From a virus: 34,339 nucleotides of DNA. Under the pieces are notes generated by a model that had not been told where the DNA came from, made no database searches, and saw nothing but the letters and a program-made list of their open reading frames with translations. A program made the position numbers and the translations under genes. Of the stretch, positions 1 to 34,339 are shown piece after piece. The stretch is taken from the IMG/VR virus record IMGVR_UViG_3300036944_000797, positions 1 through 34,339 of that record. One strand, given 5' to 3'. Positions within the stretch are counted from its first letter, which is position 1. The number at the start of each line of letters is the position of its first letter.

Positions 1-1048
1 AAATCGCATCAAGTCCTTCCAGTGTGTAGCCGATCGTCGCAAGGGGAAAGATCTGTTTGACCTGCACATCAAGGACGGTCCACTTGCTCAGGTTCCAATC
101 GTAAACGAGCATTTCGGAATAGGTGCCTGCCCCGGCGTAATCCACGACCCAATAAACGCGGCTGTAGAATGGGTCTACAACGCCTTGGATCTTTGAAATG
201 CTGGACGAGTTAAGGCGCGTGAAGACCGTCCTGTCCACCTTTTCGAAGCCAATGGCGTTGATTGCCCCATCCGGGGATATCTGGAAGAATCCGCCCTCCT
301 CGCAATAGAACGAGTAGGCCCCGCGAGTGGCGATAGAGTACGGCGACTTGGCCCCGCGCTTGTCGTGGATCTTCTGGAATGAGAAAATCTCGACTGAGCC
401 CGGAACAAACGTTGTACGGTAGATTGATCTCTCAAGGAACACGATCGGATTTGTCGCTTCCGAAGACCCCTGAACCGCGCCACCATCTGGGAAATCCTGG
501 TAGTCGCAGTTGTTGGACCCAGGAGTCCAGAATTCGCAATCGTTCAGCCCAGACCAGTGAACGCGGTTCTTGTTGCTTGCCAATCCCATCAGAGCGACGA
601 AATCGCCCCAGATCTTGACAATGCCAGCGCGCGGCGGAGACCCGGCAAGATCGCGGAACGCAATATCCGTTCCGATCTCGAAAACCTGCGGGTCGTCGTT
701 GGCGTTAACCGCAATTACAAAGTTTCCAAATGCCGCGAATGACCATGGGGCGGAGTTTGTCGCGGCATAGGTCGTTGCAGCCTGTGACACATCGTCAAAG
801 GTCAGGTCTGTATTGTCGAGCAGCCAAAGCTTGGTTGCCGATCCGGCAAAAATGCGCACGGAACCGTCTGTTCCGATTACCGCGATACCGCCAAGAGGCG
901 CTTCCCCCAAGGCGTCAGCCATCGCCGAAAAGTCCTTGGCCGGGATATACGACCCATCGGCCACAAGAACGTTGCGGATTTCGTCTGAATAGACCCCGTT
1001 AAGCGTAGAAACATCGGGGCGGTATTCGGCTTGAGGAACGAGGACCAT
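1..1048 (-). CDS. Partial tail accessory / DNA-stabilisation-like protein (3' end outside window)
   Basis: The frame opens with ATG at 1048-1046, overlapping the TAA of the adaptor gene as TAATG, and stays open to the left edge, giving about 349 residues with no stop. The visible protein starts MVLVPQAEYRPDVSTLNGVY and is rich in Gly, aromatic and beta-type segments with repeated phrases such as FGNFVIAVN, YSFYCEEGG and RVYWVVDYAG. This style fits a beta-propeller-like tail closure protein of the P22 gp10 kind. Its place directly after the head-tail adaptor is where such a protein is expected. The specific family is an inference from position and composition; the open frame itself is certain. 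Confidence 0.6.
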   Translation of the reverse strand, partial: MVLVPQAEYRPDVSTLNGVYSDEIRNVLVADGSYIPAKDFSAMADALGEAPLGGIAVIGTDGSVRIFAGSATKLWLLDNTDLTFDDVSQAATTYAATNSAPWSFAAFGNFVIAVNANDDPQVFEIGTDIAFRDLAGSPPRAGIVKIWGDFVALMGLASNKNRVHWSGLNDCEFWTPGSNNCDYQDFPDGGAVQGSSEATNPIVFLERSIYRTTFVPGSVEIFSFQKIHDKRGAKSPYSIATRGAYSFYCEEGGFFQISPDGAINAIGFEKVDRTVFTRLNSSSISKIQGVVDPFYSRVYWVVDYAGAGTYSEMLVYDWNLSKWTVLDVQVKQIFPLATIGYTLEGLDAI

Positions 1049-1752
1049 TAGAAGCACGTCGCCCGAATGAAGCCAGTGCCGTTGCGCCTGGACGTTTCCG
1101 CCTTTAGCATCGTCTGCTGGTCGTTATAGTCGTTCAGTGCCTCGCCGGCCAAAACGGCGTCCTTGAGCGTATCCTTTGCCAGAATGTATTTCGCGCGGGC
1201 CTTCACCATGTCGAATGCTTCGGTAAACCATGCGTTGGTGTCGCTGGTGTCGGTGATTTGCGTCAGACGGTACGGGCCGAGCTGGAGACGGATGGTGTAA
1301 ACCGTGGCGTCGGGGATCGGATAAAGCCTGATGCGCTGCCCAAAATATGTGAACCCGTAAGGCTCACCACTTGACGCGCTATCATCGGAAATGATCTCGA
1401 TCTCTTCCGGCGTGTAGCGGCTCAGAGTGGTCCGGCTTCCGTCCGGCTGCTCGCAATAAGCGGCGACAATACGGACAAGGCGCGGGATCTCGACGTTATC
1501 GCTAGCGTCATACCACTGCTGACCGTTCACGGTCTGGAACGTCTCGTCTCGCGTCTCGTTGAAATAATACAGATCGCGCTCACAGTACCGCACAGAGGCA
1601 AGGATCGCGGTGATGATCTGCGAGATGTATTCCCCTGTCGTGTCATCGATATCATCAGCGATAGCCTGCACCATGTCAGACACGGTTCCGCCGGTCGTGA
1701 TCGTGGTGTCAAGAGCGCTATCCGGCCCGCCTGTAACTACGGTGATGCTCAT
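1048..1752 (-). CDS. Head-tail adaptor protein (SU10-adaptor-like)
   Basis: A 234-residue protein that probably sits on the portal ring and joins head to tail. The middle has features typical of phage SU10/P22 gp4-like adaptors: a segment ERDLYYFNETRDETF near residue 60, a following QWYD, the phrase YGFTYFGQRIRLYPIPD near 133, and a C-terminal helix rich in Lys and Ala. Its start overlaps the stop of the upstream 62-residue gene (ATGA) and its stop overlaps the next start (TAATG), so it is translationally coupled in the virion operon. Order portal, capsid, adaptor, tail protein supports the role. Family assignment is by pattern recognition only. Confidence 0.72.
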   Translation of the reverse strand: MSITVVTGGPDSALDTTITTGGTVSDMVQAIADDIDDTTGEYISQIITAILASVRYCERDLYYFNETRDETFQTVNGQQWYDASDNVEIPRLVRIVAAYCEQPDGSRTTLSRYTPEEIEIISDDSASSGEPYGFTYFGQRIRLYPIPDATVYTIRLQLGPYRLTQITDTSDTNAWFTEAFDMVKARAKYILAKDTLKDAVLAGEALNDYNDQQTMLKAETSRRNGTGFIRATCF

Positions 1753-1937
1753 TGGTCAGTCTCCGGGGAATGGCGAACAGCCCACGACGGCACTGCGCCT
1801 GCGCTTGCGAACCGCTCGTAAACCCAGCCCTTTTCAGTGCGGACGCGAACGCAAAAGATACCCTTGCGCTCGCCCGTCACTTCGGCGTTTGTGAAGCCGA
1901 GTTCATTCAGCTTTTGAAGGATCGCACTTGACGACAT
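1749..1937 (-). CDS. Small hypothetical protein in virion operon (62 aa)
   Basis: Starts at ATG 1937 with a possible Shine-Dalgarno AAAGGTGG upstream and ends in an ATGA overlap with the adaptor gene. A longer reading from TTG at 1958 is possible but less likely. The protein (MSSSAILQKLNELGFTNAEV at the N-terminus) looks like a small alpha/beta fold with a basic beta hairpin around GIFCVRVRTEKGWVYERF. No family is recognised. Its first 35 bases overlap, in another frame, the end of a zinc-ribbon-like gene. Both frames look protein-like, so both are listed. Confidence 0.5.
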   Translation of the reverse strand: MSSSAILQKLNELGFTNAEVTGERKGIFCVRVRTEKGWVYERFASAGAVPSWAVRHSPETDQ

Positions 1938-2073
1938 GGAAGTGTCCACCTTTACCAAGCTTGCGCCCGCACTTCGGGCAATGCCCTTTGAGAACGGGAG
2001 CGGATGCGACGGGCGCTTGAGGCTTCTCTTCGAAGTCCATCAGCGCCCAATCGGTATCGTCTATGTAGCTCAC
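1903..2073 (-). CDS. Small zinc-ribbon-like protein (56 aa, GTG start)
   Basis: A short frame opening with GTG at 2073, whose GTGA overlaps the TGA stop of the 94-residue gene upstream; an internal ATG at 2040 is an alternative. The C-terminal half carries CPKCGRKLGKGG followed by HFHVVKCD, so Cys32, Cys35, one of His44/His46 and Cys50 could bind one zinc ion. The coupling overlap and the metal-binding pattern support it as a real gene. Its 3' end overlaps the next gene by 35 bases. Role unknown; a DNA- or protein-binding virion accessory protein is only a guess. Confidence 0.5.
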   Translation of the reverse strand: MSYIDDTDWALMDFEEKPQAPVASAPVLKGHCPKCGRKLGKGGHFHVVKCDPSKAE

Positions 2074-2354
2074 GATGCAGCCGCGATGCCGGCACCCTCG
2101 AGCGCCGCAATGATGGCCGACACCTTCGCATTCAGCTCGACAACGGCCTCTTGCAGTTCGGCCACGGTCGGCGTCGCCGCATTAGCAATGGTGACAGCGC
2201 CATTAGGCGTTGGCAGCGTGCCAGTCGTCGCGGTGATGGTCAGGTCCGCGATGTTCGCAGCCTGTGCAGCGCCAAACTCGACGCCGCCGACATACAGCTC
2301 CTCACAAAGAAGCCGCATGTTCTGGTTTTCAGAGTTGATTCCCGTAATAGCCAT
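2070..2354 (-). CDS. Probable virion-associated protein (94 aa)
   Basis: A 94-residue protein downstream of a strong terminator-like hairpin and with a good Shine-Dalgarno (AGGAGGCC) before the ATG. The N-terminal half is Gly/Thr-rich with a run of short beta-type segments; the C-terminal part, around ATPTVAELQEAVVELNAKVS, predicts a helix or short coiled coil. Such head-fibre-like or decoration-type proteins are common next to the capsid gene, but no family is recognised. GTGA overlap links it to the zinc-ribbon gene downstream. Confidence 0.6.
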   Translation of the reverse strand: MAITGINSENQNMRLLCEELYVGGVEFGAAQAANIADLTITATTGTLPTPNGAVTIANAATPTVAELQEAVVELNAKVSAIIAALEGAGIAAAS

Positions 2355-2382
2355 GATCCGGCCTCCTAGAGAGAAAAGGGAA

Positions 2383-2404
2383 AGGGCCGGGTTCCCCCGG
2401 CCCT
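2383..2404 (-). terminator. Intrinsic terminator between capsid-associated genes
   Basis: On the minus strand a perfect 9-bp GC stem (AGGGCCGGG pairing with CCCGGCCCT) closes a four-base GGAA loop and is followed by TTTCCCTTTTCT. It lies between the stop of the 141-residue gene and the Shine-Dalgarno of the next gene, so it could lower transcription of the downstream adaptor and tail genes relative to capsid. Confidence 0.8.
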
Positions 2405-2411
2405 CGCGTTA

Positions 2412-2837
2412 TCAGTCACGCGGAACGATGTATTCCAAGTAGATGATGGCTTCACCCGTCGTGCCGTCGCCGGTCGGGGCGGTCGTGAAGTTGGCCGTGA
2501 CGGTGCGGGCAGAGGCCGAATAGTCGTTGGCCGTTGCCAGGTCGTCAAACGCGGTCGTGGCCGCGCTGTTCACATCGACAGCCGATGCAAACAGGTCATC
2601 GTCAGAACCATCGACGCCGATATCCAGATCATCAGCGGTCGTGTCATTGAAGCCGGTGATAACCTTCGTGCCACCGCGAACAACGAGCGCCCCAGGGGGA
2701 AGCTCGCCGATCTTCACGGTGGCGTTTGCGGTGCCGGTCCCGACGCCAGCGGCGTTCAGGGTTGCGTAGGTCACACGCTTGCACAGATAGTGCGTCTGGT
2801 TCGTGTGGTAACGCTGTGCAGTGTTTCCGGTGGTCAT
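2412..2837 (-). CDS. Capsid-associated / decoration-like protein (141 aa)
   Basis: A 141-residue protein immediately downstream of the major capsid gene and before a strong terminator. The sequence is Thr-, Ala-, Asp- and Gly-rich with alternating short beta segments (for example KIGELPPGALVVRGG near residue 42 and a C-terminal EAIIYLEYIVPRD), resembling small beta-rich head proteins coded beside N4-gp56-type capsids. It has almost no charged helices and no Cys cluster beyond one. The exact role (decoration, stabilisation or minor head protein) is an inference from position. Confidence 0.6.
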   Translation of the reverse strand: MTTGNTAQRYHTNQTHYLCKRVTYATLNAAGVGTGTANATVKIGELPPGALVVRGGTKVITGFNDTTADDLDIGVDGSDDDLFASAVDVNSAATTAFDDLATANDYSASARTVTANFTTAPTGDGTTGEAIIYLEYIVPRD

Positions 2838-2849
2838 TTTCAGCCCTCC

Positions 2850-3947
2850 TTATGCCGCTGCGGCGTAGGTCGAAACAACAATGCAACCGAAGTCTTCATT
2901 ATTGTTGTTGAACCGGGTTTTCTTCAAGCCGAGGACAGTCTGAACAGACACACCAAGCTCGCGCTGGTAGTCGAACAGTTCCTCGACACGCTTGTATTTC
3001 TCCGGGGCGGTCTTCATGCCGAAGGACATGACAGCCGACTGCGCGCCGAGCAGAACAGCACGGCGAACGGTGGAGATGGTGGCACCCGTGGACGAGTTGA
3101 CGCCCGGCATGACGTGTTCCGCTTCACGCAGGATCACGTTGTTGTAGACGCCGAGCGAGCCGTCAAAGATCGGGTTGGACGAACCACGACGTTCAGCGGC
3201 CTTCTGGATATCCAGCCACTGGCCCGTCGAGGTGTTGGTTCGGAGCGAAGTGACCTGCGTGGGATGCAGATACATCACGTAGTGCTTGCCGCCGTCCACC
3301 ATGACCGGGCGGATCTTCGGGTTTGCCAGTTTGGCCTTTTCGACTGCCTTGTCGATCAGGTCGAGCGTGAACACGTTCGCCAGAACGAGCGCCTCGTCGG
3401 TTGCCGCACCAGCAGCACGGAGCCAGCGACCGGACGACGGAGCCAGAACAGTGTTGTAGAGGTAGTGCTTGGCCGTCAGGTTGACGGTCTGGCCTTCAAA
3501 CGATACCGACGAGCCGGTGAAGCCGCAAACGTGGGTAAAGAACGCAAGCGACATGCGATCGGCGTACCAATCGACAAGGCCGGCGTTAGCTTCTTCACGA
3601 AGCGAGAACGGGACGCGCTGTGCGTCGATCGTCTGCTCGTTCTTCACGCGGACGGCGTGGGCAAGCTCGTTGATCATGATCGAGTCGCTGTAGGTGGACA
3701 GCGATTCTTCATTACCTTCGAGGGTTTCGCCTTCGGTGACGCCCGTTCCGATAAGCTGGGTACGAAGGCCAAACGTGACCTTGTCGCCTGCTGCCTTCTG
3801 GGTTTCATCCTTGAGCTGGATGATAGAGTTCATCCCCTTGCCGATAAGCGGGGAAATGGGCGTGGCCTTGGATGCCTCGTTTGCGAGCTTCTTGCTCCAC
3901 AGCTTGTTCGCGAGTGCATCGTTCACGCCGAAAGTGGTAACAGACAT
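2850..3947 (-). CDS. Major capsid protein, N4-gp56 family
   Basis: The 365-residue protein forms the icosahedral head shell. Recognised by the N-terminus (MSVTTFGVNDALANKLWSKK), a GDKVTFGLRTQL segment near residue 54, the NELAHAVRVKNEQ segment around 93 and a C-terminal half with YLHPTQVTSLRT, all typical of the N4-gp56 group of HK97-fold capsids. Length is slightly short for the family, which often exceeds 380. It follows the scaffold gene in transcription order, with a small hairpin between them. The C-terminal FNNNNEDFGCIVVSTYAAAA is unremarkable. Family assignment is from memory of the group and is fairly secure. Confidence 0.85.
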   Translation of the reverse strand: MSVTTFGVNDALANKLWSKKLANEASKATPISPLIGKGMNSIIQLKDETQKAAGDKVTFGLRTQLIGTGVTEGETLEGNEESLSTYSDSIMINELAHAVRVKNEQTIDAQRVPFSLREEANAGLVDWYADRMSLAFFTHVCGFTGSSVSFEGQTVNLTAKHYLYNTVLAPSSGRWLRAAGAATDEALVLANVFTLDLIDKAVEKAKLANPKIRPVMVDGGKHYVMYLHPTQVTSLRTNTSTGQWLDIQKAAERRGSSNPIFDGSLGVYNNVILREAEHVMPGVNSSTGATISTVRRAVLLGAQSAVMSFGMKTAPEKYKRVEELFDYQRELGVSVQTVLGLKKTRFNNNNEDFGCIVVSTYAAAA

Positions 3948-4062
3948 GCTGTTTCTCCATTGTTCGGTTGAGTTTTAGTGTGAGCGATCCTTGACGCAGG
4001 CATCAGGCGAAGACGGCTAGACCGGCCATCGACGGAGCTGGGTTGACGCACCAGCCGGCGAA

Positions 4063-4083
4063 AGGGGCTACAAAGCCGCCCCT
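4063..4083 (-). terminator. Weak terminator-like hairpin between scaffold and capsid genes
   Basis: Minus-strand AGGGGC pairs with GCCCCT around a nine-base loop and is followed by TTTC. It lies just after the scaffold stop within the 150-base gap before the capsid start. A second small stem (GCTGG/CCAGC) lies further downstream in the same gap. Processing or partial termination is possible. Confidence 0.4.
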
Positions 4084-4097
4084 ATGGCTCATTCGCA

Positions 4098-5036
4098 TTA
4101 CGCCCCCAGGAATTTCTCCAGGGAGCGCGCATTCTTCGGATCAGCCATCCATCGGTTGAACTCGTCTGCCGACATGGAGGCGATTGTTTCAGGCGTCATT
4201 GCATCTCCGGCAGCACGGCCGGGAGACTGACCGATCGTGCGCGCCGATTCCTGCGCCTGTGCCACGCCTTGCAGCTTTTCCGGCAATACCGGATCTCCTG
4301 CCTTGCGTGCGTATCCGTAGCCCTTGGCTATCTCGTACACGGCCTGTGCGGCGCTCATGCGCTGCTGCTTGGCAGATAGAACGATCTGCTTAAGCTCGGC
4401 GTTGATCTGTGCGACACGGCCCTGTTCCGTGGCGAAGTCAGGGTTGGCGATTGACAGCGCCTTGAGCTGCTGATCGCGCATCTGTGAGAGATACGTGACC
4501 GCGTCTCCAAAGTCTGGCGTCTGCGTTGCGTATTCCTGCGCGTCTCGGCTCCATTCGTTCCAGAGTTGCGCCTCGGCCTGCTGCATGGCCTGCTGTTGCT
4601 GAACCTGCTGCTCTTGGCCGGAGATCTTCTGTTGCAACGCCGCCAACTGTTCGCCCTGCCACTTGGCATAGGCGAAGATGTCCTCGTTGGGATCTGGTGG
4701 GCCTTCTTCCTTTGGCGCTTCCTGCTGCTGTTTCAGGCTGAGGAGCGTATTCCATCGGTCTTCAAGCACCGCCTGCTTCTGCCGGATTTCGGCAAGCTCG
4801 GACTTGGTGCGCTTGTGTTCTTCCCGCTCCGCATGAAGCGCCTGGTGCGGGACGAATTTGCCCTTCTCATCGCGCGGCACGTCTTCCGGCTGCTGGCCTT
4901 CCTCGGCCGGCGGCTGTTCTACATGCGCTTCCGATGGCTTTTCTTCCTCGACGGGGATTGCAGATTCGCCGCCCGTCTCGAAATATGCCTGTTCTTCCGC
5001 CGAAAGCTCGCCGCCTTGGTTTTCTTCAATGATCAT
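4098..5036 (-). CDS. Capsid scaffold protein
   Basis: A 312-residue, highly acidic and Gln-rich protein with long predicted coiled coil. The N-terminus (MIIEENQGGELSAEEQAYFE) is acidic, residues about 75-175 are helical with strong runs of Q and E (ISGQEQQVQQQQAMQQAEAQ), and the C-terminus has basic and Pro residues that could contact the coat protein. Placement between portal and capsid is the standard place of a scaffold. It probably guides procapsid assembly and leaves before DNA packaging. No protease domain is visible. Confidence 0.75.
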   Translation of the reverse strand: MIIEENQGGELSAEEQAYFETGGESAIPVEEEKPSEAHVEQPPAEEGQQPEDVPRDEKGKFVPHQALHAEREEHKRTKSELAEIRQKQAVLEDRWNTLLSLKQQQEAPKEEGPPDPNEDIFAYAKWQGEQLAALQQKISGQEQQVQQQQAMQQAEAQLWNEWSRDAQEYATQTPDFGDAVTYLSQMRDQQLKALSIANPDFATEQGRVAQINAELKQIVLSAKQQRMSAAQAVYEIAKGYGYARKAGDPVLPEKLQGVAQAQESARTIGQSPGRAAGDAMTPETIASMSADEFNRWMADPKNARSLEKFLGA

Positions 5037-5111
5037 CTGTCACCCTTGCCCGTAACGTGGGCCAACGAAGCGAGATACGCCCTCGCACGCGAAGCCGGCG
5101 CTATGCCGGTA

Positions 5112-5663
5112 TTACTTGGCAGCGCTGGAAAGGTCGAAAAAATTCCCAAACCTTTTGGCCGCTTCCTTGTTGTACATTTCGGATGCCTCTTCCAGCGTCT
5201 CATACGTCCCCAAATAAATAGAGGCGCCCTTATGGATTATCCTAGCGAAGAACTTCCCATGCCTAGTGACATGTACGCCCCTAGCGCCGCTCCTGTTCTT
5301 TGACGATAGCCCTGTGTTGAAACAGTTCTGGCTGACCGTAGCCAAGCGCAAATTCGATATGCGGTTGTTAGATGGGTTCCTGTCAGCGTGGTCTACGAAG
5401 AAACCATCTTCGATTTCGCCGTGCACGTAGCTCCATATCAGCCGATGGGCCATGTAGTTGTGGCCGTCGATCCGGACTGCGACGTACCCCTTAAACCCGG
5501 AATACCCTGCGATCTTACCGCAGTATTTTGTGTTCCATGCCTTCCACGCCCCCGGAGAAATGAAATCCGTAGCAGGGCGTTTGCGCCAAATTAAAACCCC
5601 GTCTTCGGGCCGACAATCGAATAGACCGCGAATGTAATCCTGAGTAAGGTGCGGTTTGGCCAT
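5112..5663 (-). CDS. HNH homing endonuclease with AP2-type DNA-binding domain (copy 1)
   Basis: Starts at ATG 5663, seven bases after a GGAG; an upstream in-frame TTG is less likely. The 183-residue protein has an HNH nuclease core (AHRLIW, then VDHADRNPSNNRISNLRL) and a C-terminal AP2-like domain (SGARGVHVTRHGKFFARI and YLGTYETLEEASEMY). It is a selfish free-standing endonuclease inserted between portal and scaffold genes and likely cuts phage genomes lacking it. Two further HNH-AP2 genes lie at 15892-16479 and 31509-32096. It is not needed for virion assembly. Confidence 0.88.
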   Translation of the reverse strand: MAKPHLTQDYIRGLFDCRPEDGVLIWRKRPATDFISPGAWKAWNTKYCGKIAGYSGFKGYVAVRIDGHNYMAHRLIWSYVHGEIEDGFFVDHADRNPSNNRISNLRLATVSQNCFNTGLSSKNRSGARGVHVTRHGKFFARIIHKGASIYLGTYETLEEASEMYNKEAAKRFGNFFDLSSAAK

Positions 5664-5691
5664 GCGATGCTCCAATCATCGTTTATGGTTA

Positions 5692-5733
5692 GGGCCGACG
5701 CGGTGTTACCAGCACCAAATCGGCCCGATTTTT
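5692..5733 (+). terminator. Stem-loop upstream of HNH copy 1, terminator-like on plus strand
   Basis: GGGCCGA (5692-5698) and TCGGCCC (5720-5726) form a perfect 7-bp stem, with an inner GGTG/CACC pairing; on the plus strand a T-rich GATTTTTA follows. No plus-strand gene lies just upstream, so it may block antisense transcription or act as a 5' structure in the minus-strand HNH transcript. On the minus strand it is preceded by a TATAAA-like sequence. Confidence 0.4.
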
Positions 5734-5756
5734 ATAGCATATTCAACGCGATAAGG

Positions 5757-7790
5757 CTAGTTTTTTGCCGATCTGGTTTGGGTTGAATTGGCGTTCTGAC
5801 GAGCGACCGCGTTCTGTTGAGCCTGGATGGCCATACGCTGGGCGTCGATGCCAAGCTTTGCCTGATCCATCTGTAATTTCTGCTGGCCTTCCTGCTGCTT
5901 GATGAAAAGCTCAATGCCCTTCATTTCGAGGTCCATCTGGCCCTCTTGCTGCTTAAGCTGCATTTCTGCCTGCTTGCCTTGAAGATCCATCTGCAATTCG
6001 GCCTGTTTGGCCTGCAATGCCATTTCTTCCGGGCTCGGCTGCTGCTGTTGCGCCTGCTGCGCTTCCTTGGCCTTCTGCATGAGCTTATCCACCATAGAGG
6101 CAGGCAGAGGCGAATAGCGCAGAAGCTCAAGGCCGATGTCAGGCGTCAGCATGTCCTTGACCAGCGGCATGAGCTGCATGAGCATCTGCCAGGTCTTATC
6201 CTTCTCGTTGGGCGAGGTCGGCGCGTCGTCAACGATGATGTCGTATGTCGAGCTTGCGACCGCATCCTTTGACAGCGGAACGTATTGCTTCTTGTCGTCG
6301 CCAACGATGCGAATAAGACGCCCGTCGCTCAAGTGGTTCTGGATCAGGTAAAGCATGATCTGGCCCTGACGCTTGCGATAGCGGCGAAGGGCGTTGAACA
6401 GCGAGGCGAGCAGGTTAAGCGACGACTGGCGGCGCTGCATCTCCAAAACGCCAGCCTGATCGACTTCGCGCGTGCCGATGAACTCAGGCGACAGGCCGGT
6501 GACTTGGCTGACCTCTTCCTTGCTCTCCTGAAACAGCGTGAAGAACCCGGCTGGGAACTGTGCCGGCGCTTTCGGCATGATCTTCGGACTAGGCCCGGAG
6601 AGCGAACCATTCTTCATCCATGTAATTTCGTCAGACTTGGCCCATGACTGTTCGGCCTGCCTGTCGTCATCGAATGCGCCACGCTCTGCTGCAATGCCGC
6701 CCTTGGACTGGCTGTTGAGCAGATACATGACCTGAGAGAAGAACTTATTCGTCCAGCGCTGCGGGTCTTTTGCCGCGCGAACGATTCCGTAAAACTGCCC
6801 CTCGGCCTTGTCGTAATAGCCGGTGATGCACTCCCATCCGAACATGCCAGGAGGCACAAGCGGTTTATCAGGAGCGGCGAGAACGTCCTTGCCGATGAAG
6901 GCACGCTTAACGACCTTGCGCGTCTGCCGAACGCCTGGAAACTCGCCATACTGCTGCTGGAGAAGCTTGAACTGCTTTTCGGCATATTCCTTGATCTCGC
7001 CCGGCTTCTCGATGTCAGGCCCGCGATAATACGGCTCCTTCTCAAGCCAGCGGCATTCTACAATCGTGCAGGTTTTCTCATGCTCTGCGTCTACGAACTC
7101 TTCCTGACCGCCCATATAGTCGTCGGCCGCATCCTGATCGTGCGGGGTGCTGTCGCCTGCGGTCTTTACCCACGATGCGTTCAGCATTTCCTTAGGCACG
7201 TCGGGGAACAGCTCTTGAGCCTCGGCCCATGAAAATTCCTTGACGCGGAACATACGCTGGCTGTCGATCAGGTTGGCTTTGGACGCGTTGAAGTCCCAAA
7301 CCATTTCCATCGGGTCGATGCGCTCGATCTTCGGCGCGCCGTCCGGGTCATCCTCGAAATCAAGCCGCGTATCCGTCCAGCCCATGCCGGCGATCACGTT
7401 ATCCTGAAAAGCGTCTGACTCTTCGTCCTCTGCCGCAGTCTGGTCACGGAACCATTCACCAGCCGCCGTAAGGATTTCGTTCGCTGCTGCGTCACCCTGC
7501 TCGCGCGGGATGTACTGCACCTCGCGACGGTTGTTGATCTCAGAGCCGACCACAGCATTAACGAGTGGAGCAATGCGGTTGAACACGACAGGCGAGCGGT
7601 TCTTACGCGCCATCTCCGTCTTGTCTTCCTTGCTCCACTGGTCTCCAGCGTAGAACTGGAAGGATTCCTTTGCTTCCTTGCGCCATGCCTGGACGCGGGA
7701 AATATCCGAGCGATACCAATTTCGGATCTTGCGGAACAGATCGCCGTATTCCGACGCGCGAACGTCGGTGTCGTCTTCATCTCGTTCCAT
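5757..7790 (-). CDS. Portal protein (P22-like)
   Basis: A 677-residue protein expected to form the dodecameric portal ring through which DNA enters and leaves the head. Recognised from the N-terminal helical region ending SFQFYAGDQWSKEDK, the segment NRIAPLVNAVVGSEINNR around residue 70-95, the MEMVWDFNASK motif and the downstream SQVTGLSPEFIG, all typical of P22-type portals. The C-terminal ~110 residues are a very Gln-rich helix (QAQQQQPSPEEMAL), like the barrel of P22 portal. Good Shine-Dalgarno GAGGTAATCC before ATG 7790. Eight bases separate it from the terminase stop. Confidence 0.87.
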   Translation of the reverse strand: MERDEDDTDVRASEYGDLFRKIRNWYRSDISRVQAWRKEAKESFQFYAGDQWSKEDKTEMARKNRSPVVFNRIAPLVNAVVGSEINNRREVQYIPREQGDAAANEILTAAGEWFRDQTAAEDEESDAFQDNVIAGMGWTDTRLDFEDDPDGAPKIERIDPMEMVWDFNASKANLIDSQRMFRVKEFSWAEAQELFPDVPKEMLNASWVKTAGDSTPHDQDAADDYMGGQEEFVDAEHEKTCTIVECRWLEKEPYYRGPDIEKPGEIKEYAEKQFKLLQQQYGEFPGVRQTRKVVKRAFIGKDVLAAPDKPLVPPGMFGWECITGYYDKAEGQFYGIVRAAKDPQRWTNKFFSQVMYLLNSQSKGGIAAERGAFDDDRQAEQSWAKSDEITWMKNGSLSGPSPKIMPKAPAQFPAGFFTLFQESKEEVSQVTGLSPEFIGTREVDQAGVLEMQRRQSSLNLLASLFNALRRYRKRQGQIMLYLIQNHLSDGRLIRIVGDDKKQYVPLSKDAVASSTYDIIVDDAPTSPNEKDKTWQMLMQLMPLVKDMLTPDIGLELLRYSPLPASMVDKLMQKAKEAQQAQQQQPSPEEMALQAKQAELQMDLQGKQAEMQLKQQEGQMDLEMKGIELFIKQQEGQQKLQMDQAKLGIDAQRMAIQAQQNAVARQNANSTQTRSAKN

Positions 7791-7798
7791 GGATTACC

Positions 7799-9100
7799 TC
7801 AAGAAGCCCATGCGGACGCGCCGCCGGTGAATTTGTCAGAGTAGCGGCGACGAGCCGTCTGCGTCATCGGCTGCTCGTAAGCAACGCACATGAGGCCGAA
7901 AGCGTCTGCCGCATGTGAAGACCAATCATGTTCAGGCCCTAGCCCGATGTTGCGGTCTTCGTCCTTCTTTTCGTGATACCAACCCAACGCATCAATACCG
8001 CCGGCGCATTTCTCAGCGTCAAACCAGATAGCGGGGAACAGCCGCCTTGCAGCTTCGATGCGCTTGGCAGCCGCGCCCTTGCCTTGGTTCGGGACCGTCT
8101 CGACCTCAAAGCCCGCTGCCCTGATGTGATCCTCAAACCGAATAGCCGTGACCGCGTCCATATGCGTCCCGTCGTGAGGAAGGACACACAGCGCGTTGCC
8201 GTACTTCTTCGTTCGCAACCATTCCAGATGCGCGGCGAGCGGCTGGCCAACAGCCTCGTAATAGTCGATAACCCGGATCTCTCTCCCGACGAACTGAGCA
8301 ATCCAGATCGCGCAAGCATCACGAACGCCGATGTCCCAGAAGGCCCGGACCTGCGAAACCTCGTCACGTGCCACATGCGCTATCCGCTTTTCACCCCTAG
8401 CAATCGCCAGCGGGTGAGCGAAGTAAGCGCCATCCATGACCGTGACAAAATCGCCTTCCCAAATATGCGCGTATTGATCCGGCCTGTTCACCAGATCATT
8501 CTTGCGCTCTTCCTCAAGCACATGAGGGAACCACGGATTATCCGTGTAATTCATCTCAATGATTTTCGAGCGGTGCGGAGGGCTTTCCCTAAACCTCTTG
8601 TGCGTTGCGCTGTTCTTGCGCTCCGGGTTCCATGTAACCCAGATTTCCGAATCCTGCTCGCGAACCGTTGGCGTGATCTTCTGCCATGCCGTTTCGCTAA
8701 CCGGCTCGGCCTCATCAACCCAGATCAGGTGAACGCGAGACTTCGACTTGATGCTATCGATGTTATGCCGCAAGCCGATAAAAACGAACTCAATGCGCTT
8801 GTCGATCGTCCGAATGTATTTTTCGCCTATGTCGTAATGCAGCGCCAACCAATCGACCGACTGGATGACTGCCTTGACCTCGGCAAACGATGACTCTTGC
8901 AGTGAGTTCATAAACTCACGCCCACAGACGATAACGCCGGTCTTTCCTTCCTTGCTTAGCTGATATCCACGTATCGCCGCCATAAGAGCAAACGAGCGCG
9001 TCTTTCCAGACCCACGGCCACCATACGCGCCGCGATAGCGGGCCTCTCCAGTGAATACCGGGATCAGCTTTTCAGGAAGCTCAATTCTGGTTGTTGTCAT
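7799..9100 (-). CDS. Terminase large subunit
   Basis: The packaging motor ATPase and nuclease. Starting at ATG 9100 gives 433 residues. Walker A GGRGSGKT at residues 27-34, Walker B LIWVDEAE at 125-132, the coupling motif VTWNPE at 155-160, and nuclease acidic residues in FWDIG (Asp256), LPHDG (Asp310) and HAADAFG (Asp399). This is the Terminase_3/PBSX-like pattern. The start overlaps the small-subunit gene by 20 bases; a longer non-ATG start at 9115 is possible. All catalytic elements appear intact. Confidence 0.92.
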   Translation of the reverse strand: MTTTRIELPEKLIPVFTGEARYRGAYGGRGSGKTRSFALMAAIRGYQLSKEGKTGVIVCGREFMNSLQESSFAEVKAVIQSVDWLALHYDIGEKYIRTIDKRIEFVFIGLRHNIDSIKSKSRVHLIWVDEAEPVSETAWQKITPTVREQDSEIWVTWNPERKNSATHKRFRESPPHRSKIIEMNYTDNPWFPHVLEEERKNDLVNRPDQYAHIWEGDFVTVMDGAYFAHPLAIARGEKRIAHVARDEVSQVRAFWDIGVRDACAIWIAQFVGREIRVIDYYEAVGQPLAAHLEWLRTKKYGNALCVLPHDGTHMDAVTAIRFEDHIRAAGFEVETVPNQGKGAAAKRIEAARRLFPAIWFDAEKCAGGIDALGWYHEKKDEDRNIGLGPEHDWSSHAADAFGLMCVAYEQPMTQTARRRYSDKFTGGASAWAS

Positions 9101-9362
9101 GGCCTGGGGCGACAAGCAGGATCTTCGTGACTACGTTGATCGGGTTGTCGTCTTCATCTCCGCCGATTACGCCCTGGGGCACCTTGCCATCAATGCGGTC
9201 AGCTACTTCCTTGATTGCCTGCACGTCGCCTGACATCGCCTTGTCAACGAGCGCATCAGCAACAGCCCGCAGCTTCGTTTTGTCTGTGCCTTCAATCGCT
9301 TCCTTGATAGCGATGTTGAGCATGTTGGCGAAGGATTTTTCCTTTGGAGGACGCCCGGCCAT
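9081..9362 (-). CDS. Probable terminase small subunit
   Basis: A 93-residue protein directly upstream of and overlapping the large terminase gene. It begins MAGRPPKEKSFANMLNIAIK; the start at 9362 is preceded by AGGTGA. The AGRPP start is frequent in small terminase-like and DUF5681-like phage proteins. The centre (DALVDKAMSGDVQAIKEVADR) is a helical segment that could mediate oligomerisation or DNA binding, and the C-terminus is acidic then hydrophobic. Assignment rests mainly on position. Confidence 0.65.
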   Translation of the reverse strand: MAGRPPKEKSFANMLNIAIKEAIEGTDKTKLRAVADALVDKAMSGDVQAIKEVADRIDGKVPQGVIGGDEDDNPINVVTKILLVAPGHDNNQN

Positions 9363-9440
9363 TAAATTCACCTAAGATGTTGGAATTATTTTTATCGGTA
9401 TGGTGAGTGATGCTCATATTTGGAGAATATTCTTCTACGC

Positions 9441-9644
9441 TCAATGCACAGTCAGAACTTCCCACCCATGTTGAGCGGCCATGCTGATGAGCGGCGACAT
9501 GCCGTATTCCGAAAGGGCGATGACTTCACCGTCCTCGTCTACGAGAATGCAGGTGCGCTTGCCTTCGATTGTCTCGACGCGGATATATCCAACGGGATGG
9601 CCGCAGATCGTTTCAGCGAATGAAAGCGGGTCGTGGACCGTCAT
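9441..9644 (-). CDS. Hypothetical protein (67 aa)
   Basis: Overlaps the stop of the upstream 66-residue gene by ATGA, which argues it is translated. The protein reads as a small alpha/beta fold with a beta hairpin (GKRTCILVDEDGEVIALSEY) and a C-terminal helix ending HGWEVLTVH. No family is recognised. It lies just before the packaging genes in the late operon. Confidence 0.6.
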   Translation of the reverse strand: MTVHDPLSFAETICGHPVGYIRVETIEGKRTCILVDEDGEVIALSEYGMSPLISMAAQHGWEVLTVH

Positions 9645-9841
9645 TTCAGTTTAACCTTGCGGATGCGGCAATGGCGATCTTGGCTATTGACGACTGACCG
9701 CGAAGCCTTGACCCTGTGCCGCTCCTTGAGTTTGACGAATCCGCATTGGTGGCTGAACTTTTCAGGCGCATCGATCTGCATTTGAGGCAGCGGAGTTTCG
9801 CCGCCGAAATACGGCACTTCATCCCACCAAGACCGCGTCAT
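9641..9841 (-). CDS. Hypothetical protein, first gene of late operon (66 aa)
   Basis: Starts at ATG 9841 after GAGGTG. The protein (MTRSWWDEVPYFGGETPLPQ at the N-terminus) is basic at its C-terminus (HRVKASRSVV and RIRKVKLK), suggesting nucleic-acid contact, but no family is recognised. It is the first gene after a long structured gap and may mark the start of the late transcript. The stop overlaps the next start (ATGA). Confidence 0.6.
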   Translation of the reverse strand: MTRSWWDEVPYFGGETPLPQMQIDAPEKFSHQCGFVKLKERHRVKASRSVVNSQDRHCRIRKVKLK

Positions 9842-9862
9842 TTCAGCACCTCTTGCGGATAG

Positions 9863-9896
9863 CCTCATACCCTACCGGGCTGACGGGGTGATGAGG
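9863..9896 (-). promoter_or_regulatory. Stem-loop in the 5' region of the late operon
   Basis: On the minus strand CCTCAT then ACCC pair with GGGT and ATGAGG (10 bp with one bulged base), about 20 bases upstream of the start at 9841. It ends close to the Shine-Dalgarno GAGGTG and could affect translation or processing of the first late gene. Structure is read from pairing only. Confidence 0.45.
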
Positions 9897-9902
9897 TGGA
9901 CG

Positions 9903-9957
9903 GGACGGATTGTGACAGAGCCCGCCATAACCAAACAATCGCGGGGTTGTACCGTCC
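9903..9957 (-). other. Nested stem structure in gene-free segment upstream of late genes
   Basis: The 348-base gap 9842-10189 has no convincing ORF. Within it GGACGG/CCGTCC closes a 55-base element containing an inner CCCGC/GCGGG pairing and an alternative ACAA/TTGT pairing. Together with the neighbouring hairpin at 9863-9896 it suggests a structured leader or small RNA before the late operon. No consensus promoter was found with confidence in the gap. Confidence 0.35.
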
Positions 9958-10138
9958 GCTGCTGACATCAGCGCGTTGGCAGTTTGGTAATATGCCGCCG
10001 TCCTAGCGCCGAAGCGCATGAGTGTCTGGAGGTGCTAACCGTGGCGAGGTGCTGGTAGCCTAACCGCTGCGCCGTTTAAGACGTTGCCTCCTGCTAGCTC
10101 CGGAACAGCACCGCACATCATCTTCCAAATCACGCTGC

Positions 10139-10152
10139 GCTTTGCGCAAAGC
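10139..10152. promoter_or_regulatory. Perfect 14-bp palindrome downstream of the left early operon
   Basis: GCTTTGCGCAAAGC is a perfect dyad about 40 bases past the stop of the DUF6456-like gene. No T tract follows, so an operator or protein-binding site is as likely as a terminator. Confidence 0.35.
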
Positions 10153-10189
10153 ACCATGTTGAACTATCTATGCCACACAGCTTTAAGGT

Positions 10190-10753
10190 TTACAAGCCGT
10201 TCATGCGCCTTGTCCTCGTTTTCATGCCCCACAATTCAGCAAGGTCATCGAGCGCGTGACGGAGGTAATCGGCGATCGTCGTGCGCTCCCTATGCGACGT
10301 GCCGAGCGCGGCGACCGACACGCCTTCACCGGCTACCTTGCTAACGATTGCATACGGCCTCTTGCCGAGATATCTCTCGCACTGCGCAAGGCGTTGACCA
10401 GCATCAACCTGCCTGTCTGTGATCGGTTCGCGCGCGCCGCCTCCGTCTACCGGCTCGCGGCTGTAGTCGAACGATCCAGCTCCAGCCCCGCCCAATGCCT
10501 CGAACAGGCGGCGGAACTCGATCGCCGCCTTAACGTGGTGTTCGCCAAGGTGGCCCTTCTTCGCCATCATAGCGATTGGGCTTTCCCGCAGGTTCAGCAT
10601 AGCCGTGATCTTGCGCGGGTTCGTGTTGTCGCCGTCATGCGCCCGGTTATAGAGCGGATTGTCGATCTCTTGCAGGTGAAGTTCCTGGTGTGGGTTGTTT
10701 GCCGGCGTGATCGTCTTCGCCTTGCGCTTCACGCGTCCTGTCTTTGCCGCCAT
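10190..10753 (-). CDS. DUF6456-like protein, possible late regulator
   Basis: A 187-residue protein. Basic N-terminus (MAAKTGRVKRKAKT), then LNLRESPIAMMAKKGHLGEH, FRRLFEALGG, FDYSREPVDGG and the C-terminal helical block ITDRQVDAGQRL through LRHALDDLAELWG. This order resembles the DUF6456 domain common in alphaproteobacteria and their phages, whose function is poorly known but which is thought to be regulatory. It is the last gene before the structured gap and the late operon, the position where a late activator could sit. Function is inferred from place only. Confidence 0.5.
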   Translation of the reverse strand: MAAKTGRVKRKAKTITPANNPHQELHLQEIDNPLYNRAHDGDNTNPRKITAMLNLRESPIAMMAKKGHLGEHHVKAAIEFRRLFEALGGAGAGSFDYSREPVDGGGAREPITDRQVDAGQRLAQCERYLGKRPYAIVSKVAGEGVSVAALGTSHRERTTIADYLRHALDDLAELWGMKTRTRRMNGL

Positions 10754-10774
10754 GTGTCTTGTCCCTCGTGATGG

Positions 10775-11197
10775 TTACATATCGTCTCGCAGAAGCCAGT
10801 GAAGCCGCCCCCTCGCTTCACTAAGCTGTATTTTATCGTTGTGCTGCTCCATGCGATCGCGGTATATTTCCAGCTTCCGAACACCAGAGACAGAGACGAG
10901 ACAGGCCACGCTTTGGTTAATGACGCGCTCCTGCTGGTACAGTCGGCGTCTCTTGCGGTCCTCTTGCTCTTCTTCGGTCAAGCCTCCAGAAAGCAGGCGC
11001 TTGAGGTTGGCGATTTCCTTTAATTTCCACGACTTGTCAGACACGTCTACCGGGACAGCCAATGCTCCATGCCCGCCGATCATTCCTTGTGTGGTGTTGC
11101 CAAGGCCAGCCGGCAACTCTGCAACTGCTGTCCTCGCCAACTGTGGACCAGCCACCGCAGCGCCGCCCATGAACCCAAAAAATCCACGCCTTTTCAT
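10775..11197 (-). CDS. Protein with Tat-like signal sequence (140 aa)
   Basis: Start chosen at ATG 11197, which overlaps the preceding gene as ATGA. The N-terminus MKRRGFFGFMGGAAVAGPQL has a twin-arginine pattern followed by a hydrophobic stretch and small residues near 22-28 (ARTAVAEL), like a Tat export signal. The mature part has a charged coiled-coil-like section (LTEEEQEDRKRRRLYQQERV) and a C-terminal helical region. No enzyme domain is recognised. A second small protein with a similar N-terminus lies at 20157-20369. Export of a phage early protein would be unusual. Confidence 0.6.
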   Translation of the reverse strand: MKRRGFFGFMGGAAVAGPQLARTAVAELPAGLGNTTQGMIGGHGALAVPVDVSDKSWKLKEIANLKRLLSGGLTEEEQEDRKRRRLYQQERVINQSVACLVSVSGVRKLEIYRDRMEQHNDKIQLSEARGRLHWLLRDDM

Positions 11198-11649
11198 TTT
11201 GCTGCCTCCTGTATCGCCTGTTCCGCCGCTGCGGCCTTCTTCTCGTTGTGCTGCCCGCGAAGAAGCTTTTGAGTGTATCCGCACTCGTGGCACATAGCGT
11301 AGCCGTTGAACTCTTCGGCCAGCCAACTCTTGATGATCTTCGCCCGGCGGACCTCATAGTCGCCACACTGGCAACGGACGACCCAGCGCCGCTTGTCAGG
11401 CAGCGATGAAGCCGCGATTCCGATGACGGTCAATCGCCCGCCTTTGATGCCGGTCAGGTCGACAAAAAGCTGGTCGCACTTCTCTCGGTACGTGGCATTC
11501 CGCGTCTCGATCGGGGTTTCGGAATGCAGAACTGTTTCCGGCGGCGTGTAGTCAAAGATCTCGCCGCGCGCTGATACCTGCGATGCCGTCTTGTCGAACG
11601 GCATCAGAGGCGCGACTGTGTCGAAGTCTACACGAGCGAACTTGGTCAT
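11194..11649 (-). CDS. Zinc-ribbon protein of early operon (151 aa)
   Basis: The 151-residue protein has a long N-terminal part with FDTVAPLMPFDK and a C-terminal four-cysteine pattern: Cys93 and Cys95 in RCQCGDYEV, and Cys120 and Cys123 in MCHECGYTQK, consistent with one zinc ribbon. The end is Ala/Glu-rich. Joined by ATGA to the DnaA-like gene upstream and to the Tat-like gene downstream. A nucleic-acid-binding role is plausible but not shown. Confidence 0.62.
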   Translation of the reverse strand: MTKFARVDFDTVAPLMPFDKTASQVSARGEIFDYTPPETVLHSETPIETRNATYREKCDQLFVDLTGIKGGRLTVIGIAASSLPDKRRWVVRCQCGDYEVRRAKIIKSWLAEEFNGYAMCHECGYTQKLLRGQHNEKKAAAAEQAIQEAAK

Positions 11650-12182
11650 GCGAATGCCTTCGGTAACGTCACCTTGCCATCCTCATCAACGGACAGAACA
11701 CCTGCCGCGATCTTGCTGCTGATACTGTTCACGGAATGGAGCGCTGTCGTGTGATCGCGCCCGCCGAACAATCGGCCCAACTCCGGGAAGCTGATAAGCG
11801 GCTTGATCGTGTTTTTGATTTCCCACATTATAGCCTGTCTCGGCAGGACAACGCTACGAACTCTTGACGGCCCTGTCACGTCTTTCACCGTTATCCCAAG
11901 CTCGGAACAGCGCGCCTGAATATAGATCAACGCCTTGCTCTCCATCCTCGCCTTCATGAGGTAATATGCCGTGACGTGAGCATCCTTCTGGATGCTGTCG
12001 CGGTAGGTCACGATGATCTTCGGCTTCGGTCTTTCGCGCGCCGGGTCGTCCTCTTGATGCGATTCCGTCGCGCCGTTATCAGGTCTTCGTCTAGCATTGA
12101 ACAGCACAGCGCGCCTTGCCCGAACCGCCGCCGCATTCGCGAACACTTCAGCCGCCGTTGTGAACTCTCGAACCTCAATCAT
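11646..12182 (-). CDS. Stand-alone DnaA domain-IV-like DNA-binding protein (copy A)
   Basis: A 178-residue protein with the DnaA C-terminal DNA-binding pattern and no AAA+ ATPase part. The region from about 98 to 158 has VTGPSRVRSVVLPRQAIMW, then LISFPELGRLFGGRDHT; residues 140-151 (GGRDHTTALHSV) match the DnaA signature that reads DnaA boxes. The N-terminus, MIEVREFTTAAEVFANAA, is shared with the next gene, indicating duplication. It probably binds the phage or host origin to recruit or block replication factors. ATGA overlaps on both sides tie it into the operon. Confidence 0.78.
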   Translation of the reverse strand: MIEVREFTTAAEVFANAAAVRARRAVLFNARRRPDNGATESHQEDDPARERPKPKIIVTYRDSIQKDAHVTAYYLMKARMESKALIYIQARCSELGITVKDVTGPSRVRSVVLPRQAIMWEIKNTIKPLISFPELGRLFGGRDHTTALHSVNSISSKIAAGVLSVDEDGKVTLPKAFA

Positions 12183-12550
12183 TTTACGCCTCTTTCAACC
12201 AACTTTATCGACGCCATAACCCCGGAATGATGGCGACCACCGAACCACTTGCCTATTGCCGGGAATGAAATATCAGGACGGCGACGACGAACCTCGTACA
12301 TCGCCAGTGACCTTGCGCGCTTCACATCAGCGGATAGATCGCGCCCCTTCACGGCGGCAACAGACACGCCTGGATGCGATGTCAGCACATCGCGCACAAT
12401 CTCTCCGATCTCGTCTGGATCGCGCTTGGCGGCCTTCGTTGGCCGTTCCTGTTCGATCACCGCATTGGCGGGGCTCCACAGCCGCCGCCTTGCGTCTGCG
12501 CAAGCCTGGATGCACTCTTGAGCCGTTGCGAACTTCCTTGCCTCGATCAT
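12179..12550 (-). CDS. Stand-alone DnaA domain-IV-like protein (copy B, diverged)
   Basis: A 123-residue paralogue of the following gene. It starts MIEARKFATAQECIQACADA, matching the N-terminus of copy A, and residues about 67-118 have SLAMYEVRRRRPDISFPAIG and KWFGGRHHSGVMASI. In copy B the DnaA signature positions held by Asp, Thr, Thr are changed (GGRHHSG), so DNA specificity has probably shifted. It lacks the intervening region that copy A has. Overlap with copy A by ATGA. Role in replication control is inferred. Confidence 0.68.
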   Translation of the reverse strand: MIEARKFATAQECIQACADARRRLWSPANAVIEQERPTKAAKRDPDEIGEIVRDVLTSHPGVSVAAVKGRDLSADVKRARSLAMYEVRRRRPDISFPAIGKWFGGRHHSGVMASIKLVERGVK

Positions 12551-12600
12551 TCTGCTGCCTCATGTTCGCCGGTTGCGTTCATGTCGTCGCCCTTCCTTCG

Positions 12601-12906
12601 TCATGCCGCGTCCTTTCCTGCCTTTGCCATTTCAACCGCCCAATCAAGGGCTTCTTGTTCGTCGTGCAGAACCACGATAGGCGGGCCTTTCCATCGGTCG
12701 GCAAAAGATTGCTGGTTCGCGTTCAGTGCCTTGCCGTAGCCCTTGCGGCCCGTCTTCATCTCGACCAGCCACATGCGGCCGCGAAAGCTTACGAGTGCAT
12801 CGACTGGGGTATCCATTAACTCGACGCAAAAGCCGCACATGCGCAGAACCTTGACGATCCCCGGTTCCGATCGGTCGCGCTTGGCAGCGTATCGTGGCAT
12901 GGGCAT
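12601..12906 (-). CDS. VRR-NUC-like nuclease (101 aa)
   Basis: Start ATG 12906 overlaps the preceding stop as TAATG and follows AGGAGGAGAG. The sequence MPMPRYAAKRDRSEPGIVKV is typical for phage VRR-NUC proteins, with Glu15/16 region, the DALVSFRGRMWLVEMKTGRKG segment carrying the PD-(D/E)xK-type residues (Asp then E-x-K) and QQSFADRW near the end. This small family includes Holliday-junction or flap-type nucleases acting in phage replication and recombination. The catalytic residues are inferred from spacing. Confidence 0.7.
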   Translation of the reverse strand: MPMPRYAAKRDRSEPGIVKVLRMCGFCVELMDTPVDALVSFRGRMWLVEMKTGRKGYGKALNANQQSFADRWKGPPIVVLHDEQEALDWAVEMAKAGKDAA

Positions 12907-13124
12907 TACGCTCTCCTCCTGCGTATCTCTGCGTTCTGGGTCTTGGTACGCTGCCACTTGGCTGATGCGTCTTCCGTCCGGCGCGATGATTCACAGCGGG
13001 CGGCTATGCGCTCGTCGGCACGAAGGCGATGAATGACGCGCTCTATGACGGCCTCTGTCGTTCCAAGGGCGGCGGCGATGGAGTGGTAGCAATGGCCGGA
13101 ACGGAATAGCTCAAGCGCGTTCAT
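12906..13124 (-). CDS. Small HTH-type protein (72 aa)
   Basis: A basic 72-residue protein. Its first half (ALELFRSGHCYHSIAAALGT then EAVIERVIHRLRADERI) looks like a helix-turn-helix; the second half is Arg/Lys-rich. ATGA overlap with the methyltransferase gene upstream and TAATG with the nuclease downstream. A DNA-binding role is plausible. No named family is recognised. Confidence 0.55.
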   Translation of the reverse strand: MNALELFRSGHCYHSIAAALGTTEAVIERVIHRLRADERIAARCESSRRTEDASAKWQRTKTQNAEIRRRRA

Positions 13125-14494
13125 GCGGCCACCTTCTGTGCTGTGTTGCGAATGACGAGCAGCCCGGTCGGAACATTGGTCCCCGCCTCGGAGAAGCTGC
13201 CGACTGGAAGGTCAGTCCAGCGCCCATCAAGCTCCTTATGGTCGTAGTGAGCCGTCGCCGGCAGGATCGAAACGAGCAGGCCACCGGGCTTTAGAAACTT
13301 GACGGCATGGCGAACATGCTTGACGTAGTGCCGACCGACAAAAGGCGGGTTCATCACGACAAAATCGAAATCGGGTCGCGCGGGTTGTTCGAGGAAGTTC
13401 CCGGTAAGGACCGAGTGCCCCTTGGCGCGGGCCTCGGCCGCACGCCCGGCATGCACCTCAATTCCGAACGCATTGCACCCTCTGGCGCGCAGTTCGTCCA
13501 ATATGCGACCATCACCGCAGGATGGCTCTAGAACGCGCCACGGGCGCGGTTCGTCAGAATGACGAGCCTTGTAGATTCCGACAGCATCAAGAGCCGCCTC
13601 GATTGCGGCCTTTGGCGACCAGTAGAATTGCAGGTCTTTGGCTACGGCAGTGCTTGCCTGTGGCTTCGCGTCTTCCTCTTCGGCATCAGGCAGCACATCG
13701 CCATAGAACTCGGCAAGCGCGCGGTTGATGTCGAGCAAGGCCCACTTGTCGAATATGACGTGGCCATTTCCGTTCTGGAACTTGCGCACGGTGACTCCGC
13801 GATTTGGTGCGCGCGTCTCAATGCCGTCTTTGTCCGTAGTGACGTGGTGCGAACCGTCGAATACGATCTCTCCGGCCTTCTGCCCCATGAAGCTGTGCAG
13901 CTTGTCGAGGGAGTGAAGCTCGGCATTGTCCATGAGCTTTTCGCCGCGATAGGCCGCAATCGAATTGATGATGTCGCGGATCTTGTCGCGGCCATAGGAG
14001 CCATACCCGCCAACATTCGAGACGATGACGCGCTTCGGCAAGCCCTTCACACCAACCTTGACGTTTGAGTGTGACTTATAGGCCGGGTCCAACTGCGAGA
14101 AGACTTCCACCAGCCCGCGAAGGATGTGGTAGCGCGGACGGATGAGGTAATCGCCGAACGTCGCCTTGGCGTTGTCGTAGGTCAGTTCAGGCGGGTTTTC
14201 GAAAGTGCGCTCAAACAGGCGCTTGTCGTCGGCGCTCGCAATCTGGTCAATCTGGCAGCGGTCATAGATCGCTCGCCATCCAGACTTCAGCAGCGATGCA
14301 AGAACGTCGCGTTCAGAGACGTGGGGCGCATGGCGCGAGATGCTACCGCCGTACTTGCCCTGTATCGTCGCCGCCATTTCGAGGTTGCGCCATGCCTCGT
14401 TCACTGCCGCGATGGCTGCGGGCGCGTTCGCTACCTTCTCTTCGTATTCATCGATCAGGTCGGCGACTGTTCTATTCCGTGCCGGAAGGTTCAT
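13121..14494 (-). CDS. DUF4942 domain N6-adenine DNA methyltransferase
   Basis: A 457-residue protein. The N-terminal ~270 residues fit DUF4942 (blocks such as GGSISRHAPHVSERD, GWRAIYDRC and LDKLHSFMGQKAGEIVFDGS). The C-terminal domain is a Rossmann methyltransferase: motif I LEPSCGDG at 322-329 and motif IV NPPF at 382-385, the signature of adenine-N6 methylases. It probably methylates phage DNA against host restriction or marks it for regulation. It is coupled with small genes on both sides by ATGA overlaps. All key motifs are present. Confidence 0.85.
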   Translation of the reverse strand: MNLPARNRTVADLIDEYEEKVANAPAAIAAVNEAWRNLEMAATIQGKYGGSISRHAPHVSERDVLASLLKSGWRAIYDRCQIDQIASADDKRLFERTFENPPELTYDNAKATFGDYLIRPRYHILRGLVEVFSQLDPAYKSHSNVKVGVKGLPKRVIVSNVGGYGSYGRDKIRDIINSIAAYRGEKLMDNAELHSLDKLHSFMGQKAGEIVFDGSHHVTTDKDGIETRAPNRGVTVRKFQNGNGHVIFDKWALLDINRALAEFYGDVLPDAEEEDAKPQASTAVAKDLQFYWSPKAAIEAALDAVGIYKARHSDEPRPWRVLEPSCGDGRILDELRARGCNAFGIEVHAGRAAEARAKGHSVLTGNFLEQPARPDFDFVVMNPPFVGRHYVKHVRHAVKFLKPGGLLVSILPATAHYDHKELDGRWTDLPVGSFSEAGTNVPTGLLVIRNTAQKVAA

Positions 14495-14691
14495 TCCGCA
14501 GCTTCCTTCTTCGCCAGCGCCCGCGCATAGGCGGTGCGTATCTCTTCGTAGCGCTCAAGGTTGGTTTGCTTGTCCTCGATATCGCTTGCCGGCCATGGTC
14601 GCTTTGTGCCGGGGCCATGCGTTCGCAACCACATCCTCGTGCTCTGGATGCGTCCATCAAGCCAAGCGAGCATGACGCCAGGATCTGTCAT
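14491..14691 (-). CDS. Hypothetical protein (66 aa)
   Basis: A small, mostly helical protein with ATGA overlaps at both ends. It contains MLAWLDGRIQSTRMWL near the start and a C-terminal charged helix (LERYEEIRTAYARALAKKEA). No family is recognised. Coupling with the methyltransferase may mean a helper role, but nothing in the sequence proves it. Confidence 0.6.
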   Translation of the reverse strand: MTDPGVMLAWLDGRIQSTRMWLRTHGPGTKRPWPASDIEDKQTNLERYEEIRTAYARALAKKEAAE

Positions 14692-15053
14692 TGCTCGACC
14701 TTAATCTTCGACGGCGGATTGTCGGCGGGCTCGAACAGGCGACATGCTTTCGCGCTATGCGGGATGAGCCTATTTGCCTTGTTCAGGATTGGTCGGTTGC
14801 ATTTGGCCTTCTTGATACCGAGCGGCTGCGTCTCGTGCTTTTTGCCAAAATAGCCAGGGTCTGTAAGGTATTCTTCATACTCACCGTCCGAGATCTTCCG
14901 GTACTTCTTGATGGCCCAAAAACGGCACTCGCGGCACGTCTTGCCATCTGGCCCTGTCCCGGCAATGTGTGCCTGGCCAAGATATGTCTCAGCGATGGGC
15001 TGATGAACGTCGCCCGACGTCATGTGGGCACTGAAAAGAAGATGCTCTGCCAT
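14688..15053 (-). CDS. Cysteine-containing hypothetical protein (121 aa)
   Basis: The middle has CRECRFWAIKKY, followed by a Lys-rich section with AKCNRP and, near the end, AKACRLFEPADN. Four cysteines could hold one zinc ion; the pattern resembles small phage proteins of unknown function with a C-x-x-C-x-F/Y motif. ATGA overlap with the 66-residue gene downstream. No named family. Confidence 0.6.
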   Translation of the reverse strand: MAEHLLFSAHMTSGDVHQPIAETYLGQAHIAGTGPDGKTCRECRFWAIKKYRKISDGEYEEYLTDPGYFGKKHETQPLGIKKAKCNRPILNKANRLIPHSAKACRLFEPADNPPSKIKVEQ

Positions 15054-15056
15054 TCT

Positions 15057-15158
15057 CTAGCTCCACTTGTCATGATTTGGTCTGCGGATCTCGTCGGAGA
15101 GGAAGGTGATTTCCTCGAAAAGGCGAGCGGCCTCTATGCGTCTCTCTTCTTCGGTCAT
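15057..15158 (-). CDS. Micro-ORF, 33 aa, acidic helical
   Basis: Starts in a TGATG overlap with the stop of the 37-residue ORF and ends three bases before the start of the 121-residue gene. The peptide starts MTEEERRIEAARLFEEITFL and is an amphipathic helix. Good coupling on both sides suggests it is translated, but it is short and unrecognised. Confidence 0.45.
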   Translation of the reverse strand: MTEEERRIEAARLFEEITFLSDEIRRPNHDKWS

Positions 15159-15271
15159 CACTCGCCCTTCCCCAGGATAAACTCAGCCCATGCGATCCGC
15201 GCTGCCGCGATCCGCCGCCACCGCTTGGCGAGACGTAGCCGCCTGCACTCATCCGCCGAGAGGTTAGCCAT
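15158..15271 (-). CDS. Micro-ORF, 37 aa, basic helical
   Basis: Peptide starts MANLSADECRRLRLAKRWRR and is strongly basic, then hydrophobic (IAWAEFILGKGE). Its stop overlaps the next ATG (TGATG). The tight fit between neighbours supports it as a gene. A DNA-contacting helix is possible; no family is known. Confidence 0.45.
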   Translation of the reverse strand: MANLSADECRRLRLAKRWRRIAAARIAWAEFILGKGE

Positions 15272-15289
15272 TATTCATCATCCTTCAAT

Positions 15290-15634
15290 TCAGGGGCGAT
15301 CATGAATGCCAAGCGCCGAGCGAACCGCAGCAACGATCGCGCTAACAAGATGCGCATGGTCTTCACCGATGAGGGCCGTCGCCCTTTCGATTGCTTCATC
15401 ATTCTTGCGCACCTCCTGTTGTGCGTATTTGAGCCCGCTTACCGCTTCGACGCGGTAAACTTCGTGCGGCTTTAGGGACATTCTTGGAGCCGCATACCAA
15501 GCATCCTTGGTGCGCGACACCGGCCAGCCCAATGCGCGAGCCGCCTTGTAGATCCGCTCTTTCACGCTGCCGACGTGCTTAGGCGCAATCCTCGTGTGCA
15601 GTGCATGTTGGCAAAAAGTCTCTACGCTCGACAT
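15290..15634 (-). CDS. Hypothetical protein (114 aa)
   Basis: Start ATG 15634 with GGAG nine bases upstream; an in-frame GTG at 15664 preceded by AGGAG is equally spaced and would add ten residues. The protein contains VKERIYKAARALGWPVSRTK near the N-terminus, which could be a winged or helix-turn-helix-like DNA contact, followed by a predicted helical region (SGLKYAQQEVRKNDEAIERA). No family is recognised. Confidence 0.55.
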   Translation of the reverse strand: MSSVETFCQHALHTRIAPKHVGSVKERIYKAARALGWPVSRTKDAWYAAPRMSLKPHEVYRVEAVSGLKYAQQEVRKNDEAIERATALIGEDHAHLVSAIVAAVRSALGIHDRP

Positions 15635-15854
15635 TTCGGACTTCTCCGATTCCTTTTCGGACACTTGCTACAACTCCTGTGGTTCATTGCTCCTTGTCAC
15701 GGAGAGCATTCACATGAACCGCAGGACCGAAGTTGATGGTGAGGGCGACGACGCAATACCTACCGCCGCCCCCACCTGCCCAGGCGTCCGCCGCCGGGAT
15801 AACGTCATTCCTTTTCGCAGGGTCGAAGCCTCCGCCTCGTGTGTTGGCCCTGCC

Positions 15855-15889
15855 GCGTCCAGCCCGTATTCCGCCGATGGGCTGGACGC
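15855..15889 (-). terminator. Perfect 11-bp inverted repeat just after HNH copy 2
   Basis: GCGTCCAGCCC and GGGCTGGACGC flank a 13-base loop, starting three bases after the HNH stop codon. No T tract follows on the minus strand, so factor-dependent termination, RNA protection or a protein site are possible. The gap 15635-15891 has no convincing gene. Confidence 0.45.
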
Positions 15890-15891
15890 AT

Positions 15892-16479
15892 TCAGAATTG
15901 CTTCCGCATATACTCACCATGGATTTTCGCAGCCGCAGCGTCATAAGCGCGCGCAGCGTCCTCTGGAGAGTCATGCCATCCGAGACTTTTGCCCTTGCCA
16001 CCAACGAAAATATAAGCACGCCACCTCCCGCCGGATACCTTTGATATCCCTTTGAACCGTCCATTCGCGGTGGCCTTAGGCCGTCTGTTGAACTGGTTCT
16101 GTTGTGGTGAAGCCGCACGAAGGTTCTCTGGCCTATCGTTCGTGGGATCTCCGTCCTTGTGGTCGATTATCTCTGGGACCTCAGACAAAGAGAGAGAATG
16201 ATGAAGCGCATAGATCACTCTATAAGCGAAACAGTCGCGTCCATTGATGCGGACACATCTACGCTTGTCCGTCTTGATGCTTCCAGCAAGCCGTCCCGCC
16301 GCGCGCCCGTTGACGCTATTCATGGCGCGACGATCTGCGAAGTGGTGAGCTGGCCTTACCCGCCAAAACAAAAGCCCATTTTCGCAATCGAGCAAGAAAG
16401 CCTCGCGCAAATATTCGAGCGTGATCAACTCGATATCTATCTTGGGCATGGGTTTTGCAGTCTTGGTGATATTGTTCAT
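15892..16479 (-). CDS. HNH homing endonuclease with AP2-type domain (copy 2)
   Basis: A 195-residue protein. The HNH core has AYRVIYALHH, then IIDHKDGDPTNDRPENLRAA, and the AP2-like C-terminus has GRFKGISKVSGGRWRAYIFV and GWHDSPEDAARAYDAAAAKI. The first His of the usual HRL is Tyr here, though the DH-N part of the motif is kept. It lies in the early operon between a hypothetical gene and a DUF551 gene and is bracketed by strong hairpins. It is probably a selfish cutting gene and not a phage function. Confidence 0.85.
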   Translation of the reverse strand: MNNITKTAKPMPKIDIELITLEYLREAFLLDCENGLLFWRVRPAHHFADRRAMNSVNGRAAGRLAGSIKTDKRRCVRINGRDCFAYRVIYALHHSLSLSEVPEIIDHKDGDPTNDRPENLRAASPQQNQFNRRPKATANGRFKGISKVSGGRWRAYIFVGGKGKSLGWHDSPEDAARAYDAAAAKIHGEYMRKQF

Positions 16480-16524
16480 GCCGTTATCCTACAATTGCGT
16501 GGTGGCTTCCCTCGGATTAATTGC

Positions 16525-16608
16525 GACCGTCCGGGCGCTTGGGAGGAGGAGACAGGCCCGGACGGTCTTTCTTGACGCGGCGGAAGGGAGGAGACACCCC
16601 CGCGTCAA
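16525..16608 (-). ncRNA. Two tandem CUCCUCCC-loop hairpins, cuckoo/CcsR-like small RNA candidate
   Basis: On the minus strand, hairpin A (16572-16608) has a perfect 9-bp stem TTGACGCGG/CCGCGTCAA, and hairpin B (16525-16567) a perfect 12-bp stem GACCGTCCGGGC/GCCCGGACGGTC; four bases separate them. Each has a 19-base loop and each loop contains TGTCTCCTCC and the exact CTCCTCCC. Known alphaproteobacterial sRNAs (CcsR in Rhodobacter, alpha-r14 in Rhizobiales, grouped as cuckoo RNAs) show such anti-Shine-Dalgarno motifs in hairpin loops. The element begins seven bases past the DUF551 stop, as a 3'UTR-derived RNA would. Expression is not shown. Confidence 0.55.
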
Positions 16609-16614
16609 TCGTGT

Positions 16615-16845
16615 TCAGTCTTTCGGGGGGGCCGGAAGCGGCATCCAATGCGTTGGCTCAAATGATAGTGAAGCGCCTTCATGGTCTACCCATTCCGGGG
16701 TGAACCAGTCTTCGTATGTGCCAACCGCAAAAACGTTCGCCACGTCACGATCTACGCAACCGCCCATTGGAACCTTGCCAAACAGGATAATCTCTGTGTC
16801 GAGCGGCGCGGTGCTGATAGGTTGCCAGTCACCAAGTGTTTTCAT
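16615..16845 (-). CDS. DUF551-family protein
   Basis: A 76-residue protein with the DUF551 pattern: DWQPISTAPLDTEIILFG at the N-terminus, a central FTPEWVDHEGA, and the ending THWMPLPAPPKD. DUF551 proteins are frequent in phages and their role is unknown. Its start overlaps the preceding gene by 17 bases, and the tandem hairpins begin right after its stop. Confidence 0.82.
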   Translation of the reverse strand: MKTLGDWQPISTAPLDTEIILFGKVPMGGCVDRDVANVFAVGTYEDWFTPEWVDHEGASLSFEPTHWMPLPAPPKD

Positions 16846-17122
16846 TTTTTATCTCGCTAACTTGAGATTGGGAGATCCTAAACATGCTTGCTATCGACCG
16901 TTGCGGCACACGTCCTTCCCTTGCGAGAATGCGAATTTTGTCTGCGCTTGCGCCGTACTCGGCAAGCTCGCGCTCAAGCGTGTCGTTCAGCCGATCCGTC
17001 AGGCCGTCATCGTCCCGGCCGTCCGTGTAGTCGATCCAGATGCCGGCGAGGTAAGCCACGAGAAGCGCAAAGCCAGCGAACGCGATAAGCCAGTAGATGA
17101 ATGATGCGATGAATGCCCACAT
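16829..17122 (-). CDS. Membrane-anchored HTH-like protein (97 aa)
   Basis: Start ATG 17122. The N-terminus (MWAFIASFIYWLIAFAGFAL through VAYLAGIWI) is a strong transmembrane segment of about 25-30 residues. The rest is charged, with a final helix-turn-helix-like segment (SIASMFRISQSQVSEIKN), similar to the small HTH modules attached to homing endonucleases. A DNA-binding element tied to the membrane is an unusual arrangement. It overlaps the DUF551 gene by 17 bases. No family known. Confidence 0.55.
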   Translation of the reverse strand: MWAFIASFIYWLIAFAGFALLVAYLAGIWIDYTDGRDDDGLTDRLNDTLERELAEYGASADKIRILAREGRVPQRSIASMFRISQSQVSEIKNENTW

Positions 17123-17133
17123 GTCCGTTGTCC

Positions 17134-17256
17134 TTAGCTGTGGAACCAGTCCGTTGGGTTTGCCTTTGCCGAGCGCGCCATTTCTGCATAGCCAAGCAAG
17201 GCCATGAGCGAGAGTACGCCGGTAATGCAAGCTGCGAGGATGAAGGCCGTGGTCAT
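17134..17256 (-). CDS. Small membrane protein (40 aa)
   Basis: The peptide starts MTTAFILAACITGVLSLMAL, one transmembrane segment followed by a short polar tail (ARSAKANPTDWFHS). It lies two bases after the stop of the 44-residue gene and eleven bases before the 97-residue membrane protein. Position in an early operon argues against a holin. Function unknown. Confidence 0.5.
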   Translation of the reverse strand: MTTAFILAACITGVLSLMALLGYAEMARSAKANPTDWFHS

Positions 17257-17258
17257 AC

Positions 17259-17393
17259 TTACGTTCCCTTCGTTGCGCGCCGTGCCTGGCTGCGCTCGTG
17301 GCGCTTTGCGCCGGGTATGTGCTCAACTTCCATCTGGCAATCGAGGTCTGTTTGTGTGTCTAGGAGATCGTTTTCTTTGGGGCCGCGTTTCAT
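17259..17393 (-). CDS. Small hypothetical protein (44 aa)
   Basis: Start ATG 17393 overlaps the stop of the upstream 104-residue gene as ATGA. The peptide begins MKRGPKENDLLDTQTDLDCQ and ends in a basic, Arg/Ala-rich tail. Too short to assign; kept because of its coupling. Confidence 0.45.
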   Translation of the reverse strand: MKRGPKENDLLDTQTDLDCQMEVEHIPGAKRHERSQARRATKGT

Positions 17394-17704
17394 TCTGCGA
17401 CCCTCTTGACGCCAAGACGCGCGGCGACGACCGGATGCTTTTCGAGCAGCCAAGCATGGTGATTATGCTCGCTATCATCCATGAACTGGAACCACGGGTA
17501 TTCTTCGAACCACAGATCGTTGATGGTAGCGTATTCGTGCGCAGCGGCAGCACATTCGACGTGCTGGTACGTTCCGAATGGCTCGCCTTCCCATATGCCG
17601 AAATTGTATTTCGCCGGCTCGCCGATGGTGATCGTCTTATTGCACTGCTCGCAGCAATGCGGCTTCCGCACGGCTTTGATGTTTTTGGAGGTGAGAGTGG
17701 TCAT
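17390..17704 (-). CDS. Putative zinc-binding protein (104 aa)
   Basis: N-terminal KPHCCEQCNKTITIG gives a C-x-x-C zinc half-site, and YQHVECAAAAHEY a later His/Cys set, consistent with one zinc finger in the first 55 residues. The C-terminal half is aromatic and acidic (WFEEYPWFQFMDDSEHNHH). ATGA overlaps at both ends. Nucleic-acid or protein binding is plausible; no family recognised. Confidence 0.6.
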   Translation of the reverse strand: MTTLTSKNIKAVRKPHCCEQCNKTITIGEPAKYNFGIWEGEPFGTYQHVECAAAAHEYATINDLWFEEYPWFQFMDDSEHNHHAWLLEKHPVVAARLGVKRVAE

Positions 17705-18345
17705 GCTGCATCCTCCGCATTGCCGCTATTCCGTTCGATCAGCACAGCCGCAGCCCTACGGTTTGCCATCTGCTCGGCGGTTATCTCTTTCGCGTCAGGC
17801 AAGGCCATGATGCGCGATAGCATGGCTATCTTCTCCGTCGTCACTTCCGGGACCACGTTGGCGCGCTCGGCTTCCTTTGCCAGTCTGTGCGAGGCGCGGT
17901 ATTCCTCCAGCATCTTGCGAATGCGGGCCTTGCCTTCCTCGGAAACCTTTGCCGTCTCTTGCGACCGTTCGTCCAGTGTGCGCTTGGTGTCGCGCAGCCT
18001 GACAAGATCGTCACGTTCCTTCTTCGCTTCGGCGCGGGCCATCGCTGCCAACTCAGCAGGAAGCGGGATGAAAGAATAGTTCATGTTCTCGTATTCCCCA
18101 TTGCGGAACTTCGTCAGTGCCAGCCTCAGTCCGCACATCGGAACGCCCTTGAGGATCGACAGATACGCGGCGCTTTGCTCGCCCGGTGCCAATGTCACGG
18201 AGTACGCAATGCCGGCATCGAGAAGCCACTTAAGCCCGACAAGGATCTCATCCATCGACGGCGCGCGAAGCTGGTTCTCAGCCTCGGTAATTTGCACGGC
18301 CAAGGTCGATGATGTTGCCGTTGTCGAAATCGCTGTGTTTGTCAT
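17701..18345 (-). CDS. Hypothetical early protein with coiled coil (214 aa)
   Basis: The protein has a globular first half (MDEILVGLKWLLDAGIAYSV, then GLRLALTKFRNGEYENMNYS) and a long charged helix from about residue 105 (ARAEAKKERDDLVRLRDTKR). The gene overlaps the DUF1376 replication gene by 68 bases, so the pair may work together, perhaps as replication helpers. No family is recognised; the frame is well supported by coupling on both sides. Confidence 0.6.
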   Translation of the reverse strand: MTNTAISTTATSSTLAVQITEAENQLRAPSMDEILVGLKWLLDAGIAYSVTLAPGEQSAAYLSILKGVPMCGLRLALTKFRNGEYENMNYSFIPLPAELAAMARAEAKKERDDLVRLRDTKRTLDERSQETAKVSEEGKARIRKMLEEYRASHRLAKEAERANVVPEVTTEKIAMLSRIMALPDAKEITAEQMANRRAAAVLIERNSGNAEDAA

Positions 18346-19075
18346 CGTCGGTTATCCCAAGTGCCCTATTGATCTGCTCTCTTGCGTTTTCATGCCGTTC
18401 CTGGAATGCGGATTTCTTTGGCTTGGCTTGGGATCGCTGGCTACGTTCCGCCGCGCTCCTGCACCATGTCTTCCACGTCAGGTTCCAGTCGATCTTGACG
18501 CCCTTCTGTCCCGGTTGAGCGGGCCACCATTCTCTGAACTTCGTTGCTTCGTTTTCAGCTTGGGCTTGGGAAAGGCCAAGGGTGATGGCGAAGCCTATGT
18601 CTGCAATCCAATCGTCAGGAAGTCTCGTTCCTCTGGTTTTTTTGAAAGAACCGTTAGGTTCTTGTTTTTCTCTATATGGTTCTGGTATCTGACTATGCTT
18701 CGGCATTTGCTTAGCACTTGCTACAGGCGGCTCATTAGATTTCAATGCCTTAGCCAGACCGCCAAGCTTTCCGCTGTTACTCCGTTTCTCACTTATCGAA
18801 GTCGCTTTTTGGTGCTCCCGAACAAGGCGTTTCTGCGTTATGCAATCGCCCTCAACGTCGAAAAATTCCATCACATCACTGGACACAAGATGCCAGCGCC
18901 GAGCGCTTACTCTTGCAATCCTTGCGAGCTTCGTTGCGTCATTAGGGAGCTTCCCTTCATGCCGCCACATAGCCATCAGAATGAGCAAGTATGCCCCATG
19001 CTGCTCTGTCGTCAGGTGTTGCGTGTCGCCGAGGTAGTCAGCGACATAGAGCTGCATAAATGGGGCGGCGCTCAT
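18278..19075 (-). CDS. DUF1376-family replication initiation-like protein
   Basis: A 265-residue protein with the typical DUF1376 start: PFMQLYVADYLGDTQHLTTE and HGAYLLILMAMWRHEGKLPN, then a helix-turn-helix-like region and a low-complexity linker. The C-terminus has WNLTWKTWCRSAAERSQ, a motif shared with phage replication proteins such as DnaT/O-like initiators. It is probably the phage replication protein that helps load the host helicase. It starts at the base where the fusion gene ends. Confidence 0.8.
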   Translation of the reverse strand: MSAAPFMQLYVADYLGDTQHLTTEQHGAYLLILMAMWRHEGKLPNDATKLARIARVSARRWHLVSSDVMEFFDVEGDCITQKRLVREHQKATSISEKRSNSGKLGGLAKALKSNEPPVASAKQMPKHSQIPEPYREKQEPNGSFKKTRGTRLPDDWIADIGFAITLGLSQAQAENEATKFREWWPAQPGQKGVKIDWNLTWKTWCRSAAERSQRSQAKPKKSAFQERHENAREQINRALGITDDDKHSDFDNGNIIDLGRANYRG

Positions 19076-19536
19076 TATGCGCTTTCCCTCGCCGGCCTGA
19101 ACGCGTCAGGGCACAGATCCTCTCTCTTAAGGCCAGTGAAGTCAGCAACTTCTGGCAGATACTCGACAGGGATAGACCGCCACTGCGAAACGGTTGACGG
19201 CTGCAATCCAAGGCGCTCGGCCAGAAGCTTCTTCTTCCCTCTGTTCGCTTTGAAGTATTCCGACAATGTTGACGCAGACGACCCAGACCGATCTGGCAAA
19301 GACGAAACCCAATCCGCCACAGGACCATCGAACGAAAACCATTCCCCCTTTACCCGGAAGTCACAAAACTTGGCGTGCAGTTCCGCCTCAAGCTCGTATC
19401 CTCCCTCAACGTACCCCTTGAGGACTACGGGGTGAGGGCAATCTGCGGAAACCTTGCCAACACGCTTTTTCGGGTCGGTGGACACACCGATTTTAACGCA
19501 CCCAGAAGAATATATGGCGTACACGTAATTGGTCAT
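19075..19536 (-). CDS. GIY-YIG nuclease-like domain fused to YdaS/Cro-like HTH
   Basis: A 153-residue protein with two recognisable parts. Residues 1-77 match the T5orf172/Mug113 branch of GIY-YIG: VYAIYSSGCVKIGVST, Arg25, Glu in YELEAELHAKF and GEWF. Residues 88-145 match YdaS-type Cro proteins: LSEYFKANRGKKKLLAERLG, the recognition helix QPSTVSQWR, and CPDAF at the end. It is the second gene of the left operon after a Cro-like gene, where lambda-type phages hold Cro/CII. It may be a regulator that carries a nuclease or a DNA-binding remnant. The fusion is continuous with no stop or frameshift. Confidence 0.75.
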   Translation of the reverse strand: MTNYVYAIYSSGCVKIGVSTDPKKRVGKVSADCPHPVVLKGYVEGGYELEAELHAKFCDFRVKGEWFSFDGPVADWVSSLPDRSGSSASTLSEYFKANRGKKKLLAERLGLQPSTVSQWRSIPVEYLPEVADFTGLKREDLCPDAFRPARESA

Positions 19537-19733
19537 TCGGCGGCCTCCGCTTGGTACAAGTCATGCGCCGTAACCTTGCCGCTCGTCGCCCTGAATATGG
19601 CGTCTACAGCTTCCCGAGAAGGCCATGACTTGCCTCGAATGATCCTGCTAACCTGGGACTGCGAAAGCCCCGCAAGCTTTCCAAACGCTGCGGCCGTCAA
19701 CTTCTTTTCTGTGAGATATCGTTCCAGCTTCAT
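19533..19733 (-). CDS. Cro/CI-type HTH regulator (66 aa)
   Basis: Start ATG 19733. MKLERYLTEKKLTAAAFGKL, then AGLSQSQVSRIIRGKSWPSR is a clear HTH_3 fold. Probably a Cro-like repressor of the lysogenic promoter. The predicted transcription start lies within one or two bases of the ATG, so the mRNA may be leaderless or the promoter shifted. Its stop overlaps the fusion gene (ATGA). It faces the compact repressor gene across a 103-base operator region. Confidence 0.78.
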   Translation of the reverse strand: MKLERYLTEKKLTAAAFGKLAGLSQSQVSRIIRGKSWPSREAVDAIFRATSGKVTAHDLYQAEAAE

Positions 19734-19740
19734 GACGCTT

Positions 19741-19769
19741 ACCTTGCATGACATGCATATGCACGTCAA
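19741..19769 (-). promoter_or_regulatory. Left early promoter (PL/PR-like) with operator in spacer
   Basis: Minus strand: -35 TTGACG (19769-19764), 17-base spacer, -10 CAAGGT (19746-19741). The spacer contains ATGCATGTCATG in the same register as the right early promoter at 20582-20610, so both have matching geometry. The -10 is weak, as expected for an inferred site. Drives the HTH gene and the whole left operon. Confidence 0.5.
19745..19757. promoter_or_regulatory. Operator O1 (TGCATG-A-CATGCA)
   Basis: Perfect 6-bp half sites around one central base. It covers the -35 of the repressor promoter and the spacer of the left early promoter, so a bound repressor or Cro-like protein would control both. 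Adjacent TGCATATGCA (19754-19763) adds a second dyad. Confidence 0.7.
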
Positions 19770-19776
19770 GCATAAT
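19748..19776 (+). promoter_or_regulatory. Repressor maintenance promoter (PRM-like)
   Basis: Plus strand: -35 ATGACA (19748-19753), 17-base spacer, -10 CATAAT (19771-19776), each one base off consensus. Transcription would start near 19783 and produce a leader of about 54 bases before the repressor ATG at 19837. The -35 lies in operator O1. Confidence 0.6.
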
Positions 19777-19787
19777 TTTCGGCATCT

Positions 19788-19800
19788 TGCATGTCATGAC
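19788..19800. promoter_or_regulatory. Operator O2 (TGCATG-T-CATGAC)
   Basis: Close copy of O1 with two changed bases at one edge. Centre-to-centre distance from O1 is 43 bases. It lies just downstream of the predicted repressor transcription start, suiting autoregulation by blocking. Confidence 0.6.
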
Positions 19801-19836
19801 GTTCTTTTTTTGAGGCTGCGGAGATAGGATCGCACT

Positions 19837-20160
19837 ATGCCGCCAGTACCGAAGCCAAAGCGAGATAGAACGAGACACTTCTTCAAGGAGTGGCGGGAAT
19901 ATCGCGGCATGACGCAGGAGCAGGCCATCGGCCGGCTGGGCTGGTCGCAATCAAAACTCAGCCGCATTGAATCGGGCCAGACGCCTTATAACCAAGATGA
20001 CTTGGAATCTGCCGCCGAAGCTTATGGCTGCAACAAGTCTGATCTGATCGATGTGAACCCCTTCAAAGAGGGTGAGGTCGTGGACCTTATGCGCCTCATC
20101 AACGACCGCAACCGCGACCAGGCTATCCGCGTCCTTAAGGCTCTGACAGGTACGGATTAA
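19837..20160 (+). CDS. XRE-family repressor, compact (107 aa)
   Basis: The 107-residue protein carries an HTH_3 domain at about residues 18-70 (EYRGMTQEQAIGRLGWSQSK then LSRIESGQTPYNQDDLESAA) and a short C-terminal helix (VDLMRLINDRNRDQAIRVL). It lacks the S24/LexA-type cleavage and dimerisation domain of lambda CI. It is divergent from the Cro-like gene with shared operators between them, so it is the likely lysogeny repressor. GGAGATAGGA precedes the ATG. Its stop overlaps by four bases the convergent Tat-like gene. Confidence 0.8.
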   Translation: MPPVPKPKRDRTRHFFKEWREYRGMTQEQAIGRLGWSQSKLSRIESGQTPYNQDDLESAAEAYGCNKSDLIDVNPFKEGEVVDLMRLINDRNRDQAIRVLKALTGTD

Positions 20161-20369
20161 GTTAAGACCTTCTGCACCAGGATAAACTCTAAGTTCTGAT
20201 CGACGCTTACGCGCCATTGCCCGCCGCAGGTGATCTGCATCAACTCGGCCAGCTTGCCCGCGTCCTTTCGACACTGCTCAATGGTCGGTGTGCTTACGGC
20301 CTCAGGTGCTACCGGCACCATTACGGACGCCCCCACAATAGAACGCAGAAATCCCCGGCGAGTTCTCAT
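20157..20369 (-). CDS. Small protein with Tat-like N-terminus (70 aa)
   Basis: Start ATG 20369 gives MRTRRGFLRSIVGASVMVPV, close to the twin-arginine consensus (S/T)RRxFLK followed by a hydrophobic stretch and small residues. The mature part is about 40 residues with two Cys (QCRKDAGKL and TCGGQW). A longer start at 20432 is possible. It is transcribed from the region with operators O3/O4 and converges on the repressor gene. Role unknown; expression from lysogens is possible. Confidence 0.55.
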   Translation of the reverse strand: MRTRRGFLRSIVGASVMVPVAPEAVSTPTIEQCRKDAGKLAELMQITCGGQWRVSVDQNLEFILVQKVLT

Positions 20370-20542
20370 CCTTGGCCCCTCCCATCCGCAAAGCGCCATG
20401 CTGGGCCGCTGTTTAAAATTATCAATAGCCATTTTAGGGTTTAGAAACGGTTTTGGACTGTTTGGTTAACGCGCCGTCTTCTCGCACATAACGTCCATGC
20501 GATTTTACCTGCCTTCGCCGGCGATCCGCACAGCCACGGAAA

Positions 20543-20571
20543 ATTAAATGCATCACATGCATTTTTCTGCA
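20543..20571 (-). promoter_or_regulatory. Candidate promoter for the Tat-like gene with operator O3
   Basis: Minus strand: -35 TGCAGA (20571-20566), 17-base spacer containing O3, -10 TTTAAT (20548-20543). The -35 is poor (three of six), so confidence is low. The leader to 20369 would be about 165 bases and no clear gene lies in it. Confidence 0.3.
20549..20561. promoter_or_regulatory. Operator O3 (TGCATC-A-CATGCA)
   Basis: Eleven of twelve half-site positions keep the dyad; one base differs. Centre-to-centre spacing to O4 is 45 bases, close to the 43 between O1 and O2. Part of the gene-free segment 20370-20728, which also carries O4, the right early promoter and one copy of a 17-bp repeat. 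Confidence 0.65.
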
Positions 20572-20581
20572 CCTCTGCCTA

Positions 20582-20610
20582 TTGCCATCTACATGCATGT
20601 CATGCATAGT
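20582..20610 (+). promoter_or_regulatory. Right early promoter with operator O4 in the spacer
   Basis: Plus strand: -35 TTGCCA (20582-20587), 17-base spacer, -10 CATAGT (20605-20610). The spacer holds operator O4. Drives the right operon including ERF, SSB, excisionase and integrase. Geometry matches the left early promoter exactly. Confidence 0.6.
20594..20606. promoter_or_regulatory. Operator O4 (TGCATG-T-CATGCA)
   Basis: Perfect half sites around a central T; the reverse complement of O1. Occupancy would cover the promoter spacer and block RNA polymerase. Confidence 0.7.
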
Positions 20611-20645
20611 TGTCCCCATCAACAGCGCCCCACGAAGACGGCAAG

Positions 20646-20662
20646 CCTGATCTGGGGAGCGG
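20646..20662 (+). repeat. 17-bp direct repeat, copy 1
   Basis: CCTGATCTGGGGAGCGG, identical to a copy at 20892-20908, 246 bases apart. Both lie in the leader of the right operon. The second copy precedes the 57-residue gene by 17 bases. Purpose unknown; duplication of a leader segment or a regulator-binding RNA is possible. Confidence 0.6.
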
Positions 20663-20728
20663 TTGACGGACTGAACGACAGGCCACTCTCGGCCGCAGAG
20701 GGCGGGCACCGCCAGAAAGGATAAGGAC

Positions 20729-20776
20729 ATGGACCCCGGTATGAACCTCACTCCGCTGTTTTACGCAAACTTCTGA
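20729..20776 (+). CDS. Short leader-like ORF (15 aa) ending in an in-frame TGA
   Basis: AAGGATAAGG precedes ATG 20729; the peptide MDPGMNLTPLFYANF ends in TGA at 20774-20776. The frame then continues without stop for 39 codons to 20897. It may be a real leader peptide, a broken gene, or a readthrough gene. Short and unrecognised, so low confidence. Confidence 0.3.
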   Translation: MDPGMNLTPLFYANF

Positions 20777-20891
20777 TCGATCGGCGCCGGCGACAGCCAG
20801 GCATTCACTCTAACCGCATGCAACCAATCCGGCGCGTTCGCCGTGATGCGTCCTCGGCAAGACGATAAAAGGCCCACCGAATTCAACGGCT

Positions 20892-20908
20892 CCTGATCTG
20901 GGGAGCGG
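20892..20908 (+). repeat. 17-bp direct repeat, copy 2
   Basis: Second copy of CCTGATCTGGGGAGCGG. Here GCTCC upstream can pair with GGAGC inside the repeat, forming a small hairpin before the start codon at 20926; the first copy has no such partner. Confidence 0.6.
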
Positions 20909-20925
20909 GAAACGGAGAGACGGAA

Positions 20926-21099
20926 ATGCGAAACGATGACTTCTTCAAGAAGTTTGACCGCGACTTTGCAAATACGCATAGAACCGTGCGCCGTGGCTTC
21001 GCGGCGGTGATTACCATTGCCGTTCTATGGCTCTGCTTCGCGGTCGGGGCAGCATCGACGGTTGTCTTTCTCCTCGGGCGCTGGATTGGCGCTTGGTAA
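20926..21099 (+). CDS. Small membrane protein (57 aa)
   Basis: Start ATG 20926 follows GGAGAGACGGAA. Basic cytoplasmic part (MRNDDFFKKFDRDFANTHRT) and one transmembrane segment from about residue 26 (AAVITIAVLWLCFAVGAAS) to the C-terminal GRWIGAW. First clear gene of the right operon. Superinfection exclusion by a small membrane protein is possible but unproven. Confidence 0.55.
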   Translation: MRNDDFFKKFDRDFANTHRTVRRGFAAVITIAVLWLCFAVGAASTVVFLLGRWIGAW

Positions 21100-21155
21100 T
21101 ACCACCACCAACCAGCCACGAAGCAAGGCGACTGGCGAACAAGAGGATGACGGGA

Positions 21156-21632
21156 ATGGCAACTTCGTTCAAATGCGAGATTGCAGATCTTGAAGAAGGA
21201 TCGCCTTGCCCCGAGGAAGGATGCAACGGCGTTATGGGAAATGCGCCATCAAGGAATTGCTCTTGCCATATCAATCCGCCTTGTTCTTCGTGCGTCGATG
21301 CAGGTTACGAATGCAATATTTGCGGATGGTTAAGCTCTGACCGCACCGATGATTATGAAGATGCGTATGTCGCGCCGAAGCGGTGCGAGGCTGGATCTCG
21401 CCGCAATGAGTGGACGTGGACGCATACCGACAACCCATTCAACTCGACGCCTTTCACCCGCTGCTGCCGCATCGCAGCGATAGGCACAGACAGGTGCCCG
21501 CACTGTTCCGCACGCATCACCTATCACGATGACGGCCTAGCCGCACGGAGGCGCGAAGTTGGCACGGGGAACTGCCTGATGTGCGGAAAGAAACGCGGTA
21601 ATCCGGCAATCTCTGGAAACTGCAACTGCTAA
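21156..21632 (+). CDS. Cysteine-rich multi-zinc-ribbon protein (158 aa)
   Basis: Start ATG 21156 with GAGGATGACGGGA upstream. The protein has many paired cysteines: CPEEGC, CSCHINPPCSSC, CNICGW, CPHCS, CLMCGKKRGN and a final CNC, enough for two or three zinc sites. Such multi-ribbon proteins are likely to bind nucleic acid or other proteins. No family is recognised. It is the first larger gene of the right operon. Confidence 0.6.
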   Translation: MATSFKCEIADLEEGSPCPEEGCNGVMGNAPSRNCSCHINPPCSSCVDAGYECNICGWLSSDRTDDYEDAYVAPKRCEAGSRRNEWTWTHTDNPFNSTPFTRCCRIAAIGTDRCPHCSARITYHDDGLAARRREVGTGNCLMCGKKRGNPAISGNCNC

Positions 21633-21648
21633 CCGAGGAGTGACGACA

Positions 21649-21972
21649 ATGCGCATGAAAGAGCAGCTTGCCCTCGCAGAAATCGAGCGCGCACAGATCG
21701 CGCTTTCGGAGGCATACAAGACCATCGGCGGCGCGGAGAACAAGCGGGATCGCCTCAAGGCGTTCGTCTCCTCCATCTTCACGGCCATGGCTGAATTGGC
21801 TGACCATGCCGGCGCTGACGCCGCATATGTCCTCTACGGATTGCCAGCGTCTTTGCAGGACATCGACGTTGCGTTTGAAGACGTTGTCGAGGCGGAAGAC
21901 GCCGCCGAGCCGCGCATTGACCCGGTGCGTGAATTGGGCACGTACAACGTGATGAACGGGAGGGTGGCATGA
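21649..21972 (+). CDS. Hypothetical helical protein (107 aa)
   Basis: Starts ATG 21649 after GAGGAG. Helical N-terminus (LALAEIERAQIALSEAYKTI) with a long coiled segment, then VSSIFTAMAELADHAGADAA and an acidic C-terminus. ATGA overlap with the next gene. No family recognised. Confidence 0.6.
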   Translation: MRMKEQLALAEIERAQIALSEAYKTIGGAENKRDRLKAFVSSIFTAMAELADHAGADAAYVLYGLPASLQDIDVAFEDVVEAEDAAEPRIDPVRELGTYNVMNGRVA

Positions 21973-22283
21973 AAATCATCGCAGCAGCAGGTCGGGAACG
22001 GTTCATCGTCGAGATGAGCCAGGATGAAATCGTGAAGGCGGCCGGATTCTCAAGCGCATACGACTCGGTATGGGAAAAGGCAAACTGTGGGCGCGACGTA
22101 AAGGTTGGCACCGAGATAAAGGTCTCCGCCGCCTATGCCTTCCATTCTCGCATTTCCGAGCATCAGGACAAGGCCAAGTCGGCGGCCGGCATCCTCAAGG
22201 CGCTCGCCGAAATGCTGGAGAACGCCCTTCCGGACATCGTGATCCCGCCAATCGAGGAGAAGTCCGAAGGTGGTGCAGCATGA
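21969..22283 (+). CDS. Hypothetical protein (104 aa)
   Basis: MKIIAAAGRERFIVEMSQDE begins an alpha/beta-like protein. KVGTEIKVSAAYAFHSRISE in the middle, helical C-terminal region (AAGILKALAEMLENALPDIV). ATGA overlaps with both neighbours support translation. Unrecognised. Confidence 0.6.
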   Translation: MKIIAAAGRERFIVEMSQDEIVKAAGFSSAYDSVWEKANCGRDVKVGTEIKVSAAYAFHSRISEHQDKAKSAAGILKALAEMLENALPDIVIPPIEEKSEGGAA

Positions 22284-22522
22284 CCGCCGCGACCCGCGAA
22301 CGCAAGCTCAAGTTCATCAACAGCTTCGGCAGGGATGCTTTGGAAAAGCGCCTCGTCTGGATGCTCTACGAACACGGCACTGACTTCCTCACCGACGAGC
22401 AGGTCAACGCCATGACTGAGAGGCACGTTGAGGACGCTATGGCGACGAACCGCCGCTGCATCCGCAATCGCCGCAACATCGACAATCGCGCCCGCATGGC
22501 GGCGCTGGAGGAAGTGGCATGA
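22280..22522 (+). CDS. Small basic protein (80 aa)
   Basis: Start ATG 22280 overlaps the previous stop as ATGA. N-terminus MTAATRERKLKFINSFGRDA; the centre EKRLVWMLYEHGTDFLTDEQ and the end NRRCIRNRRNIDNRARMAAL are helical and basic, compatible with DNA contact. Unrecognised. Confidence 0.55.
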   Translation: MTAATRERKLKFINSFGRDALEKRLVWMLYEHGTDFLTDEQVNAMTERHVEDAMATNRRCIRNRRNIDNRARMAALEEVA

Positions 22523-22770
22523 GCGACCGCAAGAAGATCGAAGAAGGCGGCTTTGCATTCCCAACGTCGCAGATTTCTGCGCCGGATGGGCGTGTCCTTT
22601 CTGCCGGACAGGACGGCATGAGCATGCGCGATTGGTTTGCGGGTCTGGCATTGAACGGGATGCTTTCTGCGGCCCCATTCCGTGACGATGTGACGTATTC
22701 TCAGGTTGCTGCCGCTGCATATGAGTGGGCCGACGCCATGATCGCAGCACGCAAGGCAGGTGCAGCATGA
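22519..22770 (+). CDS. Common phage protein with AFP/GMSMRDWFAG motif (83 aa)
   Basis: Contains EEGGFAFPTSQISAP and GMSMRDWFAGLALNGMLSA, a pattern widespread in small phage proteins of unknown function, and a C-terminal helix. ATGA overlaps at both ends. Function unknown. Confidence 0.65.
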   Translation: MSDRKKIEEGGFAFPTSQISAPDGRVLSAGQDGMSMRDWFAGLALNGMLSAAPFRDDVTYSQVAAAAYEWADAMIAARKAGAA

Positions 22771-23037
22771 CCATGACACACCGGGAAGCGCTGAGCCGCG
22801 CGCATGACGCTTATTGCCGTGGCGGGCGAAACTGGAGCCAAGACTTCGAGGACGCCATCCGCGCCTACGTTGAAGCGCGCGGGCTGGTGATGGTGCCGAG
22901 GGAGGCGACTACAGCAATGATCGCAGCGGCTTGTGATGTCTGGGGGGGGTCGCGTCGATGAAGATGTCAAGCGCAACATCACCGAAGAAATAAAGGTTGC
23001 GCTCTCCGCCGCACCTGATCCGTTTACGGAGGAATGA
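22767..23037 (+). pseudogene. Small phage gene split by frameshift at a run of eight G
   Basis: ATG 22767 to TGA 22961 encodes 64 residues (MTMTHREALSRAHDAYCRGG at the N-terminus; the last in-frame part is ACDVWGG then SRR). The eight-G run is at 22942-22949. Moving one base forward after the run gives VWGGRVDEDVKRNITEEIKV and LSAAPDPFTEE, ending in TGA 23035-23037, which overlaps the next gene start as ATGA. That ending looks like the normal tail of such proteins (about 89 residues). So the gene is broken, an assembly error exists, or the run is a slippage site. Confidence 0.65.
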
Positions 23038-23426
23038 AGATGAGCGAATTGACATACGAATACTTGCCTCCGGAAGGCGAAATCACCCGCCACATGTGGA
23101 CGCTTGTGGGACCGAAAGGCGCAGTTCATGCGTGGGCCGAGCCAGCGAGCGCGACAATCCGCGAGCGGTGGGGCGAGGCGTATTACGGCGGCATTGAGAT
23201 CCACAGCCCGAAGCGCATCTATGGTGATGGCGAGCCGAACCACAATGATTGCTGGTTGCTCAAAGGACCGTGCTGGCATGATGGATCAAGCCTCCAATTC
23301 TCGGAACGCATAGAGCCGTTTATTCGCAACGTAGAACTGCCGTTTCGCGATGGCGTTCATGAGTACATCTACTCGATCCTGCACGACTGGTATCGATCGC
23401 ACTTTGCATCTGAGGAACGCAAATGA
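23034..23426 (+). CDS. Hypothetical protein (130 aa)
   Basis: Start ATG 23034 overlaps the stop of the frameshifted tail; ATG 23040 is an alternative. Contains LPPEGEITRHMWTLVGPKGA and CWLLKGPCWHDGSSLQFSER, aromatic-rich globular features with a C-terminal helix. ATGA overlap with the next gene. Unrecognised. Confidence 0.6.
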   Translation: MKMSELTYEYLPPEGEITRHMWTLVGPKGAVHAWAEPASATIRERWGEAYYGGIEIHSPKRIYGDGEPNHNDCWLLKGPCWHDGSSLQFSERIEPFIRNVELPFRDGVHEYIYSILHDWYRSHFASEERK

Positions 23427-23653
23427 CCCGCTACTGCGACGGACACGCATTCTACTGCGGATGCACAACGGAATGCACCAAGACAACCGACATCGGCAGG
23501 TTTGAGAAGACAACCCCGGTATTCGTCCCTTCGCCGCGCTTCACCCTGACAGTAGCGGCTTTCGCCACCGCATTCGCGCTCATCATCGCGTGGATGATCC
23601 CGGCCGCATTCGAGCGGGTCAGGCTTGCCAACCAGGAGACGGCCCAATGGTGA
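23423..23653 (+). CDS. Single-pass membrane protein (76 aa)
   Basis: Cys-rich start MTRYCDGHAFYCGCTTECTK, followed by one transmembrane segment (LTVAAFATAFALIIAWMIPA) and a short basic tail. Overlap by ATGA with the preceding gene. Early phage membrane protein of unknown role. Confidence 0.55.
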   Translation: MTRYCDGHAFYCGCTTECTKTTDIGRFEKTTPVFVPSPRFTLTVAAFATAFALIIAWMIPAAFERVRLANQETAQW

Positions 23654-23856
23654 CGCCATACGAAGCATTCACGCGCGGCGCTATCATGGCCCGCAACCTC
23701 GCTAAGCGTTGCCTTGACGAAGCGGAGACGGCGACGACGGGCCGCGCATTTCAGCTCATTGCCGACTACGACAGGCACATCGAACGCGCCGAATGGTACG
23801 AAGAACGCGCGGCATTGTACGCGCCGAAACACGAACAGAAGGACATCGCAGCATGA
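23647..23856 (+). CDS. Hypothetical protein (69 aa)
   Basis: Start ATG 23647 overlaps the end of the previous gene by seven bases. MVTPYEAFTRGAIMARNLAK; helical, with charged C-terminus. ATGA overlap with the ERF gene. Unrecognised. Confidence 0.55.
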   Translation: MVTPYEAFTRGAIMARNLAKRCLDEAETATTGRAFQLIADYDRHIERAEWYEERAALYAPKHEQKDIAA

Positions 23857-24590
23857 GCAAGGAATTGAACGAGGCGCTTTTTGCGCTGCAAGGCCTCCTG
23901 CGAGGCGTTAAGAAGGACAGCAAGAACCAGCACTTCAAGAACAGCTACGCGTCTCTTGAGCAGGTAGCCGACACGATCCGCCCGCACATGCAGGGGCTTG
24001 GCCTGTACTGGATGCAGATGCCGGGAAAGATCGTTGACGGCTCCATTGAGGTGACGACGCGGATTGCACACCGAAGCGGTGACCATGTGGACTTCACCAT
24101 GGAGATGCCGCTGGCAAAGCGCGACCCACAAGGCGCTGGATCTGCCATGACATACGCCATGCGCTATTCCCTGATGGCCGCGCTTGGACTTCCTCCGACA
24201 GATGACGACGCAGAGACGGCAATCGACAGGAACAACGAACGTGACATGCCGGAAGCGCCGCCCAAGTCTTCTGCGCAGTTGAAGCGTAGCGGGGAATGGG
24301 AGCGAGTTTCCGGCGAGATTGCCAACGCCATGAACGACGTGTTCACGTTCGGCCAGTTCCACAGCCTCAAGGAAAGCTACCGCACAGAGGCCAAAAAGAA
24401 CGGCTGGAACCGCACCTTTCTGGAGCAACTTGGCGACCTGTTCCTTTCCTACGAAACCGACCTGCAAAAACGCATTGAGGCTGAGAATGAACCGCCGGAA
24501 AATACGATTGCAAGAGAGATGGGCGGGCGCATCGTGAACGAACGCATCACCGACGTTTCTGGTCGGGAACTTGAACTCATGGAAGGTTGA
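23853..24590 (+). CDS. ERF-family single-strand annealing protein
   Basis: Start ATG 23853 gives a 245-residue protein with the ERF pattern: FKNSYASLEQVADTIRPHMQ near residue 27, YWMQMPGKIVDGSIEVTTRI and GSAMTYAMRYSLMAALGLPP. It anneals ssDNA during phage recombination and genome circularisation. SSB follows directly, as expected for recombination modules. The C-terminal region is variable, with an acidic end. Confidence 0.88.
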   Translation: MSKELNEALFALQGLLRGVKKDSKNQHFKNSYASLEQVADTIRPHMQGLGLYWMQMPGKIVDGSIEVTTRIAHRSGDHVDFTMEMPLAKRDPQGAGSAMTYAMRYSLMAALGLPPTDDDAETAIDRNNERDMPEAPPKSSAQLKRSGEWERVSGEIANAMNDVFTFGQFHSLKESYRTEAKKNGWNRTFLEQLGDLFLSYETDLQKRIEAENEPPENTIAREMGGRIVNERITDVSGRELELMEG

Positions 24591-24593
24591 GAC

Positions 24594-25046
24594 ATGGCCG
24601 ATTTGAACGAATGCACCTTCATTGGTCGGCTTGGTGCTGATCCTGAAATTCGCCGCATGCAGGCAGGTTCGCCCATCGCAAACCTTCGCCTCGCCGTTTC
24701 CGAGACGTGGAAGGACAAGAACACAGGCGAGCGCAAGGAAAAGACCGAGTGGGTTCCCGTCGTCGTGTTCAACGATGGCCTTTGCAAGCTGGCAGAACAG
24801 TACCTCAAGAAGGGAAGCCGCGTCATGGTGCGCGGCAAGCTGGCAACGAGAAAGTGGCAAGACCAGTCGGGCAACGATCGGTATTCAACCGAGGTTGTTC
24901 TGCAAGGCTTTGATGCGAAGATCATCATGCTCGACGGCCCGACAGGCGACCGCGCACCGGCTCCGAGCGGACAGGCTGACAGCTATGGGAACCAAGGAAA
25001 CGCGCTGGACGACGATATCCCGTTCATGATGGAATGGAGAGGATGA
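24594..25046 (+). CDS. ssb: Single-stranded DNA-binding protein
   Basis: The OB-fold pattern is clear: NECTFIGRLGADPEIRRM, then VSETWKDKNTGERKEKTEWV and LKKGSRVMVRGKLATRKWQD, and SSB aromatic residues are in place. The tail has the acidic DDDIPF motif near the end, followed by FMMEWRG, close to the usual C-terminal interaction tip but with six extra residues after it. Works with ERF. Three bases separate it from the ERF stop. Confidence 0.92.
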   Translation: MADLNECTFIGRLGADPEIRRMQAGSPIANLRLAVSETWKDKNTGERKEKTEWVPVVVFNDGLCKLAEQYLKKGSRVMVRGKLATRKWQDQSGNDRYSTEVVLQGFDAKIIMLDGPTGDRAPAPSGQADSYGNQGNALDDDIPFMMEWRG

Positions 25047-25047
25047 C

Positions 25048-25467
25048 ATGAGCAAGTCTGAACAACCGCCAATTTATGTCATGCGACGTGGGTCTTCGCT
25101 TATCCCGGAGATGACCACGGACAAGGAACTGATCGAGCGACTTCCTGTCGGGACACGCATCAAGGTAACGGTGACGGAAGGACGGTCTCCGGCAAAGCTT
25201 CGCCTGTATTGGGCATACCTCGGGCGCGTTGTGAAGGCTTGCCAGTGTGCGCCGTCTCCAGAGGCCTTGCACGACGTTATCAAACTCCACACGGGGTTTG
25301 TTGTTCCTGTCATGGTCAAGGGCTTCACTGTAGCAGTGCCTAAGTCGATCAGCTTCGCGAAGATGACAGAGTCCGAGTTTGATGACTTCCTGCGCACGGC
25401 AGAGAAGTGGGTGATTGAAACCTATGGCGTCTCGATTGAAGACGCATTTTCGGAGGACGCAGCATGA
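25048..25467 (+). CDS. Hypothetical recombination-linked protein, DUF1367-like ending
   Basis: A 139-residue protein directly after SSB. The C-terminal part (VAVPKSISFAKMTESEFDDF and FLRTAEKWVIETYG) resembles phage DUF1367/NinB-associated proteins; the N-terminal part has RSPAKLRLYWAYLGRVVKAC. Family assignment is tentative. A role in recombination would fit its place. Confidence 0.5.
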   Translation: MSKSEQPPIYVMRRGSSLIPEMTTDKELIERLPVGTRIKVTVTEGRSPAKLRLYWAYLGRVVKACQCAPSPEALHDVIKLHTGFVVPVMVKGFTVAVPKSISFAKMTESEFDDFLRTAEKWVIETYGVSIEDAFSEDAA

Positions 25468-25799
25468 GCGAGAACGGCGAAGCACTCGATATGAAACTTC
25501 CAGACGACATCATCGATAGTCTTCTGTCCATTGGATACGTTGAATGGGGGGTAACATTCTCTCAGGCGGACGAGAAACACGCATCTGACTTGATGGACAC
25601 GATACGCATAACTCGTGAGCATTTTGGGATTGATGACGAGGAGACGGCGATTCATGGTGTTTACCTCGAAGGAACGGGCACTGTTTTGGCCCATACCGGA
25701 ATGAGCCCAAACTCTCCGCAGCACGCACGTATTCTGGTGGGGGCATGGAACAAACTTGTTGAGATGGCAAAGACTGCCAGACCGGAGCAAGCTGCATGA
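25464..25799 (+). CDS. Hypothetical protein (111 aa)
   Basis: MSENGEALDMKLPDDIIDSL with mixed helical structure and a GIDDEETAIHGVYLEGTGTV segment. ATGA overlaps at both ends. No family. Confidence 0.55.
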   Translation: MSENGEALDMKLPDDIIDSLLSIGYVEWGVTFSQADEKHASDLMDTIRITREHFGIDDEETAIHGVYLEGTGTVLAHTGMSPNSPQHARILVGAWNKLVEMAKTARPEQAA

Positions 25800-26038
25800 C
25801 ATACGAACTCCGCCCAACATTGCGCGACTGCCCGATGTGCCACGCCAAAGGGGATAACGATGAAGTCGTTTACCTGACGAAAGAAGTGGCGATCGGGAAA
25901 GACTGCGAGTTTGAAATTGGCTATTCGGTGCGCTGCACAGAATGCGGTGTATCTATCCATGATGAGTACAAGGATGAAGCCGTTCGCCTTTGGAACGGAG
26001 AGTCGAAACCCGATGATGACGACGAGGATGCAGCATGA
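25796..26038 (+). CDS. Lar-like restriction alleviation protein
   Basis: Zinc-ribbon pattern of the Lar family: LRDCPMCHAKGDNDEV near residue 10, then SVRCTECGVSIHDEYKDEAV and RLWNGES. Lar-type proteins of lambdoid phages modulate type I restriction. Cys12, Cys15, Cys47 and Cys50 should bind zinc. It overlaps both neighbours by ATGA. With the DUF4942 methyltransferase on the other arm, it suggests two independent anti-restriction layers. Confidence 0.7.
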   Translation: MTYELRPTLRDCPMCHAKGDNDEVVYLTKEVAIGKDCEFEIGYSVRCTECGVSIHDEYKDEAVRLWNGESKPDDDDEDAA

Positions 26039-26274
26039 CCACGGTACGCGAACACACCCGCCGCCCGCCGGAGAAGCCGGCCGACCCGTTCAAGCCGGTC
26101 ATGGAGGCCCGCAAGGCGTACTACGCTCGCAAGCATGGCGTGGAGCTTGTCGACACCGACGACGCGCGGCTGTCGCGCCCTGTGGCCGACCCGGCGCCGG
26201 GCGGGAAGTCTCTCGCCACGATCATCGAAGACATTCGCGATCTGGTGAAGGTATGGAAGAGGATCGGGGAATGA
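26035..26274 (+). CDS. Small basic hypothetical protein (79 aa)
   Basis: Begins MTTVREHTRRPPEKPADPFK; Pro-rich N-terminus, then a helical C-terminal end (SLATIIEDIRDLVKVWKRIG). ATGA overlaps at both ends. Unrecognised. Confidence 0.5.
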   Translation: MTTVREHTRRPPEKPADPFKPVMEARKAYYARKHGVELVDTDDARLSRPVADPAPGGKSLATIIEDIRDLVKVWKRIGE

Positions 26275-26450
26275 ACGAGCCGGAAGAATGGCGCAAGACC
26301 GAGAGAGATGCGCAGAAGGCAGCCGCAGAAGTCGCCGCAGACATGATGCGAAAGCCGAAGTCTCGCTGGCTTCTTCGCCCGCTATATCGCGTCTTCAAGT
26401 GGGTAGAGCGTAAGTGCGACGAGGCTCTACGGGATGAGGGATGGAGATGA
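26271..26450 (+). CDS. Small helical protein (59 aa)
   Basis: MNEPEEWRKTERDAQKAAAE, then MMRKPKSRWLLRPLYRVFKW: a charged helix followed by an amphipathic stretch that could meet the membrane. ATGA overlap with the next gene. Unrecognised. Confidence 0.45.
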   Translation: MNEPEEWRKTERDAQKAAAEVAADMMRKPKSRWLLRPLYRVFKWVERKCDEALRDEGWR

Positions 26451-26725
26451 CCGACGTAGGCACCACCAAACGCAAGGCAATGACTGCCGATGTCGCCGCG
26501 TTCTTTATCGCTATGCCGGGGCTTTGCTTCGAAGACGCGCTGAGAATGGGGCTGTCATCTGTAGCAGAAACGGAGGCCATGGCGTGGCGGAAGCATGTCG
26601 GCATCCGCGAAGGAATAGAGGCGTCTTGGGACAGCCGAGAGATCAGCCGCCGCATCCAGGCTTGGTTCGATAAGGGATACAGAGTGAAGCGGATCACGAT
26701 ATCGGAGATGAAGGATGGCCTTTGA
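26447..26725 (+). CDS. Hypothetical protein (92 aa)
   Basis: ATG 26447 (ATGA overlap) is chosen, with ATG 26441 as alternative. Contains MTDVGTTKRKAMTADVAAFF, and a C-terminal RRIQAWFDKGYRVKRITISE that looks like a DNA- or protein-binding helix pair. Unrecognised. Confidence 0.55.
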   Translation: MTDVGTTKRKAMTADVAAFFIAMPGLCFEDALRMGLSSVAETEAMAWRKHVGIREGIEASWDSREISRRIQAWFDKGYRVKRITISEMKDGL

Positions 26726-27134
26726 AGTCGCAAAGCGACCGATCCACCAGACGTTCCCAAAACGCAAGCCGGAGAAGAGCAAAGACTACGTCGCTTTTCT
26801 GCACGAACTACCATGCATAATCACCGGGAAATATGGTGTTCAGGCAGCACATCTGTCATACTCAGCAACACAATACGGGCATTACGGAAGAGGCAAGCAG
26901 ACCAAGGCAAGCGACCGTTGGGCGCTGCCTCTATGCCCCGAAGAACACAACAGACAGCACAACATGAACGAGGCGGAATTCTGGCGTCAGGCCGGCATCA
27001 ACCCGCACATTGTCGCCCTCACGATATGGGGCATATTCACGGAATATGGAATGGATGCAGTGCCGTTTGCTACGGCCATTATCAATCAAGCCTTGGTCGG
27101 ACGATCAAGCTATCAGGAGGTCGCGGAATCATGA
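26715..27134 (+). CDS. YbcO/DUF968-like HNH-type nuclease
   Basis: A 139-residue protein with FLHELPCIITGKYGVQAAHL, the conserved AAH, KASDRWALPLCPEEHNRQHN and an aromatic C-terminal part (EAEFWRQAGINPHIVALTIW). This is the layout of small phage HNH-like proteins such as YbcO/DUF968, which act in recombination or repair. The His-rich CPEEHNRQHN is the probable metal site. Starts within the end of the preceding gene. Confidence 0.72.
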   Translation: MAFEVAKRPIHQTFPKRKPEKSKDYVAFLHELPCIITGKYGVQAAHLSYSATQYGHYGRGKQTKASDRWALPLCPEEHNRQHNMNEAEFWRQAGINPHIVALTIWGIFTEYGMDAVPFATAIINQALVGRSSYQEVAES

Positions 27135-27787
27135 CCCAACACATCGAGGAAGCGCGGAAGCTGGAGCCAGAGTGGCGCTATGAAATCCAGTACGGACCGG
27201 AAGGCGAGGCAAATTACGCGTGGCTATATCGCGGCGCTGAGATGGTCGCGACCATGAAGACGCACCACGCCGTTTCTGTTTGCGCCGCCCTCGCCGCAGC
27301 AGAGGAGCGCGGAAGGAGCGAGGAACGGGAGCGCATGAGCGAAGATCAAAAGAACCCAACACAGTTGGAGGTAAAAAAGGATTGGCACTGGGAAGACGTT
27401 GGGGGTGGGTGGATTAAAAAAGTATATGAGGATGAATTGGTGAAGGTAGATGAGTGCATCAGGGGAAAATCAGATGAGTTTGATAGCGCACTAAAAACGT
27501 TGTCGTCTCTGGATGCCCCTTATGAGAAGGAGGCCGTCTCACTTCTTGTGAAGGTTGGGGCCCAGCTTAGTCGTCCTCATCTTGGTATGGTTCTCGTGTA
27601 CTTCGGCATCATGAGGGGGATTGGCAGACGCGAGGTAGAGCGAGAAGTTGAAGCGGATACGGTCCGTTACGCCAACCTGCTCAAGTGCAGTCAAGAGGTT
27701 ATCCGTTGCAAGCGAGACCCATACTTGAACCTTGTTCAGGCCATGCGAGATCTTGAGGACGCCATCACCAAGGAGCCGATACCATGA
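27131..27787 (+). CDS. Hypothetical protein of two unlike halves (218 aa)
   Basis: Start ATG 27131 overlaps the previous stop (ATGA). The first ~72 residues (LEPEWRYEIQYGPEGEANYA then VCAALAAAEERGRSEERERM) are ordinary phage sequence. From about base 27340 the sequence becomes AT-richer with poly-A runs, and the protein changes to EVKKDWHWEDVGGGWIKKVY and a helical remainder. The frame is continuous. A fusion or insertion of foreign DNA is likely; function unknown. Confidence 0.55.
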   Translation: MTQHIEEARKLEPEWRYEIQYGPEGEANYAWLYRGAEMVATMKTHHAVSVCAALAAAEERGRSEERERMSEDQKNPTQLEVKKDWHWEDVGGGWIKKVYEDELVKVDECIRGKSDEFDSALKTLSSLDAPYEKEAVSLLVKVGAQLSRPHLGMVLVYFGIMRGIGRREVEREVEADTVRYANLLKCSQEVIRCKRDPYLNLVQAMRDLEDAITKEPIP

Positions 27788-28419
27788 CCCGCCCCACTGT
27801 ACTGGATATGGACCTAGTCGTCGTGCCGATAGAGCCTAATGGAGACATGAGGTTCGCAATGGATACGGATCTGCCGTTCACCGCATACACCGAAATGCTC
27901 TCCGCCTCCACATACCCCACCGCATGGGATGACGTGCGGAAGTATGTCGAGGGGCTGGAGACGGAGAACAAAGAGTTTCGCGCAGGCATCAAGCGGTTGT
28001 CCGACGAGGAAGAACTTTGCGGCGAGACGATGCCAGATGAGGACGCATTCAATCTTGTTCGCATGGCTGCGAGGCTTTCCGCCGCCGAAGCGCGCAACCA
28101 AAAAATCATGTCGTCGCTCAACAATGTTGTGATGCTTGGCGAGGCAGGGCATTACGTCAATGATGCCATTTTTGATGCGCTGCAATCACGCGCACACCGC
28201 GCCGAAGCCGCCGAAGCCCGCATCTCCGAGCTTGAGAAGCGCCTGGCTGATGCTGAGAGGGTGATCGAGCCATTTGCTGGAGTCGCGGTAAGCGAGGATG
28301 CAACGAGCGAATTGATTGGACAGCCGTTCAAAGCCGATGACGACTACTGCAGCGTCTTCTCGCATGACGTGAAGATGAAGCATTTCCGCGCCGCCCGCGC
28401 TTATATGGAGGGGAAGTGA
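27784..28419 (+). CDS. Hypothetical coiled-coil protein (211 aa)
   Basis: Contains DDVRKYVEGLETENKEFRAG, AARLSAAEARNQKIMSSLNN and HRAEAAEARISELEKRLADA, two helical regions, ending in FSHDVKMKHFRAARAYMEGK. Such proteins are common in phage early operons of Rhizobiales; the role is unknown. ATGA overlap with the previous gene. Confidence 0.6.
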   Translation: MTRPTVLDMDLVVVPIEPNGDMRFAMDTDLPFTAYTEMLSASTYPTAWDDVRKYVEGLETENKEFRAGIKRLSDEEELCGETMPDEDAFNLVRMAARLSAAEARNQKIMSSLNNVVMLGEAGHYVNDAIFDALQSRAHRAEAAEARISELEKRLADAERVIEPFAGVAVSEDATSELIGQPFKADDDYCSVFSHDVKMKHFRAARAYMEGK

Positions 28420-28757
28420 TGACGGACGGTGAGTTGAAGATCTACAGCGACACAGCATGGAATATCGCATCTCAATGGTCGTGGACGCTGGCCTCCGACA
28501 CAAGGACGCTAGCGGCGCAGATCGACGTGGCCCTTTCCGAAACCCACGCCACCGGAAGGCGAGAGGGGCTAAGCGAGGCTGCGAAGTGGCATGATGACGA
28601 ATGCCACCGGCTACATCAGCAGATTAAAGAAAATCTTCGCTATATGTCCACACACGGGTTGCGTGGAAGCGATGCAAACGATTCCTGCCGAGAACAAATC
28701 ATCACGCATAAGCTTTCCGCCGCCGCTATACGCGCAGCCATGGAGAAGGAAGAATGA
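28419..28757 (+). CDS. Hypothetical protein (112 aa)
   Basis: ATG 28419, overlapping the previous TGA by one base and preceded by AGGGGAAGTG; a GTG at 28416 would add one residue. Helical with DARTLAA-type sections and a C-terminal helix HKLSAAAIRAAMEKEE. ATGA overlap with the excisionase-like gene. Unrecognised. Confidence 0.55.
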   Translation: MTDGELKIYSDTAWNIASQWSWTLASDTRTLAAQIDVALSETHATGRREGLSEAAKWHDDECHRLHQQIKENLRYMSTHGLRGSDANDSCREQIITHKLSAAAIRAAMEKEE

Positions 28758-29044
28758 CAGCACTCCCACACATCTTTACCCCGGAACAGGTGGCCGCTCA
28801 TTTCGGGTGGTCGCCGCGAAAATTGCGCCAGGTTGCCCGTGAAATTGGAGCTTGCACGGTCATCGGAAATAAGATGACCTTGACCGAGATCCACGTCAAC
28901 GAAATCTTGGAGGCGAACAGGTGGCGCTCAAACTCTCCCTCCGTGGCGGCTACTGGCAAATCACGGGCACCCTCGAAGGGGTCAGACACCGCGAAAGCAC
29001 TGGCTATGCTAAACGAGACAAGGCCGCAGCGGAGCGCCACCTAG
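28754..29044 (+). CDS. Excisionase-like HTH protein
   Basis: A 96-residue protein whose first half is a winged or MerR-like HTH: IFTPEQVAAHFGWSPRKLRQ, then VAREIGACTVIGNKM and a C-terminal Ser/Thr-rich, Arg-containing tail. Position immediately upstream of the integrase with a 124-base overlap fits an excisionase that steers recombination direction. Assignment is by position plus HTH. Confidence 0.65.
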   Translation: MTALPHIFTPEQVAAHFGWSPRKLRQVAREIGACTVIGNKMTLTEIHVNEILEANRWRSNSPSVAATGKSRAPSKGSDTAKALAMLNETRPQRSAT

Positions 29045-29958
29045 CGGAAAGCATGCCGCGCCTGCTGCAAAAGTCGCAGGCGATCAAGGCTGGGAATGAA
29101 ATAGACAAAGAGCTGACATTCGCCCGTGCGGCGATTCTCTACATCAAGGCAGGAAATCCGACAAGGTTCGTGGCGGAGATGATCACGCATTGGGGCGAAA
29201 CGCCAGTCAAGAAGATCACGAGCGGCAAGGTGCGGGCTGCGGCGCTCGAGATATTCCCAAAGGCGACGGGCAGCACCAGAAACCGCCATGTGATAGTGCC
29301 GACGCAGGCGATAATCAATCACGCCGCAGAGCTGGAACTTTGCGCCTTCCTGAAGGTGAAGCGGTTCAAGGTAGAAACGACGATCAAGACGCCGGCAACG
29401 TGGGAATGGGTGCAATCCTTCATGAAGGCAGCGGGGCCGCCCAACCTGGGGGCCTTGTGCGCATTCATGTTCATGACCGGAGCGCGGGTGTCAGAGGCCA
29501 TCGATCTGCGATGGGCGGACGTTGATCTAGGCGCGGCAAAGGCGGTCATCCGGCAGACGAAGGTCGGCAAAGAGCGGGTTGCACATTTGCCGCCTGAACT
29601 GGTCAAGGCCATTGAGAAGATCGAAGTGGAGAGGTTGCCGCAAGGCCGAGTGTTCAAATACTCGTCGCGGCATACGGCAAACGTCCAGTGGCGCAAGTGG
29701 ATTGCGAAAGCCGGGATCGAACCGCTTTCTTTCCATTCCTGCCGCCATGGGTTTGCGACCACGCTTTTGCATCGCGGGGTTGACCCGGTCACAGTGGCGA
29801 AGCTTGGCGGATGGGCTGATGCGCAGTTGGTGTTCCGCACCTACGGTCACGCGATGAATGACCCGACTATTCCAGACCTTTTGACACAACCGGCTGGCAC
29901 AAAGATCAGGCACAATGAAAAAACTAATGCAAGATCAAGGATAAAAGTGGTAAAGTAG
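28921..29958 (+). CDS. int: Tyrosine-type phage integrase
   Basis: GTG start at 28921 gives 345 residues. Catalytic set: Arg189 in GARVSEAIDLRW, Lys214 in RQTKVGKERV, His272 and Arg275 in FHSCRHGFAT, Trp298 in KLGGWADAQL and the nucleophile Tyr308 in FRTYGH. All are present, so it should be active. An N-terminal arm-binding-like region precedes. It overlaps the excisionase-like gene by 124 bases. The start GTG is unusual in this window. Confidence 0.92.
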   Translation: MALKLSLRGGYWQITGTLEGVRHRESTGYAKRDKAAAERHLAESMPRLLQKSQAIKAGNEIDKELTFARAAILYIKAGNPTRFVAEMITHWGETPVKKITSGKVRAAALEIFPKATGSTRNRHVIVPTQAIINHAAELELCAFLKVKRFKVETTIKTPATWEWVQSFMKAAGPPNLGALCAFMFMTGARVSEAIDLRWADVDLGAAKAVIRQTKVGKERVAHLPPELVKAIEKIEVERLPQGRVFKYSSRHTANVQWRKWIAKAGIEPLSFHSCRHGFATTLLHRGVDPVTVAKLGGWADAQLVFRTYGHAMNDPTIPDLLTQPAGTKIRHNEKTNARSRIKVVK

Positions 29959-30156
29959 TGTGGACTATTCGGACCCTCGTTGGGGAGAGGTGTCCCGCCG
30001 CTGCGTATAAGGAAAACCAAGGAAATGCGCAATACCCGCCGCGCCAATCTCGTAAGTTCATGCAGATTTTTGCAGAACGTGACTAGAACAGGAAGACACG
30101 TCTGGCACGTTTTTGACACACCGGCGTTCGCGCCATGTTCACGTTGGAGGCAGATA
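29959..30156. other. Gene-free segment after int, candidate attP region
   Basis: No ORF fits well. A small stem (GGAC then CTC pairing with GAG then GTCC) near 29970-30000 could end int transcription. TGCAGATTTTTGCAGA has a repeated TGCAGA near 30060-30080, and the stretch around 30090-30120 is rich in GACACG-type words. These are plausible arm or core sites, but no tRNA fragment or known core was seen. GGAGGCAGATA at 30146-30156 belongs to the next gene. Confidence 0.3.
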
Positions 30157-30402
30157 ATGCGAATGGTTGAGAAGATGGCGCGCGCTAGCGTTAGGGCCGG
30201 CGTTGGGGAGCTTGATTTCGACCAATGGCCGGAAGAACAGAAGAAGGTATTCTTGCGTCAGATGAGATCTGCACTTGAGGCCATGCGCGAGCCTGACGAC
30301 GCGATGCGCAGCGTTTTCATTGAGGCAGACTGGAACGACTGGCCGGCTGAATCTGCGTTCGTCGTGGCGATCGACAAAGCCATACAGGAGAGCGGAGAAT
30401 GA
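30157..30402 (+). CDS. Hypothetical protein (81 aa)
   Basis: Start ATG 30157 after GGAGGCAGATA. Contains DFDQWPEEQKKVFLRQMRSA and EAMREPDDAMRSVF, a pattern of frequent small phage proteins of unknown role. ATGA overlap with the next gene. Belongs to the plus operon continuing after int. Confidence 0.6.
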   Translation: MRMVEKMARASVRAGVGELDFDQWPEEQKKVFLRQMRSALEAMREPDDAMRSVFIEADWNDWPAESAFVVAIDKAIQESGE

Positions 30403-30581
30403 GCGCGCCTTTGCAATTAAGCGAAGAGATGGTGGCGGCGATCAACCGCGTTGCTGCTGCTAAAGGAGTGTCGCCGGAATCTGTTCTCAAGCGTGCGGTA
30501 TTCACCTACACTGGAAAGCACGATCACCAGATGGAACAGGTAGATCAAACGAATGTTGTCTTGCTGCGAATAGCGGATTAG
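30399..30581 (+). CDS. Small RHH-like protein (60 aa)
   Basis: MSAPLQLSEEMVAAINRVAA then AKGVSPESVLKRAVFTYTG resembles a ribbon-helix-helix fold: short strand, two helices with Ser-Pro-Glu at the turn. Possible small transcription factor or antitoxin-like protein; no toxin partner is seen next to it. Confidence 0.5.
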   Translation: MSAPLQLSEEMVAAINRVAAAKGVSPESVLKRAVFTYTGKHDHQMEQVDQTNVVLLRIAD

Positions 30582-30592
30582 GAGAGCGGAGA

Positions 30593-30949
30593 ATGAGCGA
30601 ATACCCGGAAGACGTGATGAAGGCGGCGCGCGAGGCTGTGATGCCACTGCTGGGTTGGGAAAGCCCGGACGGCGCAAGGATAATCGCCCGCGCCATTATG
30701 GCAGAGCGCGAGCGCGTCCAGCAGGCCCGCTTTGAAGAATTGCAGGCGGCTTATCGTCGCGGCGTAGATTTCGCGTGCGAAGGCGCTGGCGTTGGTGATG
30801 AAGATTACACAGAACTGTGGCGCTATGTCCCGAAGGCGGCATATGACTATGCCGACAATGCGACCAGCCCCGTCACTTATCCACCTTCTTGCGCCGCGTC
30901 TTCTTCGGTGCATCCACCATCCGAGCGAGAACCCGATCAGCATCCGTAG
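30593..30949 (+). CDS. Hypothetical protein (118 aa), end overlaps convergent gene
   Basis: The first ~85 residues (MSEYPEDVMKAAREAVMPLL, ARIIARAIMAERERVQQARF) are typical small phage protein. The last ~25 residues (PPSCAASSSVHPPSEREPDQ) are low-complexity and antisense to the 3' end of the minus-strand gene at 30873-31232, so the gene may have been cut by recombination and extended into foreign DNA. Confidence 0.5.
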   Translation: MSEYPEDVMKAAREAVMPLLGWESPDGARIIARAIMAERERVQQARFEELQAAYRRGVDFACEGAGVGDEDYTELWRYVPKAAYDYADNATSPVTYPPSCAASSSVHPPSEREPDQHP

Positions 30950-31232
30950 CCTTGAATTTCAGGTGCGGCGTGAATACCCCTGCCGTGCTTGTGAATGATG
31001 CCTTCACGTCGTCGGATAGCAGGTTGTGTTCCTCAAGGAAACGAAGCCCGGAGACGATCGCCGCCATGTGATCGTTGGCCTGCTTTACGATGCCTTCTAC
31101 CTCGGCCTTGCGCGCCTCTTGCTCACGGCGTTCCTTTTCCATGAGCAGTTCAGTCATGCGCCGTTCTAGTTCTGCATCCGATACGCCCTTGAGTTCAGGA
31201 CGCAGTTTCTCAATGTCGTTGATGATAGCCAT
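30873..31232 (-). CDS. Hypothetical protein with coiled coil (119 aa)
   Basis: Start ATG 31232. The protein has MAIINDIEKLRPELKGVSDA then MEKERREQEARKAEVEGIVK, a charged helix, and ends basic in TRRKKVDK. Last gene of the minus-strand lysis/accessory module. No family recognised. It converges with the plus-strand early operon and overlaps it by 77 bases. Confidence 0.6.
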   Translation of the reverse strand: MAIINDIEKLRPELKGVSDAELERRMTELLMEKERREQEARKAEVEGIVKQANDHMAAIVSGLRFLEEHNLLSDDVKASFTSTAGVFTPHLKFKATDADRVLARMVDAPKKTRRKKVDK

Positions 31233-31280
31233 GTGTCTCTCCCTTAGCTTGGAGAGTGAAAGCATGGCGGGGCGGAACCG

Positions 31281-31376
31281 TCAAGCGGCTGATATAGCCA
31301 GCAAGGCCCATCCGGCGAATATGACCAGCGCCCACTCTGCCCCGGTCAGATGCCATTTCCTTTGCCGCTCTTTCAT
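31281..31376 (-). CDS. Micro membrane peptide (31 aa)
   Basis: MKERQRKWHLTGAEWALVIF then AGWALLAISAA: a basic start and one transmembrane segment. It lies upstream of the 119-residue gene in the minus direction. RBS is weak (GGGAAC). Short, so moderate confidence; holin or lysis-regulator roles are speculative. Confidence 0.4.
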   Translation of the reverse strand: MKERQRKWHLTGAEWALVIFAGWALLAISAA

Positions 31377-31508
31377 TTGCGTGTTCCCTTAAAACAAGGG
31401 GAAATGCTGATCGACATTGAGAGTTCAGATGGCGGGGTGTACAATCGGTGGGCATGGCGTTGCAACCGCCAGTTCCCACCTGACCTCAGGAAGTGAGATA
31501 GACATCCT

Positions 31509-32096
31509 ATGGCTCCGAACAGATTCAACAAAGCATCCCCCATCGTCAATAACCAAGTTGGAGATAGGGTTAAGAAAAATCGAGTGCAGAGAACCGACCC
31601 GCCGCCATGTGTAATTAGGGATTTCATCTCTTACGATCCTGACACTGGTTTGTTCATGTGGGTGAAGACCCCCGCTAGGAAGCCGCATCTGCTCGGCAGT
31701 GAGCCTGGCAGAATAATCAAGGACGGATATAGGCAGATAAAGTTTCAAAAGCGCATGTATATGGCGCATCGGCTGGCGTGGTGGTGGGTTACAGAAGAGT
31801 GGCCAGATACGCTAATCGACCATGAGAACGGCATTCCTGATGACAACAGATTCTCAAACATCAGAAAGGCAATGCCGTTCCAAAACAGCGCGAACAGAGG
31901 CGCTATGCCTGGACGTGGGCTTCCCAAAGGAGTGGCCTTCCGGTTCGGACGATACCACTCAAGAATTGGATACGACATGAAACAATATTTTCTTGGTTCG
32001 TTTGCCACTCAAGCCGAAGCAGTTGACGCGTACAATAGAAAATCGATTGAACTGTTTGGAGAGTTTGCACGAGAATCAACCGCGCAACCTCTTTAG
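31509..32096 (+). CDS. HNH homing endonuclease with AP2-type domain (copy 3)
   Basis: A 195-residue protein on the strand opposite to the lysis genes. HNH core: MAHRLAWWWVTEEW, then LIDHENGIPDDNRFSNIRKA; the AP2-like end has LPKGVAFRFGRYHSRIGYD and YFLGSFATQAEAVDAYNRKS. Its end overlaps the 3' end of a membrane protein gene by 21 bases. Basic N-terminal extension with low-GC codons unlike its neighbours, suggesting separate transfer. Third HNH-AP2 gene of the window. Confidence 0.87.
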   Translation: MAPNRFNKASPIVNNQVGDRVKKNRVQRTDPPPCVIRDFISYDPDTGLFMWVKTPARKPHLLGSEPGRIIKDGYRQIKFQKRMYMAHRLAWWWVTEEWPDTLIDHENGIPDDNRFSNIRKAMPFQNSANRGAMPGRGLPKGVAFRFGRYHSRIGYDMKQYFLGSFATQAEAVDAYNRKSIELFGEFARESTAQPL

Positions 32097-32366
32097 AACT
32101 TCTATGATTTTATCAGGTGTCGCCATGATAGCCCACCGCATAAACGATTCGCCCATTAGGGCAAGTAGGGCGGCTACGGGGTTTCTGTATGTCTCTGCGG
32201 GCCACGACATGATGTGTAGAACTGGATCGGTGAACACCCACGCGGCGAAGACTGCGGCTGCGACAGTAAGAATTGCCCGCGTTGGCGAATGCCATGGGCT
32301 TGTGAAGAGTTTGAATAGGGCAGCCCCGGCGACGGCGACCCAAAAACGATAGTCCCAGTGCATCAT
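32076..32366 (-). CDS. Multi-pass membrane protein, holin-like (96 aa)
   Basis: Starts MMHWDYRFWVAVAGAALFKL. Two or three hydrophobic segments (near 8-22, 31-48, 62-82) and a basic C-terminus IIEVLKRLRG. In the lysis region after the spanins; a holin or antiholin role is plausible. ATGA overlap with the 53-residue gene upstream; ATG 32366 and 32363 are both possible starts. Confidence 0.5.
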   Translation of the reverse strand: MMHWDYRFWVAVAGAALFKLFTSPWHSPTRAILTVAAAVFAAWVFTDPVLHIMSWPAETYRNPVAALLALMGESFMRWAIMATPDKIIEVLKRLRG

Positions 32367-32524
32367 TCCTTACCTACCCAACGAAGCGCGGAAGTGCAAT
32401 GAAGGGATAGCTCGATTAGATCAAGCGGCGTCATGTCGTCCACCTTCTCTCCATTGCGCATAAGCTCCCAGGTAATCTGGTTTTTGTCGTCCTTGGTCAC
32501 GCGGATTTTATAGCGCTCGCTCAT
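32363..32524 (-). CDS. Small hypothetical protein (53 aa)
   Basis: MSERYKIRVTKDDKNQITWE begins a small beta-type peptide with an acidic helical end. It lies 39 bases after the Rz1-like stop and overlaps the membrane gene start (ATGA). Unrecognised. Confidence 0.5.
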   Translation of the reverse strand: MSERYKIRVTKDDKNQITWELMRNGEKVDDMTPLDLIELSLHCTSALRWVGKE

Positions 32525-32563
32525 GTGCGGCCCTTTCTGTGGAAAGAAATGTGGAGGAAAATT

Positions 32564-32764
32564 TCAGGCGGACCACTTGCACCACAGAACGCCTTTAGCG
32601 TTGTGGGCGTTGATCTGGTCGATCACGGCGCGTGGAGTCTGCGGGGTCGCATCGCGGCGCGGCGCGTTGTTGTCGCACCACACTTGGCGTGGGTTCTCGA
32701 CTGGAGCCGGAACCGTAGTGCAGCCAGCCATGATGGCGAGGGAGAGGATTAGCGCCTTGCCCAT
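32564..32764 (-). CDS. Rz1-like outer-membrane spanin lipoprotein
   Basis: A 66-residue protein starting MGKALILSLAIMAGC; the lipobox MAGC puts Cys15 as the lipidated residue. The mature part is short and Pro-containing (TTVPAPVENPRQVWC). The gene starts inside the end of the Rz-like gene in another frame, the usual Rz/Rz1 arrangement. It probably spans the envelope with the partner to fuse membranes at lysis. Confidence 0.78.
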   Translation of the reverse strand: MGKALILSLAIMAGCTTVPAPVENPRQVWCDNNAPRRDATPQTPRAVIDQINAHNAKGVLWCKWSA

Positions 32765-33006
32765 TTTTCGGCCTCGCGCCTTGCGTTAGCTTCGGTCATG
32801 GCGGCGGCTTGCCGTTCTGCTGCCGTAGCTTCCCTGTGCATCTCCAGTTGTTCCTCCTTGGCGGCAATCGTGCGCTTGAGGATCTTGGCCTCTGCCTTCG
32901 CCTTTGCGTCACTGCGCCCTTTGGTGTAGATCCCGAAGACAGCAGCGAGCGCGCCAATCCCGGCCAGTAGATAGGGCCATAGAGTGGAGAGAATGGCGGT
33001 CATCAT
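32749..33006 (-). CDS. Rz-like inner-membrane spanin
   Basis: Start ATG 33006 (ATGA overlap). The N-terminus has one transmembrane segment (AILSTLWPYLLAGIGALAAV), followed by a long charged helix (AKAEAKILKRTIAAKEEQLE and more) ending in KWARR. This is the typical i-spanin layout. Paired with the Rz1-like gene, which overlaps it by 16 bases. Confidence 0.75.
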   Translation of the reverse strand: MMTAILSTLWPYLLAGIGALAAVFGIYTKGRSDAKAKAEAKILKRTIAAKEEQLEMHREATAAERQAAAMTEANARREAEKWARR

Positions 33007-33194
33007 GTGCGCCACCCCAACTTTTTCGCCAGCCCATACGCGCCCTCTACGGCGGCACCGATGGCAACACCGATAGCGGCGGCGAGTTCAGGATCATGAG
33101 CGATCATGTCGGCCACATCTTCCGGGACAATGCCCTTGAGGACGAGATAGCCGGCGAGATAGCGAAGCGCGATGCGGAGGAATGCGGGGTTCAT
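33003..33194 (-). CDS. Small holin-like membrane protein (63 aa)
   Basis: MNPAFLRIALRYLAGYLVLK and HDPELAAAIGVAIGAAVEGA form two possible membrane helices joined by an acidic loop; the C-terminus is basic (LAKKLGWRT). It sits between the endolysin and spanins with ATGA overlaps, the expected spot of a holin. Function inferred from position. Confidence 0.6.
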   Translation of the reverse strand: MNPAFLRIALRYLAGYLVLKGIVPEDVADMIAHDPELAAAIGVAIGAAVEGAYGLAKKLGWRT

Positions 33195-33976
33195 TTCGAT
33201 CCACCTTTCGTGAATGCCTTGAGGATAGCGGCGAGAAGATCGGCCAGCCAGTTGCCGAGCGTCGGCTTGCGCTCCAGCGTGGCGGGCGCGTCCAGAACGG
33301 GTTCCTGAACGGGAAGGTTTGGGGGAGTGGCTGGCTTTTCATCCCGAACGGGAATGTAGGGCTTGCCGTCATAACCAGCGGCGCGAAGTGCGGCCTCGAA
33401 TTGCTTGGCATAGGCGGCGACCTTGGCCGCGCTCTCTACGCCGTTGATGATGCGGCGGGCGTTGTAATAGTCCGTCTTCTGGTCGTTGATGTGGGCCGAC
33501 AGCTTGTGAGCGGTAAAGCTGCCGCGCTCCATCCCCTCAAACATGATCTTGACCGCAACGCGCGTATCCATCGCCATGTTGGGATTGGCGACAAGATCCA
33601 CGCCAACGATGGGCGACATGATCTGGTAATTGCGCTTATGCGTGCACTGCACCAGACCACGGCCAAGCCATGATTTTCCGTCTGCGTCCTTGCGCCAATA
33701 CGGTGTCTTCACCCATTTTAACTTTCCAGCGGCAAAGGAGCGGTCTAGGATGCGGATCGCCTTGTCGTCGGTGTTTGCCAGCGTCTCGCGAACCGGCTGT
33801 ATCGTATGTGCCGTTTCGTGGAAAGCCGTCGCCAGCATATACGCCAGCCATTCTAGGCGCGTGCCCCGGCTTCCGGCTTCGTCCAAGATTGCTTCCATGC
33901 CGCTTACCTGCGATGCCGAAAGCTTTCCGGCGAACAGAGGCGAGCGCACGGCCTCGAAAAAGGCTGCACGGTTCAT
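33191..33976 (-). CDS. Endolysin, lysozyme-like/GH19-type
   Basis: A 261-residue enzyme. LAYMLATAFHETAHTIQPVR carries the probable catalytic Glu54; GKSWLGRGLVQCTHKRNY and RRIINGVESAAKVAAYAKQF are typical of the lysozyme-like family with GH19 chitinase-like fold. The end is Pro-rich, then an amphipathic or membrane-seeking helix (LGNWLADLLAAILKAFTKGG), perhaps a holin-like anchor. AAGGAACACC lies before the ATG. First gene of the lysis module. Confidence 0.83.
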   Translation of the reverse strand: MNRAAFFEAVRSPLFAGKLSASQVSGMEAILDEAGSRGTRLEWLAYMLATAFHETAHTIQPVRETLANTDDKAIRILDRSFAAGKLKWVKTPYWRKDADGKSWLGRGLVQCTHKRNYQIMSPIVGVDLVANPNMAMDTRVAVKIMFEGMERGSFTAHKLSAHINDQKTDYYNARRIINGVESAAKVAAYAKQFEAALRAAGYDGKPYIPVRDEKPATPPNLPVQEPVLDAPATLERKPTLGNWLADLLAAILKAFTKGGSK

Positions 33977-34067
33977 GTGGTGTTCCTTGGTTGTGGGGTG
34001 TTAGTTTAGCGGCGATTATCAGCGGCGGGGCGAGATGGAGCAAAGCACAGGGGGGTGGCGCAATAAA

Positions 34068-34091
34068 AAAGGCCCGCCAAAGCGAGCCTTT
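34068..34091 (-). terminator. Intrinsic terminator between glycosyltransferase-like gene and lysis genes
   Basis: Minus strand: AAAGGCTCGC pairs with GCGGGCCTTT (10 bp, one G-T) around TTTG, then TTTATTG. It ends the transcript coming from the right edge before the lysis genes. Confidence 0.82.
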
Positions 34092-34113
34092 CAATTCAGG
34101 TGAGGCAGACTAT

Positions 34114-34339
34114 CTACTGGTATCCGTCAAAGACAGGCAGGTAGTATGCGTAACCCTCTTTGTCTCGGTTGAATATCGTTTTGAAGTCATTGCCGAAACG
34201 GTCTTCATCACCGGCTTGCATCTGCCTGACCAGGTTCGGCTTGGGGCCGTGAAAATGCAGGATCGCCGCATCATCGTTCCTGCCCCAATACGGTTTCCAA
34301 TTCCATTCGTTGGGCAGGCGATCCCATTCGCCCTTGAAC
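34114..34339 (-). CDS. Partial glycosyltransferase-like protein (5' end outside window)
   Basis: The frame is open from the right edge to TAG at 34114-34116, giving 75 visible residues: LPNEWNWKPYWGRNDDAAIL, HFHGPKP and a C-terminal FNRDKEGYAYYLPVFDGYQ. The N-W-K-P-Y-W-G then I-L-H-F-H-G-P-K-P pattern resembles the C-terminal end of glycogenin/GT8-like glycosyltransferases. It could modify host lipopolysaccharide or phage parts. Assignment from a short fragment. Confidence 0.55.
   Translation of the reverse strand, partial: FKGEWDRLPNEWNWKPYWGRNDDAAILHFHGPKPNLVRQMQAGDEDRFGNDFKTIFNRDKEGYAYYLPVFDGYQ

Follow-up and report, generated by a model that had tools for sequence, protein, structure and literature searches.

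The cuckoo RNA family was reportedly founded by the study of Reinkensmeier and Giegerich in 2015. By definition a cuckoo RNA has two to four directly adjacent hairpins with variable stems and the loop motif CCUCCUCCC (PMC4504443; PMC3927594; the family is also cited in PMC10746234). NfeR1 silences ntrB and transporter mRNAs by means of three loops, redundant with one another, that act at the ribosome-binding site (PMC10746234; PMC7143759). CcsR1-4 are cut by RNase E from the 3' UTR of ccaF1 mRNA (PMC8625941), and CcaF1 takes part in the maturation of the CcsR RNAs (PMC10253847). Among phage-borne RNAs, c4 RNA of P1/P7 works near a ribosome-binding site, probably via its loops (PMC12197685).

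In the literature searched, 'cuckoo RNA' and 'phage' were found together only in a review of riboregulation, where 'phage' concerns Hfq only. The matches listed for CUCCUCCC together with 'phage' were unrelated, and the paper on the phiLM21 prophage makes no mention of hairpins or small RNAs. No report of phage cuckoo RNAs was found; an earlier mention in the 2015 founding paper is possible.

The hairpin pair and its setting

The window, i.e., the whole 34,339-nt stretch of viral DNA that was analysed, encodes portal, terminase, major head, ssb, and integrase proteins and is therefore from a temperate phage. Its terminase relatives are mostly from Hyphomicrobiales and other Alphaproteobacteria, with some from Xanthomonas and Luteibacter. 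Two hairpins separated by 4 nt are found on the minus strand, the first of them 6 nt from the stop codon (16615-16617) of a DUF551 gene (Table 1). Read on that strand, hairpin 1 (16608-16572) has the arms TTGACGCGG and CCGCGTCAA around the 19-nt loop GGGTGTCTCCTCCCTTCCG, and hairpin 2 (16567-16525) has the arms GACCGTCCGGGC and GCCCGGACGGTC around the 19-nt loop CTGTCTCCTCCTCCCAAGC. Both stems are perfect and both loops contain TGTCTCCTCC and CTCCTCCC. The stem lengths (9 and 12 bp), the 19-base loops with their two shared motifs and the sense orientation directly after a small-protein stop had all been claimed in the original prediction and were borne out by sequence and folding; its gap of seven bases after the DUF551 stop was one too many, and the rest of the description was accurate.

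Table 1. Coordinates of the hairpins and neighbouring genes in the window, and related loci carrying the pair
Feature	Location	Strand	Description
Hairpin 1	16572..16608	(-)	9-bp stem; 19-nt loop 16581-16599 with UCUCCUCCC; from sequence and fold
Hairpin 2	16525..16567	(-)	12-bp stem; 19-nt loop 16537-16555, exact CCUCCUCCC then AAGC; from sequence and fold
DUF551 protein gene, upstream of hairpin 1	16615..16845	(-)	76 aa; Pfam PF04448, E 1.4e-6
HNH endonuclease gene, downstream	15892..16479	(-)	ATG 45 nt past hairpin 2; phrog_99 E 7e-45, PF13392 E 4.7e-9
Following operon gene	15290..15664	(-)	phrog_27989 (function unassigned); homologue 3' of double hairpin in Brucella pituitosa prophage
Convergent small-protein gene remnant	16453..16575	(+)	C-terminus ...GDIVHAVILQLRGGFPRINC...; homologues of this C-terminus at 8 further loci and in 3 named phages; bias by codon position
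Relatives with pair upstream of terminase	L175, L186, L341		Rhizobiales
Relative with pair upstream of terminase	L354		Devosia
Relatives with pair upstream of terminase	L214/L356 and L193/L351		Falsochrobactrum
Relative with pair upstream of terminase	L384		Rhizobium phage RHph_Y1_10

The CTCCTCCC octamer by itself is unremarkable, since its two copies in the window, one per loop, compare with 1.1 expected by chance. The paired arrangement is remarkable and far beyond chance: among 3000 dinucleotide shuffles of the window, none produced tandem hairpins with CTCCTCC loops and stems as strong as those observed, and only 9 of 3000 satisfied a far more permissive tandem-hairpin criterion. The hairpin region had a folding z-score of -3.6, with 1 of 200 shuffles equally good, and in a window-wide search both hairpins ranked among the longest spaced inverted repeats within 60 nt. 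The structure of the pair is thus established.

Judged by its sequence, the element fits the published cuckoo definition: the hairpins are adjacent, their stems are related neither to each other nor to those of other phages, and CCUCCUCCC is exact in hairpin 2 with one mismatch (UCUCCUCCC) in hairpin 1. It differs from the described family in being phage-borne and in this mismatch to the 9-mer. With alpha-r14/NfeR1 (RF02344) it shares anti-Shine-Dalgarno loops on variable stems, whereas ar14 has three hairpins and a U-tract after the third, and the window element has two, with no terminator U-tract and no promoter of its own seen. As in CcsR1-4 with CcaF1 of Rhodobacter sphaeroides (CIN1 locus, RF02791), sense hairpins with loops of the CCUCCUCCC kind directly follow a small-protein stop, but the upstream gene encodes DUF551 instead of DUF1127 (PF06568), which had no match anywhere in the window, and there is a single two-hairpin unit rather than four RNAs. 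The E. coli prophage sRNAs DicF, SvsR, and Pas and the P1/P7 c4 RNA are likewise phage-borne RNA regulators; they belong to other hosts, and the excerpts of their sources describe no cuckoo-type array.

No Rfam family matched the window at its gathering threshold. The best Rfam match of the region was ar14, with 26.8 bits relative to a gathering threshold of 58.8 (E = 0.0019 in a 231-nt query), while CcsR1 scored 13.2 bits relative to 65.3 (E = 0.82), and the covariance search against cuckoo, CcsR, and alpha-r14 RNAs that had been proposed as a check therefore gave no family-level match. The Rfam thresholds are also missed by 15 of the 17 phage loci examined, mostly clear tandem loci, and the authors of the family call covariance models inadequate for it (PMC3927594), which makes this test weak for the cuckoo family. 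As to the cuckoo/CcsR-like identity initially suggested, the architecture supports it; strict Rfam membership (ar14, CcsR1), a DUF1127 gene and a terminator are lacking.

Neither a minus-strand promoter consensus adjoining the hairpins nor a U-tract or terminator after hairpin 2 was found in the window, so that neither a terminator nor a self-standing sRNA gene like that of ar14 is present there. The HNH gene downstream, which has several relatives in related phages, is probably a mobile insertion. Complementarity of the loops to the start regions of phage genes was ordinary, so no specific target within the window phage emerges.

Recurrence in phages of Alphaproteobacteria

Viral contigs were scanned for two copies of CTCCTCCC 22-52 nt apart, which gave at least 120 loci, with the reversed motif as control (116 loci). 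At three stem thresholds two adjacent hairpins were formed around the motif in 30, 19, and 16 of the 120 matches listed, against 6, 1, and 1 of the 116 control loci. Detection was by a loop-motif-plus-hairpin matcher with shuffle and reversed-motif controls; MAFFT misaligns the stems. BLASTN of the hairpin region against the phage collection gave no match, no tandem hairpin was common to the DUF551 relatives, and the one relative found of a DUF1376 neighbour was also without a tandem hairpin. When every C-rich hairpin loop of the relatives was listed, the noise in both sense and antisense was too high for the listing to stand alone.

In relatives identified by their terminase the double hairpin is located 5-8.6 kb upstream of the terminase gene, and the stems are unrelated in sequence. 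The homologue of window positions 15290-15664 in a Brucella pituitosa prophage (L346, 4011-4430) is also found downstream of a double hairpin, at ~3591, and the position is therefore syntenic. The phage isolates phiLM21 (Sinorhizobium), RHph_TM3_3_3 (Rhizobium), and RHph_N28_2 carry the double hairpin as well, and RHph_Y1_10 has a degenerate form of it. Recurrence and synteny are established, and the same element, which the original prediction had suggested for related phages, is indeed present in prophages as well as in Rhizobium/Sinorhizobium isolates. In other loci the double hairpins adjoin XRE/Cro-like genes (L029, L113), genes with products that resemble DUF2312 (L036, L079), or other phage genes, and in about half of 29 loci hairpin 1 starts at most ~30 nt from the stop of a small ORF to which it is sense. 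The loops imitate the mRNA-binding sequence of the ribosome, as do those of the cuckoo RNAs in the alphaproteobacterial hosts. That related viruses keep the pair at the same place despite completely changed stems suggests that the virus probably produces a host-type regulatory RNA of its own.

The host genomes of L341 and L346 (G003, G005) have 10-17 tandem CTCCTCCC pairs each, compared to 0-1 for the reversed pattern; genome counts by order were set aside as support, being confounded by simple repeats. Three-hairpin arrays were observed in the viral contigs L017 (999-1119), L065 (2958-3076), L030, and L043, in phage or flanking host DNA, and those of L017 and L065 score above the Rfam ar14 gathering threshold. 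In L121 (7061-7142), L083 (11889-11967), and L076 the double hairpins are found just 5' of a gene near a repressor-like gene (MQT...EMADLARERGEG family) and could act in cis on translation of the adjoining gene.

Folded strand, loop motif, and convergent gene

Which strand is folded can be read from the wobble pairs. In a symmetric scoring of 42 stems that demanded a Watson-Crick pair at the closing position, G-U pairs outnumbered A-C mismatches 26 to 5 on the CCUCC strand (p = 0.0002), and an earlier count with fewer loci and no such requirement went in the same direction (24 to 10, p = 0.024); both p-values are optimistic as some loci are related. The CCUCC strand is therefore the folded RNA, in agreement with the earlier view of the element as RNA rather than DNA structure. 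Most stem positions show at least three standard pair types, which illustrates covariation and is no test of it because the loci were chosen as hairpins.

When hairpins in 109 loci were selected by structure only, loops with CCTCC or GGAGG were found in 8 of 73 tandem hairpins and 24 of 1304 isolated ones (p = 1.6e-4), a contrast that is inflated by near-duplicate prophages. The claim that the loop is retained while the stems diverge is established to this extent, the stems being unrelated both within a pair and between phages. The original prediction had named relatives with hairpins and scrambled loop motifs as evidence against it, and such relatives exist in part. CCUCC is retained in one loop only in RHph_Y1_10, RHph_N28_2, and the Falsochrobactrum prophages; hairpin 1 of RHph_N28_2 reads CACCCCCAC, and CUCCUCCUCCC stands at this place in the sister phage RHph_TM3_3_3. 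Both syntenic loops of the Brucella pituitosa and L188 prophages are C-rich and without CCUCC. The demand for a strict anti-Shine-Dalgarno sequence is therefore relaxed, and the loop motif is favoured, not absolute. In the loops of window hairpin 2, L193, L214, L341, L384, L188, and L346 the C-rich core is directly followed by CCCAAGC, which is present even in loops without CCUCC.

The loss of CCUCC from a loop in relatives that retain two strong hairpins bears on the main rival explanation, possible though on the whole doubtful, that the pair is a cis-acting 3' end element, the hairpins of which would shield the mRNA upstream, insulate it, or keep two convergent transcription units apart, the loop sequence being secondary. 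That hairpin 1 abuts stop codons and that convergent gene ends fall within the hairpins in one phage set also fits this explanation. On the other hand, the long loops share CCTCC far more often than other strong hairpins of the same genomes (the comparison above, near-duplicates included), a U-tract is missing, and in many loci sense genes run on downstream of the hairpins.

The convergent gene ends belong to a small-protein family without Pfam or PHROG match. In several loci the sequence downstream is conserved as opposite-strand codons with C-termini that resemble QAVVMRLANKRIRIRV, and differences between loci peak at codon position 3 and are lowest at position 2 in nearly all pairs. The frame reads across hairpin 2, mostly with its stop in the 3' arm of hairpin 1, and hairpin 2 is thus a dual-use stretch in one phage set; in RHph_TM3_3_3 the gene is annotated as EVB37_075. 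The C-terminus of the family reads xAVVMRLANKRIRxRV, frequently with an IPFRR-like motif further upstream, and the family overlaps the hairpins in several alphaproteobacterial phages, i.e., L390 (2517-2795, minus strand), L186, L175, L047, L036, L044, L058, L059, and L079. In the window only the C-terminus remains, its frame crossing hairpin 2 and terminating inside hairpin 1. As the HNH ORF starts inside this remnant, the HNH insertion probably truncated the convergent gene.

Since an opposite-strand ORF does span hairpin 2, the pair might be thought a product of chance, or a by-product of the C-terminal codons of that ORF or of base composition. We consider this very improbable: the shuffles never reproduced the pair, it recurs with unrelated stems and a G-U bias confined to one strand, and L029, L086, and L119 have it without a convergent gene.

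A putative regulatory RNA of temperate phages

We lean towards the reading that the element is a cuckoo-type anti-Shine-Dalgarno sRNA derived from the 3' UTR of a temperate-phage operon, with loops that pair to Shine-Dalgarno sequences. The minus-strand operon, DUF551 gene included, would be transcribed together with the hairpins, and host RNase E would most likely free the RNA from the 3' UTR, as it does for the CcsR RNAs. The two stems would then present two single-stranded CUCCUCC loops, and pairing of these with ribosome-binding sites of the GGAGG type, on mRNAs of the host and/or the phage, would lower translation of those mRNAs. Transcription, processing, and trans-acting mode are here inferred from NfeR1 and CcsR; as the phage element shares their anatomy, our best guess is that it works in the same way.

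It is conceivable, if quite unlikely, that the RNA is instead a decoy and that its loops, rather than binding specific mRNAs, titrate some host component, for example 30S subunits, RNase E, or an RNA-binding protein like CcaF1. The many cuckoo arrays in hosts and the role of CcaF1 in CcsR maturation (PMC10253847) would suit a decoy, whereas the window has no DUF1127 gene. To go further than the sRNA reading is speculative and has a low probability: a phage cuckoo lineage would reprogram host translation, and the exactly complementary GGAGGAGG loops of the convergent mRNA could serve as an in-built antisense sponge, i.e., a loop-loop switch between convergent transcripts.

Cuckoo RNAs are multi-copy in Alphaproteobacteria and, in the literature that was found, described as bacterial genes only. 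The recurrent phage version spans Rhizobium, Sinorhizobium, Devosia, and Brucella-group prophages, and some of its carriers are isolates in culture, of which phiLM21 and RHph_TM3_3_3 are tractable phages for studying the function of the hairpins. If the sRNA reading is true, phages may be a source of many host cuckoo copies and users of the same ribosome-binding-site code.
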